Of a stretch of 49,087 bases of DNA, positions 1 to 49,087 are shown piece after piece. Both the position numbers and the translations under genes were made by a program. The DNA comes from Candidatus Faecousia faecigallinarum (GTDB lineage Bacteria > Bacillota > Clostridia > Oscillospirales > Oscillospiraceae). Location of the stretch: contig DVHJ01000089.1 in NCBI GenBank assembly GCA_018712145.1, positions 1-49,087 on the forward strand, given 5' to 3'. The notes under the pieces were generated by a model, which had not been told where the DNA came from, did not search any database, and saw only the letters and a program-made list of their open reading frames with translations. Each line of letters opens with the position of its first letter. Position 1 is the stretch's first letter.

Positions 1-1579
1 ACTCATCGGACTCGGCCCGGATGTGAATCCACTGGGTGCCGCTCACGTCCACCTCTACGACAATGGGGGCGGTGGCCCGGTCCAGGGGACCGGAGGTGTA
101 CAAAATGGCGTTGTCATCCCCATAAATGGTAAAGGTAGAGGAATTCTTCTCATCCGGCGCCTCATCGGAAATGGCCAAGGTCAGGCGCAAGGTGGTGTAC
201 TCCCCGCCCAAATAATACTTGGCGTAGCCGTCATCGCCGGTATGCCAGATCTTGTAAAGGTTACCAGGGTTATAGATATTGCCCAGGGTGTCTTCCGTCA
301 CCACCTGCTCCACAATTTGCTGATATTTGTCGTTGGACTCCGAAAGCTTAATGTCGCACAGCCGCACCGGCTTGGCGGCGTTGGTGCTGTTATACAGCTC
401 GGTCAAGGTTCCGTTCCCCGGCAGGGTTGCCTGGGCGTCTTCCAGAATGGAAAGGGCGGTATCATAGTCCCCAGCCTGGGTCAATTCGCTGACCTGCTGC
501 TGAACCGCTGCCACATAGCCATTTTCCGCCGAGGTTTTCAAGGCCTGCAGGTCGGCATCCTCCGGCAGCACCGCCAAGGCATCCTCCAGCAAGGCAAAGG
601 CCTGCGTATACTCCCCGGCGCTGATGGCTTCGTTGGCGGCAGACAGGGCCTCCGACTTGACCTGGCCGGTATAGCCGCTGCTCAGCTCCGTCTGGCGCTG
701 GAGCAGTTCCCCATCCTCCGGGAGGGTTTCCAGGGCCAGCTCCACCATGGTCAGAAACTGCCGGTAGTCCTCCAGGCTGGCCGGTTCCGCCGTCTTGGTG
801 AGGATATCGGTTTTGTAGGCCTGCTTGCAGGCGTCCTTCTGCCGCTGGGCTTCCTCGTAGTGGGGGTCGTCCGCCGGCACCTGGTCAAACTCCTCCAGGG
901 CTTGGACATACTCCCCGTCCTCCATCAGGGCCTGGGCATTTTCAAAGGTGCTCTGGCCCTGGTTCAGGCGGGTCAGGGTTTCCGCGCTTTCCTGGGCCAG
1001 GGTGGACAGGGTTTCGTTGTCCAGTTGGAAAAACGGGGCCAATGCTTCCGCCGCCTGGTCGTAAGTCAGTTCTCCGGTATCGGCTTTCTGGGCAATGGCA
1101 TCAATTTCCCGGGAAAACCGCTCATCGGCGTACCACCGCTGGATGGCAGAATCCGCCACACCGGTGTTGTACAGCTCCACGGCTTGCCCGTACTCTCCCT
1201 TGCCCAGGGCCTGGGCAGAGCGGTAAGCCGGGGAGGTGAGGAACAGGTAAGCCCCGGTTCCCGCCAGGGCCAGAACCAGGACCACCACCACAATGGCAAT
1301 GATCTTCCCCTTCTTCCTCTTTTTCCGGGGACTTTCCGGCTGGGGATATTCCCCTGGGTACCCGCCGGCTGGTTCCTCACCCTGCCGGGGCGGGGGGAAA
1401 TCCGGGGCCTGGGTTTGCTGCCGGTTGGGCTGCTGTCCATTCTGCTGCCGGTTAGGTTGCTGCAAGTTGGGTTGCTGGGCAGCATGCTCACTCTGCTGGA
1501 CAGTCACCGGTGTGCCGCATTTGGGACAGAATTTCGCCCCTTGGCGAAGCTCTGCGCCACAGCTTTTGCAAAACATCAT
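1..1579 (-). CDS. Zinc-ribbon, single-TM protein with NPCBM-like C-terminal domain (partial, C-terminus off window)
   Basis: The gene runs off the left edge of the window; 526 residues are visible. An N-terminal zinc ribbon (C4, C7, C18, C21) is followed by a Gln/Pro/Asn-rich linker, a basic patch and one membrane helix (about residues 93-114). Then comes a long acidic helical stretch with TPR-like repeats built around 'YxxALxxLExAxxxLP'. From about residue 400 there is a beta domain resembling NPCBM (motifs AKYYLGGEY, FTIYGDD, VVEVDVSG). The predicted topology is a cytoplasmic zinc ribbon and an extracytoplasmic repeat/carbohydrate-binding-like domain. The start is an ATG behind AGGAGG; a second ATG follows directly. 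The role is unknown, perhaps envelope sensing. The zinc ribbon resembles those of the neighbouring gene and of the three genes at the right end of the window. Confidence 0.82.
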   Translation of the reverse strand, partial: MMFCKSCGAELRQGAKFCPKCGTPVTVQQSEHAAQQPNLQQPNRQQNGQQPNRQQTQAPDFPPPRQGEEPAGGYPGEYPQPESPRKKRKKGKIIAIVVVVLVLALAGTGAYLFLTSPAYRSAQALGKGEYGQAVELYNTGVADSAIQRWYADERFSREIDAIAQKADTGELTYDQAAEALAPFFQLDNETLSTLAQESAETLTRLNQGQSTFENAQALMEDGEYVQALEEFDQVPADDPHYEEAQRQKDACKQAYKTDILTKTAEPASLEDYRQFLTMVELALETLPEDGELLQRQTELSSGYTGQVKSEALSAANEAISAGEYTQAFALLEDALAVLPEDADLQALKTSAENGYVAAVQQQVSELTQAGDYDTALSILEDAQATLPGNGTLTELYNSTNAAKPVRLCDIKLSESNDKYQQIVEQVVTEDTLGNIYNPGNLYKIWHTGDDGYAKYYLGGEYTTLRLTLAISDEAPDEKNSSTFTIYGDDNAILYTSGPLDRATAPIVVEVDVSGTQWIHIRAESDE

Positions 1580-1611
1580 GTCTTCCTCCTTGTTCTCTCT
1601 TTGTCTAACAA

Positions 1612-2205
1612 TCAGCGGCTGCCGGCCACCCCTGCGCCGCAGTTGGTACAGAAGGTATCCCCCGGGGCCAATTTCGCATGGCAGTTGGGACAGTACTGCT
1701 CTGCCGACGGCTGTTGAGGCTGGACAGGCGGTTGGGCATTGGCAGGCTGTGCCGCCGCCTGCTGGGGCAGGCGGTTGCCGCAGGCCGTGCAGAAAGCGGT
1801 ACCCGGCGCCATCTGTGCGCCGCACACCGGGCAGACAATCTTGGCCCCGGCAAAACCGGTGCTTTTGCCGCAGCTGCTGCAAAACGGCGCGGTAGCGGAG
1901 ACATCCGCCCCGCAATGGGGACACTTAACAATCCCCCGAATGACTTTCACCTGCTCCTGATACTGGCGGATTTGCTCCATCGCACTGTTGATGTAGGCGA
2001 TGCCCTCCCGCTGCTCCGCGTTGGGGTCATCCTTGTGGGCCTCATAGTAGGCCTTACCAATGCCGGCATAGGCGTTGGCAATCTGCCGCTCCAGGTCGGC
2101 AATGGCGCTGTTCAGCTTGGAAACGTCAGAGAAATTCTTCGTTTTCGTGGCAACGCCCTGGCCAAAGTCAGAAACACGGCGTCCTAGCTCTTCAAAAAAA
2201 GCCAT
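1612..2205 (-). CDS. Coiled-coil protein with three zinc ribbons
   Basis: 197 aa. Residues 1-90 are helical and polar (coiled-coil-like, rich in Q, E and K). They are followed by three treble-clef/zinc-ribbon units of the form CPxCGxx(8)FCxxCG: C95/C98/C109/C112, C125/C128/C139/C142, and a third near residues 172-190. A Pro/Gln/Ala linker precedes the last unit. There is no signal peptide or membrane helix, so it should be cytoplasmic. I start it at MAFFEELGRR because GGAGGAA lies just upstream; the longer reading frame extends through the promoter. It lies 32 bp upstream of the NPCBM-type gene in the same direction, probably in one operon. Function unknown; a nucleic-acid or protein-binding scaffold is a guess. 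Confidence 0.82.
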   Translation of the reverse strand: MAFFEELGRRVSDFGQGVATKTKNFSDVSKLNSAIADLERQIANAYAGIGKAYYEAHKDDPNAEQREGIAYINSAMEQIRQYQEQVKVIRGIVKCPHCGADVSATAPFCSSCGKSTGFAGAKIVCPVCGAQMAPGTAFCTACGNRLPQQAAAQPANAQPPVQPQQPSAEQYCPNCHAKLAPGDTFCTNCGAGVAGSR

Positions 2206-2311
2206 ATACAAATTCCTCCATATGTGAAAATTGCCGGGTACTTGTCCAGCGGTTCTATGGCAGTATATGCAGCCGGCGGAGCAAATGCCCCCCAGTTTGT
2301 CAACTGACACA

Positions 2312-2340
2312 ATTATACACATTCCCCTGGAAAATTGCAA
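2312..2340 (-). promoter_or_regulatory. Sigma-A promoter for the two zinc-ribbon genes
   Basis: Minus strand: -35 TTGCAA at 2335-2340, a 17-bp spacer, -10 TATAAT at 2312-2317. It reads toward the gene that starts at 2205, with a leader of about 100 nt. Confidence 0.6.
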
Positions 2341-2495
2341 TAGGTTTGGCCGCATTTTCGCTAGTTTGGCTATTGGCAAAAGCCCGGGAATATCTTCCTG
2401 CCGGCAAAAATTTCCCGTGTTTTGTCCGAAATGGCGAGAACTTCCCGCACATTTGGACTTGCTGTCAAGAATAAGCTTGCATAAGGGGTGAGGTC

Positions 2496-3131
2496 ATGAT
2501 TTCTGCAATCCTGATGTTAAGCAATATGCTCTGTTCCCTGCGGTTAAACAGCGGCAGCTTTCCCAAGCCGCTGTCCCCCACCGAGGAGAAAGCCTACCTG
2601 GAACGTGCCGCTGCCGGTGATCTGGAAGCCCGGAATATCCTCATTGAGCGAAACCTTCGCCTGGTGGCCCACATCATGAAAAAATATTACGCGCAAACGG
2701 CAGATCAGGAAGACTTAATCTCCATTGGCACCATCGGCTTGATCAAAGCCATTTCCACCTTTGATGCAGGTAAGGGCATTCGCCTGGCCACCTATGCTGC
2801 CCGGTGCGTAGAAAATGAAATTCTGATGCACTTCCGCAGCCAACGGAAAAGCGCCTCGGATGTATCTCTGTCGGATTACATTGAGACCGGAAAAGACGGC
2901 ACGCCGCTGTCCCTGATGGACGTGGTCAGCCAGGATGTGGATCTGTTTGAGGAGATCAGCACTCAGGAGGATGTACGCTTGCTAAGCCGGTACATGGATC
3001 AGGTGCTGGACAGCCGGGAACGGCAGGTACTGCGCCTGCGGTATGGCCTGGGCGGCAGGGAGCCCCTTCCCCAGCGGGAAGTGGCTCAGCAATGCGGTGT
3101 CAGCCGGTCGTATGTATCCCGCCGGGGCTAA
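2496..3131 (+). CDS. sigK: RNA polymerase sporulation sigma factor SigK, N-terminal segment (interrupted by skin-like element)
   Basis: Late mother-cell sigma factor, closely similar to Bacillus SigK as I recall that sequence: SFPKPLS then EEK, NLRLVAHIMKKY, DLISIGTIGLIKAI, TYAARCVENEILMHFR, VLRLRYGLGG. The first ~20 residues are hydrophobic (MISAILMLSNMLCSLRL), consistent with a cleavable pro-sequence of the SpoIVFB-processed type. The start is an ATG behind GGGGTGAGG. The host reading frame is intact to codon 206 (tyrosine of SRSYVSR); the remaining residues 207-211 and the TAA at 3129-3131 lie in the inserted element. This removes the end of the region 4.2 recognition helix. The missing 24 residues lie at 7523-7597. 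Joined, they give a 230-aa SigK. The protein as encoded here should not recognise -35 elements until the DNA is rejoined. Confidence 0.95.
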   Translation: MISAILMLSNMLCSLRLNSGSFPKPLSPTEEKAYLERAAAGDLEARNILIERNLRLVAHIMKKYYAQTADQEDLISIGTIGLIKAISTFDAGKGIRLATYAARCVENEILMHFRSQRKSASDVSLSDYIETGKDGTPLSLMDVVSQDVDLFEEISTQEDVRLLSRYMDQVLDSRERQVLRLRYGLGGREPLPQREVAQQCGVSRSYVSRRG

Positions 3132-3138
3132 GGTAAGC
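3112..3138 (+). other. attL: left junction of the sigK element
   Basis: The shared core ATGTATC occupies 3112-3118, with the presumed crossover dinucleotide GT at 3114-3115. From 3116 rightwards the element arm starts ATCCCGCCGGGGCTAAGG and ends at 3138. It is the exact inverted complement of the arm at 7500-7522. The sequence left of the GT is sigK coding sequence. Confidence 0.9.
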
Positions 3139-3157
3139 GGCCAAACGGATCACAAGG

Positions 3158-3205
3158 GGCACCTAGGGCAAATTGCGCGATAGCATGCGGATTCGCCTTA
3201 GGTGC
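3158..3205. repeat. Imperfect inverted repeat near the left end of the element
   Basis: GCACCTAGGGCAAATTGC reads inward and is matched imperfectly by GGATTCGCCTTAGGTGC. It resembles the internal hairpin of the MITE-like repeats further on. Confidence 0.4.
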
Positions 3206-3233
3206 TGTTTTTGTTTAGTGCTTCTGCAAGGAA

Positions 3234-3376
3234 GCGGATTGCCACGCCTCGTCGCCTCAAAGTCCGCCATGCCCTGCTCCGGCCAGAGAACTGGTGGAAA
3301 ACGTCCTTGCTATGCATACACGCTTCCGTCTTTCACCTGTCATTGCGAGAAGCAAAGCGACGGGACAATCCGTTCT
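3234..3376 (+). repeat. 143-bp direct repeat, copy 1
   Basis: It runs from GCGGATTGCCACGCCTCGTC to ACAATCCGTTCT and is repeated at 3588-3730 with the same length and only a few substitutions. It contains the REP-like words GGATTGCC and TGTCATTGCGA. No credible reading frame. Confidence 0.85.
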
Positions 3377-3520
3377 CCCTGCGGCAGCACAAAACAAAAA
3401 GTAATACTTTGGGCGAATACGAAAAGCACGGCGAATTTGCCCTAAGTACTACTGACATGTCAGGTATTTCTGCGAGGAAGCGGATTGCCACACCAGTGTG
3501 CGCACTGGTTCGCAATGACA
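3338..3520. repeat. MITE-like palindromic repeat, 183 bp
   Basis: Perfect 11-bp terminal inverted repeats TGTCATTGCGA (3338-3348) and TCGCAATGACA (3510-3520). Inside, an imperfect hairpin (around 3399-3455, AGTAATACTTTGGGCGAAT against ATTTGCCCTAAGTACT) lies between two REP-like halves. The same layout recurs at 43147-43327. There is no transposase, so mobilisation would have to be in trans. Confidence 0.6.
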
Positions 3521-3587
3521 TGCAGAAGGCGGGGGCGTGGCTATGTTTGTAAGGACGTTTCCGCAATGGACACTCTGGGCAGGGGAC

Positions 3588-3730
3588 GCGGATTGCCACA
3601 CCTCGTCGCCTCAAAGTCCGCCATTCCCTGCTCCGGCCAAAGAACTGGCGGAAAACGTCCTTGCTATGCGTACACGCTTCCGTCTTTCACCTGTCATTGC
3701 GAGGAGCAAAGCGACGGGACAATCCGTTCT
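3588..3730 (+). repeat. 143-bp direct repeat, copy 2
   Basis: Near-identical partner of 3234-3376, same orientation and length, with 211 bp between the two copies. Recombination between them could delete the material between. Confidence 0.85.
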
Positions 3731-3755
3731 TCTTCGGGATAGCCCCAAAAATGCT

Positions 3756-3801
3756 GGGACTGCCACAGCATGATTTTGGAAAATCATGCTGTGGCAGTCC
3801 C
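3756..3801 (-). terminator. Terminator hairpin for the element's regulatory operon
   Basis: A perfect 22-bp inverted repeat with a 2-nt loop (GGGACTGCCACAGCATGATT and its complement), 24 bp after the DUF4367 stop codon. On the minus strand it is followed by AGCATTTTTGG. It is also close enough to perfect to be a repeat relic. Confidence 0.65.
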
Positions 3802-3824
3802 GTATATCCTTTGGCTTGGGCCGA

Positions 3825-4694
3825 CTATGCGCCGCCAAAGTGCGCCACAATTTCGGCCAAAACCGCCTTGGACTCCGCGCCAACTATGCTGACGGTATAT
3901 CCACAATCCGACCATACCCCGGTCCACAGCCCTTTGTTGGAAAACAGATAAAATTCCCGCCCATGGCTGATTAAGGTTTCCGCGTCCCCGGCGTCTTTCT
4001 CATAGAAAGAGGCAGTCACCGCCTCGGGGTACAGATTGGCCTCTATGGTAATTTGCAAGTGGCGGCCGTCCGCTCCAGAAAATGTCAAACGCAGTCCCCT
4101 GGTGGCGAAAGTATCCAATTGCTTCTGTTCAACTAGCTGGTAGCCCTCCGGCAACCACGTTGGCACAAACTCCGTTGGCAGTTCCTGCTGAGTCAATGCC
4201 TGCCGCAACGCCTCATCCGTTTCCGCTGAAGTTGTCGCACCGGGCAGATCCGCCGAATCTTCCCCGCCGGCAGTTGAGAAGCGGAAAATACTGTCCGTCC
4301 AGTGGGCCAAGGTACCAAACACATCCACCCCGGCAGCCTGTGCGGCAACCAACACCAAAAGCGCAATGGCCAAACACGCCGCAATTTGGGTCAACCATCG
4401 AAACCTGCGGGATTTTTGCCGAGCAGCTGCAGGCGCAGCACGGCAGCTAGAATACAATTCCTGCCCCATCCCGTCCGGCGTATTATAATATTGCTCCAGT
4501 TTTTCCAGGGCACGCTGGGTGTCTATCTCCCCGGGCTGCTTTCTCTGCTGCAAGATATCCAGTATGCACTGCACCGTCTCGGTATCCACTTCATCCTCCA
4601 AGCTAAGCAGAAGCATATGCTCCAGCTGAGCCGTCGGCAGCTGTTCAAGCTTGGCCCGGCGCCCGACTTTTGTATCAGCCATGATGAGTATCAT
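3825..4694 (-). CDS. DUF4367-type membrane protein, probable anti-sigma factor
   Basis: About 289 aa. The N-terminal ~100 residues are cytoplasmic and helical (LEQLPTAQLEHMLLLSLEDE), then one membrane helix (IAACLAIALLVLVAAQAAG), then an extracytoplasmic part. The C-terminal part matches DUF4367 in style: PTEFVPTWLPEGYQLVEQ, LQITIEANL, GREFYLFSNKG, a beta-rich fold common in partners of ECF sigma factors. It lies 31 bp downstream of the ECF gene, in the same operon, and ends just before a strong hairpin. Start uncertain: ATG 4694 sits close behind AAAGGGGG, while ATG 4682 (MADTKVGRR) is the alternative. The anti-sigma role is inferred from topology and context. Confidence 0.8.
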   Translation of the reverse strand: MILIMADTKVGRRAKLEQLPTAQLEHMLLLSLEDEVDTETVQCILDILQQRKQPGEIDTQRALEKLEQYYNTPDGMGQELYSSCRAAPAAARQKSRRFRWLTQIAACLAIALLVLVAAQAAGVDVFGTLAHWTDSIFRFSTAGGEDSADLPGATTSAETDEALRQALTQQELPTEFVPTWLPEGYQLVEQKQLDTFATRGLRLTFSGADGRHLQITIEANLYPEAVTASFYEKDAGDAETLISHGREFYLFSNKGLWTGVWSDCGYTVSIVGAESKAVLAEIVAHFGGA

Positions 4695-4725
4695 TTCCCC
4701 CTTTATTGATGCATTTACTATGTAG

Positions 4726-5244
4726 CTATTTGCCTTTTGACCATTCATCCGGAAATGCTTCCCGCAATTTCTGGCGGATGCGCTGCAGCCGCTTCCGGCA
4801 GGCCCAAACCGTAATGCCGAACTTCTCCGCCAATTGCACATATTGCCAATTCTCCATGTAACGGAGCCTCAACAGCTGGTAATCCTCCGGCGGCAGCACC
4901 TGCTGGATGGACAGTAAAAGCAAATGCGTATCGCCGCCCAGAGACATCTGGCTGCCATCCGGCAAATCAACCGGTGTTTCCCGATCATCCAGGGAAATGG
5001 TAGGCCATTCATTTGCCCGAATGCCCCGCAGGTAATTCCCAATTTTGTTCCGCAATACCTGAATTAGCCAACCCTTTGGATTCTCATGCCCCTGAACAAC
5101 CTCAATCCGCACAAAGGCGGTATGGAAGGTATCCATCACCAGGTCTTCTGCCAAATAAGAGTCGTGGAGTATCGACATGGCATACAGGTACAGGGCAGAA
5201 TATTGCGCCTGCACCAGCTGCTGATAAAATTCTTTCGAATTCAT
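4726..5244 (-). CDS. ECF-type RNA polymerase sigma factor
   Basis: 172 aa. Region 2 is seen as LYLYAMSILHDSYLAEDLVMDTFHTAF and NPKGWLIQVLRNKIGNYLR. Region 4 is seen as LPPEDYQLLRLRYMENWQYVQLAEKFG followed by a helix-turn-helix ending KRLQRIRQKLREAF. I choose ATG 5244 because AGGTGG lies 5 nt upstream; GTG 5253 is an in-frame alternative. It sits between a Cro/CI regulator and a DUF4367 membrane protein, a typical sigma/anti-sigma arrangement. Because it is carried by an element expected to leave the mother-cell chromosome, this regulon would be lost there unless the circle persists. Confidence 0.9.
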   Translation of the reverse strand: MNSKEFYQQLVQAQYSALYLYAMSILHDSYLAEDLVMDTFHTAFVRIEVVQGHENPKGWLIQVLRNKIGNYLRGIRANEWPTISLDDRETPVDLPDGSQMSLGGDTHLLLLSIQQVLPPEDYQLLRLRYMENWQYVQLAEKFGITVWACRKRLQRIRQKLREAFPDEWSKGK

Positions 5245-5276
5245 CCAATCCACCTACACATCTTGATATAACCCAT

Positions 5277-5621
5277 TTATCCTTTTTCACCTTTACAGGT
5301 AAAGTGCTCTGTACAGAGGCGAACCATTGCCGCAATGGCTTCCACATATTCTGCGGGCTCGTCCGCCAGCAGCCGCTGGATCGTTGCCATCTGGGAAGCC
5401 GGATCATTTCTAAAAATCAATGCATCGCAGCTAACTTGCAGCGATTTTGCCGCTGCAACCAATGTGCTGATTTTCATCCGCTTCTCTCCCCGCTCTACGC
5501 GGGAAATGAATGCAGGCGTTACATTAATTTTATCGGCAAGCTGGGCTTGTGTCAAGCCCGCTTCTACGCGATATCTGGCCATATTTTCCCCAATTTGTTT
5601 GGCGAGGGCTGCTTCATCCAT
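5277..5621 (-). CDS. Cro/CI-family (XRE) transcriptional regulator
   Basis: 114 aa. The helix-turn-helix lies in residues ~8-62 (ENMARYRVEAGLTQAQLADKINVTPAFISRVERGEKR), followed by a short C-terminal helical region. ATG with AAGGGGA upstream. It is the first gene of the minus-strand operon in the element, divergent from the recombinase genes. It may repress one or both divergent promoters in the 5622-5792 interval. That role is inferred from position. Confidence 0.9.
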   Translation of the reverse strand: MDEAALAKQIGENMARYRVEAGLTQAQLADKINVTPAFISRVERGEKRMKISTLVAAAKSLQVSCDALIFRNDPASQMATIQRLLADEPAEYVEAIAAMVRLCTEHFTCKGEKG

Positions 5622-5659
5622 CGTCCGTGTCCCCTTGGCAATACGTTAATTTTAGTCAC

Positions 5660-5665
5660 ATTATA
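5660..5665 (-). promoter_or_regulatory. -10 box of the element's regulatory operon
   Basis: TATAAT on the minus strand, 39 bp upstream of the XRE start codon. No good -35 at the usual distance (TGTAAT at best), suggesting an activator or weak promoter. Confidence 0.4.
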
Positions 5666-5705
5666 TTGTCCAACGGGAAGAAATTACAGGCACCAGCGGT
5701 GCTAA

Positions 5706-5719
5706 TTTGGTTTACCAAA
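5706..5719. promoter_or_regulatory. Candidate operator in the divergent region
   Basis: Palindrome TTTGGT-TT-ACCAAA between the XRE gene and the recombinase operon, suited in size to a Cro/CI dimer. No experimental or comparative support. Confidence 0.3.
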
Positions 5720-5792
5720 ATTGGATTGCCCCACCTCCGCCGGGATATCCACCCGCCGGCATACATAGATTTAGCGGTAAGGAGGGATATAC

Positions 5793-5924
5793 ATGCCAAA
5801 TTCAGCAATCGAAGTTCACTGTATATTTTCGGACGGCGGCTGCAACATTGCCGGTATTGTGGCGGAGGCATTTCGCCTATACTTGTGTTATACACTGCAG
5901 GAACAGCAATGCACCGGCAACTAG
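5793..5924 (+). CDS. Small 43-aa protein coupled to the recombinase
   Basis: Begins MPNSAIEVHCIFSDGGCN and ends LQEQQCTGN. It has the best ribosome-binding site in the element (AAGGAGG, 8 nt before ATG). Its last 16 nt overlap the recombinase start, so translation of the two is probably coupled. It contains three cysteines near the N-terminal half and a hydrophobic helix AGIVAEAFRLYLCYTL. I recognise no family. A recombination directionality factor or a regulatory ORF is a possibility only. Confidence 0.65.
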   Translation: MPNSAIEVHCIFSDGGCNIAGIVAEAFRLYLCYTLQEQQCTGN

Positions 5925-7510
5925 GAGGCGCATACCAGGCCGCCCTGTATATCCGCCTATCCAAAGAAGACGAGAAAGAAGGGCCGTCGGAAAGCGTCAG
6001 CAATCAGCAGTCTCTATTGGAGGCGTTTGTCCGGCAGCACCAGCTGTCCGTTTACGACACTTATATTGATGACGGATGGAGCGGGACAAATTTTGACCGG
6101 CCGGCATTTCAGCGGATGATCCGAGACATTGAGGCAAAACGGGTTAACTTGGTCATTACCAAGGACCTAAGCCGTCTGGGCAGGGATTACATCCTCACCG
6201 GGCACTACATGGAGCGGTATTTTCCCGAACATGGGGTGCGGTATATTTCCCTGTTGGACGGCATTGACACCGGGGTGGAGTCCACCGCCAACGACATCAC
6301 CCCGTTTCGGGCAATTATGAACGACATGTACGCCAAAGACATCTCTAAGAAGATCAAAAGCGTTAAACGGGATAAGCAGCGCCAGGGATTGTTCATCGGC
6401 GGCAAACCGGTCTACGGCTATCAGATGCATCCCACCGAGAAAAACCGAATTGTGATTGACGAAGGGGCTGCGCCCACGGTGCGCCGCATATTTACCATGG
6501 CGCTGTCCGGAATGAGCTGCCGGCAAATCGCTGCCCAGCTAAACCGGGAGGGCATACCCTCCCCTGCCGCCTACGCTGGGCTGACGGTTTCCCGGCCGGG
6601 CCCACACACCGGGCAGTGGAGCGGCGAGCGAATCTCGGAAATGCTGCAAAATGAAACCTATATCGGCCACATGGTCCAGGGCCGCAGGGTAAAAATCAGC
6701 TATAAGTCCCGGAAATGCCAGCATCAACCCAAGGAAAATTGGGTCGTCGTGACGGGGACCCACCCGCCGCTAATCAGCCAAGAGACGTTTGACCAAGTGG
6801 GAAAGCTGGTGAGCAGCCGGAAACACACCCGCCAGCGGACATATGACTTCCTACTAAAAGGGCTGATTTTCTGCCACGAGTGCGGCTGTCCGCTAGGCGT
6901 GGTAAACCGGAAAAACGCCAAGGGAGAAGACGTACTGTATTTTCTCTGCGGAACTTACCGGCAGTTCACCCAGGCACGGCGTTGCACCAGCCACTGCATC
7001 CAGGTGCAGCGGGTGACCGGCGCAGTCATCGACACGCTGAGCGGGATATGCAGGCCCTGGCTGCAGCCGGAGTGGCTGCTGCCCGCTGCAACGGCGGCGG
7101 CAAAAAACGCCGCCTGTTCCCCCGGCGTACAGCCTGGCCAAATTCAGCGGCTCACTGCCCACCTGGAGCAGCTATACATGGACCGGCTAAACGGCCTGCT
7201 GGCCGAAGGGGATTTTCAGCGCATCTACCGGCGGGTAAGCCGGGAGCGGGAGGCGCTGGAAGCCCGACAGCGTTTTTGGCAGCAATCCTGCAACACCTCT
7301 GCCGGAGAGCGGGCCAAAGCGCTGGTGCAGCAGTTCTTGGACGGCGCTTTGGCCAACCGGCAGCTGCTATGCAGCCTGATCCAGCGGGTGGAGCTGACGG
7401 AAAACAAAACCGTGCTGCTCATCCTCCGGTGCCGGCAGCCAACGGCGGAGGATGGTTTAACCGTCTCGATCCCGCCGGAAAACGGCGGCTCCCCCGGCGG
7501 CTTACCTTAG
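5909..7510 (+). CDS. Large serine recombinase (sigK-element recombinase, SpoIVCA-like)
   Basis: 533 aa. The N-terminal resolvase domain has the catalytic serine S18 in YIRLSKED, plus ESVSNQQ, DDGWSGTNFDRPAF, TKDLSRLGRDYILTGHYMER and NDITPFRAIMNDMYAKDIS. A recombinase domain (GKPVYGYQMHP, VRRIFTMALSGMSCRQIAAQLN) follows. A zinc ribbon starts at C322/C325 (FCHECGCPLG) and closes with later cysteines (LCGTY, RRCTSHCI), then a coiled-coil region with ALEARQRFW. ATG 5909 has only weak AGGA upstream and depends on coupling to the 43-aa ORF. The final codons and TAG (7508-7510) lie within the right attachment arm. It is expected to join attL and attR to rebuild sigK. Similar to clostridial transposon recombinases of the TnpX type as well. 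Confidence 0.93.
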   Translation: MHRQLGGAYQAALYIRLSKEDEKEGPSESVSNQQSLLEAFVRQHQLSVYDTYIDDGWSGTNFDRPAFQRMIRDIEAKRVNLVITKDLSRLGRDYILTGHYMERYFPEHGVRYISLLDGIDTGVESTANDITPFRAIMNDMYAKDISKKIKSVKRDKQRQGLFIGGKPVYGYQMHPTEKNRIVIDEGAAPTVRRIFTMALSGMSCRQIAAQLNREGIPSPAAYAGLTVSRPGPHTGQWSGERISEMLQNETYIGHMVQGRRVKISYKSRKCQHQPKENWVVVTGTHPPLISQETFDQVGKLVSSRKHTRQRTYDFLLKGLIFCHECGCPLGVVNRKNAKGEDVLYFLCGTYRQFTQARRCTSHCIQVQRVTGAVIDTLSGICRPWLQPEWLLPAATAAAKNAACSPGVQPGQIQRLTAHLEQLYMDRLNGLLAEGDFQRIYRRVSREREALEARQRFWQQSCNTSAGERAKALVQQFLDGALANRQLLCSLIQRVELTENKTVLLILRCRQPTAEDGLTVSIPPENGGSPGGLP

Positions 7511-7527
7511 CCCCGGCGGGATGTATC
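7500..7527 (+). other. attR: right junction of the sigK element
   Basis: The element arm GCTTACCTTAGCCCCGGCGG runs to 7522, with the crossover GT at 7523-7524 and the shared core ATGTATC at 7521-7527. From 7523 rightwards the sequence is sigK coding sequence. Confidence 0.9.
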
Positions 7528-7597
7528 GCGCATTGAGAAAAAGGCCCTGGAAAAGCTCCGCAGAGCTTTCCAGGGCGAGGAAAATCCACCGGAATAG
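7523..7597 (+). CDS. sigK: SigK C-terminal segment (24 codons)
   Basis: Reads VSRIEKKALEKLRRAFQG, then EENPPE and TAG, in the phase that follows directly from codon 206 of the left segment. RIEKKALEKL is the conserved end of sigma region 4.2, the recognition helix plus following helix. There is no own start codon or ribosome-binding site, so it is translated only after excision. It ends 6 bp before the convergent DUF1934 stop. Confidence 0.93.
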   Translation, partial: VSRIEKKALEKLRRAFQGEENPPE

Positions 7598-7603
7598 CCG
7601 CCT

Positions 7604-8032
7604 TCACACCGGCTGCGGCGCGACACCGATGGTATACCGCACGGTGCCGGCCAGGGATTGTTCGATTTCCACAGCATACAAAACATCCAGCTTGCCGCCG
7701 TCCTCCGTCATTTCCCAGTGGATTTTCTTGGCGCACACGCCGACCATCAGCGCGCCTACATCCAACTGATACAGAGAATCATGGCGGACGCCCTCGGTAA
7801 ACACCATGCGGGACTGCACCGTACCGGTACGGGCCAGCACTACACTGCCCGGCTGCATCTCAAAGGTGGTCTGGGTTCCCGCCATGCCGGTGAGGCCGCT
7901 TTCCGCATAGGTAATCCGCCAGCCATCGGGCATGCTGTCCAGCACGCCTTCCGTCACCAGCTCGATCACATCCGGCTCTTGGCCGTGATACCGCTGCTCC
8001 CCCCGAATGGTCAACATCACCGGCCGGCTCAT
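7604..8032 (-). CDS. DUF1934 (YwiB-like) beta-barrel protein
   Basis: 142 aa, soluble. Pattern PVMLTIRGEQRYHGQEPDVIELVTEG, then GTQTTFEMQPGSVVLARTG and the MVFTEG box, typical of the DUF1934 calycin-like barrel found in Firmicutes. Its ATG overlaps the ddl stop (ATGA), so the two are translationally coupled. Function unknown. Confidence 0.85.
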   Translation of the reverse strand: MSRPVMLTIRGEQRYHGQEPDVIELVTEGVLDSMPDGWRITYAESGLTGMAGTQTTFEMQPGSVVLARTGTVQSRMVFTEGVRHDSLYQLDVGALMVGVCAKKIHWEMTEDGGKLDVLYAVEIEQSLAGTVRYTIGVAPQPV

Positions 8033-9111
8033 GGGCAGTTCTCCCCACAGGCCAGGCCGATGAGCTGGTCAATCAGCTCCGGAGAGGATAGGCCGCTGGC
8101 GGCAAACAGCTTGGGGTACATGGAAATGGAGGTGAAGCCGGGAATGGTATTGATCTCATTAAATACCACTTCCTCACTGTTCCGGGTCACAAAGAAATCC
8201 ACCCGGGCAAGGCCCTGGCAACCAACGGCCCGGTAAATCCGGACTGCCGTATCCCGCACTGTCTCGGCCGCAGCCTCAGAAATCCGGGCAGGAATATACG
8301 CCTGAGCCGTATCGGTAACATACTTCGCCGCATAATCATAAAATTCCGCGCCGGAGTCAATTTCCCCGCAAATGGAAGCGGCAGGACTGTCATTGCCCAA
8401 AACCGCCACCTCCACTTCCCTGCCGTCAATAAACTCCTCCACCAGGATTTTCCCGCCGTATTGGGCCGCTTTTTCCAGCGCCGCAGTTAGGCCGTCCCGA
8501 TCCTTGGCCTTAGATACCCCCACTGAGGAACCGGTGCCGGCTGGTTTGACAAACATGGGGTAAGCAAATTTGCTCTCCAAATTGTCCAGCACCTGCTGGT
8601 GCTTCAGCTCGCCCACCTTGACCAGCTGCCAGGCAGCCTGGCGAATTCCCGCCCGGTCCGCCACCAGCTTGGTGAGCGTCTTGTCCATGGCCACCGCAGA
8701 GGCGGCCACATGGCTGCCCACATAGGGAATGCCGGCCACCTGGAGCAGGCCCTGGATGGAGCCGTCCTCCCCGTTTTCCCCGTGGAGCACCGGGAAGACC
8801 ACGTCGATGCGCTCCCGCACCACACAGTCCCCCTCAAAAGACAACAGGCCCTGTCCGCGGATGGGGGAAATGGCCGCCCGGCGGTTTGCCGGATAGTCCT
8901 GCCAGGCCCCGGTGGGCAGCAGGCTGTAATCCTCGCCGGTATACAAAATCCAATCTCCGTCTTTGGTGATGCCCACAGGGAATACGTTATATTTACGCTT
9001 ATCCATTTGGTTCAGCACGAACTCTGCCGAGCGCAGAGACACCTCATGCTCAGGCGAAACGCCGCCGAACAACACACAGACGCTTAATTTCCGCAATACA
9101 ATACGCCCCAT
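8029..9111 (-). CDS. ddl: D-alanine--D-alanine ligase
   Basis: About 360 aa, ATP-grasp enzyme joining two D-alanines for peptidoglycan precursors in the cytoplasm. Motifs: LFGGVSPEHEVSLRSA near the N-terminus, HGENGEDGSIQGLL, GIPYVGSHVAASAVAMDK, FVKPAGTGSSVGVSK in the ATP site, EVEVAVLGND, ARVDFF, and NEINTIPGFTSISMYPKL at the metal/substrate site. Start uncertain: ATG 9111 gives MGRIVLRKLSV with a poor ribosome-binding site; a TTG seven codons after the longer frame's first ATG would give MRKLSV, closer to family length. Followed directly by DUF1934. Confidence 0.93.
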   Translation of the reverse strand: MGRIVLRKLSVCVLFGGVSPEHEVSLRSAEFVLNQMDKRKYNVFPVGITKDGDWILYTGEDYSLLPTGAWQDYPANRRAAISPIRGQGLLSFEGDCVVRERIDVVFPVLHGENGEDGSIQGLLQVAGIPYVGSHVAASAVAMDKTLTKLVADRAGIRQAAWQLVKVGELKHQQVLDNLESKFAYPMFVKPAGTGSSVGVSKAKDRDGLTAALEKAAQYGGKILVEEFIDGREVEVAVLGNDSPAASICGEIDSGAEFYDYAAKYVTDTAQAYIPARISEAAAETVRDTAVRIYRAVGCQGLARVDFFVTRNSEEVVFNEINTIPGFTSISMYPKLFAASGLSSPELIDQLIGLACGENCP

Positions 9112-9138
9112 TTCTTTTTCATATAGAATCACGCCTAT

Positions 9139-9167
9139 ACTATACGCGACAAGGCAGCAGAAAACAA
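9139..9167 (-). promoter_or_regulatory. Probable ddl promoter
   Basis: Minus strand TTGTTT (9162-9167), 17-bp spacer, TATAGT (9139-9144), 28 bp before the ddl start. Confidence 0.45.
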
Positions 9168-9221
9168 GCCCGAATTTACAATTGGTTCACTTTTTCCACT
9201 GGAATTCTGGCGCGGCTATGC

Positions 9222-9227
9222 TATAAT
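9222..9227 (+). promoter_or_regulatory. -10 box before the structured leader
   Basis: TATAAT reading toward the gene at 9372; the -35 region is not convincing. Confidence 0.4.
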
Positions 9228-9236
9228 AGCCGCAAA

Positions 9237-9351
9237 GGTGGCCTGTCCTGGGCGCTGTCCCTCCAATTTGGCCGGCCACCGGAAAAAGCGCTTTGCCGCC
9301 AGGCAAAACCCGGCATCCGGTCAGGATGCCGCAACGTTTCGCCGGCGCCCA
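9237..9351 (+). promoter_or_regulatory. Structured 5' leader of unknown class
   Basis: Several helices are possible. GGTGGCC (9237-9243) pairs with GGCCACC (9274-9280). TGGGCGC (9249-9255) pairs with GCGCCCA (9345-9351). TTTGCC (9292-9297) pairs with GGCAAA (9302-9307). GGCATCC (9312-9318) pairs with GGATGCC (9324-9330). The first two interleave, so they form a pseudoknot or alternative states. It ends just before the Shine-Dalgarno AAAGGGGG. A riboswitch or protein-binding leader is possible; it does not match a class I know. Confidence 0.4.
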
Positions 9352-9371
9352 ACTGGAAAGGGGGCTGCGTT

Positions 9372-9788
9372 ATGCAGATCGAGTTAAGCAAAAAAGAATT
9401 CCGCAGGCTGTTGGACCTGGTGTATATTGGCAATTGGGTGCTGAACTCCACCCGCGGCGACGATCGCTTTTCGGATTACGACAATTTGGAGAGCAAGCTC
9501 TTCCAGCTGTGCCGCCAGCATGGCATGGACGCCTTGGCGGAAACCTGGCAGGGCCAGTGCGTACCCTCCAAAGCCTACACCGAAGGCGGCATTCATGAGG
9601 CCATTGCCTACTATGAGGACAATATCTTTTACGAAATCCTGGCTGAAGAGCTGAGCCGCCGGGATATGGACTATGCGGACATTACCGACGAGAATTACGA
9701 GGAAATCGTCCGGCGAATGGACAGCTATATGGACGAATTTGAAGCTTCCGGGGTGGATCACTTGGTGCTGGAGTCGGACGTTTTTTAA
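9372..9788 (+). CDS. Hypothetical acidic protein, 138 aa
   Basis: Starts MQIELSKKEFRRLLDLVYIG and is rich in D/E and aromatic residues (DITDENYEEIVRRMDSYMDEF). No membrane helix or signal peptide. Good ribosome-binding site AAAGGGGG, 8 nt before ATG. Monocistronic behind the structured leader. I do not recognise a named family; helical, probably cytoplasmic. Confidence 0.8.
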   Translation: MQIELSKKEFRRLLDLVYIGNWVLNSTRGDDRFSDYDNLESKLFQLCRQHGMDALAETWQGQCVPSKAYTEGGIHEAIAYYEDNIFYEILAEELSRRDMDYADITDENYEEIVRRMDSYMDEFEASGVDHLVLESDVF

Positions 9789-9897
9789 ACATTGGGGCTG
9801 CCGTAAAATGATTTTCCGAAATCAGGAAGGCGGCCCTGTATTTTTGCCTACGAATTTGCCCCAAGTGTTGCTTATCGTTTTCTTACTCTGCGGGGAG

Positions 9898-9933
9898 GCG
9901 GATTGCCACGTCGCTTCGCTCCTCGCAATGACA
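9898..9933. repeat. Single REP-like unit
   Basis: GCGGATTGCCACGTCGCTTC through TCGCAATGACA: one short member of the same repeat family as 3338-3520 and 43147-43327. It lies in the otherwise featureless 9789-10136 stretch. Confidence 0.6.
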
Positions 9934-10136
9934 GGCAAAAGGCAGACACGCACCTGCGGGTGCAAGGACGTTCTGCCGGGGCAAGTCCGCAGGCGTCTGC
10001 GCATATGCCTGGGCGCCGTTTATTTTTCTATGCAATTCACCATTTCAGCAAATGGCTATTCGGAAACTTGTGCAAGAAAGCTCTTTACCAAACCGTTTTC
10101 TTTGGGAAAATTGTTGCACAAATCCCCACTTTGCTC

Positions 10137-10166
10137 TTGACAGGCGGAATCCGGTTGTGTTACTCT
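10137..10166 (+). promoter_or_regulatory. Promoter of the glycine-cleavage operon
   Basis: TTGACA at 10137-10142, 18-bp spacer, TACTCT at 10161-10166, about 50 bp before the riboswitch. Confidence 0.55.
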
Positions 10167-10214
10167 ACAGGCGAAGGCTGGCGCTTTGCCTGCCGGATAA
10201 TTCCATAGTGATCG

Positions 10215-10382
10215 GATGAGTGGCCCGGGAGAGTCCGCCTGTCCAGGCGGCGCCGAAGGGGAACGCAAAAGCTCTCAGGCAAAAGGGCCGGGCCATGACG
10301 ATACTCCGAAAAGCGCGGTTTTCCGCGCGCCGAAGGTGCAACCTGGCGGCCGCCAGGGAATCTCTCAGGTTTCAAAACGGAG
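10215..10382 (+). promoter_or_regulatory. Tandem glycine riboswitch
   Basis: Two aptamers in series. Aptamer 1: CCCGGGAGAG, GCCGAAGGGG, then GCTCTCAGGCAAAAGGG (10227-10290). Aptamer 2: ATACTCCG, GCGCGCCGAAGGTGCAACC, AATCTCTCAGG, closed by ACGGAG (10301-10382). These are the conserved cores of the glycine class. It precedes the glycine cleavage genes and is followed at once by an intrinsic terminator, so glycine is expected to switch transcription on. Confidence 0.93.
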
Positions 10383-10417
10383 GCGCAAAGTATCCACCGG
10401 ATGCTTTGCGCCTTTTT
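10382..10417 (+). terminator. Riboswitch-controlled terminator
   Basis: GGCGCAAAG (10382-10390), 13-nt loop, CTTTGCGCC (10404-10412), then TTTTT. Its 5' arm abuts the closing helix of aptamer 2, so ligand-stabilised aptamer pairing can compete with it. Confidence 0.8.
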
Positions 10418-10461
10418 CCGTTCTGAATTTCCCCTGCAACAACAATGAAGGAGGATCATCC

Positions 10462-13110
10462 ATGAGCGAGTTAAACCGCACCCAGCTTTACGATGTCCAC
10501 GTGGCGGCAGGGGCCACCATGGTGGACTTCGGGGGGTGGGAAATGCCCATCCAGTATCCCAGCGGCATTGTGGCCGAGCATCTGTACACCCGGCACGCCT
10601 GCAGCCTGTTTGACGTCTCCCACATGGGCAGGCTCCTGGTGGCTGGGCCGGACCGGCTGGCCTTTTTGCAGCACGTGCTCACCAGCAATGCTGCGGCGCT
10701 GGAGTTAAACACCGCCCAGTACTGCATCATCTCCGCCGCCGACGGCAGCGCAGTGGACGACGCTTACCTCTACCGCTTTGAAGAAGACCGGTATATGCTG
10801 GTGGTCAACGCCGCCAACACCGGCAAGGATCTGGCCCACCTGAACCAGGCCCTAAAGGATTACGACTGCACCATCACCAACATCACCGGCGACTACGCGG
10901 CCATCGCCGTCCAAGGCCCGAAAAGCAAAGAAATTCTGCAAACCCTCTCCGACGGCGGAACCCTGACCGAGCCCATGCGCAACGCGTTGAACACCCTGAC
11001 CTTTGCCGGCCGCCCGGTGCGGATTGCCAAAACCGGCTACACCGGCGAGCCCTTGGGCTACGAGGTATACATTCGGAGCCAGGACGCCGCCTGGCTGTGG
11101 AACCGGTTAATCGAGCTGGGGGCAAAGCCTGCCGGCCTGGGCGCCCGGGACACCCTGCGGCTGGAGGCGGCCCTGCCGCTGTACGGCCATGAAATGGGCC
11201 TTGACCCCAGCGGCAAGCCCATGCCCATTTTCGCCGTGCCTCTGGCCAAATTTGCCGTAAGCTTTTCCCCCCAAAAGGGGGACTACATTGGCCGGGCGGC
11301 CCTGGAACGCCAGTATGCCGCCTTCCGCCGGATCATGAACCGGGAATTTCAGGATATGACGGATCTGCCCCGGCGCATTCAACCCATCACCCTGCTGGAC
11401 CGGGGGGTCATGCGGGCAGGCATGCCGGTGTACCGGAACGGCAAGCCCATCGGCTGGGTCACCAGCGGCACCATGGTGCCCTACTACCGGGCCGAGGGCG
11501 AAGGGCTGGAAACCGTTATCCTGGAGGAAACTGCCAAGCGGGCCATCGGCCTATGCTACATTGACAGCGACGTATTGGAAGATGACCAGGTGGAGGTAGA
11601 TATCCGGGGCAAGCGGCTGAAGGCCGTCATCCCCCCCTACCACATGCGGGTGGATGCGCCGCCCTTTGCCCGGCCCATCCTCTACGGGTTGGAAGCCTCC
11701 GCCAATGTCACCGGCAGCGGGAACCGGGCCGCCGACGCCCTGAATCTCCTCCGCCGGGCCGGGGAAAACCACCACTGGCGGCAAAAGCTGTGCATCAATC
11801 TGATTCCCTCGGAAAATACCCCCAGCCGGGCTGTGCAGCTGCTGTGCGCCTCCGACCCTGCATTCCGCTACGCCGAGCACAAGAAAATCAAGTCCTTCTA
11901 TGACAAGGATATTTTCTACTACCAGGGTACCGCCTTTATCGACCGGGTGGAACAGCTTTTGGTGGAGCAGATGCGGGAATTTTTGGGCTGCACCGAGGTG
12001 GAAACCAGAACCATCAGCGGCCAGATGTCCAACATGGCCACCTTCTCCGCCCTGATGGACTGGAAAAACCGGCTGGACCGGAAGCACGATCCCCGGCGGC
12101 TGGGTTACATCCTCAACAACCACATCATCAAAGGCGGCCACTTGTCCGCCCAGCCCATGGGCGCCCTTCACGACTATGTGGCCATCGACCCGGTAACCGA
12201 GCGTCACGCCGTGGTGAATTTCCCGGTGTGCAAGGACAATATTTACCGCATCGACGTGGAGGAAACCAAGAAAGTCATTGCCCAGTACCGGCCGGAGCTG
12301 ATTATCTTCGGCAAGAGCATGGTGCTGCACAAAGAGCCGGTGGCTGCCATCCGGCAGTTTGTGGATGAGGAGAAGATCCCCACCACCATCATGTACGACA
12401 TGGCCCACGTGCTGGGCCTGGTGGGCCCCTACTTCCAGCAGCCCTTTGCCGAGGGGGCGGAAATTGTCACCGGCTCCACCCACAAAACCTTCTTCGGCCC
12501 CCAGCGGGGCGTCATCGGCGTCAATTACCAAAAAGAGGATTTGAAATACGGCCTCTGGGAGACCATCGAGGCCCGGGCATTCCCCGGCAGCGTCTCCAAC
12601 CACCACCTGGGCACCCAGCTGGGGCTACTGATGGCCGCCTACGAAATGAACCAGTTTAAGGACAGCTATCAAAAAGCCGTGGTGGAAAACGCCAAGCACT
12701 TCGCCAAATGCCTGAAGGCCCAGGGGTTGGACGTGGCCGGGGATCCCGCCACCGGCTATACCGAGACCCACCAGGTGATCGTCTCCGTGGGCTACGGCAC
12801 TGGCCCCCAGGTGGCCAACCGGCTGGAGAAAAACAACATCATCGTCAACTATCAGGCCACCCCCGATGAGGAAGGCTTCACCGCCTCCGGCGCCCTGCGG
12901 ATGGGGGTTGCGGAAATGACCCGCTTCGGCTTTGGCAAGGCGGAGTTTGCCCAGCTGGCGGAGCTGATGGCGGACTGCATCCTCCGCAACCGGGACGTGT
13001 CCGGGGATGTGGAGCGGCTCCGGGCTGCCCACACCGAAATGCAGTACTGCTTCCGGGACCCGCAGTTCCAAGCCGCCCTGGAAAATCTGGCCAACCAAAT
13101 TGCCCTGTAA
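10462..13110 (+). CDS. gcvT-glyA: Fused aminomethyltransferase (GcvT) - serine hydroxymethyltransferase (GlyA)
   Basis: 882 aa, one uninterrupted frame. Residues 1-~405 are GcvT (MVDFGGWEMPIQYPSGI, LFDVSHMGRLLV, AAIAVQGPKSKEIL, GLGARDTLRLEAALPLYGHEM, IGWVTSGTMVPYY). Residues ~420-882 are a divergent SHMT (LIPSENTPSRAVQ, ISGQMSNMATF, GGHLSAQPMG, YDMAHVLGL) with PLP lysine K675 in TGSTHKTFFGPQRG. GcvT makes methylene-THF from the aminomethyl group on GcvH. SHMT can use that methylene-THF with a second glycine to make serine. Start ATG behind GAAGGAGGATCATCC. Normally two proteins of about 360 and 410 aa, so the linker and SHMT part are somewhat long. Confidence 0.93.
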   Translation: MSELNRTQLYDVHVAAGATMVDFGGWEMPIQYPSGIVAEHLYTRHACSLFDVSHMGRLLVAGPDRLAFLQHVLTSNAAALELNTAQYCIISAADGSAVDDAYLYRFEEDRYMLVVNAANTGKDLAHLNQALKDYDCTITNITGDYAAIAVQGPKSKEILQTLSDGGTLTEPMRNALNTLTFAGRPVRIAKTGYTGEPLGYEVYIRSQDAAWLWNRLIELGAKPAGLGARDTLRLEAALPLYGHEMGLDPSGKPMPIFAVPLAKFAVSFSPQKGDYIGRAALERQYAAFRRIMNREFQDMTDLPRRIQPITLLDRGVMRAGMPVYRNGKPIGWVTSGTMVPYYRAEGEGLETVILEETAKRAIGLCYIDSDVLEDDQVEVDIRGKRLKAVIPPYHMRVDAPPFARPILYGLEASANVTGSGNRAADALNLLRRAGENHHWRQKLCINLIPSENTPSRAVQLLCASDPAFRYAEHKKIKSFYDKDIFYYQGTAFIDRVEQLLVEQMREFLGCTEVETRTISGQMSNMATFSALMDWKNRLDRKHDPRRLGYILNNHIIKGGHLSAQPMGALHDYVAIDPVTERHAVVNFPVCKDNIYRIDVEETKKVIAQYRPELIIFGKSMVLHKEPVAAIRQFVDEEKIPTTIMYDMAHVLGLVGPYFQQPFAEGAEIVTGSTHKTFFGPQRGVIGVNYQKEDLKYGLWETIEARAFPGSVSNHHLGTQLGLLMAAYEMNQFKDSYQKAVVENAKHFAKCLKAQGLDVAGDPATGYTETHQVIVSVGYGTGPQVANRLEKNNIIVNYQATPDEEGFTASGALRMGVAEMTRFGFGKAEFAQLAELMADCILRNRDVSGDVERLRAAHTEMQYCFRDPQFQAALENLANQIAL

Positions 13111-13143
13111 ATCCAATCAATATGACTTAATGGAGGTAGCACA

Positions 13144-13518
13144 ATGAAGTATCCGGAAGAATTGCAGTACACCAAGTCCCATGAGTGGATCAAAACCGAA
13201 GACGGCGTCACCCTGGTGGGAATCTCCGACTATGCCCAGGATGCCCTGGGGGACGTGGTCTTTGTCAACCTGCCTGGCGAAGGGGACGAGGTAACCGCCG
13301 GGGAAGCCTTTGGGGACGTGGAGTCGGTAAAGGCGGTCAGCGACTTGATCAGCCCCGTCACCGGTGTGGTCTGCGCCGTCAATGAAGACCTGCTGGACGC
13401 CCCGGAGCTGCTGAACAGCGACCCCTACGGCGCCTGGATCATGAAGGTGGAAAATGTGACGGAAACCGAGGCGCTGCTGGACGCCGGCAGTTACGAAGCC
13501 TTCTGCGCGGAGGATTAA
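13144..13518 (+). CDS. gcvH: Glycine cleavage system H protein
   Basis: 124 aa lipoyl carrier shuttling the aminomethyl group between P, T and L proteins. The lipoylation lysine is K63 in VESVKAVSDL. Also SHEWIKTEDGVTLVGISDYA and LGDVVFVNLPGEG. ATG with GGAGG; 33 bp after gcvT-glyA. Confidence 0.97.
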   Translation: MKYPEELQYTKSHEWIKTEDGVTLVGISDYAQDALGDVVFVNLPGEGDEVTAGEAFGDVESVKAVSDLISPVTGVVCAVNEDLLDAPELLNSDPYGAWIMKVENVTETEALLDAGSYEAFCAED

Positions 13519-13522
13519 TTCC

Positions 13523-14839
13523 ATGGGAAGCTATGTGCCCGCCACACCGGCGGAACAGCAGGAAATGCTGGGGGCCATTGGCCTCCAGCATTTCCGGGAG
13601 CTGTACCGGGATGTGCCGGAGGAAATGTACCTGCACCGGCCCCTGGACATCCCCCCTGGCATGAGCGAGCTGGAAGTGAGCCGGAGCTTACAGGCCATGG
13701 CGGAGAAAAACAAAGTCTTTTCCACCATCCTTCGGGGCGCCGGCGCCTATGACCACTACATCCCCAGCATCGTCAAGTACATCCCCGCCAAGGAGGAATT
13801 CCTCACCGCCTACACCCCCTATCAGGCGGAGATCAGCCAGGGCCTGCTCCAATCGATTTTTGAATACCAGACCATGATCTGCCAGCTCACCGGTATGGAC
13901 GTGTCCAACGCCTCGGTGTACGACGGAGCTACCGCCGCGGCGGAAGCCGCCGCCATGTGCCGGGACCGGAAGCGCCGGGTGACCCTGGTCTCCGCCGCCG
14001 CCCATCCCGATACCATCAACACCATCGCCACCTATTGCTATGGCACCGGCGACGAAATGCGGCTGGTCCCGGCCAAGGATGGGAAAACCGATTTGGACGC
14101 CCTCCGGCAATTGCTCACCGGGGACGTGGCCTCCCTCTACCTGCAGCAGCCCAACTTCTTCGGGCAGTTTGAGGATGCCCAGGCAGCCAGCCAGCTGGTC
14201 CATGAGGCGGGGGCCATGGTGATCCTGGGGTGCAACCCCATTGCCCTGGCCATCACCAAGACCCCTCGGGCGCTGGGGGCGGATGTGGCGGTGGGTGAGG
14301 GACAGCCCCTGGGCCTGCCTCTGGGCTACGGCGGCCCTTACCTGGGCTATATGGCCACCACCAGCAAGCACATGCGGAAGCTCCCCGGCCGCATTGTGGG
14401 GCAAACCCTGGACAAAAACGGAAAAACCGCCTACGTTCTATCCCTCCAAGCCCGGGAGCAGCACATCCGCCGGGAAAAGGCCAGCAGCAACATCTGCTCC
14501 AACGAAGCCCTGTGCGCCCTGACCGCCAGCGTTTACTTGGCCGCCATGGGGCCCCAGGGGTTGGCGGAGGTTGCCCGGCAGTCCATGGCCAAGGCCCATT
14601 ACCTGGCCAAGGGGCTGTGCGCCATTGATGGGGTGACCCTGCGGTATACCGGCCCCTTCTTCCACGAATTCCTCACGGATCTGCCCCGGCTGGACCAGGT
14701 GCTGGCCGCCCTGGAGCAGGCCGGTATCCTAGGCGGCTTGCCGGTGGACGGGGGCATTTTGTGGTGCGCCACGGAAAAGGCCACCAAGGCGGCCATGGAT
14801 CAGGCCATTGCCATTGTGAAGGAGGTGCTGGCCCAATGA
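13523..14839 (+). CDS. gcvPA: Glycine dehydrogenase (decarboxylating) subunit 1
   Basis: 438 aa. First half of the split P protein: the family start YVPATPAEQQEMLGAIG, PPGMSELEVSRSLQAMA, FLTAYTPYQAEISQG, QTMICQLTGMDVSNASVYDG and LGYGGPYLGYMA. It pairs with GcvPB to decarboxylate glycine with PLP. 4 bp after gcvH; its stop overlaps the gcvPB start (ATGA). Confidence 0.97.
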   Translation: MGSYVPATPAEQQEMLGAIGLQHFRELYRDVPEEMYLHRPLDIPPGMSELEVSRSLQAMAEKNKVFSTILRGAGAYDHYIPSIVKYIPAKEEFLTAYTPYQAEISQGLLQSIFEYQTMICQLTGMDVSNASVYDGATAAAEAAAMCRDRKRRVTLVSAAAHPDTINTIATYCYGTGDEMRLVPAKDGKTDLDALRQLLTGDVASLYLQQPNFFGQFEDAQAASQLVHEAGAMVILGCNPIALAITKTPRALGADVAVGEGQPLGLPLGYGGPYLGYMATTSKHMRKLPGRIVGQTLDKNGKTAYVLSLQAREQHIRREKASSNICSNEALCALTASVYLAAMGPQGLAEVARQSMAKAHYLAKGLCAIDGVTLRYTGPFFHEFLTDLPRLDQVLAALEQAGILGGLPVDGGILWCATEKATKAAMDQAIAIVKEVLAQ

Positions 14840-16236
14840 AACTGCTGTTTGAAAAAAGCGTGCCCGGCCGCCGCTGCACCATCCTGCCCCCCTGCGATGT
14901 GGAAGCGGTGGAGCTGCCAGAGGGCCTGGCCCGAGCAGAAACGCCGGCACTGCCGGAACTGTGCGAAACCGATATCTCCCGGCATTATAGCCAGCTGTGC
15001 CGGCAAGTCCACGGCGTCAACTGCGGATTCTACCCTCTGGGCTCCTGCACCATGAAGTACAATCCCCGGATTGACGAGGAAATGGCGGCGCTGCCCGGCT
15101 TTACCAACATCCACCCCCTGGCCCCGAAACACACCGTCCAGGGCTGCCAGGCAGTGCTGGATACCGCCAAGGCCTACCTGTGTGAAATCACCGGCATGGC
15201 AGACATGACCTTCCAGCCTGCCGCCGGAGCCCACGGGGAATTCACCGGGGTGCTGCTGATCAAGCAGTACCACGAGGCCAGAGGCGATCACCGGCGCACT
15301 AAGATCATTGTGCCGGACTCCGCCCACGGCACCAACCCGGCCACCGCCGCCATGTGCGGCTACCAGGTGGTGAATATTCCCTCCGCCCAAGACGGCTGCG
15401 TGGATTTGGATGCCTTGAAGGCGGTATTGGGGCCGGATACCGCAGGTCTAATGCTCACCAATCCCAACACTGTGGGGATATTTGATGAGAATATCTTGGA
15501 AATCACCCGGCTGGTCCACGAGGCCGGCGGCCTGTGCTACTACGACGGCGCCAACCTCAACGCCGTGATGGGTGTGGTCCGGCCCGGGGATATGGGGTTT
15601 GACTGCATCCACCTGAATCTCCACAAAACCTTCGCCACCCCCCACGGCGGCGGCGGCCCCGGCGCAGGGGCGGTGGGCTGCAAGGATTTCCTCATCCCCT
15701 ATCTGCCCAAGTCCGTTACCCAGGACGGCCCCGGCAGCAAGCAGGTGCGCAGCTTCACCGGCAACTTCCTGGTGGTGGTGTGGGCCCTGGCCTACCTCAT
15801 GACCCTGGGCCGGGGAGGCATCCCTGAGGCCGCCCGGAACGCAGTGCTCAACGCCAACTATCTGATGGAGAAAATCAAGGGCACCTTCTCCCCCGCCTTT
15901 GACCGGATTTGCATGCACGAGTTTGTGCTGGATTTGTCGGCGTTTAAGAAAGAAACCGGGGTATCCGCCCTGGATGTGGCCAAGTCCCTGATCGACTACG
16001 GGATGCACCCGCCCACCATGTACTTCCCCCTCATTGTCCACGAGGCACTGATGCTGGAACCCACGGAAACCGAAAGCCGGGAAACCCTAGATTGGGCGGC
16101 GGAGGTATTCCGCAAGCTCTATGATTTGGCCCATACCGATCCGGATTGGATGCACGGCGCGCCCCACAACACCCAAATTGGCCGGCCGGACGAGGTTCGG
16201 GCCGCCCGTAACCCGGTTTTGCGGTACACGCCGTGA
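14836..16236 (+). CDS. gcvPB: Glycine dehydrogenase (decarboxylating) subunit 2
   Basis: 466 aa. PLP-binding half of the split P protein: the PLP lysine is K264 in LNLHKTFATPHGGGGPG. Other family marks are YPLGSCTMKYNP, TFQPAAGAHGEFTG, DSAHGTNPATAAM and MYFPLIVHEALM. The start is the ATG overlapping the gcvPA stop, with GGAGGTG 9 nt before; the longer open frame upstream is inside gcvPA. Confidence 0.97.
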   Translation: MKLLFEKSVPGRRCTILPPCDVEAVELPEGLARAETPALPELCETDISRHYSQLCRQVHGVNCGFYPLGSCTMKYNPRIDEEMAALPGFTNIHPLAPKHTVQGCQAVLDTAKAYLCEITGMADMTFQPAAGAHGEFTGVLLIKQYHEARGDHRRTKIIVPDSAHGTNPATAAMCGYQVVNIPSAQDGCVDLDALKAVLGPDTAGLMLTNPNTVGIFDENILEITRLVHEAGGLCYYDGANLNAVMGVVRPGDMGFDCIHLNLHKTFATPHGGGGPGAGAVGCKDFLIPYLPKSVTQDGPGSKQVRSFTGNFLVVVWALAYLMTLGRGGIPEAARNAVLNANYLMEKIKGTFSPAFDRICMHEFVLDLSAFKKETGVSALDVAKSLIDYGMHPPTMYFPLIVHEALMLEPTETESRETLDWAAEVFRKLYDLAHTDPDWMHGAPHNTQIGRPDEVRAARNPVLRYTP

Positions 16237-17216
16237 TGCTGGGGCGGCTGGCACTGTACCAAGGCCAGGGGGTGGACCCATACCGCAACCTGGCGGTGGA
16301 GGAATATCTATTGCAAACCGTTCCCCCGGACTGCTGCATCCTCTACCTGTGGCAAAATCAGAACACCGTGGTCATTGGCCGGAATCAAAACCCCTGGAAA
16401 GAATGCCGCACCACCCTGCTGGAGGCGGAGGGGGGCCATCTGGCCCGGCGTCTGTCCGGCGGCGGCGCGGTGTACCACGATCTGGGGAATCTGAATTTCA
16501 CCTTTCTGGTGCCTACGGAATGGTATGATCTGGAAAAGCAGCTGTCGGTGATCCAGCTGGCCTGCCGGTCCTTTGGGATTGATGCCCGGCGGTCCGGCCG
16601 GAACGACCTGCTGGCCGGCGGCCGGAAATTCTCCGGGAACGCCTTTTACCGCAGCGGCAGCCGGTCCTACCACCACGGCACGCTCCTGGTGGATGTGGAC
16701 ACCGGCCCCATGGGCCGGTACTTAACCCCCGGCAAGGCCAAGCTGGAGGCCAAGGGGGTGGATTCCGTCCGGGCCCGGGTGGTCAACCTGGTGGAGCTGG
16801 CCCCCCAGATCACGGTGGAGGGGCTGAAAGAAGCGCTGTTCCACGCCTTTTCCGCCGTCTATGGGCTCCCCTGTCCCATTCTGGGACAGGAGGCCCTGGA
16901 CATGGACCAGGTGGAGGCCCTGACCCGGCGGAACCGCAGCTGGGCCTGGAACTATGGCCGGCAGCTGCCCTTTACCTTCCGCTGCGAAGGACAGTTTGCC
17001 TGGGGAAATCTCCAGCTCCACCTCCAAGTGGACGGCGGCATTGTCCGGCATGCCCAGGCCTTCTCCGACGCCATGGACTGGGAAATTGCCCCGGCCCTGG
17101 AAAAGGGCCTCATGAACTGCCCCTTCTCCCTCCCGGCCCTGTGCCAGGTGGTGGCGGATTGCTGCCCGGCCCAGGGGGCAGAGCTTTGCCAAATGCTGAC
17201 AGAACAGGAGATCTGA
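16236..17216 (+). CDS. lplA: Lipoate--protein ligase A
   Basis: 326 aa. Activates free lipoate with ATP and attaches it to GcvH. Motifs RRLSGGGAVYHDLGNLNFTF and GRKFSGNAFY are the lipoate/ATP site. The start ATG overlaps the gcvPB stop by one base (TGATG); a GTG codon directly precedes it. Context in the operon supports GcvH as the target. Confidence 0.94.
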   Translation: MLGRLALYQGQGVDPYRNLAVEEYLLQTVPPDCCILYLWQNQNTVVIGRNQNPWKECRTTLLEAEGGHLARRLSGGGAVYHDLGNLNFTFLVPTEWYDLEKQLSVIQLACRSFGIDARRSGRNDLLAGGRKFSGNAFYRSGSRSYHHGTLLVDVDTGPMGRYLTPGKAKLEAKGVDSVRARVVNLVELAPQITVEGLKEALFHAFSAVYGLPCPILGQEALDMDQVEALTRRNRSWAWNYGRQLPFTFRCEGQFAWGNLQLHLQVDGGIVRHAQAFSDAMDWEIAPALEKGLMNCPFSLPALCQVVADCCPAQGAELCQMLTEQEI

Positions 17217-17217
17217 G

Positions 17218-18594
17218 ATGAACCATTACCAATTGCTTGTCATCGGCGCCGGGCCCGGCGGCTATACCGCCGCCCTCCAGGCGGCCAAGCTGGGCCTGCG
17301 CACCGCCATTGTGGAGCGGCGGGAGGTGGGCGGCACCTGCCTGAACCGGGGCTGCATTCCCACCAAAGCCCTGCTCCACGCCGCCCAGATTTACCACGAA
17401 GCCCAATCCGGTGGGGAGGCCGGTATCCTGGCCCAGGATTTGCAGCTGGATCTGCCGGCCATGTTTGCCCACCAGCGGAAAATCACCGAAACCCTCCGCA
17501 GCGGCGTGGAGGGCCTGCTCCGCAATGCCAAGGTAGAGTTGATTCCCGGTTCCGCCGCCATCACCGCCCCGAATACCGTTCAGGTGGAACGGGACGGAGA
17601 ACGCCGGACCTTCACCGCGGAACGGATTCTGATCGCCACCGGTTCCGAGCCGGCCATGCCCCCGATTCCCGGGCTGGAGCTGGCCATGACCTCCGACCAG
17701 ATTTTGCAGGGCATGGACCGGCCCTACCGCTCCATCGTCATCATCGGTGGCGGGGTGATCGGCGTGGAATTTGCCAGCTTTTTCCGCCAGCTGGGGTGCC
17801 AGGTCACCATTTTGGAGGGGCTGGACCGGCTGCTGCCCAATCTGGACCGGGAACTGGGCCAAAACCTGGCCCAGCTGTTCAAAAAGCAGGGCCTAAACGT
17901 TTACACCAACGCCATGGTGCAGGCCGTGGAGCCGGGGCAGGATGGGCTCACCGTCCGGTTCCAGGGCAAAACCGGCCCCGGCGCGGCCACGGCGGAGAAA
18001 GTGTTGTGCGCCATCGGCCGCCGCCCTGCCTGGGCGGGGCTGTTCCCCGGGGATCTTCAGCCGGAAACCGAGGGCCGTCGTATCCGGGTGGACAGCCGGT
18101 TTGCCACCAGCATTCCCGGGGTGTACGCCATTGGCGACGTGTCCTCAACCATTCAGCTGGCCCACGTAGCCGCCGCCCAGGGCACTGCCTGCGTCAACCT
18201 AATGTGGGGCAAGCCGGTGGGGATGGACCTGAGTATTGTGCCCAGCTGCATCTATTGCCGCCCGGAAATTGCATCGGTTGGTTTGACGGAAGCCCAGGCC
18301 AAAGCCGCCGGTATCCCGGCGAAAATCGGAAAGTGCACCTTATTTTCCAACGCCAGAACCATGATTGCCAACCCCGGCCGCAGCTTTATCAAGCTGGTGG
18401 CCCACAGCGAAACCCACGAGATGCTCGGCGCCCAACTCATGTGCGAGCACAGCACAGACATGATCAGCCAAATCAGCCTGGCCATGGCCAATCACCTCAC
18501 CGCCCAGCAGCTTCTGCTGGCCATGCGTCCCCACCCCACCTTTGAGGAGGCTATGGCAGACGCATTGGAGGATCTGATCCGAAAATTGGGATAA
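17218..18594 (+). CDS. lpdA: Dihydrolipoyl dehydrogenase (L protein)
   Basis: 458 aa FAD/NAD enzyme re-oxidising dihydrolipoyl-GcvH. FAD site GAGPGGYTAA, redox disulfide C41/C46 in GGTCLNRGCIPTK, NAD site IIGGGVIGVEFASF, second FAD motif PGVYAIGDV, and catalytic H439 followed by the glutamates in HPTFEE. One base after the lplA stop. Last gene of the riboswitch operon, followed by a terminator. Confidence 0.96.
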   Translation: MNHYQLLVIGAGPGGYTAALQAAKLGLRTAIVERREVGGTCLNRGCIPTKALLHAAQIYHEAQSGGEAGILAQDLQLDLPAMFAHQRKITETLRSGVEGLLRNAKVELIPGSAAITAPNTVQVERDGERRTFTAERILIATGSEPAMPPIPGLELAMTSDQILQGMDRPYRSIVIIGGGVIGVEFASFFRQLGCQVTILEGLDRLLPNLDRELGQNLAQLFKKQGLNVYTNAMVQAVEPGQDGLTVRFQGKTGPGAATAEKVLCAIGRRPAWAGLFPGDLQPETEGRRIRVDSRFATSIPGVYAIGDVSSTIQLAHVAAAQGTACVNLMWGKPVGMDLSIVPSCIYCRPEIASVGLTEAQAKAAGIPAKIGKCTLFSNARTMIANPGRSFIKLVAHSETHEMLGAQLMCEHSTDMISQISLAMANHLTAQQLLLAMRPHPTFEEAMADALEDLIRKLG

Positions 18595-18602
18595 CATTCA
18601 GC

Positions 18603-18637
18603 GCCCGGGTGGCCCGAAAGGGCTATCCGGGCCTTTT
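18603..18637 (+). terminator. Terminator of the glycine-cleavage operon
   Basis: 13-bp stem (GCCCGGGTGGCCC with its partner, two G-U pairs) closed by a GAAA tetraloop, followed by CTTTT. Confidence 0.8.
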
Positions 18638-18660
18638 CCAACCGGCTGGGGAAAAAGCCC

Positions 18661-18689
18661 TTGACGGAATCTCCCTGGCCAGGTATGAT
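18661..18689 (+). promoter_or_regulatory. Promoter of the fucosidase operon
   Basis: TTGACG, 17-bp spacer, TATGAT; 33 bp before the first fucosidase start. Confidence 0.75.
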
Positions 18690-18722
18690 AAATGCCAGTA
18701 TGCCCACAAAGGAGGCAACCCC

Positions 18723-20036
18723 ATGTCCAGTTACATCACCAAGAAAACCCCAGGGGATACCGCCTGGTTTATCCGGGACCGGTTCGGCATGTTTATCCAC
18801 TTTGGCCTGTATGCCATGCCCGCCCGGCACGAGTGGGTAAAGACCCGGGAGTGTATGACCGACGAAGCCTATGACCGGTATTTCCGCCACTTTGACCCGG
18901 ATTTGTACGATCCGGCCCAATGGGCAAAGATGGCCAAAGCCGCCGGGATGAAGTACGCCGTCATGACGGCCAAGCATCACGAGGGCTTCTGCCTGTTTGA
19001 CTCTCAGTACACCGATTACAAGTGTACCAACACCCCTGCCGGCCGGGATTTGATCCGGGACTATGTGGACGCTTTCCGAGCCGAGGGCCTGCGGGTAGGG
19101 TTCTACTACTCCCTCATCGACTGGCACCATCCGGATTTCACCGTGGATATGCTCCACCCCCGGCGCCGGGACCCCAACGCCCAGCAGCTCAACCAGGGCC
19201 GGGACATGAAGCGCTATGCCCAGTACATGAAAGATCAGGTCACGGAGCTATTGACCAATTACGGGAAAATTGACATCCTCTGGTTCGATTTTTCCTATTC
19301 CGGCAATCACGACGGGGATAGCTGGATGAAGGGCAAGGGCAAGGCGGACTGGGATGCAGAAGGGCTCATTGCCACGGCCCGGCGGCTGCAGCCGGACATC
19401 CTCATCGACAACCGGGCGGAAATTGATCAGGACATCTGGACCCCCGAGCAGTACCAGCCCAAGGCCTGGGTGCGGCATCCGGAAACCGGGGATCTGGTCA
19501 CCTGGGAGGCCTGCCAGACCTTTTCCGGCTCCTGGGGGTACTACCGGGACGAGATGACCTGGAAGTCCCCGGAAATGCTCATTCGGATGCTGGTGGAGAC
19601 GGTTTCCCTGGGGGGAAATCTCCTGATGAACGTGGGCCCCACCGCCCGGGGATATCTGGACAGCCGGGCCTGCGCCGCCCTGGAGGTGTATGCCCAGTGG
19701 ATGAAGTACAACAGCCGGTCCATTTACGGCTGCACCATGGCCGAGCCGGAGTTCCAGGCCCCCAGGGACTGCCGCTTCACCCAGAGCATGGACGGCAAGC
19801 GGCTGTATGTCCACCTGTTTGCCTATCCCTTTGCCTACCTGGAGCTGCCCGGCCTGGCAGGCAAGGTGGAGTATGCCCAGTTCCTCCACGACGGCAGCGA
19901 GATCCGCTTTACCGAGGGACAGGTGGATCACTTCTCCCTGGGAGCCAGCCGGCAGGCGGACCTGCTGGTGTTGGAGCTGCCCACGGTAAAGCCGGACAGC
20001 CTGGTGCCGGTAATTGAACTGTTTTTGAAAGGATAA
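18723..20036 (+). CDS. Alpha-L-fucosidase, GH29
   Basis: 437 aa, no signal peptide, so a cytoplasmic exo-enzyme acting on imported fucosides. (Beta/alpha)8 barrel marks: FGMFIHFGLYAMPARHEWVK, KYAVMTAKHHEGFCLFDS, VGFYYSLIDWHHPDF, and nucleophile D189 in ILWFDFSYSG. GGNLLMNVGPTARG closes the barrel; a small beta domain follows. ATG behind AAAGGAGG. First of two tandem GH29 genes, 6 bp apart. Short compared with secreted GH29 enzymes. Confidence 0.92.
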   Translation: MSSYITKKTPGDTAWFIRDRFGMFIHFGLYAMPARHEWVKTRECMTDEAYDRYFRHFDPDLYDPAQWAKMAKAAGMKYAVMTAKHHEGFCLFDSQYTDYKCTNTPAGRDLIRDYVDAFRAEGLRVGFYYSLIDWHHPDFTVDMLHPRRRDPNAQQLNQGRDMKRYAQYMKDQVTELLTNYGKIDILWFDFSYSGNHDGDSWMKGKGKADWDAEGLIATARRLQPDILIDNRAEIDQDIWTPEQYQPKAWVRHPETGDLVTWEACQTFSGSWGYYRDEMTWKSPEMLIRMLVETVSLGGNLLMNVGPTARGYLDSRACAALEVYAQWMKYNSRSIYGCTMAEPEFQAPRDCRFTQSMDGKRLYVHLFAYPFAYLELPGLAGKVEYAQFLHDGSEIRFTEGQVDHFSLGASRQADLLVLELPTVKPDSLVPVIELFLKG

Positions 20037-20042
20037 ACGGCC

Positions 20043-21257
20043 ATGAATTTTACCCCCATCCCTACCCCACAGCAGGCAGCCTTCCAGGACTGGGCCTTTG
20101 GCCTGTTCTTCCACTTCGGCATCCGCACGTTTTATGAAGGCCACCGGGACTGGGACGGCAAGCCCATGCCCGCCGGCGCCTTTAACCCCACCGCCCTGGA
20201 CTGCCGCCAGTGGACGGCTGCCGCCCGGGCGGCCGGAGCCAAATATGCGGTGCTGGTGGCCAAGCATCACGACGGCTTTGCCAACTGGCCCACCCGGTAC
20301 AGCGATTATTCCGTGGCCCAAACCCCCTGGAAGGGGGGAAAAGGGGACGTGGTGCGGGAGTTTGTGGAGGCCTGCCGGGCGGATAACCTGAAGGTTGGCC
20401 TGTACTACTCCCCTGCCCAGGCCGGTTTTCTGAACTGGCAGCCCAGGGAATACGACGATTACTTTGTCAACCAAATTACCGAGCTATTGACCAATTACGG
20501 GAAAATCGACTACCTCTGGTTTGACGCCTGCGGCTCCGGGGACCACCGGTACGACACCCCCCGGATTGTCCAGGTGATCCGCCGGTTGCAGCCGGACATT
20601 CTCCTGTTCAACCTGTGGGATCCGGATACCCGGTGGATCGGCAACGAATCCGGGGTGGCCGGATTGGAGACCAGGAGCTATGTGGACACCCTGGACACCG
20701 CAGTTGACGTGCCCAATCCCCAGAAAATGGCCCGGCGGGCCTTCCTGCCTGCCGAGTGTGACTGCTGCATCCGGGGCCACACCTGGTTCTACAGCGACGC
20801 CAACGAGGATCAACTGAAATCCGTAGAGGAACTGTTTGGCCTGTACTGCGCCAGCGTGGGCAACAACGCCAATTTCCTGCTGAACGTTGGCCCGGACCGC
20901 CGGGGCCTGCTGCCGGAAAAGGACGTGGAGCGGCTCACCGGCCTGGGCCGGGAAATTCGCCGCCGGTTTCAGGACAACGTGCTGCCCTGCACCGTGGCGG
21001 TAACGGAAGGGGTTTACCGGTGCACCCTGCCGGAAACCCGCCTGGTGGGGGGCCTTGTCCTGGAGGAAGACCCGGGAGAACGAATTACCGCGTTCCAGGT
21101 GGCCCTGCAGCCGGCAGACGGCTCCCGGCCGGTGACGGTATACCGGGGCCAGGGGGTTGGCCGCCGCCGGTTCTGCCTGTTCCCGCCCCTGGCCACCCGG
21201 GAAATCACCGTTACCCCGGATGCCCCCACCCTGAGCCGCATCACCCTCATCCGGTAG
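20043..21257 (+). CDS. Second GH29 alpha-L-fucosidase-like protein
   Basis: 404 aa, divergent paralogue of the preceding gene: GLFFHFGIRTFYEGHRDW, YAVLVAKHHDGFANW, identical ELLTNYGKID before nucleophile D161 (YLWFDACGSG), ANFLLNVGPDRRG, and a C-terminal beta domain. No signal peptide. It probably has a different linkage preference from its neighbour; the substrate cannot be read from sequence. TAG stop. Confidence 0.9.
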   Translation: MNFTPIPTPQQAAFQDWAFGLFFHFGIRTFYEGHRDWDGKPMPAGAFNPTALDCRQWTAAARAAGAKYAVLVAKHHDGFANWPTRYSDYSVAQTPWKGGKGDVVREFVEACRADNLKVGLYYSPAQAGFLNWQPREYDDYFVNQITELLTNYGKIDYLWFDACGSGDHRYDTPRIVQVIRRLQPDILLFNLWDPDTRWIGNESGVAGLETRSYVDTLDTAVDVPNPQKMARRAFLPAECDCCIRGHTWFYSDANEDQLKSVEELFGLYCASVGNNANFLLNVGPDRRGLLPEKDVERLTGLGREIRRRFQDNVLPCTVAVTEGVYRCTLPETRLVGGLVLEEDPGERITAFQVALQPADGSRPVTVYRGQGVGRRRFCLFPPLATREITVTPDAPTLSRITLIR

Positions 21258-21303
21258 CGGATAACACCAACTATGCGCCTTGGGCGCGGAAGAGAAGGAT
21301 ACC

Positions 21304-22431
21304 ATGAACGAAAAGGAAATCGGCGAGCTGCGCCGCCGGCTGAAGCCGGAAAAAACCAGCATCACCCACATCTTCGGATGTTATGTAAATGAGAAGCAGG
21401 AAATTGCCTCCACCTTTGACCAGCCCCTGGGGGTACTGTCGGAGGAAGAGGGGGAACGTCTGCTGGCCCTCCTCCGCCGGGCTCTGTCCGGCTCCGTGGG
21501 GAAAAACCTGATGGACATGGAATTTACCACCCAGCAGGTGGCGGACAGCGAAGAGCACCGGCGGTTGACTGCCCTGCGGGAGGCGGAGGATCCGGAAACC
21601 CTCCGCCAATTTTACGAGACGGTGGCCGGAGCATTGCAGTTGGATACCGGCTACCTGATTCTCCTGGCCAGGGACGCCTATGACGTGCCCCACAAGGGCA
21701 AAGACGATCTTACGTTAGCCGAAGGATCGGAAACGGTGTTCCGGTATGTTTTGTGCGCCATCTGCCCGGTCAAGCTGGGGAAAACCGCCCTGACCTATGC
21801 CGTCACCGCCGGGGAGTTTCACAACCGGGCCACCGACTGGCTGGTGGGCAGCCCGGAGTTGGGCTTTCTGTTCCCCGCCTTTGACAACCGGGCCACCAAT
21901 CTTTACGCCGCCCTGTACTACTGCAAGAGCGGCGCCGACAACCACGAGGACTTTGTCCAGGCCGTATTCCACCGCCCGGCCCCCATGCCTGCAGCAGAGC
22001 AGCGGGAAAACTTTCAGACCATTCTCGGCGATTCCCTGGGGGACGAATGCTCCCTGGAGACGGTGCAGACGGTTCGGGATCAGCTGTGCGCCATGATTCA
22101 GGAGCACAAGGAAAGCAAGGAGCCGGAGCTGCTCACCATCACCCGGGGCACCGTCAAAGGGGTTCTGGCCGCCTGCGGCATATCGGAACCAAAAGTGGAG
22201 GCCTTTGGCCAGCAGTACGGGGAGACCTTTGGGGAGGACACGGATTTGCCGCCGAAGAATTTAATCGATCCCCGGCAAATGGAGGTGACCACCCCGGATG
22301 TGACCATTCGGGTGAACCCGGAGCGGCCGGAGCTGATTCAAACCAAGGTGTTGGGCGGCGCAAAGTACATCCTCATTCGGGCAGATGAAGGGGTGCAGGT
22401 CAACGGCGTCAATATTCAGATTCACGACTAA
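21304..22431 (+). CDS. DUF4317 family protein
   Basis: 375 aa. MNEKEIGELRRRLKPEK, THIFGCYVNEKQEIASTFDQ, GKNLMDMEFTTQQVADSEEH and NRATNLYAALYYC match my memory of DUF4317, a soluble clostridial family without known function. The start chosen has AGAAGGA upstream. 46 bp after the fucosidases, possibly co-transcribed; a terminator follows. Confidence 0.85.
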   Translation: MNEKEIGELRRRLKPEKTSITHIFGCYVNEKQEIASTFDQPLGVLSEEEGERLLALLRRALSGSVGKNLMDMEFTTQQVADSEEHRRLTALREAEDPETLRQFYETVAGALQLDTGYLILLARDAYDVPHKGKDDLTLAEGSETVFRYVLCAICPVKLGKTALTYAVTAGEFHNRATDWLVGSPELGFLFPAFDNRATNLYAALYYCKSGADNHEDFVQAVFHRPAPMPAAEQRENFQTILGDSLGDECSLETVQTVRDQLCAMIQEHKESKEPELLTITRGTVKGVLAACGISEPKVEAFGQQYGETFGEDTDLPPKNLIDPRQMEVTTPDVTIRVNPERPELIQTKVLGGAKYILIRADEGVQVNGVNIQIHD

Positions 22432-22436
22432 TCCAA

Positions 22437-22480
22437 AAAAACCCGCTGTTCTGGGGATCCTTGCAGCGGGTTTTATTTTT
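22437..22480 (+). terminator. Terminator after DUF4317
   Basis: ACCCGCTG ... CAGCGGGT hairpin flanked by A-run and TTTTATTTTTT; can work in both directions. Confidence 0.8.
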
Positions 22481-22533
22481 TCCCAGACGGGCAGATTTTC
22501 CTCACCGGATTCCAGGTTGGAAAATTTTGGAAC

Positions 22534-22592
22534 CTGAAGAGAACCGAAGAGAAGGGAAGAGAACCGAAGAGAACAAGAAGAGAACAGAATTT
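22534..22592 (+). repeat. Purine-only short repeat tract
   Basis: Irregular repeats of GAAGAGAACC/GAAGAGAAGGG on the plus strand, about 60 nt almost without pyrimidines. Nothing coding around it. Confidence 0.6.
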
Positions 22593-22689
22593 CTCTCAAA
22601 GCAGAGGAGGAAGAAGAGGGCGGCCAAAGGCCGCCCCGTGGGGTCAATCCCCAATTTTGTGTCAACTCCATTTCGGGTGCAAATAGAGC

Positions 22690-22726
22690 AGATTGCCACA
22701 GGTGTGCCCACTGGTTCGCAATGACA
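22690..22726. repeat. REP-like unit
   Basis: AGATTGCCACAGGTGTGCCC to TCGCAATGACA, same family as the other REP-like units. A decayed opposite half (TGTCATTGTGAGGAGCG) lies at 22857-22873. Confidence 0.6.
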
Positions 22727-22914
22727 TGCTGAAGACAGGAACCTGGCAGCGGTTGCAAGGGCGTAGGTGCGTAGGGTGTACAGAAGGCGGGGTGTGTGGC
22801 TGCGGATTTGCCCCGGGAGAACGTAGTTGCCACGCGGACAGGTGCTGTTTCTGCATGTCATTGTGAGGAGCGAAAGGTTGAAACAACGTAAATTGGGCTA
22901 AAAACAGATAAAAT

Positions 22915-23071
22915 CAAAAAAGCGTACAAAAACAAAGCCCAGGCTATAGACTGTTTTTGCACGCTATTCCGCCTTTGAAAGAGAATAGGCCAAGGCTTCT
23001 GCCACAACACCTGCACGTTGGTAACAGACAGGCGGTAGTTCCGCTGTCCAACGCCGGGAGGTCACTATTCT
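22915..23071 (-). ncRNA. Putative stand-alone structured ncRNA, about 157 nt
   Basis: Minus-strand transcription unit with promoter and terminator and no reading frame. The 5' end AGAATAG (23065-23071) can pair with CTATTCT (complement of 22982-22988). Inside, CGTTGGACAGCGG pairs with CCGCCTGTC and CCAACG to form a long arm, and GGC-AGAA-GCC forms a small hairpin. The CTATTC segment can instead pair with GAATAG just before the terminator, so two folds compete. The 3' end is a 13-bp stem (22922-22934 with 22952-22964) plus six U. Length and bubble-like layout would suit 6S RNA, but I cannot confirm a family; an orphan riboswitch is another option. Confidence 0.6.
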
Positions 23072-23077
23072 GAAAAA

Positions 23078-23106
23078 ATTATATCATGCCACGCTACACA
23101 GGTCAA
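23078..23106 (-). promoter_or_regulatory. Promoter of the ncRNA
   Basis: Minus strand TTGACC (23101-23106), 17-bp spacer, TATAAT (23078-23083). Near-consensus sigma-A spacing. Confidence 0.75.
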
Positions 23107-23187
23107 GAGGATCCTATTTCCCTTTGGTGCCTTGGTGTGCAGCAGAAAGGAATGGTCATAGCGATGGGACGTCCCCGCAATGGGCAC

Positions 23188-23232
23188 AAAAAAAGGGCCC
23201 CGCAGCAAAATTTGCATTTTGCAGCGGGCCCA
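23188..23232 (-). terminator. Terminator of the S10-spc-alpha operon
   Basis: Minus strand: GGGCCCGCTGCAAAAT (23216-23231), 4-nt loop, its near-perfect complement (23195-23211), then seven T. It begins 9 bp after the rplQ stop. Confidence 0.9.
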
Positions 23233-23240
23233 TTTTTGCG

Positions 23241-23582
23241 TTAAACCAACTCGATTACAGCGGTCTCTGCAGCATCGCCCCGGCGGGCACCCAGACGGGT
23301 TACTCTGGTATAGCCGCCGTTGCGGTCAGCATACTTGGGGGCAATCTCCTTAAAGAGCTTGTTCACCACATCTTCCTTGGTGATAAAGCCCATGGCCCGC
23401 CGGTAGGCAGCCAGGTTGCCCTTCTTTCCCAGGGTGATCATTTTCTCCGCTACGGGCTGCACTTCCTTGGCCCGGTAAAAGGTGGTTTCAATCCGGCCCT
23501 TTTCCAGCAGGTCAGTGGTCAGCTGGCGCAGCAGGGCCTTTCTCTGTGCGCTGGTTCTGCCAAGCTTGCGAGTACCGAACAT
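23241..23582 (-). CDS. rplQ: 50S ribosomal protein L17
   Basis: 113 aa, normal bacterial length. [22 protein letters not shown] and [21 protein letters not shown] are the family ends. Last gene of the operon, after rpoA. Confidence 0.98.
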
Positions 23583-23604
23583 GCGCGTTTCCTCCTTATT
23601 TTAC

Positions 23605-24564
23605 TTAGTTGTTATTGCCGGAATCTTCACTGGCCAGGGACAAGCCCATCATCTCCAGCTTTTTCTGCACCTCATCCAGAGACTTCTTACCCATGTTACG
23701 CACCTTCATCATATCCTCACCGGTTTTGGAAATCAGATCCTCCACGGTGTTGATGTTGGCCCGCTTCAGGCAGTTGAAGCTACGGACGGACAAATCCAGC
23801 TCGTCAATGGTCATCTGCAGCACCTTATTGGTGCTGGACTCCGGCTTCTCCACCACGGTAGAAGCGCTGGCAACCGTCTCCGACAGGTTGGTAAACAAAC
23901 TTAAGTGGTCGGACAGAATTTTCGCCCCCAGGGAAACTGCATCCCGGGCGGAGATGGTGGAATCCGTCCAGACCTCCAGAGTCAGTTTGTCAAAATCGGT
24001 CATGTTGCCTACACGAGTGTTTTCCACGGTGTAGTTCACCTTGTAAACAGGGGTGTAGATAGAGTCAATGGGGATGACGCCAATCACAGTCTGAGGCGTC
24101 TTATTCCGGTCAGCAGAGACATAGCCGCGGCCATGGCTCATGGTGATCTCCATGTTCAGCGTTGCGTCAGGACCCAGAGTAGCAATGTGCAGTTCAGGGT
24201 TCAAAATCTCCACATCGCTGTCCGCCTTGATATCTCCAGCCTTCACTTCACAGGGGCCAACGGCATCGATATACACCGTCTTCTCCTCCTGGCAGTGGAG
24301 CTTCGCAATGATCCGCTTTACGCTGAGCACAATCTCCGTCACGTCTTCCTTGACGCCGGGTACGGTTGAGAACTCATGCTGGACGCCGGCGATCTTTATG
24401 GAGGTGGCAGCCGTGCCAGGCAGAGAGGACAGCAAGATTCTTCTCAGCGAGTTACCCAGGGTAGTGCCGTAACCCCGTTCCAGCGGCTCAACCACATACT
24501 TGCCGTAGGCGGCATCTTCAGGGGAATCCATGCACACAATGCGCGGCTTTTCAATTTCTACCAT
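23605..24564 (-). CDS. rpoA: RNA polymerase alpha subunit
   Basis: 319 aa. Assembly domain with [20 protein letters not shown] and the RpoA dimer core; C-terminal domain from about residue 240 ([21 protein letters not shown]) with the helix-hairpin-helix that binds UP elements and activators. Acidic/Asn tail. Confidence 0.98.
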
Positions 24565-24642
24565 GAATAGAGTACCCTCCTTTTCACCTGCGGGGGCCGA
24601 AGCCCCCTGTCATTCAGCTTACCAAACAGCGAGGGCAAAACA

Positions 24643-25239
24643 TTACTTGGAGTACAACTCGACGATCAGGTGTTCGGCGATCTCAAAGTCAATGTCTTCC
24701 TTGGTAGGAATTGCGACAACTTTACCCTGCAGAGTATTTTTGTCCCGATCCAACCACTTGGGAGCAGCGACAAAAGCGTCGTCCTCCTTCATCTTTTTGA
24801 AGCGGGGCTTGGTCACGCTGGCCTCACACACCGCAACCAGGTCCCCTACCTTCACCAGGTAGGAAGGAATGTTCACCCGCTTGCCATTGACGGTGAAGTG
24901 GCCATGGTTCACCAACTGCCGGGCTTCCCGGCGGGTGGAGGCATAGCCCAGACGGTAGACCACATTGTCCAGCCGGCGCTCCAGCATGCTCAGCAGCACT
25001 TCGCCGGTGTTCCCCTCAGCCCGGGAGGCCTTCTCATAATAGCCCCGGAACTGCTTTTCCTGCATACCGTAGACAAACTTGACCTTCTGTTTCTCGGTCA
25101 GCTGCATGGCATACTCGGACTTCTTTGCTCTCCTCTGGCCGCCGGGGTTCTTGTTGGAGGTCTTGGAATAACCCATTGCCGCAGGAGAAACGCCCAGGGT
25201 ACGGCAGCGTTTCAGTACGGGCTGCATATTTTTTGCCAT
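24643..25239 (-). CDS. rpsD: 30S ribosomal protein S4
   Basis: 198 aa. S4 RNA-binding domain [20 protein letters not shown] and [20 protein letters not shown]. No N-terminal zinc cysteines (C- form, apart from one Cys in LKRCRTLG). In B. subtilis S4 is an autoregulator, but there rpsD is unlinked; here it sits in the alpha operon. Confidence 0.98.
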
Positions 25240-25262
25240 AACTTAAACTCCTCCTCTTGCCA

Positions 25263-25661
25263 TTAGACGCGGCGTCTCTTGGGGGGACGGCAGCCATTGT
25301 GGGGAATGGGGGTCACGTCCTTAATCATAACAACTTCCAGGCCGGCGGACTGCAAGGCGCGGATGGCCGCCTCACGGCCCTGGCCGGGGCCTTTTACATA
25401 GACCTCAACCGTCTTCAGGCCATGTTCCATGGCAGCTTTAGCGGCAGTTTCCGCAGCGGTCTGGGCTGCGAAGGGGGTGGACTTCTTGGAACCACGGAAA
25501 CCCATCCCGCCGGAGGAAGCCCAGGACAGGGCGTTGCCGTTCAGGTCGGTGATGGTCACCATGGTATTGTTGAACGAAGAGCGGATATGCGCGGCGCCCT
25601 TTTCCACGTTCTTGCGCTCTTTCCGGCGCTTAATGACTTTCTTTGCGTTTACTTTCGCCAT
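25263..25661 (-). CDS. rpsK: 30S ribosomal protein S11
   Basis: 132 aa. [39 protein letters not shown] core (here [11 protein letters not shown]) and the conserved end [18 protein letters not shown]. Confidence 0.98.
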
Positions 25662-25675
25662 GACATATCCCTCCT

Positions 25676-26044
25676 TTACTTCTTCTTATTGGCGATGGTC
25701 TTCTTGGGACCCTTCCGGGTGCGGGCATTGGTCTTAGTGCGCTGGCCATGGACAGGCAGGCCACGGCGATGGCGGACACCACGGTAGCAGCCGATTTCCA
25801 TGAGCCGCTTGATGTTCATTGCCACTTCCCGGCGCAGGTCACCCTCGATGGTGTAGTGATGGTCAATCACTTCACGCAGGGCGGCTTCCTGATCCTCGGT
25901 CAAGTCCTTCACCCGGGTGTCCGGGTTGATGCCGGCCTTCGCCAGAATCTGGTTGGCACTGGTGCGCCCAATGCCATAGATATATGTCAGGCCAATTTCA
26001 ATTCTCTTTTCGCGGGGCAGGTCAATACCAGCAATACGTGCCAT
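25676..26044 (-). CDS. rpsM: 30S ribosomal protein S13
   Basis: 122 aa. [57 protein letters not shown] 26044 fits the family start; an in-frame TTG at 26053 lies nearer the AGGAGG and could be used instead (adding MKN). Confidence 0.97.
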
Positions 26045-26063
26045 ATTCTTCAAGCACCTCCTA

Positions 26064-26177
26064 TCAGCCTTGTCTCTGCTTGTGTTTGGGGTTCTCGCAA
26101 ATTACCATAACGCGACCCTTGCGCTTAATGATCTTGCACTTCTCGCACATGGGTTTAACGGACGGTCTTACCTTCAT
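26064..26177 (-). CDS. rpmJ: 50S ribosomal protein L36
   Basis: 37 aa, zinc-binding form: [20 protein letters not shown] ... [13 protein letters not shown] with three Cys and one His. Sits between infA and rpsM as usual. Confidence 0.97.
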
Positions 26178-26210
26178 ACTGTTAACCTCCATTTAAGCTG
26201 CTAAGCTTCC

Positions 26211-26429
26211 TTACTTGCTTCTCCATGTGATCCGGCCCTGGGTCAGATCATAAGGAGACATCTGAACAGTTACCTTATCACCGGGCAAGATCTTGATAAA
26301 GTTCATTCTCAACTTGCCGGAAATATGCGCCAGAATGGTGTGCCCGTTGCCAATGTCAACGGTGAACATCGCATTCGGCAGTGCATCGACAACGATGCCC
26401 TCAAGTTCGATTACGTCGTCTTTGGCCAA
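26211..26429 (-). CDS. infA: Translation initiation factor IF-1
   Basis: 72 aa OB fold: [52 protein letters not shown]. Its start lies 19 nt inside the end of the upstream KOW gene, suggesting coupled translation. Confidence 0.98.
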
Positions 26430-26722
26430 GTTAAAACCTCCCTTGGTTTTGACTGTTGCATCGCCTGGCGCAATGCCGCCAGGTCCCTGCGTAATTCACT
26501 ATTGAGCACTTTCTCGCCGGACCGAAGTTTCCCGGCGATTCTGGATTCCGTACGAGGAACCTTTCGGACATGGATGGCTTTCTTCCGCTTAGGCTTTTCC
26601 CATGGGCGCTGCTTACCGTTGGCCAGCAGGAGATATTCCCCTTGAACATCCACCACATAAAACAGCAGGCCCCGGTCACGCCCGGCTAGGGAAAGCACCA
26701 CATCCGATATTTCCATTTCCAT
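26411..26722 (-). CDS. KOW-domain RNA-binding protein
   Basis: 103 aa. The N-terminal half is KOW-like ([29 protein letters not shown]), as in the L14e-like protein found between map and infA in many Clostridia; the rest is basic. MEMEIS start; 1 bp gap from the map stop codon. Probably a ribosome-associated protein. Confidence 0.85.
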
Positions 26723-26723
26723 G

Positions 26724-27479
26724 CTACAGTCCCTCGGTGACGGTGAGAATTTCCGGCTCGCCGTCGGTGATGAGCACAGTATTTTCGTAATGGGCCGAGA
26801 GCTTACCATCGGCAGTCACCGTGGTCCACTTATCCTTCAGGACAACGACGGGGTAGTTCCCTTCGTTGACCATGGGTTCAATGGCCAAGGTCATGCCCCG
26901 GAGCAGCCTGGGTCCGTGCCCGGGCGCGCCGAAATTGCGCACCTCAGGCTCCTCATGCAGCTGCGCGCCTACGCCGTGACCTACGAAGTCGCGCACCACT
27001 GAGTAACCGTTAGACTCCACATACGTTTGAATGGCATGGGAGATGTCTGAAACCCGATTCCCCTGTTTTGCCTGCTTCAGGCCCTGGAAGAAGCTCTCCC
27101 GGGTGACGTCAATCAGACGCTGAGCCTCAGGGGAAATTTTCCCACAGGGGTAGGTCGCAGCACAATCGCCATGGAACCCCCGGAAATATGCGCCTACGTC
27201 AACCGAGACAATGTCTCCCTCCTGGAGCACACGGCCATCAGGAATGCCGTGGATAACCACGTTGTTGACGGAAATGCAAGCGCTGGCGGGGTATCCGCCG
27301 TAGTGCAGAAACGACGGCTTGGCGCCCTGCTTCACGATGAAATCGTGTACGGCCTTATCGATCTGCTTGGTCGTAACGCCGGGCCTTACCATATCCCCTG
27401 CCAAAGCACGGGCTGCCGCGGTAATTTTACAGGCCTGGCGCATTGCCTCAAGTTCTCGCTCGTTCTTAATTGCAATCAT
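26724..27479 (-). CDS. map: Methionine aminopeptidase type I
   Basis: 251 aa. Removes the initiator Met. Metal ligands in VSVDVGAYFRGFHGDCAATY, GHGVGAQLHEEPEVRNFG, AIEPMVNEG and DGKLSAHYENTVLI. 4 bp after adk. Confidence 0.97.
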   Translation of the reverse strand: MIAIKNERELEAMRQACKITAAARALAGDMVRPGVTTKQIDKAVHDFIVKQGAKPSFLHYGGYPASACISVNNVVIHGIPDGRVLQEGDIVSVDVGAYFRGFHGDCAATYPCGKISPEAQRLIDVTRESFFQGLKQAKQGNRVSDISHAIQTYVESNGYSVVRDFVGHGVGAQLHEEPEVRNFGAPGHGPRLLRGMTLAIEPMVNEGNYPVVVLKDKWTTVTADGKLSAHYENTVLITDGEPEILTVTEGL

Positions 27480-27483
27480 GCTA

Positions 27484-28116
27484 CTACGCCTCTATTGCCT
27501 GAAGAATGGCCCGGTGGACCATCTCAATGGGCTGATTGCCTTCAATCAGGCGAAGCTTGCCCACCTGAGCATAGTAGTCTTTTAGGGCTTCGGTTTGTCC
27601 ATGATAGACCGTCAGCCGCTTACGCACCGTCTCCGGCGCATCATCCGGCCGAATGGTCAGCGCGCCGCCACAGTCGTCGCAAACGCCCTCCGCCTTAGGT
27701 GGGTTTGCGGTCAGGTGATAGGAAGCGCCGCAGTGACCACACACCCGGCGGCCGGTCATTCTGGCCTCAATCACGGCGTCCTGCAATTCAATCGACACCA
27801 CATGGTCAATCCGGATGCCCAGCGCCGCCAAGGCCTCCGCCTGGGCAACCGTTCGGGGCACGCCATCCAGGATAAAGCCCTTCTGGCAATCCGGCTGGGC
27901 CACCCGATCCCCAACGATGCCCATAATGACATCGTCGGGAACCAGCAGGCCCTGATCCATATAGCGCTTGGCCTTCAGGCCGGTTTCTGTTCCATTGTGT
28001 ATGGCCTCCCGGAGCATATTTCCAGTGGAAATTGCGGGAATACCCAGCTCCTTGGTGAGAAGCTCAGCCTGGGTTCCTTTTCCAGCGCCGGGGGCACCCA
28101 ACAAAATCAGATTCAT
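27484..28116 (-). CDS. adk: Adenylate kinase
   Basis: 210 aa long form. P-loop GAPGAGKGTQAELL, GFILDGVPRTVAQAEAL, and a zinc-type LID (CGHCGASYHL ... CDDCG). The canonical FPRT motif reads VPRT here, a common conservative variant. Confidence 0.97.
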   Translation of the reverse strand: MNLILLGAPGAGKGTQAELLTKELGIPAISTGNMLREAIHNGTETGLKAKRYMDQGLLVPDDVIMGIVGDRVAQPDCQKGFILDGVPRTVAQAEALAALGIRIDHVVSIELQDAVIEARMTGRRVCGHCGASYHLTANPPKAEGVCDDCGGALTIRPDDAPETVRKRLTVYHGQTEALKDYYAQVGKLRLIEGNQPIEMVHRAILQAIEA

Positions 28117-28129
28117 GGCCGGCCTCCGG

Positions 28130-29422
28130 TTATTCCAGGAAGCCCTTATAGTGCCGCATCAGCATCTGGGCTTCCAATGCCTGGACAGTCTCCAGGGCAA
28201 CGCCAACCACGATGATTACCGACGTTCCGCCGATGCCCAGAGCGCTTACGCCAGGGATGGTATTCCCACCGATAATGGGCAGTAGGGCAACGATGGCCAG
28301 ATAAATTGCACCGAACAAAGTAATCTTCCGGATGACTTTAGCAATAAAGTCAGCCGTGGGCTTACCCGGGCGGAAGCCGGGGATAAAGCCGCCGTTTTTC
28401 TTTAGGTTGTTGGAAATTTCCACCGGGTCATACTGCACCGCGGCGTAGAAATAGGCAAACCCAAAGATGAGGATAAAGTACAGGAACGCATAGAACCAGC
28501 TGTCGGTTTCAAAAATACTCCGTACAGTCCCCCAGAAGCCCACACCCTCCTGCACACTGGTAAAGGCAAAGATGGTAGCCGGCAGGGAGGCAATGGATTG
28601 GGCGAAGATAACCGGCATAACGCCAGACATATTCACCTTAATGGGCAGGTTGGTATTCTGGCCGCCGTAGACCTTCCGGCCAACCACACGCTTGGCATAC
28701 TGGATGGGAATCCGCCGCTCCGCGTCATTGATAAAGACGATGAGCAGAACCAGTGCCACGATCCCCACCAGGAGGATGGTGGCGCCCCACCACTGCATGG
28801 TGCCGTTGGACAGGTTGGTCACCAGAGAAATCAGGTTATCCGGCAGCCGGGAAATGATGTTGGCAAACAGGATAATGGAGATACCGTTGCCGATGCCGAA
28901 CTCGGTAATCTGTTCGCCCATCCACATCACCAAGGCGGAGCCGGCGGTGAAGGCCAGGATGATGACCAGGTAGTTCAGGAAGTTGGTGCCGCTTTCCAGC
29001 AGATTGTAGTTGTGGAGCATCACGGTGTAGGCGGTGCCCATGAGCAGGCCCAAGCCCACCGTGGTGAACCGGGTGATGCGCTGGAGCTTCTTCTTGCCGG
29101 CCTCGCCCTCTTCCTTCTGCATCCGCTCCAGCGCCGGAATGGCGATGGTCAGCAGCTGGATGATAATGGAAGCGTTGATGTAGGGCTGAATGGACAGCGC
29201 CAGCACCGTCGCTTGGGAGAAAGCAGAGCCGGACATGGTGTTATAGAAGCCCAGCACCGTGTTGGACAGGGTGGTGTCAAAGTAGGAAGCCAGAAGGGCC
29301 GTATCCACATAGGGCACCACGATGGCATTGCCGATGCGGTACAGCAGCAGGATCAGCAAAGTGAACAGCAGCTTTTTCCGCAGGTCGGCAATTTTCCAGG
29401 CATTGCGAATTGTGGTAATCAC
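28130..29422 (-). CDS. secY: Protein translocase subunit SecY
   Basis: 430 aa, about ten membrane helices; the channel of the Sec machinery. GNAIVVPYVDTALL, FGIGNGISIILFANI and KNGGFIPGFRPGKPTADF are family marks. GTG start directly after the rplO stop (TAAGTG), with GAGGTGG upstream. Confidence 0.97.
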   Translation of the reverse strand: MITTIRNAWKIADLRKKLLFTLLILLLYRIGNAIVVPYVDTALLASYFDTTLSNTVLGFYNTMSGSAFSQATVLALSIQPYINASIIIQLLTIAIPALERMQKEEGEAGKKKLQRITRFTTVGLGLLMGTAYTVMLHNYNLLESGTNFLNYLVIILAFTAGSALVMWMGEQITEFGIGNGISIILFANIISRLPDNLISLVTNLSNGTMQWWGATILLVGIVALVLLIVFINDAERRIPIQYAKRVVGRKVYGGQNTNLPIKVNMSGVMPVIFAQSIASLPATIFAFTSVQEGVGFWGTVRSIFETDSWFYAFLYFILIFGFAYFYAAVQYDPVEISNNLKKNGGFIPGFRPGKPTADFIAKVIRKITLFGAIYLAIVALLPIIGGNTIPGVSALGIGGTSVIIVVGVALETVQALEAQMLMRHYKGFLE

Positions 29423-29863
29423 TTATACCACCTCGGCCTTTCCACCTGCCTGCTCGATTTTCGCTTTGGCAGATTCGGAGAATGCGGCAGCCTTTACGGT
29501 GAGCTTCTTATTCAGCTCGCCCCGGGCCAGCACTTTCAAGCCGTATTTGCAGTTGGCAATCACACCCCGCTCCAAGAGGGCGGCGGCATCCACCACGGCG
29601 CCATCCTCAAAAATCTCCAACTGGGAGAGATTCACCGCCGTCAGCGGCTTGGCAAAGATGTTGTTGAAGCCGCGCTTCGGCACCCGGCGGGCCAGGGGCA
29701 TCTGGCCGCCTTCAAAGCCGATGCGGACCTTGCCGCCGCTGCGGGCCTTCTGACCCTTGTGGCCCCGGCCGGCGGTTTTGCCGTTGCCGGTGCCGGTACC
29801 CCGGCCCTTGCGCTTATTCACATGGGTGGAACCGGCCACAGGAGAAAGTTCAGAGAGTTTCAT
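29423..29863 (-). CDS. rplO: 50S ribosomal protein L15
   Basis: 146 aa. [42 protein letters not shown]-terminal L18e-like fold. Confidence 0.98.
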
Positions 29864-29877
29864 ACTTCGTTCCTCCT

Positions 29878-30060
29878 TTATTCTACTTCGGTGACCTGAA
29901 GCAGATAGCCGATCTTTGCAATCTTGCCGCGGGTCTGGGAATTGTCCGGCTGAATCGTCGTCTGGCCGATCTTCCGAAGGCCCAGGGATGCAGCCGTAGC
30001 AATGTGCTTCTCAAGACGGCCGTTCAGGCTCTTAACCAGCGTGATTTTCAAATTAGCCAT
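29878..30060 (-). CDS. rpmD: 50S ribosomal protein L30
   Basis: 60 aa. [30 protein letters not shown]. Confidence 0.97.
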
Positions 30061-30074
30061 GTTAATTGCCCTCC

Positions 30075-30584
30075 TTAACCTACGATTTCTTCCACCCGCT
30101 TACCCCGGATGGCAGCAACCTGCTCGGGTCCACGGAGGGACACCAGGCCCTGCATGGTGGCCTTCACCACGTTCTGGGGATTGTTGGAGCGGAGACATTT
30201 GGCGCAGATATTCCGGATGCCCACTGCCTCCATCACCGCACGGACGGCGCCGCCGGCAATCACGCCGGTGCCTTCCGGGGCGGGCTTCAGCAGGACGGAA
30301 CCGGCGCCGAATACGCCGATGACCTCATGGGGAATGGTGGAACCGGCCAGGGTGATCTTCACCATGTTCTTCTTGGCATCGGCGATGCCCTTGAGAATGG
30401 CCTCGGAGACTTCCGCAGCTTTACCCAGGCCGTAGCCCACGGTACCCTTGCCGTCGCCCACCACAACCAGAGCGGAGAACTTCATGACCCGGCCGCCTTT
30501 TACGGTCTTGCTGACCCGGTTCAGGTGAACGACCTTTTCAATGAGTTCAGGGGCGTTGTTGTCATTGGACTTGTTATAAGCCAT
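30075..30584 (-). CDS. rpsE: 30S ribosomal protein S5
   Basis: 169 aa. [53 protein letters not shown]. Double-stranded RNA-binding N-terminal domain plus S5 C-terminal domain. Confidence 0.98.
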
Positions 30585-30599
30585 TTTTCTTCCTCCTCC

Positions 30600-30959
30600 T
30601 TAGAACTCCAGGCCGCCTTCGCGGGCGCCCTCAGCCAGGGCGGCCACGCGGCCGTGGTAGACATAGCCGCTGCGGTCGAACACCACGGCGGTAATGCCTT
30701 TTTCCTTCGCCCGCTGGGCCAGCACCAGGCCAACCTGCTTGGCGGCAGCGCAGTTACCGGCAGCGCCTGCAAAGTCCTTATCCAGAGTGGAAGCAGAGAC
30801 CAGGGTGGCTCCGTTTACATCGTCGATGATCTGGGCATACATGTTGGCATTGCTGCGGTAGACGTTCAGCCGGGGCCGGCCGGGCGTGCCGGAGATCTTA
30901 CCGCGGACACGCACGTGGCGCTTCATCCGCATTGCGTTTTTATCGGTCTTTCTTACCAT
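30600..30959 (-). CDS. rplR: 50S ribosomal protein L18
   Basis: 119 aa, 5S rRNA binding. [40 protein letters not shown]. Confidence 0.98.
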
Positions 30960-30976
30960 GTTGGCACACCTCCCAA

Positions 30977-31522
30977 TTACTTCTTGCCGCCGGTCTTGCC
31001 AGCCTTCAGGCGGATGACCTCGTTGGTGTATCTGACACCCTTACCCTTGTAGGGCTCCGGCGGGCGCTTGCCCCGGACCTCGGCGGCAAACTGACCGACC
31101 ACCTGCTTGTCAATGCCACGGATGGTCACCTTGTTGGCAGCCGGAACTTCGATGGTAATGCCGGGAATTTCATCCACCACCACCGGGTGGGAATAGCCCA
31201 GGTTCATCACCAGCTGATTGCCCTTCTTCTCGGCACGGTAACCCACGCCGACGATATCCAGGTCCTTGCTGTAGCCCTTCTCCACACCCACGATCATGTT
31301 GTTCAGCAGGGTGCGGGTCAGGCCGTGGAGGCTCTTGTGCAGATGCTCGTCATCCGGGCGGGAGACGGTCAGCACGTTGCCTTCCAGCTTCAGGATCATA
31401 TCCGGGTGGAAAGTCTGGGTCAGGGTGCCCTTCGGCCCCTTTACGGTGACCACATTGCCAGCGTCAATCTGCACAGAGACCTCAGCAGGCACCGCAATGG
31501 GGTGCTTACCAATTCTAGACAT
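30977..31522 (-). CDS. rplF: 50S ribosomal protein L6
   Basis: 181 aa. [58 protein letters not shown]. Confidence 0.98.
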
Positions 31523-31534
31523 GCTGCTACCTCC

Positions 31535-31933
31535 TTACCAGACAAATGCCAGGACTTCGCCGCCGACATGGAGCTGTCTGGCTTTCTTGTCGGTCATGAC
31601 GCCCTTGGACGTGGAAATGATGGCGATGCCCAGGCCCTTGAGCACCTTAGGCAGCTCGTCGGCCCCGGCGTACACCCGCAGGCCGGGCTTGGACACCCGG
31701 CGCAGGCCGGAAATGACCTTTTCCTTCTTGCCCTGGTATTTCAGGGTGATGTGAATATTGCCCTGGACCCCTTCGTCAGTAACGGTGAAGGCCTTGATAT
31801 ACCCCTCGTCCAGCAGGATCTGGGCAATGGCCTTCTTCAGGTTGGAGGCGGGCACATCCACGGTGTCGTGTTTTGCAGAGCTGGCGTTCCGGATTCTGGT
31901 CAGCATATCTGCGACGGGATCGGTGATTTGCAT
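31535..31933 (-). CDS. rpsH: 30S ribosomal protein S8
   Basis: 132 aa. [59 protein letters not shown], ending FVW. Confidence 0.98.
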
Positions 31934-32078
31934 GTTGTAATCCTCCTATGAGAAGTTACGGGCTGAACCCGTTTAAGCGCGGGAGTATCTGGGGAATGCG
32001 GGCCGGAACCGGCCCCATCTTCCCGAGACTGCCCGGGCTGTTTGACATTTACAATCCCCGGTAATTCCCGGGTGGCGT

Positions 32079-32264
32079 TTACCAGCTTGCCTTCCGGACG
32101 CCGGGAATCTGGCCCTTATAGGCCAGCTCACGGAAGCAGATACGGCAGATGCCGTAATCCCGGAGGTAGGCATGGGGACGGCCGCAAATTTTGCAGCGGT
32201 TATAGCGGCGGGTGGAGTACTTGGGCTCGGCCTGCTGCTTCAGGATCATTGCTTTTTTTGCCAT
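32079..32264 (-). CDS. rpsN: 30S ribosomal protein S14, zinc type
   Basis: 61 aa C+ form with [20 protein letters not shown] holding the zinc. Followed by about 145 bp before rpsH, a larger gap than elsewhere in the operon, which holds GC-rich short palindromes but no gene. Confidence 0.98.
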
Positions 32265-32280
32265 GGTTCAACTACCTCCA

Positions 32281-32823
32281 TCAATTGTAGAAGGGCGCGC
32301 CCAGCTGGGTCAGCAGCTCTTTGGCCTCTTCGTCCGTGGAAGCGGTGGTGCAGATGCAGATGTCCATGCCCCGGATCTTATCCACCTTGTCGTATTCGAT
32401 TTCCGGGAAAATCAGCTGTTCCTTCAGGCCAAAGGCGTAGTTGCCCCGGCCGTCAAAGGAGTTGGGGTTAATCCCCCGGAAGTCCCGAACCCGGGGCAGC
32501 GCCACGCTGAACAGCCGGTCCAGGAACTCGTACATCTTGTCCCCCCGGAGGGTGACTTTCACGCCTACGGTTTCCCCTTCACGCACCTTGAAGTTGGCCA
32601 CAGACTTCCGGGCCTTGGTGGTGATGGGCTTCTGGCCGGTGATGGTGGCGATGTCCTTGCAGATCGCCTCGATCTCCTTGGCGTTGTTCTTGCTTTCGCC
32701 GCAGCCCACATTGACAATGATCTTGTCCAGCTTGGGGATCTGCATCACGCTCTTGTAGCCGAACTTCTTCAGCAGGGCGGGGGCAATTTCAGCCACATAT
32801 TTTTCTTTCATTCTAGCAGCCAT
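32281..32823 (-). CDS. rplE: 50S ribosomal protein L5
   Basis: 180 aa, 5S rRNA binding. Start [15 protein letters not shown] with AGGAGGTGGG upstream; the longer open frame runs back into rpl[41 protein letters not shown]. Confidence 0.98.
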
Positions 32824-32840
32824 GTTCTCCCACCTCCTGA

Positions 32841-33161
32841 TTAGAGTTCGGCGCCGCAGGCAACGCAGACGCGGATCTTCTTGCCGTCCACCAGCTTGAA
32901 ACCGGCGCGGGTATTTTTGCCATTGTTCTTGCAATTCTTGTTGTTGCAAACCAGGGCCACCTTGCAGGTACGAATCGGGGTTTCCTTCTTCACGATGCCG
33001 CCGGTCTCCCCCTGCTTCCGGGGTTTGGTGTGGCAGGTGGCCACATTCACGCCCTCCACAACAACCTTGTTGTCCTTGGGCATTGCCACCAGGACCTTGC
33101 CCTTTTTGCCCTTGTCCTTGCCGGACAGGACAATCACGGTGTCATTCTTCTTAATCATCAT
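32841..33161 (-). CDS. rplX: 50S ribosomal protein L24 with unusual zinc-knuckle insert
   Basis: 106 aa. KOW core [20 protein letters not shown] and [20 protein letters not shown]. The C-terminal part has [17 protein letters not shown] ... VCVACGAEL. Other clostridial L24 proteins, as I recall, carry a tight CPKCG ... CKKCG ribbon; here the first knuckle is spread out by extra Asn/Lys residues. Confidence 0.96.
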
Positions 33162-33175
33162 ACCACACGTCCCCC

Positions 33176-33544
33176 TTAAATGACTTCGGGCGCCAGGGAG
33201 AGGATCTTCATGTAGTCCTTCTCCCGGAGCTCTCTGGCCACCGGTCCAAAAATACGGGTGCCCCGGGGATTCTTGTCCTCTTTGATCAGGACAGCGGCGT
33301 TTTCGTCAAACCGAACATAAGTCCCGTCCTCACGGCGGACGCCCCGCTTGGAGCGGACGATGACGGCCTTGACCACTTCGCCTTTCTTCACGGTGCCGCC
33401 GGGAGACGCCTTGCGGACAGAGGCCACAATCACATCGCCGATGTTGCCGTACTTCCGCTTGGAGCCGCCCAGGACCCGGATGCAGTGGATTTCCTTGGCG
33501 CCGGTATTGTCGGCCACCTTCAGATAGCTTTCCTGCTGAATCAT
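33176..33544 (-). CDS. rplN: 50S ribosomal protein L14
   Basis: 122 aa. [53 protein letters not shown]. Confidence 0.98.
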
Positions 33545-33559
33545 CGTTGTCCGACCTCC

Positions 33560-33823
33560 TTACTTAGCCTTTTCGATAATTCTGACCAGTCTCCATCTTT
33601 TCTCCTTGGACAGAGGACGGGTCTCCATAACCTCCACGGTGTCGCCAATGCCGCACGCGTTTTCTTCATCGTGGGCCTTGAGCTTGTAGGTCCGCTTCAG
33701 GATTTTCTTGTACAGAGGATGCTGCACGCTGTCCTCAATGGCAACCACAATGGTCTTGTCCATCTTGTCGGAGACAACCTGACCAATTCTGGTTTTCCGG
33801 AAAGCTCTTGTATTTTCACTCAT
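33560..33823 (-). CDS. rpsQ: 30S ribosomal protein S17
   Basis: 87 aa. [58 protein letters not shown]. Confidence 0.98.
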
Positions 33824-33837
33824 GATCGCTTACCTCC

Positions 33838-34035
33838 TCAGACCTTGGTCTCTTTCTCACGAATAATTGTCTTGATGCGGGCAATGTCCTTCTTCACTGC
33901 GTTGATTTTCACCGGGTTGTCCAGCTGGTTCGTGGCGTGCTGCATCCGCAGATAGAACAGGTCCTTCTTCAGCTCGGCCAGCTTGGCCTCCAGATCCGCC
34001 GGGGACATCTTACGAATTTCTGTTGCCTTCATCAT
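33838..34035 (-). CDS. rpmC: 50S ribosomal protein L29
   Basis: 65 aa coiled hairpin: KATEIRKMSPADLEAKLAEL, LRMQHATNQLDNPVKINAVK. Start overlaps the rplP stop by one base. Confidence 0.97.
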   Translation of the reverse strand: MMKATEIRKMSPADLEAKLAELKKDLFYLRMQHATNQLDNPVKINAVKKDIARIKTIIREKETKV

Positions 34036-34469
34036 TATTCACCACCAATCTCCGTATCCAGGTCTTCCTTCTTCACGACTCTGGTCTTGATGGACAGCTT
34101 ATGCTGGGCCAAACGGAGCGCTTCCTTAGCCACCTCTTCGCTTACGCCGCCGATCTCGAACATCACCTTCTGGTTCTTGACCACGGCAACCCAGGTCTCC
34201 GGAGCGCCTTTACCGGAACCCATACGAACACCCAGGGCCTTCTTGGTGATGGGCTTATCGGGGAAGATCTTGATCCAGACCTTACCGCCACGCTTGGTGT
34301 AACGGGTCATGGCAATACGGGCAGCCTCAATCTGGTTACCGGTGATCCAGCCCGGTTCCATGGCCTGAATGCCATACTCGCCGTAGACCACTTTATTCCC
34401 CCGAGAGGCGATGCCGGTCATCCGGCCCCGCTGCACCTTGCGGTATTTGACTCTTTTGGGCATCAGCAT
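34035..34469 (-). CDS. rplP: 50S ribosomal protein L16
   Basis: 144 aa. [56 protein letters not shown]. Start overlaps the rpsC stop (TAATG). Confidence 0.98.
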
Positions 34470-35242
34470 TAGCGGTTGCCTCCTTCCCGACGATTGTGGC
34501 TGCGGTCGCCGCCATTGTTCCGGTCGCCCCGGTAGCCCCGGCGGTCGCCCCGACGGTTATCCCGGCGCTCCCGACGGGCAGGAGCGGGCTCCGGCGTAGC
34601 GGCGCGCAGCGTGGTGTTGAGCACCTCGCCCTTGTAGATCCACACCTTCACACCGATACGGCCATAGGTGGTGGCAGCTTCGGCAAAGCCGTACTCAATA
34701 TCGGCCCGGATGGTCTGCAGGGGGATGGTACCTTCATGGTAGGACTCAGAGCGGGCGATTTCCGCGCCGCCCAGCCGGCCGCCGCAGGTCACCTTAATGC
34801 CCTTGGCGCCCAGGCGGGTTGCCTGCTGCATGGCCTTCTTCATGGCCCGCCGGAAGGAAATCCGCTTCTCCAGCTGCTGGGCAATGTTCTCCGCCACCAG
34901 CTGAGCGTTCAGGTCGGGGCTGCGCACCTCAACGATGTTCAGGTTCACCTTCTTGCCCAGACGCTTTTCCATATCCTGACGCAGGTTTTCGATCTCCGCG
35001 CCGGCCTTGCCGATGACCACGCCGGGACGGGCGCAGTGAATATTGATCTTGATCTTCGCGTTGTTCCGCTCTACCTCAATCTTGGCAATGCCGGCGGAGT
35101 AGAGCTTGTTCTTCAGGTACTTACGAATATTGTAGTCCTCAACCACCAGGTCGCCTACCTTATCGGCACGGGCATACCAGCGGGAGTCCCAGTCCTTGAT
35201 CACGCCAACGCGCAGTCCATGGGGATTAACTTTCTGACCCAT
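34469..35242 (-). CDS. rpsC: 30S ribosomal protein S3 with RG-rich tail
   Basis: 257 aa. KH domain [21 protein letters not shown]-terminal S3 domain [36 protein letters not shown]. The last ~40 residues are a low-complexity Arg/Gly/Asn/Asp tail ([16 protein letters not shown]), longer than in B. subtilis; disordered and probably RNA-binding. Confidence 0.97.
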
Positions 35243-35255
35243 AGCTACCTCCTGC

Positions 35256-35591
35256 TTAATCCTTCTGGCTCACACCGATGGTGATGTGAGTGGTTCTCTT
35301 GAGAATCCGGTTGTAACTTCCCTTGGCCCGGGGCATACCCCGCTTCAGGGTGGGGCCAGGATTGGCCGCCACGGTGGAGATATACAGGCTCCCCACGTCC
35401 ATGCCGTTGTTGTGCTCGGCATTGGCCACGGCGCTCTTGAGCAGCTTCAGCATGGGCTCACAGGCAGCCTTGGGGGTCTGCATCAGGTAGGCAGTGGCCG
35501 TGGCCACGTCCTTGCCGCGAATCATGTCGCAAACCAGCTTCACCTTCCGAGGAGACATACGGACATATTTCACATGTGCAAAGGCTTCCAT
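35256..35591 (-). CDS. rplV: 50S ribosomal protein L22
   Basis: 111 aa. [60 protein letters not shown]. Confidence 0.98.
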
Positions 35592-35603
35592 TCCAGTTCC
35601 TCC

Positions 35604-35882
35604 TTACTTCGAGTTGGTGGTCTTGCTGCCAGAGTGGCCCCGGAAGGTTCTGGTGGGCACGAACTCGCCCAGCTTGTGGCCGACCATATCCTCGGTGATA
35701 TAGACAGGAACATGCTTGCGGCCGTCATGGACAGCGATGGTATGGCCGACGAAGGAGGGGAAAATGGTGGAGGCTCTGGACCAGGTCTTCAGGACCTTCT
35801 TGTCGCCAGCCTTATTCAGCTCTTCCACGCGCTTGAACAGCTCAGGCGCAACAAAGGGGCCTTTCTTGATACTTCTGCTCAT
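35604..35882 (-). CDS. rpsS: 30S ribosomal protein S19
   Basis: 92 aa. [55 protein letters not shown]. Confidence 0.98.
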
Positions 35883-35894
35883 TTCTAGTCCTCC

Positions 35895-36731
35895 TTACTT
35901 GGCATTTCTCCGCTTGACGATGAACTTGTCGGTACGGTTCTTCGTCTTGCGGGTCTTGTAACCCAGAGCGGGCTTGCCCCAGGGGGTCACCGGGCCGGGC
36001 CGGCCAACGGGAGCGCGGCCTTCGCCGCCGCCGTGGGGGTGATCGTTGGGGTTCATGACCGAGCCGCGGACCGTGGGACGGATGCCCATGTGCCGGGTCC
36101 GGCCGGCCTTGCCGATGTGGATATTCTCATGATCCAGGTTGCCCACCTGGCCGATGCAGGCAGTGCAGTTCATCCGCACGTACCGCACCTCACCGGAGGG
36201 CAGCCGGACCTGGGCCAGCTGGCCGTCCTTGGCCATGAGTTGGGCGGCGGTGCCGGCTGAGCGAACCAGCTGGGCGCCCCGGCCCGGGTTCAGCTCCACG
36301 TTGTGGATCACGGTGCCCACGGGAATGTTGGCGATGGGCAGGCAGTTGCCGGGCTTAATGTCCGCGGTAGCCGAGGAGACAACCTTGTCCCCGGCCTTCA
36401 GGCCGTTGGGGGCCAAAATGTAGCGGAGCTCCCCGTCCTCGTACTTCACCAGGGCAATAAACGCGCTGCGGTTGGGGTCGTACTCCAGGCGGAGGACTTC
36501 GGCGGTCATGTCCACCTTGTCCCGCTTGAAGTCGATGATGCGGTACTTACGCTTGTTGCCGCCGCCGCGGTGGCGGACGGTAATCCTGCCGTAGCTGTTG
36601 CGACCGGAGTGCTTCTTCAGAGTCTCAACCAGGCTGCGCTCAGGTTTAGCCTTCTTATCCACACCGTCAAACGCAGAGACAGTCATCCCTCTGCGCGCCG
36701 GGGTATAAGGCTTAAATGTTTTAATAGCCAT
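35895..36731 (-). CDS. rplB: 50S ribosomal protein L2
   Basis: 278 aa. [39 protein letters not shown], and the peptidyl-transferase loop [16 protein letters not shown]. Confidence 0.98.
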
Positions 36732-36761
36732 TTTGCGTTACGCTCCTTTTTGAGATTTGGG

Positions 36762-37058
36762 TTAGACCATACCCTCGAAGAACTCGATGGTCTTGGAGTC
36801 CTGGGTGAGCTTCACCATCGCCTTTTTATAGGCAGGGCGGCGGCCCTGGGGATAAGCGCCGGTGCGCTTCAGCTTACCCTACATCCGCACGGTGTTGACT
36901 TTGTCCACCTTCACGCCGAAGATCTCCTCCACGGCCTGCTTGATCTCAATCTTGTTGGCGTCCACCGCCACCATGAAAACGTACTTCTTATCGTTCACAG
37001 CCTCCATGGACTGTTCGGTAATGACCGGTCTTTTGATGATATCGTAAGCGTTCTTCAT
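36762..37058 (-). pseudogene. rplW: 50S ribosomal protein L23 gene interrupted by an in-frame amber codon
   Basis: 98 sense positions when read through. Starts [20 protein letters not shown] (ATG shares a base with the rplD stop), continues [19 protein letters not shown] and [10 protein letters not shown], then codon 60 is TAG (36879-36881). The frame resumes with GKLKRTGAYPQGRRPAYKKA to TIEFFEGMV and TAA. Both halves are clear L23 and the frame is unchanged. TAG is one base from CAG, AAG or GAG. L23 is at the exit tunnel and binds trigger factor and SRP. Sequencing error is the simplest explanation; a real nonsense codon would need suppression or a second copy. Confidence 0.9.
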
Positions 37059-37681
37059 TATGCGAACACCTCCTCGATCTTGGCCAGGGCAGCCTGATCC
37101 AGCACCAGCTTCTTGGCGTTGAGGATGTCATAGACATTGATCAGGTTGGCGAAGGTGACCTGGCAGCCGGGAATATTCCGGCCGGACTTCACCACGTTGG
37201 TGTCCGGCTGAGCGGTGACCACCAGGGGCTTGCTCTCGGCGTTGACGGCAGAGAGGAATTTGGCGAATTCCTTGGTCTTGATCTCGTCCATCTTGATGGC
37301 GTCGATCACCACGATGTCCTGGCTGGCTGCCTTGGCGCTGAGGACGGACTTCAGGGCCAGGCGCTTAACCTTCTTATTCAGGGTGTACCGGTAGCTCCGG
37401 GGCTTGGGGGCGAAGACAATACCGCCGTGGGTCCACTGGGGGGCGCGGGTGCTGCCCTGCCGGGCCCGGCCGGTGCCCTTCTGCCGCCAGGGCTTCTTGC
37501 CGCCGCCGGAAACCTCCGCCCGGGTCAGGGCGGACTGGGTGCCTTGCCGGCAGTTGGCCAGGTGGTTCTTCACCACGTCATGGACAACAGACTCGTTGGG
37601 CTCAATGCCAAACAGTGCTTCGGAGAGTTCGATCTCGCCGACCTGCTTGCCGGACATATCGTAAACATTCGTCTTAGGCAT
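37058..37681 (-). CDS. rplD: 50S ribosomal protein L4
   Basis: 207 aa. [59 protein letters not shown]. Known autoregulator of S10 operons in some bacteria, relevant to the leader hairpins upstream. Confidence 0.98.
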
Positions 37682-37700
37682 GATTTAAGCTCTCCTTTCC

Positions 37701-38420
37701 TCAACCTCTGGCGGAAGCCTTCTGGGGATTCCGGCCGGAAGCCTTCTGCGGGTTCTTGCTGATGCCGGCGTCGCCCCGCTTGACCTTGTTGTTCTTCACG
37801 GTGGACTTCACATACACCAGGCCGCCCTTGGGGCCGGGAATCGCCCCCCGGATAACCAGCATGTTCAGCTCGGCGTCCACCTTCACCACATCCAGGTTCT
37901 GGATGGTCACCTGCTCCACGCCCATCTGACCGGCGCCGATCTTGCCTTTGAAGATCCGGGAGGGGTCAGAGGAGGAGCCCATGGAACCGGCATGGCGGTG
38001 CACAGGGCCGCCGCCGTGGGTCATGGGGGTGCGGCCGGCGTTCCAGCGCTTCACCACGCCCTGGAAGCCGTGGCCCTTGGAGGTGCCGATCACATCCACC
38101 TTGTCCCCGGGCTGGAAGGTATCCACCTTCACCTCGTCGCCCACGTTCAGCTCGCCGGCGTTGTCCAGCTTGAATTCCTTCAGGTGTTTTTTGAAGGGGA
38201 CGTTGGCCTTCTTCAGGTGGCCGGCCTCGGGCTTGGACAGCTTGGACTCCTTCACATCCTGGAAGCCCAGCTGGACAGAGACGTAACCGTCATTCTCCAT
38301 GGTCTTCTTCTGAGTGACGACGCAGGGACCGGCCTCGATAACCGTAACCGGGATCACCTTGCCGCTCTCATCGAAAATCTGGGTCATGCCCACTTTCTTG
38401 CCGATGATTGCTTTCTGCAT
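37701..38420 (-). CDS. rplC: 50S ribosomal protein L3
   Basis: 239 aa. [60 protein letters not shown]. The C-terminal ~25 residues contain a duplicated [16 protein letters not shown] unit, a lineage-specific tail. Confidence 0.97.
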
Positions 38421-38448
38421 GTTTCCTTCTCCTTACTTTAGGTTATTG

Positions 38449-38482
38449 GTTGGCAGGCAGCCATTGGTCAACCGCCGCCAAC
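38449..38482 (-). promoter_or_regulatory. Hairpin in the rpsJ-rplC gap
   Basis: Minus strand GTTGGCGGC ... GCCTGCCAAC folds into a stem with one bulge inside the unusually long 123-bp gap between rpsJ and rplC. Could be a ribosomal-protein binding or processing site; no proof. Confidence 0.35.
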
Positions 38483-38543
38483 ATGACCCGTCCGTCCTAA
38501 TTGACAGACTGTGGCGGGCAAGCCGTATTTCCTGACGGGGGAA

Positions 38544-38852
38544 TTACAGCTTTATCTCAATCTCAACGCCAGCCGGCAGATCCAGAGCCATGAGAGACTC
38601 CACCGTCTTCTGGTTGGGGTTGAGAATATCGATCAATCTCTTGTGGGTTCTGCGCTCGAACTGCTCACGGGAATCCTTGTACTTATGGACAGCCCGCAGG
38701 ATGGTAACCACCTCTTTCTTGGTGGGCAGAGGGATGGGACCGGAGACCGTAGCGCCGTTGCGCTTTGCCGTCTCCACAATCTTCGCCGCGCTGGCGTCGA
38801 TGAGCTGGTGATCATAGGCCTTCAGCCGGATTCTGATCATTTGGTTTGCCAT
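38544..38852 (-). CDS. rpsJ: 30S ribosomal protein S10
   Basis: 102 aa. [51 protein letters not shown]. First gene of the operon; AAGGAGG before ATG. Also the NusB partner in antitermination. Confidence 0.98.
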
Positions 38853-38945
38853 GTTGCTGTTTCCTCCTTGAACAACGTACTCAGGATTGTCTGGGTACGG
38901 TCGAACTTCCTGTCCGCGCCGCCGTGCGTATCATTCCCGCCCACG

Positions 38946-38969
38946 AAAAAAGGCCGACGCAAGCCGGCC
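38946..38969 (-). terminator. Possible attenuator in the S10 operon leader
   Basis: Minus strand GGCCG, 8-nt loop, CGGCC, then six T, 93 bp upstream of rpsJ and inside the transcribed leader. A weak intrinsic terminator that would have to be bypassed to transcribe the whole operon, hence a candidate control point. Confidence 0.55.
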
Positions 38970-39119
38970 GTTCCTGCAGGCGCAGCGATATACGCAAGCG
39001 CAAACAGAACCGTTCAGCCGCCCGATGACCGGACATACTCCGCAGAAGTTACCGGCGCAAGCCGCAATCTCCTGCATCATCGCATTTTGCGCGCAGAGCA
39101 TCCCCACACGCGCTAGGAC

Positions 39120-39148
39120 ATTTTACCTTATCTTCCCTCGGTTGTCAA
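39120..39148 (-). promoter_or_regulatory. S10-spc-alpha operon promoter
   Basis: Minus strand TTGACA (39143-39148), 17-bp spacer, TAAAAT (39120-39125). The leader to rpsJ is about 260 nt. Confidence 0.85.
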
Positions 39149-39314
39149 TAGGAATTGTCTGATTTTTTTGTCATTCCGGAAATTTTTTTCGAAAAATCAC
39201 CGGGGTTGTTTTGCAGACATGTTTGTGCCTTCTGCACGGCATTGGAAACCGGCTCCGGTGCTGTCTGCGCCCCACAGTGCCTCCGGCTGCCCTGCCTCGT
39301 CGGCCGGTTAATTG

Positions 39315-39518
39315 TCATGATTTTTTCCCATTTTCTGTCCAAATTCCCGCACCATTTTCTCCCTCGCTCCGGCCTCCCGGATTGCCGCCATGGGGAAAGC
39401 CGCAGTGTTGGCAGCGCCAACGGCTCTCCTTTCCCAGCTTGATTGACGCCGTTCGTTTTCTGCCGCAAACCGGGCACGTGCCTATTTTCGCTACATTAAA
39501 TTTACAGGCAGCGCGCAT
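39315..39518 (-). CDS. Small zinc-ribbon protein
   Basis: 67 aa. Two CxxC pairs, GTCPVCGRKRTASIKLG and RCQHCGFPHGG, form a zinc ribbon; the tail is Gly-rich. 3 bp after the small membrane-protein frame and behind the same operator-controlled promoter. Weak ribosome-binding site. Unknown function. Between it and the rpsJ promoter (39149-39314) I see nothing. Confidence 0.5.
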   Translation of the reverse strand: MRAACKFNVAKIGTCPVCGRKRTASIKLGKESRWRCQHCGFPHGGNPGGRSEGENGAGIWTENGKKS

Positions 39519-39521
39519 ACA

Positions 39522-39656
39522 TCAGACCAGGCCGGCCAGCGCCAGTGCCAAAAAAATCCAGCCCACTTCCTTATATAGAATCCACCATTTCCCGGGAAAG
39601 GGGCCAGGTAAATCTGCCGCGTAGAAAAACGCTGCGGCGAACAGCCCGTCCACCAT
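39522..39656 (-). CDS. Small membrane protein, possibly frameshifted
   Basis: 44 aa from ATG 39656: MVDGLFAAAFFYAADLPGPF ... WWILYKEVGWIFLALALAGLV, two hydrophobic helices. The ATG at 39700 (MDKHHRRAGQDTFIP), with GGAG 7 nt upstream, is a better translation start but lies in another frame; the two frames meet at a CCC in ATCCCATGG (about 39654-39659). A one-base change there would give a ~59-aa two-helix protein. Either this is an error or mutation, or the internal ATG is used. Confidence 0.45.
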   Translation of the reverse strand: MVDGLFAAAFFYAADLPGPFPGKWWILYKEVGWIFLALALAGLV

Positions 39657-39732
39657 GGGATAAAGGTATCCTGTCCTGCCCGCCGGTGATGTTTATCCAT
39701 GCCAAAGCTCCATTCCTGCCCGTGCGGTGGTT

Positions 39733-39761
39733 AGTGTAATATACTTATGTAAGTATGTCAA
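39733..39761 (-). promoter_or_regulatory. Promoter of the small membrane/zinc-ribbon gene pair, with embedded operator
   Basis: Minus strand TTGACA (39756-39761), 17-bp spacer, TACACT (39733-39738). The spacer is almost entirely filled by the palindrome ATACTTATGTAAGTAT (39741-39756). Confidence 0.7.
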
Positions 39762-39838
39762 TTGTCGGAATAGCCGAAAATATACTTACACAATTATACA
39801 ACTTGCTGCATACTTACGGTAGTATATATCCATACCAT
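39741..39838. promoter_or_regulatory. Repeated operator sites for the RHH regulator
   Basis: Perfect palindrome ATACTTATGTAAGTAT at 39741-39756, half site ATACTTACA at 39782-39790, and imperfect palindrome ATACTTACGGTAGTAT at 39810-39825. All lie between the divergent genes. Repeated short palindromes are typical of ribbon-helix-helix repressors. Confidence 0.6.
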
Positions 39839-39859
39839 ACGTAAGGCGGAGGTGTTGGC

Positions 39860-40051
39860 ATGGCCTATTCCGAAGTGCAGAAGGAAGCCACCGCGCGATA
39901 CAACAAAAAAGCTTATGACCGCATCAGTATCGTCGTACCCAAAGGGAAGCGGCAGGTGATCGCCGACTTTGCCAAGCGCCAGGGCAAAAGCGTCAATCGC
40001 TTCATCAACGACGCCATCGATATACAAATGGCGGAGTCCCAGCAAAAATAG
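39860..40051 (+). CDS. Ribbon-helix-helix (Arc-type) DNA-binding protein
   Basis: 63 aa. AYDRISIVVPKGKRQVIADF (beta strand and helix A) and GKSVNRFINDAIDIQMAES (turn and helix B) fit the Arc/MetJ fold. ATG behind GGAGG. The palindromes just upstream and in the divergent promoter suggest it represses both directions. No toxin gene adjoins it. Confidence 0.85.
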   Translation: MAYSEVQKEATARYNKKAYDRISIVVPKGKRQVIADFAKRQGKSVNRFINDAIDIQMAESQQK

Positions 40052-40090
40052 CAGGCAATTCCGGTGAAAACCGCAATGGCCTGCTATTTC
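40046..40090 (+). terminator. Terminator after the RHH gene
   Basis: AAATAGCAGGC (40046-40056) pairs with GCCTGCTATTT (40079-40089), with an inner GGT-GAAA-ACC hairpin; overlaps the stop codon. Confidence 0.55.
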
Positions 40091-40154
40091 TGCCAGATTG
40101 GCCCATATTCTCAGGGTAAGTTTGGGAAAAATGGCGGTTTATTTCTCTGGCATT

Positions 40155-40182
40155 TTGTGGTAGACTGTGGGCAGAGTATGAT
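40155..40182 (+). promoter_or_regulatory. Promoter of the ABC-F gene
   Basis: TTGTGG, 16-bp spacer, TATGAT; 17 bp before the ATG. Confidence 0.45.
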
Positions 40183-40199
40183 TTGGAAAGGAATTTCAC

Positions 40200-41816
40200 A
40201 TGATTACCATCAACAATCTCAGCATGCAATTCGGGGGGCAATGGCTGTTCCAGCATGTGGATCTTCAGTTTACCGCCGGCAATTGCTACGGCGTCATTGG
40301 CGCCAACGGCGCCGGAAAATCCACCTTCCTCCGATTGCTGTCCGGGGAACTGGAGTCCACCGGCGGCGCCATCGCCATTCAGCCTGGGGCGAGAATGTCT
40401 GTCCTGAAGCAGGATCAATTTGCCTATGACCAGTATACCGTCCTGGAAACGGTGATCATGGGCAACAAGCGGCTGTACGACCTGGGCAAAGAAAAAGACG
40501 CACTGTACGAGAAGCCGGATTTCTCCGATGAGGACGGCCTCCGGGCCTCTGAACTGGAGGCGGAGTTTGCCGAGCTGGGGGGCTGGGAGGCAGAGTCCGA
40601 CGCCAGCCAGATTCTCCAGGGCCTGGGGGTACCCACCGCCCTGCACCAAGACCGGATGGCAGATACGGACCCCAGGATAAAGGTGAAGGTACTGCTGGCC
40701 CAGGCTTTGTTTGGCAATCCGGATATCGTCATGCTGGACGAGCCCACCAATAACCTGGACATCGGCTCAATCAACTGGCTGGAGGATTTTTTGCTGGATT
40801 TCCCCGGCACGGTGATTGTGGTTTCCCACGACCGGCATTTTCTCAACACCGTGTGTACCCATATTGTGGACATCGACTATGGCAAGATCAAGCTGTATGT
40901 GGGCAACTACGATTTCTGGTACGAGTCCTCCCAGCTGGTGCAGGCGCTGTTGAAGAACAAAAACAAGCGCAACCAAGAGAAAATTGAGGAGTTGCAGGCC
41001 TTTATCGCCCGGTTTGCCGCCAATAAATCCAAAAGCAAGCAGGCCACCTCCCGCCGGAAGCTGCTGGACAAGCTGACCGTGGAGCAAATCCCCTGCTCTA
41101 CCCGGCGGTATCCCTTTGTGGGCCTGCAGCCTGAGCGGGAACTGGGCAAAGATGTGCTGACGGTAAAACACATTTCCAAAACGGTAGACGGGGTAAAGCT
41201 CCTGGATAACGTCTACTTCACCCTGAGCCGCACGGATAAGGTGGCTCTGGTGGGGGACAACGAGCTGGCCCAGACCACCCTGTTCAAAATTCTCATGGAG
41301 GAACTGGAGCCGGACGAAGGCAGCATCAAGTGGGGCATCTCCACTACCCGCAGCTACCTGCCCAAGGATAACTCCCCCTACTTTACCGGCTGCGATATGG
41401 CGCTGGTGGACTGGGTGCGTCAGTACTCGGCCAAAAAGGACGACGTATATCTCCGGGGCTTTTTGGGCAGGATGCTGTTCTCCGGCGAGGACGTGTTCAA
41501 GCCGGTGAATGTGCTGTCCGGCGGGGAGCGGGTGCGGTGCATGCTGTCCAAAATGATGCTCTCCGGGGCCAACGTGGTGCTGCTGGACCAACCCACCAAC
41601 CACCTGGATATGGAGTCCATTCAAGCGGTGAACAAGGGGCTGATGGCCTTCCCCGGGGTAGTGCTCCTGGCCAGCCACGACCACGAGCTGTTGCAGACGG
41701 TGTGCAACCGGGTGATTGCCTTCCAGCCGGACGGCACCATCATCGACCGCATGGGCACTTATGACGAATATTTGGAATGGATGAAGCAACAAAGCGAGGG
41801 TAAAACAAATGGATAA
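40200..41816 (+). CDS. ABC-F family ATPase (YkpA/YbiT-like)
   Basis: 538 aa, two nucleotide-binding domains and no membrane part; acts on ribosomes. NBD1: Walker A GANGAGKST (34-42), KVKVLLAQALFGNPDIVMLD then EPTNNLD, H-loop VVSHDRH. The linker is helical and basic (KNKNKRNQEKIEEL). NBD2: Walker A reads GDNELAQTT (lysine replaced by Gln), signature LSGGERVRC, Walker B VVLLDQPTNHLD (catalytic Glu replaced by Gln), LASHDHE. NBD2 therefore binds or hydrolyses ATP poorly; this degeneracy may be usual for the YkpA branch. Housekeeping translation factor more likely than antibiotic resistance. Confidence 0.9.
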   Translation: MITINNLSMQFGGQWLFQHVDLQFTAGNCYGVIGANGAGKSTFLRLLSGELESTGGAIAIQPGARMSVLKQDQFAYDQYTVLETVIMGNKRLYDLGKEKDALYEKPDFSDEDGLRASELEAEFAELGGWEAESDASQILQGLGVPTALHQDRMADTDPRIKVKVLLAQALFGNPDIVMLDEPTNNLDIGSINWLEDFLLDFPGTVIVVSHDRHFLNTVCTHIVDIDYGKIKLYVGNYDFWYESSQLVQALLKNKNKRNQEKIEELQAFIARFAANKSKSKQATSRRKLLDKLTVEQIPCSTRRYPFVGLQPERELGKDVLTVKHISKTVDGVKLLDNVYFTLSRTDKVALVGDNELAQTTLFKILMEELEPDEGSIKWGISTTRSYLPKDNSPYFTGCDMALVDWVRQYSAKKDDVYLRGFLGRMLFSGEDVFKPVNVLSGGERVRCMLSKMMLSGANVVLLDQPTNHLDMESIQAVNKGLMAFPGVVLLASHDHELLQTVCNRVIAFQPDGTIIDRMGTYDEYLEWMKQQSEGKTNG

Positions 41817-42030
41817 CCAACTCATCGAACTGGAAGAATGCCCGGACTGCCGGGGCGCCGGTATGCTGTGCAGCGAGGGCGGCTGGTGCGTATATGTGGA
41901 ATGTGCCGACTGCGGCGCCCACACCGTTTTTGTGGAATACGCCACAGAGGAAGAAAAGGCGGCAGCTCAGCGCCAGGTTGCCACCCTGTGGAACCGGGGC
42001 AAAGTCGTCCACATGCACCCCGGCGAATAG
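41809..42030 (+). CDS. Lar-like zinc-ribbon protein
   Basis: 73 aa. CPDCRGAGMLC, then WCVYVECADCGAHTVF and the end QVATLWNRG fit the Lar/restriction-alleviation-like pattern (CxxC ... CxxCG ... WNxR). Start overlaps the ABC-F stop by 8 nt, so coupled. TAG stop. Confidence 0.7.
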   Translation: MDNQLIELEECPDCRGAGMLCSEGGWCVYVECADCGAHTVFVEYATEEEKAAAQRQVATLWNRGKVVHMHPGE

Positions 42031-42110
42031 CAATTTTTCTGCACAGGCGAAATCCTCCGGCATAAGATGGTGCTGAAAGCATTTGCTTTCCAGAGAAGGA
42101 GGTTTTTCCC

Positions 42111-42962
42111 ATGCCTGAGCAAGCCATTTGCCGCCCGGAGGATTTGCGGGAAGCGGTGAGCATCCATACCCGCAAAATCACCGACAGCTGCAAGGACAAA
42201 GACTGCATCGAAGATTTGCGGGTCTATTTGACCCGGGAGTCCCAGGTCCTGCTGGACGGCTGCGCCGGGGTGAAGGCCCGGTGCGCCGAACTGCTGTACG
42301 CCTACCTGGACGTGGAGCCTGTGGCCTTCAATCGGAACCACTACTGCATTGACATCACGTTTTACTACCGAATTCTGGCGGATACCGCAGCAGGCCGCAC
42401 CCGCCCGGCCACCTTGTGCGGCCTGGCCGTGTTCTCCAAACGGGCCGTGCTGTGCGGTGAGGACAGCAGCGCCAAGATTTTCACCAGCGATACCGTCCTG
42501 GGCAGCCCTGACGGCCTGACCCGTCTGTCCTCCAACCATCCCACCGCCGTGGTGGAGGTGCTGGATCCCATGATCCTGGCCGCCAAGGTGCGGGATGTAT
42601 GCGACTGTCCCGGCGGTGAGAGCGCCCCCTGCCACCTGCCGGAGGAAATCCTCCGGATGTTCGGCGACGAGCTGGTGCTGTCCGGGGAGAAGCGCCGGCT
42701 GTATGTGACCCTGGGCCAGTTCTCCATCATCCGGCTGGAGCGGGATGTGCAGCTGGTTGTCCCCACCTTGGAGAGCGCCCTGCCCACCAAGGAATGCTGC
42801 GACAATCCCGGCTGCGCCGAAGATCCCTGCGAGATGTTCTCCAAAATTGACTTCCCGGTGCGGGCATTTTTCCCCAAGGGGTGCGGCAGCTCCGGCGGTT
42901 CTGCCCCCTGCGGCTGCGGAGACAATTGCGCCTACCGCACAACCACCAGCGATAACGGCTGA
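42111..42962 (+). CDS. Conserved Cys-rich clostridial protein, unknown function
   Basis: 283 aa. SIHTRKITDSCKDKDCIEDL, then VYLT and NRNHYCIDITFYYRI form a beta-rich domain; the C-terminal ~60 residues carry many Cys (ECCDNPGCAEDPCEMF, CGSSGGSAPCGCGDNC). I recall similar unnamed proteins in spore-forming Clostridia; a coat-associated role is a guess. ATG behind GAAGGAGG. No signal peptide. Confidence 0.8.
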   Translation: MPEQAICRPEDLREAVSIHTRKITDSCKDKDCIEDLRVYLTRESQVLLDGCAGVKARCAELLYAYLDVEPVAFNRNHYCIDITFYYRILADTAAGRTRPATLCGLAVFSKRAVLCGEDSSAKIFTSDTVLGSPDGLTRLSSNHPTAVVEVLDPMILAAKVRDVCDCPGGESAPCHLPEEILRMFGDELVLSGEKRRLYVTLGQFSIIRLERDVQLVVPTLESALPTKECCDNPGCAEDPCEMFSKIDFPVRAFFPKGCGSSGGSAPCGCGDNCAYRTTTSDNG

Positions 42963-42992
42963 CGGGTTTTCCGTCAGGCGCGCCAAAAAACG

Positions 42993-43036
42993 GGCCTGCT
43001 GCAAAATGGGGAATTTTGCAGCAGGCCTGTCCTTTT
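42993..43036 (+). terminator. Terminator after the Cys-rich gene
   Basis: Perfect 15-bp stem GGCCTGCTGCAAAAT with 5-nt loop, then CTGTCCTTTTT. Confidence 0.85.
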
Positions 43037-43146
43037 TGTCAATTTTCTGCCAGCCGGCCATGTCTTTGCAGGCCAGCTACAGTCACGGGGCAAATGTTTG
43101 CCTGGCAGCGCCCGGGTATTGGGCGGACAGGCGGCAGATTTCAGCA

Positions 43147-43327
43147 TGTCATTGCGAGGAGCGGAGCGACGGGACAATCCGTAACTCCTGCGGTAGGGCG
43201 CAGCAAAGAGCAGTACTTTCGGCGAAATGGTAGGTGGCTACGAATTCGCCGAAAGTACTGCTCACTTTTGGGTTTCTCTGCGGGGAAAGCGGATTGCCAC
43301 AGGTGTGCGCACCGGTTCGCAATGACA
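43147..43327. repeat. MITE-like palindromic repeat, 181 bp
   Basis: TIRs TGTCATTGCGA (43147-43157) and TCGCAATGACA (43317-43327). The internal perfect 19-bp inverted repeat is GAGCAGTACTTTCGGCGAA at 43208-43226 with its complement at 43245-43263. Same plan as 3338-3520 in the sigK element. It fills most of the 42963-43397 gap. Confidence 0.7.
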
Positions 43328-43397
43328 TACTGAAACTTGCCAGGCGTCTGCGATTGCAAGGACGTGGTTTGCAATGCCATGCCGAAGACGGCGCCGG

Positions 43398-43649
43398 TTA
43401 TTGCCCGGCTTTTGCCGCCTCAATCCGGGCCTGGGCCTGGGCGATTCTCTCCTCCGCCTGGGCAATGGCCTCCTCCCGCTTGGCCTGCTGGGCGGCTTTG
43501 AACACCTCCGGCCGGCTCTGGGCCTTGGCCTCTTCCCAGGCGGCTTTGGATTCCGCCTTCACCGCGGCAAAGTTGGCTTTGTCCACCTCGTGCTGGGCGT
43601 GGGCGCTTTCTTTCATGTCAGAGAATGCTTTTTTCAGAAAATTTTCCAT
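43398..43649 (-). CDS. Small charged helical protein
   Basis: 83 aa, almost wholly Ala/Glu/Lys/Gln helix (AIAQAEERIAQAQARIEAAK), coiled-coil-like. ATG behind AAAGGA. 39 bp after the membrane protein gene, likely same transcript. No family recognised. Confidence 0.7.
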   Translation of the reverse strand: MENFLKKAFSDMKESAHAQHEVDKANFAAVKAESKAAWEEAKAQSRPEVFKAAQQAKREEAIAQAEERIAQAQARIEAAKAGQ

Positions 43650-43688
43650 ATTTATTATCCTTTCTATGCTTTTACAGAATATTGCTGC

Positions 43689-44057
43689 TTACTTTAGGCC
43701 CTTAATTACCGGGATCAGGCAAAGCAGCGCCACAATGCCAACGACGCCAACAATGACGCCAGGAATCATTATTTCCCAAACCATTGTCATGCACATTCCA
43801 ACGCCGAGGATAATTGCCCCCACAATGCCCAGAAGGGTAGTGCCAATTACCTTTCCATTGAACACAATGGCGGGCTTTCCGTCCATTTTCCGGCGGACAA
43901 GGATCATCGCCAGCAAAATCACCCCACCAATTACGCCGGTAATAATGCCCGGCGTCATGGCGTTCCACTCTGGCAGCAGCGCCATGCACATGCCCAGGGC
44001 AAACAGAATGCCGCCCACCGTACTCAGGATAAGGGTGATAAAATCTTTCTTCTTCAT
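43689..44057 (-). CDS. Four-helix membrane protein with internal duplication
   Basis: 122 aa. Two similar halves: GGILFALGMCMALLPEW ... MTPGIITGVIGGVILLAMI and GAIILGVGMCMTMVWE ... MIPGVIVGVVGIVALLCLI, joined by a short basic loop (RRKMDGKPAIVFNGK). The MCM and PG motifs recur at the same places. ATG behind GGAGG. Function unknown. Confidence 0.75.
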   Translation of the reverse strand: MKKKDFITLILSTVGGILFALGMCMALLPEWNAMTPGIITGVIGGVILLAMILVRRKMDGKPAIVFNGKVIGTTLLGIVGAIILGVGMCMTMVWEIMIPGVIVGVVGIVALLCLIPVIKGLK

Positions 44058-44453
44058 TTTTTGTTGCCTCCAATTTTTATTTCGTGCTCTCGCACCGGAT
44101 GATCTAAGGATAAACGGCCCATGTTTCGGAATTGATTGTGAATTGTTTCCGAAAGATGAAATTGCGGGTGTTTGGCAATGCCGACAGGTACTCCGGGCAA
44201 AACCAATCTCCCGGTTTCAACCTGTACACGGCGTTTAACCGTGATCAGTGAACGACCGGTCCCTGGTTAAAGTTTTCACGCAAATCAAACAGTTGGCGTA
44301 GAATGTCTTTCAGGGATGCATAATTGCAAATTACAGGACAAATGCCTGAATTTCAGATACAGTCATGCGCTGCTCGGCTTTTCTTTTCCTTGTTCATCAC
44401 GCCAAACTTTACAAAGGGCAAATTGGCCATGAATCGGGCTGATGGCGGAAAAC
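44058..44453. other. Gene-free stretch
   Basis: Contains no convincing gene. A 44-codon minus-strand frame (about 44088-44219, starting GTG) is too short and unsupported to call. The base composition shifts toward A+T to the right. Confidence 0.5.
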
Positions 44454-44492
44454 GGCGGTATGTTCCTGGAAAGGGAGCATACCGCCTGTTTT
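44454..44492 (-). terminator. Terminator after the GNAT gene
   Basis: GGCGGTATG (44454-44462) pairs with CATACCGCC (44478-44486). T-rich on both sides (TGTTTTGTT on plus, GTTTTCC on minus), so perhaps bidirectional. Confidence 0.6.
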
Positions 44493-44534
44493 GTTGTCCT
44501 GGGTTTATTCCATGTCTGCTTAAATAGGCACAAA

Positions 44535-44981
44535 TTATTCAGCAGGATATTTTATAAGAGTAGTAAGTTCATTAATAGATTCGAATCCGTTTTTTAAATA
44601 GAATTTTTCGGACGGGAAACCTCTTTCGGTATTTAAAATAATTGCGTTCATTTTTTCCATACGGATTTCACGCTCAATCAGTTTCAAAAAATAGATTCCA
44701 ATTCCCTTCCCTTGCCAGCTGGCTTTCACGCAAAATTGATCGATGTAATATTCCATCCCGCTGATCCACGGTTTTTTCATTCCTATGCTCATTGCAATAA
44801 TATGCTCTTGTTCTTTTAAAATATAACCCACAAAGTAGTTGTTGTTAATATAACTTCGAAAGAAGTCAACCACTTGCTCTCTGGAGCTGTATGTATCATT
44901 CCACGGGGCTTTTGTGAACACATCAATAAATAAATCTACGCATTCTTCGATATGTTCCCTCGATATTTTAACTATATTCAT
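44535..44981 (-). CDS. GNAT family N-acetyltransferase
   Basis: 148 aa. Motif A WQGKGIGIYFLKLIEREIR (acetyl-CoA pyrophosphate loop) and motif B FPSEKFYLKNGFES. Substrate unknown. Strikingly A+T-rich with AT-ending codons, unlike all neighbours, and without a visible Shine-Dalgarno; this suggests recent acquisition. Confidence 0.85.
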   Translation of the reverse strand: MNIVKISREHIEECVDLFIDVFTKAPWNDTYSSREQVVDFFRSYINNNYFVGYILKEQEHIIAMSIGMKKPWISGMEYYIDQFCVKASWQGKGIGIYFLKLIEREIRMEKMNAIILNTERGFPSEKFYLKNGFESINELTTLIKYPAE

Positions 44982-45023
44982 AATATCGAAATATCATGTT
45001 TGTAAAATAGCGTGCCGTTTTAT

Positions 45024-45908
45024 TTACGGACGGCGGTCCGGCCGGACAAAGGGCTCGGCCACTGCTTCGCCGGTCAGCAGTCCATACAGCCGGGGGCGGC
45101 GATAGGCATTGCCGTGGACCTCTTCCTGCCGGTATTGCCGGAGCTTTTCCAAGGGGAAGCGGGCCAGATAAATCCCCTCCGCCTCCCCTGCCTCCAGAAT
45201 CAAGGTGTCCCTGGACTCCACCACGCCGGGGCGAATCTCCCCATAAGCCATGCCGTCAAAAGCAGTGGAGTGGCCGTTACAGTCCGGCTGCCCGTAAGCG
45301 TAGTTACAGGTGGCGATGCCCACCATATTTTCATAGGCCCGGGTCCGGAGCTGGGCCAGGCGGTTTAGCTCCATGGGACAGGCGTTGGGCACCAAAATGA
45401 TTTCCGCTCCCTGCAGCATGAGAATTCTGGCACTTTCCGGAAATTCCCGGTCGAAGCAAATCATCGCCCCCACCTTCACCGGCCCGGCAGCAGTGTCCAA
45501 GGTAGCCACCGGAAATCCGTCGCCAGGGGTTAGCCTGCGCTCCGTCTCGTCAAAGTCGCAGGTATGCACCTTGGCATAGGTGAGCACGGTGCGGCCGAAG
45601 CGGTCAATGAGGCTCACCGTATTTCTGGGCCGGGGGGCATAGGCTTCGAGATACGTCACCGCAATGGCCATATCCAGCGCTTTGGCCAGGGTTTGAAAAG
45701 CAGAAAGGAAAGCGCTGTCCGGGCCAACGGCCGAGGCCCGGAGAACTTCCGGGTCTGCGGAGATACAATAGCCGGTGTTCCACATCTCCGGGAAAAGGGC
45801 AATGTCCGCACCCATTGCCTTGGCCTGGCGGCAAGCAGCCAGGCCTTTTTCCAAGTTTTCCGCCGGATTCTGTCCGGCAGTGAGTTGTAAAAGGGCAACG
45901 TTCAGCAT
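45024..45908 (-). CDS. Carbon-nitrogen hydrolase (nitrilase superfamily)
   Basis: 294 aa. Catalytic triad E41 (LFPEMW), K113 (TYAKVH) and C151 (MICFDREFPE). Hydrolyses an amide or nitrile in the cytoplasm; exact substrate not deducible. ATG behind AAGGAG. Directly follows the broken DUF1847 gene in the same direction. Confidence 0.9.
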   Translation of the reverse strand: MLNVALLQLTAGQNPAENLEKGLAACRQAKAMGADIALFPEMWNTGYCISADPEVLRASAVGPDSAFLSAFQTLAKALDMAIAVTYLEAYAPRPRNTVSLIDRFGRTVLTYAKVHTCDFDETERRLTPGDGFPVATLDTAAGPVKVGAMICFDREFPESARILMLQGAEIILVPNACPMELNRLAQLRTRAYENMVGIATCNYAYGQPDCNGHSTAFDGMAYGEIRPGVVESRDTLILEAGEAEGIYLARFPLEKLRQYRQEEVHGNAYRRPRLYGLLTGEAVAEPFVRPDRRP

Positions 45909-45919
45909 GGCAATTCTCC

Positions 45920-46293
45920 TTACCGTTTGTTTTTGTAGTACCCATCGGCGCGGTATAGCGCGCCAACCGGGTTGTGGGCCAGCACCCGGTCTTTGACCGC
46001 CAGAACGGTCGCCAAAGCCTGGGCGTACCGGCAAAACAGGGCACAGGCCAAAGGAATTCCGTCTCCTGCTGGTTCAATCGCATGGGCAATGGGGTAGCTT
46101 CAAATTCGCCGGGATGCACCTGATGGGCAATGCCGCAGCTGGCTTTGCTGACGCCCCCGGTTTTGCAGATAACGGAAACCACCTCCAACCCGGCCCGGCG
46201 CAAAATGCCGTCCGGGATTTTGGCCGCCTTCCGCAATCCCCAGCAAAAAGCCAGGCCAATTTTCCGGTAGCCCATGCGCTGGCACAGCTCCAT
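45920..46293 (-). pseudogene. DUF1847 gene remnant: truncated and frameshifted
   Basis: First frame from 46293: [50 protein letters not shown]. The family then continues in another frame from about 46101: [56 protein letters not shown] and TAA. So one indel near 46098. The N-terminal ~50 residues expected in the family (Cys-rich) are absent. DUF1847 proteins look like metal-binding enzymes of unknown role. Confidence 0.75.
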
Positions 46294-46387
46294 CTATACA
46301 TGGCATGATCCCTCCATACCTATCTTAGCTACAGTATAGCAAAACGGGGAAGCGGACAACGCCTCCCCGTTTATGGATTCTGGTATG

Positions 46388-47143
46388 TTAGGCAGCCAGC
46401 TGATCCTTTGCCTTGGGGAGCAGCAGGAAGTTGCAAACTACAGTTGCAATGTTGAGAATGAAAATAATCCACACAGAAAAGTGGGGTGAAACCCGGACTC
46501 TTGCCGTTATCCCGTACATCTCTTCGCTGTATGAACCCAGAAGCAAGTGCAGCAGCAGGTACACCACCACCGAGGCAATGCTGGCAATGGCAAACAAGCG
46601 GAACAGCCGGAGAGACTTACTGGAGCGGGCGGACATTTCCTTCCACAGGTACAGGGCAAAGCCGCCCAGGGCCAGCAACACCAGGCCATAGATCACGTTG
46701 ATGGCATGCAGTCCTCCAAACTCCCCGGAATCATAAATATCGGCAATGGGACCGCTGGCCGATTCCGACAACCCCATACCGCTAACCGTGGCAGAGACGT
46801 TGAATTTGCCAATGAGCAGCACAAATCCGAAAATCACATTCAGCACTGCTATGACCAGCAAAGCAATGGACACGATTTTCAGCAGGTCTGACGGCCGGCT
46901 GGCCAAAGAATTGCCCACCCCGGGATTGTAGGGATTCTGGGGCGGTTGCCAATCGGGCGCCTGCTGCTGGGCAGACGGAGGCTGCCAACCGGAAGTTTGC
47001 TGCTGAGCCGGCGGAGATTGCCAGTTGGGTTTCGGCGGCTGCCACGCAGGGGGCTGCTGGGCAACCATGCGTGCGCCGCAGTTGGGGCAGAACAGCTGAT
47101 TATCCTGGCCCTCCGTTTGGCACGATGGACAGATTTTAGACAT
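46388..47143 (-). CDS. Zinc-ribbon membrane protein, paralogue 1
   Basis: 251 aa. Zinc ribbon CPSCQTEGQDNQLFCPNCGA, then a Pro/Gln/Trp-rich linker with repeated WQPP/PPAQQQ units, then four membrane helices from about residue 88. ATG behind AGGAGGAAG; the longer frame upstream runs through the promoter. Unknown function; related in plan to the next two genes. Confidence 0.8.
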   Translation of the reverse strand: MSKICPSCQTEGQDNQLFCPNCGARMVAQQPPAWQPPKPNWQSPPAQQQTSGWQPPSAQQQAPDWQPPQNPYNPGVGNSLASRPSDLLKIVSIALLVIAVLNVIFGFVLLIGKFNVSATVSGMGLSESASGPIADIYDSGEFGGLHAINVIYGLVLLALGGFALYLWKEMSARSSKSLRLFRLFAIASIASVVVYLLLHLLLGSYSEEMYGITARVRVSPHFSVWIIFILNIATVVCNFLLLPKAKDQLAA

Positions 47144-47192
47144 GGATATCTTCCTCCTCTGATTGGGTAATTGGCATGCATAACCCAAAAAC

Positions 47193-47222
47193 ATTATACC
47201 AGAGGGCAAAAAAACTTGTCAA
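47193..47222 (-). promoter_or_regulatory. Promoter of zinc-ribbon paralogue 1
   Basis: Minus strand TTGACA (47217-47222), 18-bp spacer, TATAAT (47193-47198). Confidence 0.8.
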
Positions 47223-47314
47223 GTATCCCGGCGGAAATATTGGATTTGCCAATTGTGGAACCGGCAATACACAAGATAACCGGGGAAAGCACCTGCTTCC
47301 CCCGGTAACGATGG

Positions 47315-48055
47315 TTAGTTGACGAATAAACCGGCGCGCTTTTTGAAATACGTATAGTTGGCAATCAGCAGCACTGCACTCCAAATGGTTTGCACAATGT
47401 AGGTGCTGTAGTCCAGCTCACCGGCCAACTCGCCTAGGGCAATCGCCGCAGCAATCACGTAGACCAGGCTGAGCACCGCGTTGGCCAGCAGAAAAGCCAT
47501 GTAATTTTTCGGCCCCTTGGCCTGGAATTTGGCCAGCTGCATCCGAATCACAATGGCAAACACCGCCAAGGCAATGAGGACGACGCCATACACCTTATCC
47601 ACAGGACTCATGCCAGGGAAGAAAGCGTATACAAATTCCGCTTCCCCATCCGAACCATAATGGGCGCCTGTCAGCACCATAAAGCCGGTGATCAGGCTGA
47701 TCACCGCACTGGCAAACAGCTGGAAGTAGATGATGAACTTAAACCAGGCCATTTGTTGGCCGGGTCCCATGCCGTAAGCCGGCTGGCCGTAGGGGTTGGG
47801 ATTGCTGGGGGGAACCTGGGGGTTCTGGGGGGACTGACCATAGGGCGGATTCTGACCGTAGGGATTCTGGGGATTTTGGCCATAAGGGGGCTGGTTCTGG
47901 TAGTTGCCGGTGGGCTGCTGCCACGTTGGGGGCGACTGCCAGCCTGGGGGATTCTGCTGCCCGGCTGGAGATGCAGGCAGCTTCGCGCCGCAGTTGGGGC
48001 AGAAGCTTTGGCTATCCTGGCAGGAACTCCCGCAGGATGGGCACACTTTGGACAT
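47315..48055 (-). CDS. Zinc-ribbon membrane protein, paralogue 2
   Basis: 246 aa. CPSCGSSCQDSQSFCPNCGA, a linker with NPYGQ/PPYGQ repeats, then four membrane helices (MAWFKFIIYFQLFASAVISL is the first). The stretch YGMGPGQQMAWFKFIIYFQL is nearly repeated in paralogue 3, and the endings YFKKRAGLFVN/YLKKRAGLFVN match. ATG behind GAGGAGGTAG. Confidence 0.8.
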   Translation of the reverse strand: MSKVCPSCGSSCQDSQSFCPNCGAKLPASPAGQQNPPGWQSPPTWQQPTGNYQNQPPYGQNPQNPYGQNPPYGQSPQNPQVPPSNPNPYGQPAYGMGPGQQMAWFKFIIYFQLFASAVISLITGFMVLTGAHYGSDGEAEFVYAFFPGMSPVDKVYGVVLIALAVFAIVIRMQLAKFQAKGPKNYMAFLLANAVLSLVYVIAAAIALGELAGELDYSTYIVQTIWSAVLLIANYTYFKKRAGLFVN

Positions 48056-48091
48056 AATTGCTACCTCCTCTTTCTTTTTGAAGATACGTTC

Positions 48092-48120
48092 AGTATACTG
48101 CAAAACGGGAAACCTGTCAA
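48092..48120 (-). promoter_or_regulatory. Promoter of zinc-ribbon paralogue 2
   Basis: Minus strand TTGACA (48115-48120), 17-bp spacer, TATACT (48092-48097). Confidence 0.8.
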
Positions 48121-48133
48121 TCTGACTTTACCC

Positions 48134-48748
48134 TTAATTGACAAACAAGCCCGCTCTCTTTTTCAAGTAGACAACATTTACAGCCAGCACTGCGGCGGAT
48201 GTAAGCAATTGGAGAAGATCGGTCAATAACCCGCTAGAATCCAAATAACCGTCTAAGCTTCCGGCTGCAATGTAGAACGCGGCAGCGTAAAGCACGCTGA
48301 CCGCCAAAGAGCACCCGCATAAACAAAGGTAATGCCGCGGCGCTCCACGTTTGAAATGCACCAATTGGGAGCGCACCACCAGGGCAAGGGCGCCCAGGAC
48401 AATGCATGCCGCTCCATATACCTTATCCACAATCCCCATGTATGTAAATCTGTACACAAAATCTTTCGTGAATATATCATACTGACTTCCGAAAAAGGCC
48501 ACAATTCCAGACAAGCAACCTACAATCGCGGTGTAAAACAGCTGAAAATAGATAATGAACTTAAACCAGGCCATGTTTTGGCCGGGGCCCATGCCATACT
48601 CCGGCGTCCGGTAAATCCACTGCCCATAGGGATCCGGCGGGGAATCGTGCTGAATGGGCAAAGCCCCGGACAGTTTGGCGCCACAATTGGGGCAGAAGTT
48701 TTGGCCGTCCTGACAGGGCGTCCCACAGGAGGGACAGATTGGGGACAT
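48134..48748 (-). CDS. Zinc-ribbon membrane protein, paralogue 3
   Basis: 204 aa. CPSCGTPCQDGQNFCPNCGA, a short linker without the Tyr/Gly repeats, then four membrane helices beginning AWFKFIIYFQLFYTAIVG. Closest to paralogue 2. Slightly more A+T-rich. ATG behind AAGGTGG. Confidence 0.8.
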   Translation of the reverse strand: MSPICPSCGTPCQDGQNFCPNCGAKLSGALPIQHDSPPDPYGQWIYRTPEYGMGPGQNMAWFKFIIYFQLFYTAIVGCLSGIVAFFGSQYDIFTKDFVYRFTYMGIVDKVYGAACIVLGALALVVRSQLVHFKRGAPRHYLCLCGCSLAVSVLYAAAFYIAAGSLDGYLDSSGLLTDLLQLLTSAAVLAVNVVYLKKRAGLFVN

Positions 48749-48785
48749 CACTACCACCTTCTCTTTCTTTATTCTGATAATGTCT

Positions 48786-48814
48786 AGTATACTATAAATT
48801 CAGAACACTGTCAA
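48786..48814 (-). promoter_or_regulatory. Promoter of zinc-ribbon paralogue 3
   Basis: Minus strand TTGACA (48809-48814), 17-bp spacer, TATACT (48786-48791). To its right (48815-49087) I see no gene or clear signal. Confidence 0.8.
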
Positions 48815-49087
48815 TCAAATTTTCACTGCAGTGGAAATGCGGAAACCGCAAAGCCGTTGACACCCATTCCCACAGGCACGGCTGCAATAGCTACGGCGCG
48901 ATTTTCCGGATTGAACGAAAAAATGGCAAATCAGGACGGCCTGTGTTAAGGCAGAGCCGGTGGCCGCTATCCCAACTTTAGAAGAAGGCAAACGAGATGT
49001 CCAGCACACCGTGCGGCGGTGTAATTTCCTTTTCCCGAAAATCGTGTTTTTTATCTGATAATTTTGTCGTAAAAATGTGTGTAATAT

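Follow-up and report, generated by a model that had tools for sequence, protein, structure and literature searches.

A compact skin-like element splits sigK in Candidatus Faecousia faecigallinarum and belongs to one of three site-specific mobile families

Mobile elements inserted in sigK are known from several spore formers. The skin element of Bacillus subtilis (SpoIVCA, Skr) is a 48 kb serine recombinase element whose departure restores sigK in frame: Skr, of 64 aa, is encoded directly upstream of the recombinase gene, with an overlap of 101 nt (PMC6957869), and the recombination site is described as containing AATGA (PMC10745906). For C. difficile skin (CD1231, CD1234) the available account places the directionality factor under sigma-E and SpoIIID (PMC5025042). 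In the B. cereus group the reported sigK insertions span 22 kb (island IV), 38 kb (AH820) and 39 kb (J7/J62) (PMC10745906). Integration in sigK has also been described for Alicyclobacillus MMB025 and for prophages of C. tetani and C. perfringens, with inverted repeats or att sites and a recombinase given for MMB025 and the C. tetani prophage (PMC13141910, PMC5553647). Other genes are interrupted in a similar manner: gin in gerE, SP-beta in spsM and phi3T in kamA are excised in sporulation (PMC5595907, PMC6957869), and forms of only 4–20 kb are on record in spsM (PMC6957869).

Here we describe a far smaller element in a 49,087-nt contig (hereafter the window) of Candidatus Faecousia faecigallinarum (GCA_018712145.1, DVHJ01000089.1). 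Its sigK is interrupted at codon 208 by 4,409 bp, measured from GT centre to GT centre of the two copies of ATGTATC that bound the insertion (Table 1). In the unexcised state the left reading frame (2496–3131) encodes 211 aa and reads ...SRSYVSRRG before its stop; the part lost is, we presume, only the end of region 4.2, and the gene is thus not an early truncation. Fusion at ATGTATC yields a 230-aa open reading frame without internal stop and with the C-terminal end VSRIEKKALEKLRRAFQGEENPPE. An earlier note on this DNA had seen SRSYV run into a stop in foreign DNA, had located the missing 3′ end 4.4 kb away behind a serine recombinase gene, and had proposed that joining at ATGTATC gives a complete SigK: all of this is borne out, including the frame. 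The left part alone scores 264 bits against the NCBIfam SigK model NF004471 (cut-off 252) and 257 against the SigK equivalog TIGR02846, which is under the cut-off of 299 – a shortfall that a protein lacking its end may give. With the joined protein as query no second sigK, one of the two findings that the note had named as refuting, was detected in the draft genome (97 contigs, 98% complete); the next-best match, at 46% identity, is a sigma factor that is probably sigE.

Table 1. Features of the split sigK locus and the element within it (window coordinates).
Feature	Position	Strand	Basis
sigK 5′ part, codons 1 to 208, ending in attL core	2496..3118	+	ORF and profile matches
attL: core ATGTATC 3112–3118, predicted crossover GT 3114–3115, inner arm 3116–3142	3112..3142	.	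repeat search and core comparison
Perfect 22-nt hairpin, then T run on minus strand	3756..3801	-	inverted-repeat search and sequence
Anti-sigma-like protein	3825..4691	-	weak DUF4367 match, under cut-off
ECF-type sigma factor	4726..5253	-	Pfam and NCBIfam
XRE/Cro-type HTH regulator	5277..5621	-	Pfam; NCBIfam matches all under cut-off, some of them phage repressors
Sigma-E-like promoter candidate: GGATATC, 14 nt, CATAGATT	5743..5771	+	family-wide -10 motif; -35 by eye
43-aa ORF, candidate recombination directionality factor	5793..5924	+	family alignment
Large serine recombinase, 533 aa	5909..7510	+	Resolvase, Recombinase and Zn-ribbon, all over cut-off
attR: inner arm 7496–7522, core ATGTATC 7521–7527, predicted crossover GT 7523–7524	7496..7527	.	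repeat search and core comparison
sigK 3′ part (VSRIEKKALEKLRRAFQGEENPPE and stop)	7521..7597	+	joined ORF; follows recombinase gene

The ends of the element form a 27-nt inverted repeat, complementary at 26 of 27 positions, with arms 4,353 nt apart; the longer inverted pairs listed for 2900–7700 (30 nt) are merely 70–77% complementary. Arms of this quality together with a 7-bp core are more than chance. The arms flank GT, as in the attP of a large serine recombinase, and the three domains of the recombinase place it in that class. TATGTAT with a similar arm recurs in the 14 relatives listed. The element has these features of a skin-type insertion: its own large serine recombinase, an att core, inverted arms, and a position from which precise excision would restore sigK in frame.

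Besides the recombinase and a small ORF that overlaps its start by 16 nt, the Pfam and NCBIfam annotation comprises an XRE regulator, an ECF sigma factor and an anti-sigma-like gene; the start of the last is uncertain (the open frame extends to 4841), and the hairpin is a probable terminator of the minus-strand genes. We considered and rejected a prophage, given that Pfam and NCBIfam reveal no phage structural or replication gene.

Beyond what the earlier note proposed, the element proves to be a member of one of three site-specific, mobile families. In the genus, sigK is split in 49 of 136 genomes, uninterrupted in 65 and not callable in 22. The splits are confined to three fixed sites, at least two of which are filled in 15 genomes; one genome of the same taxonomic family carries sigK in four pieces. 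A separate recombinase family belongs to each site. Across 394 genomes of the order, 9 of 10 homologues of the site I recombinase, 25 of 27 for site II, and 20 of 21 for site III (that of the window, its own recombinase included) lie at their site, where the site III count takes in one locus (L297) placed solely by an att core at a contig end. One genome (G029) was counted by its right junction (L105); its N-terminal match (L104) came without a site I junction and was left unused. Within the genus the window recombinase finds homologues of at least 63% identity in 15 of 136 genomes, after which the next best falls to 40% or less; in 14 of these the homologue lies next to a piece of sigK, and in the other (G135) none was seen beside it. 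Judged from these genomes, the family is found almost only at sigK codon 208. Flavonifractor sp. An100 and Dysosmobacter sp., the latter perhaps a metagenome assembly, also have recorded members of this recombinase family, at 67–69% identity.

Set against the described systems, the locus resembles B. subtilis skin in its serine recombinase, its predicted in-frame restoration of sigK and its small ORF overlapping the recombinase gene. AATGA is also found in the core of site II, whereas the window element occupies site III; it is also about a tenth the length of that skin, at 4.4 kb. The recombinase has the same domain build as that of C. difficile skin, where, as described, CD1231 is served by a sigma-A promoter and CD1234 stands apart as a gene of its own; at the present locus, in contrast, the small ORF and the recombinase seem to form a single unit. 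As in the B. cereus group, sigK insertions occupy at least two positions within one species group, but the account of that group, whose cargo includes restriction-modification, reports one insertion per genome (PMC10745906), while up to three sites are filled here. An equation of the Bcbva island IV with site I was dropped: the 'position 195' and 'position 423' of that source do not seem to fit the codon numbering. The window element shares its gene-intervening habit with gin, SP-beta and phi3T, although their target genes differ from sigK; gin, too, carries non-phage cargo (PMC5595907, PMC6957869). The insertions in MMB025, C. tetani and C. perfringens, unlike the window element, are phage genomes; between the MMB025 integrase and the recombinase of site II, identity is 23%.

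The 43-aa ORF occupies the position of the B. subtilis directionality factor and, by analogy, probably encodes the factor that allows excision. One Cys is invariant across 26 aligned members of its family; the ORF has no match in Pfam or NCBIfam, and the family none in PDB up to E 1. Upstream, the sigma-E-like -10 CATANNNT lies within -45..-25 in 24 of the 27 site III loci that remained after deduplication (8 of 35 rows were left out: 7 that were near-duplicates or that of the window itself, and 1 too short), compared with 22 of 716 control ORFs (3%) and a mean of 0.6 (maximum 4) in 2000 shuffles, the position range having been fixed only after the motif had been noticed. A GCAA block is present in 16 of the 24 motif loci and absent from the window's promoter. 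The same CATANNNT is found no more than 90 nt upstream of spoIVA in all 11 genus loci that could be read, out of 20 fetched. The sigK promoters of the clade share no such -10 (9 of 51 have CATA, against a shuffle mean of 4.9 and a maximum of 12), and at site II a candidate small ORF was found in 5 of 17 loci, with promoters that are often sigma-A-like.

In several pairs of genomes the recombinases are 97–98% identical while the sigK DNA on the same contig is 68–77% identical; among them are pairs, one for each site, with 97.8–98.5% for the recombinase and 68–74% for sigK. Elements therefore move between species. The interrupted gene itself is not decaying in the pairs tested: between two genomes with sites I and II both filled (G062 and G020), 136 codons contain 29 synonymous differences and 1 nonsynonymous difference, and eight further split pairs have dN/dS ratios of 0.05–0.18. 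These pairs were picked by hand, and none sets the window's species beside a sister that shares its insertion; misaligned rows for G062/G020 and G062/G142 were removed, the former being realigned with an anchor and the latter compared over 42 codons. Such ratios point to purifying selection on split sigK in the pairs tested. SpoIVA is encoded in 127 of 136 genus genomes and in 40 of 40 near-complete ones, that of the window among the carriers.

A search for an excised form returned none. Among the protein clusters listed there is no joined sigK of the window's own species: the four closest (97–100% identical over the covered 91%) all end at the interruption, and, the clusters being built at 90% identity, a joined member could be hidden inside one. 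The site III attP pattern, which was drawn from relatives and would miss the window's own arms, found no match among viral contigs. The site II 18-mer, tried as attP, occurs at 3 places in viral contigs, where the flanks are terminator-like and neither sigK nor the window recombinase has a match beside them; it was set aside. Three genomes (G065, G089 and G132) hold both an uninterrupted sigK stretch and a split piece, but the two differ in DNA (75% identity over 45 nt, 81% over 48 nt and 71% over 149 nt, respectively), which speaks against excised and integrated states side by side and makes the genomes look like mixed bins of co-binned relatives.

We infer excision of the window element from its anatomy, and a simple sequence of events would account for it. 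Recombination of attL with attR, with crossover at GT, would free the element as a circle whose attP is palindromic and would rebuild the host attB, and with it sigK in its exact frame. As directionality factor, the product of the 43-aa ORF would permit this reaction, and the sigma-E-like promoter before it would restrict the reaction to the dying mother cell, the spore retaining the element. Inheritance would then proceed via the spore at no cost to host sporulation. We regard this account as a whole – a skin-type mobile element at codon 208, excised under a small ORF in mother-cell time – as likely. Behind it, the sequences show a split gene with att sites, a recombinase that is intact and whose family keeps to its site throughout the order, horizontal spread, purifying selection on relatives' split sigK, and conservation of the small ORF and its -10 motif. 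The programmed-excision reading of the earlier note is supported by layout, att sites, recombinase and the lack of a second sigK, and the selection on split genes and the promoter ahead of the putative directionality factor fit it further.

An element that merely uses sigK codons as its landing site, and leaves at random or never, leaving carriers with poor sporulation or none, would also explain movement between species, the existence of broken parts (the site II recombinase of G366 is covered over residues 1–325 and no more) and the failure to find an excised form among genomes with both pieces, viral contigs or protein clusters. It sits badly with purifying selection on split sigK in the pairs tested, with a -10 motif so much commoner before the small ORF than before control ORFs, and with the retention of spoIVA, and we hold it to be unlikely. 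Loss of sporulation by the host, with sigK decaying and the element a passenger, is more doubtful by a wide margin: the genomes in which sigK is not callable would suit it, and most genomes matched to records are metagenome-assembled, but the window's split gene joins in frame without a stop, its genome carries spoIVA, and dN/dS is low in split pairs. That two unrelated contigs were fused within sigK is scarcely credible, even for a draft of this many contigs, since the att half-sites match each other, other assemblies have the identical layout, and the interrupted protein clusters match the window to within a few residues.

Returning to the skin-type account, the families together suggest a broader picture, which we favour by a modest degree: that sigK of Oscillospirales is a shared developmental landing gene. 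Elements of three dissimilar recombinase families, each at one codon position, would move between species and bring along a sigma/anti-sigma pair or cargo for sugar use or phage defence; as many as three would lie in one gene, and timed promoters would have them excised solely from the doomed mother cell. The spore genome would then play germline to the mother cell's soma, and a gene lying in two to four pieces would be put together by DNA excision – a logic comparable to that of the internal eliminated sequences of ciliates. The published sigK elements that we found are isolated cases, each from a single species group; with 49 split sigK genes beside 65 uninterrupted ones, three families and clear horizontal movement, the present clade makes gain, loss, stacking and fitness directly comparable. 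A sigK in three or four pieces would tie sporulation to two or three recombination events per cell, and each recombinase, taken with its small ORF and its short att sites, may provide a new set for directional recombination whose target comes built in.

The layout proposed in the earlier note, a sigK gene split by an intervening element, was borne out: the left-hand ORF terminates in SRSYVSRRG followed by a stop, and the 3′ end of sigK lies directly downstream of a large serine recombinase gene. The break presumably falls within the −35 recognition helix of region 4.2. Fusing the halves at ATGTATC reproduced the complete 230-aa protein expected, and the predicted size of ∼4.4 kb agrees with 4,409 bp measured from GT centre to GT centre. 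The note had also considered a second intact sigK: no further copy was found in the draft genome (1.9 Mb, 97 contigs, 98% complete). The element is bounded by a 27-nt inverted repeat (26/27 complementary); its ends put together give a near-palindromic attP centred on GT, symmetric at 29/40 positions, whereas the restored attB has poor symmetry (10/40). Large serine recombinases work on attP and attB sites that differ from each other.

Coordinates of split-sigK features in the window and in related loci
Feature	Source	Position	Strand	Remark
sigK start	window	2496		break after codon 208
attL core ATGTATC	window	3112-3118		predicted crossover GT
147-nt direct repeat	window	3230-3376 and 3584-3730		copies 95% identical; between attL and minus-strand genes
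XRE regulator	window element		minus	
ECF sigma factor	window element		minus	
Anti-sigma-like protein	window element		minus	probable hairpin terminator 3′ of its gene
43-aa ORF	window element		plus	16-nt overlap with start of recombinase gene
Recombinase, 533 aa	window element		plus	
attR core	window	7521-7527		
sigK 3′ end	window	7521-7597		
Site I	genus set	∼codon 62		between HIM-K-K and KYY; 22 genomes (G147 doubtful, also has an uninterrupted copy of the stretch)
Site II	genus set	∼codon 110		between ENE and ILM; 27 genomes (left junction atypical in G086 and G024)
Site III	genus set	codon 208		between SYV and SRIEK; 16 genomes, window included
Two sigK N-terminal pieces	L101 (genome G152, contig C24)	10067-10255 and 14538-14726		4.5 kb apart; both end in site I junction
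Shortened site I recombinase	L203 (Papillibacter sp. record)	1-2182		just upstream of complete sigK
Site II recombinase	L369 (genome G366)	3070-4384		residues 1-325; directly before attR and sigK piece
Site I junction	G273, contig C1 (L371, L372)	259.7 kb		
Site III recombinase	G273, contig C1 (L371, L372)	361.9 kb		

The window element occupies one of three recurring points in sigK. We searched 136 genomes of the genus (probably Faecousia) with the joined protein, together with junction sequences and recombinase loci, and tallied the outcome by hand: 65 have a full-length match, 49 have matches that end or start at one of the three points (at least one junction was read in each, both sides not in every case), and 22 are uncallable, with no above-threshold piece or a contig end. 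At least two sites are occupied in 15 genomes (I and II in ten, I and III in two, II and III in three). Binning is no explanation for those in which both sites lie on a single contig, among them G139 (L056), G129 (L054), G019 (L088), G147 (L077), G142 (L067), G062 (L068) and G145 (L096, L097). Outside the genus, sigK is matched over most of its length in 20 of 23 genomes of the order (one per other family), the remaining three yielding just a weaker, sigE-like match; of 80 named records retrieved for their similarity to sigK, a sample that favours long matches, 72 are uninterrupted and eight end at codon 209.

The most elaborate case is G366, a genome of the same family, in which sigK is in four pieces separated by three elements. 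One contig carries residues 5-63, 56-114 and 105-209 in order, with the site I and site II recombinases between them; the third piece ends in a site III junction, and a 203-229 piece is found on a separate contig, next to a site III recombinase. The site II recombinase is cut short, so that this element may be stuck, unable to excise alone. The shortened recombinase of L203 is possibly the remnant of a lost site I element.

Each site has its own recombinase family. Site III recombinases are ∼65% identical to that of the window, those of sites I and II 20-26%. Within the genus the site III family is found in 15/136 genomes at ≥63% identity, the next matches never exceeding 40% (E 1e-60); a sigK piece at site III adjoins the recombinase in 14 of the 15, none being seen for G135 in the DNA examined. 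Conversely, no site III recombinase was found in three of the 16 site III genomes (G103, G016 and G003), where the sigK pieces end near contig ends. In a sample of 394 genomes of Oscillospirales, 20 of 21 site III homologues (16 genera, E 1e-120; the window genome is included, and L297 qualifies solely through an att core at the end of its contig) lie beside a sigK piece of the corresponding site, as do 9 of 10 site I homologues (8 genera, E 1e-150) and 25 of 27 site II homologues (23 genera, E 1e-120; counting G001, which belongs to the genus, and the truncated recombinase of G366). All four exceptions come from the low end of homologue similarity (41-47%). At many site II loci (e.g. L108, L110) the recombinase ORF ends in GEDSK and takes its stop, TGA, from the sigK core AATGA; excision would therefore alter the recombinase C-terminus.

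The elements also move between genomes. Three pairs have near-identical recombinases (amino acid identity) beside divergent sigK DNA (codons 112-207, same contig): G129/G145 at site I (97.8% against 68.1%), G158/G001 at site II (98.1% against 74.0%) and G129/G019 at site III (98.5% against 70.0%). Vertical descent is hardly the cause of such a disparity, although other pairs lack it: G129/G139 (site III, 97.0%; sigK 87.8%) and G129/G150 (site I, 97.5%; sigK 82.9%). A copy 98% identical to the window recombinase, with 95 member sequences, is present in protein collections. Four sigK clusters reach at least 97% identity across 91% of the query; each is interrupted, and one (P0124) has a different tail. 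The next proteins among the best 120 of 6,900 are uninterrupted and 83-85% identical.

Cargo differs between elements. No phage structural genes were recognised in the window element with Pfam or NCBIfam; its XRE protein has phage-repressor matches below the NCBIfam cut-off. The site I element of G139 carries ABC-type transporter permeases and GH94 and GH1 enzymes. Site III elements carry KwaA, KwaB, a GajA/AriA-type AAA ATPase and a tyrosine integrase (G091), a DUF4143 ATPase (G028), or a tyrosine integrase and a nucleotidyltransferase (G019). Where both ends lie on one contig, site III elements of the genus measure ∼3.8 kb (G028), 5.3 kb (G129, G019), 9.5 kb (G091) and ∼16.6 kb (G134). The site III element of G273 may be ∼100 kb long. 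Orientation of the recombinase relative to sigK varies at site III. In 7/9 genus loci the gene is convergent with the 5′ part; in most order loci, as in G091 and the window, it sits beside the 3′ part. Tandem runs of four or five serine recombinase genes occur on four IMG/VR contigs, each run closing with a member of the site III family. In L283 this gene is followed by a sigK 3′ piece; in L281, L282 and L289 the DNA stops there.

A small ORF, a candidate directionality factor, lies just upstream of or overlaps the recombinase start in 8/9 genus site III loci (the ninth, L047, was seen in the family search) and 11/14 site I loci (contig ends truncate L060 and L062; in L058 it was found by eye). 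The family search gave 35 rows, some overlapping, in 44 site III loci. Alignment of 26 site III proteins shows a single invariant Cys and a VVHC.Y core, with ESFRLFL after it. In site II, 5/17 loci passed, four of which (MAHSAV...) look alike. Site I and III small ORFs sit where Skr sits relative to the recombinase gene of B. subtilis skin (PMC6957869). Several site II recombinases have, by eye, a sigma-A-like TTGACT/TATAAT promoter, as CD1231 of C. difficile does (PMC5025042).

The motif CATANNNT lies at −45 to −25 of the site III small ORF, a range chosen after the motif was seen, in 24/27 deduplicated loci (missing in L286, L309 and L284); shuffles gave a mean of 0.6 and a maximum of 4 in 2000 trials, and control ORFs 22/716. 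GCAA, often as GGACAGGCAA, which resembles the SpoIIID box, precedes it by 16-17 nt in 15/24 loci and by 21 nt in one (shuffles: mean 3.0, maximum 9); the window is without this block. At site I, CATANNNT stands shortly before the small ORF in 12 loci (by eye only; six groups by likeness). The same motif occurs ≤90 nt upstream of spoIVA, which in B. subtilis is under sigma-E control, in 11/11 readable loci of 20 fetched (a raw count excluding the window genome's own), at −58 or −59 in eight; seven read CATACCAT or CATACCCT, and CATACCAT is also present at five site III loci so alike that deduplication leaves one. spoIVA itself was found in 127/136 genus genomes and in 40/40 near-complete ones. 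The sigma-E promoter of C. difficile spoIIID is given as ATA-N16-CATATATA (PMC3789822). The clade's sigK promoter reads by eye GGAC..GAATANNNT; CATA precedes only 9/51 and is within shuffle reach (mean 4.9, maximum 12), which counts against a uniform −10.

Gene-intervening elements, skin among them, are an established class, and the principle is not new. Our searches of the open-licence literature turned up no account of a single sigK gene carrying several elements, none of recombinase families that are tied throughout an order to three positions in sigK, and none of such elements in the sigK of gut Oscillospirales. In the B. cereus group, sigK carries different insertions at two positions, depending on the strain (PMC10745906).

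Excision of the elements, like its timing, is something we infer. The alternative, that the insertions are decayed or accidental, is made unlikely by the comparative evidence. Between G062 and G020, two genomes in which sites I and II are occupied, sigK differs by 29 synonymous and one nonsynonymous change over 136 codons (dN/dS 0.009). Eight other pairs split in both members gave 0.049-0.084 in seven and 0.181 in G091/G101 (possibly an alignment offset), against 0.087-0.119 for three intact and 0.078-0.136 for two mixed pairs; these were hand-picked, several share genomes, dS exceeds 1 in 7/13, and two misaligned rows were left out. Such ratios indicate that split sigK remains under selection in the pairs compared.
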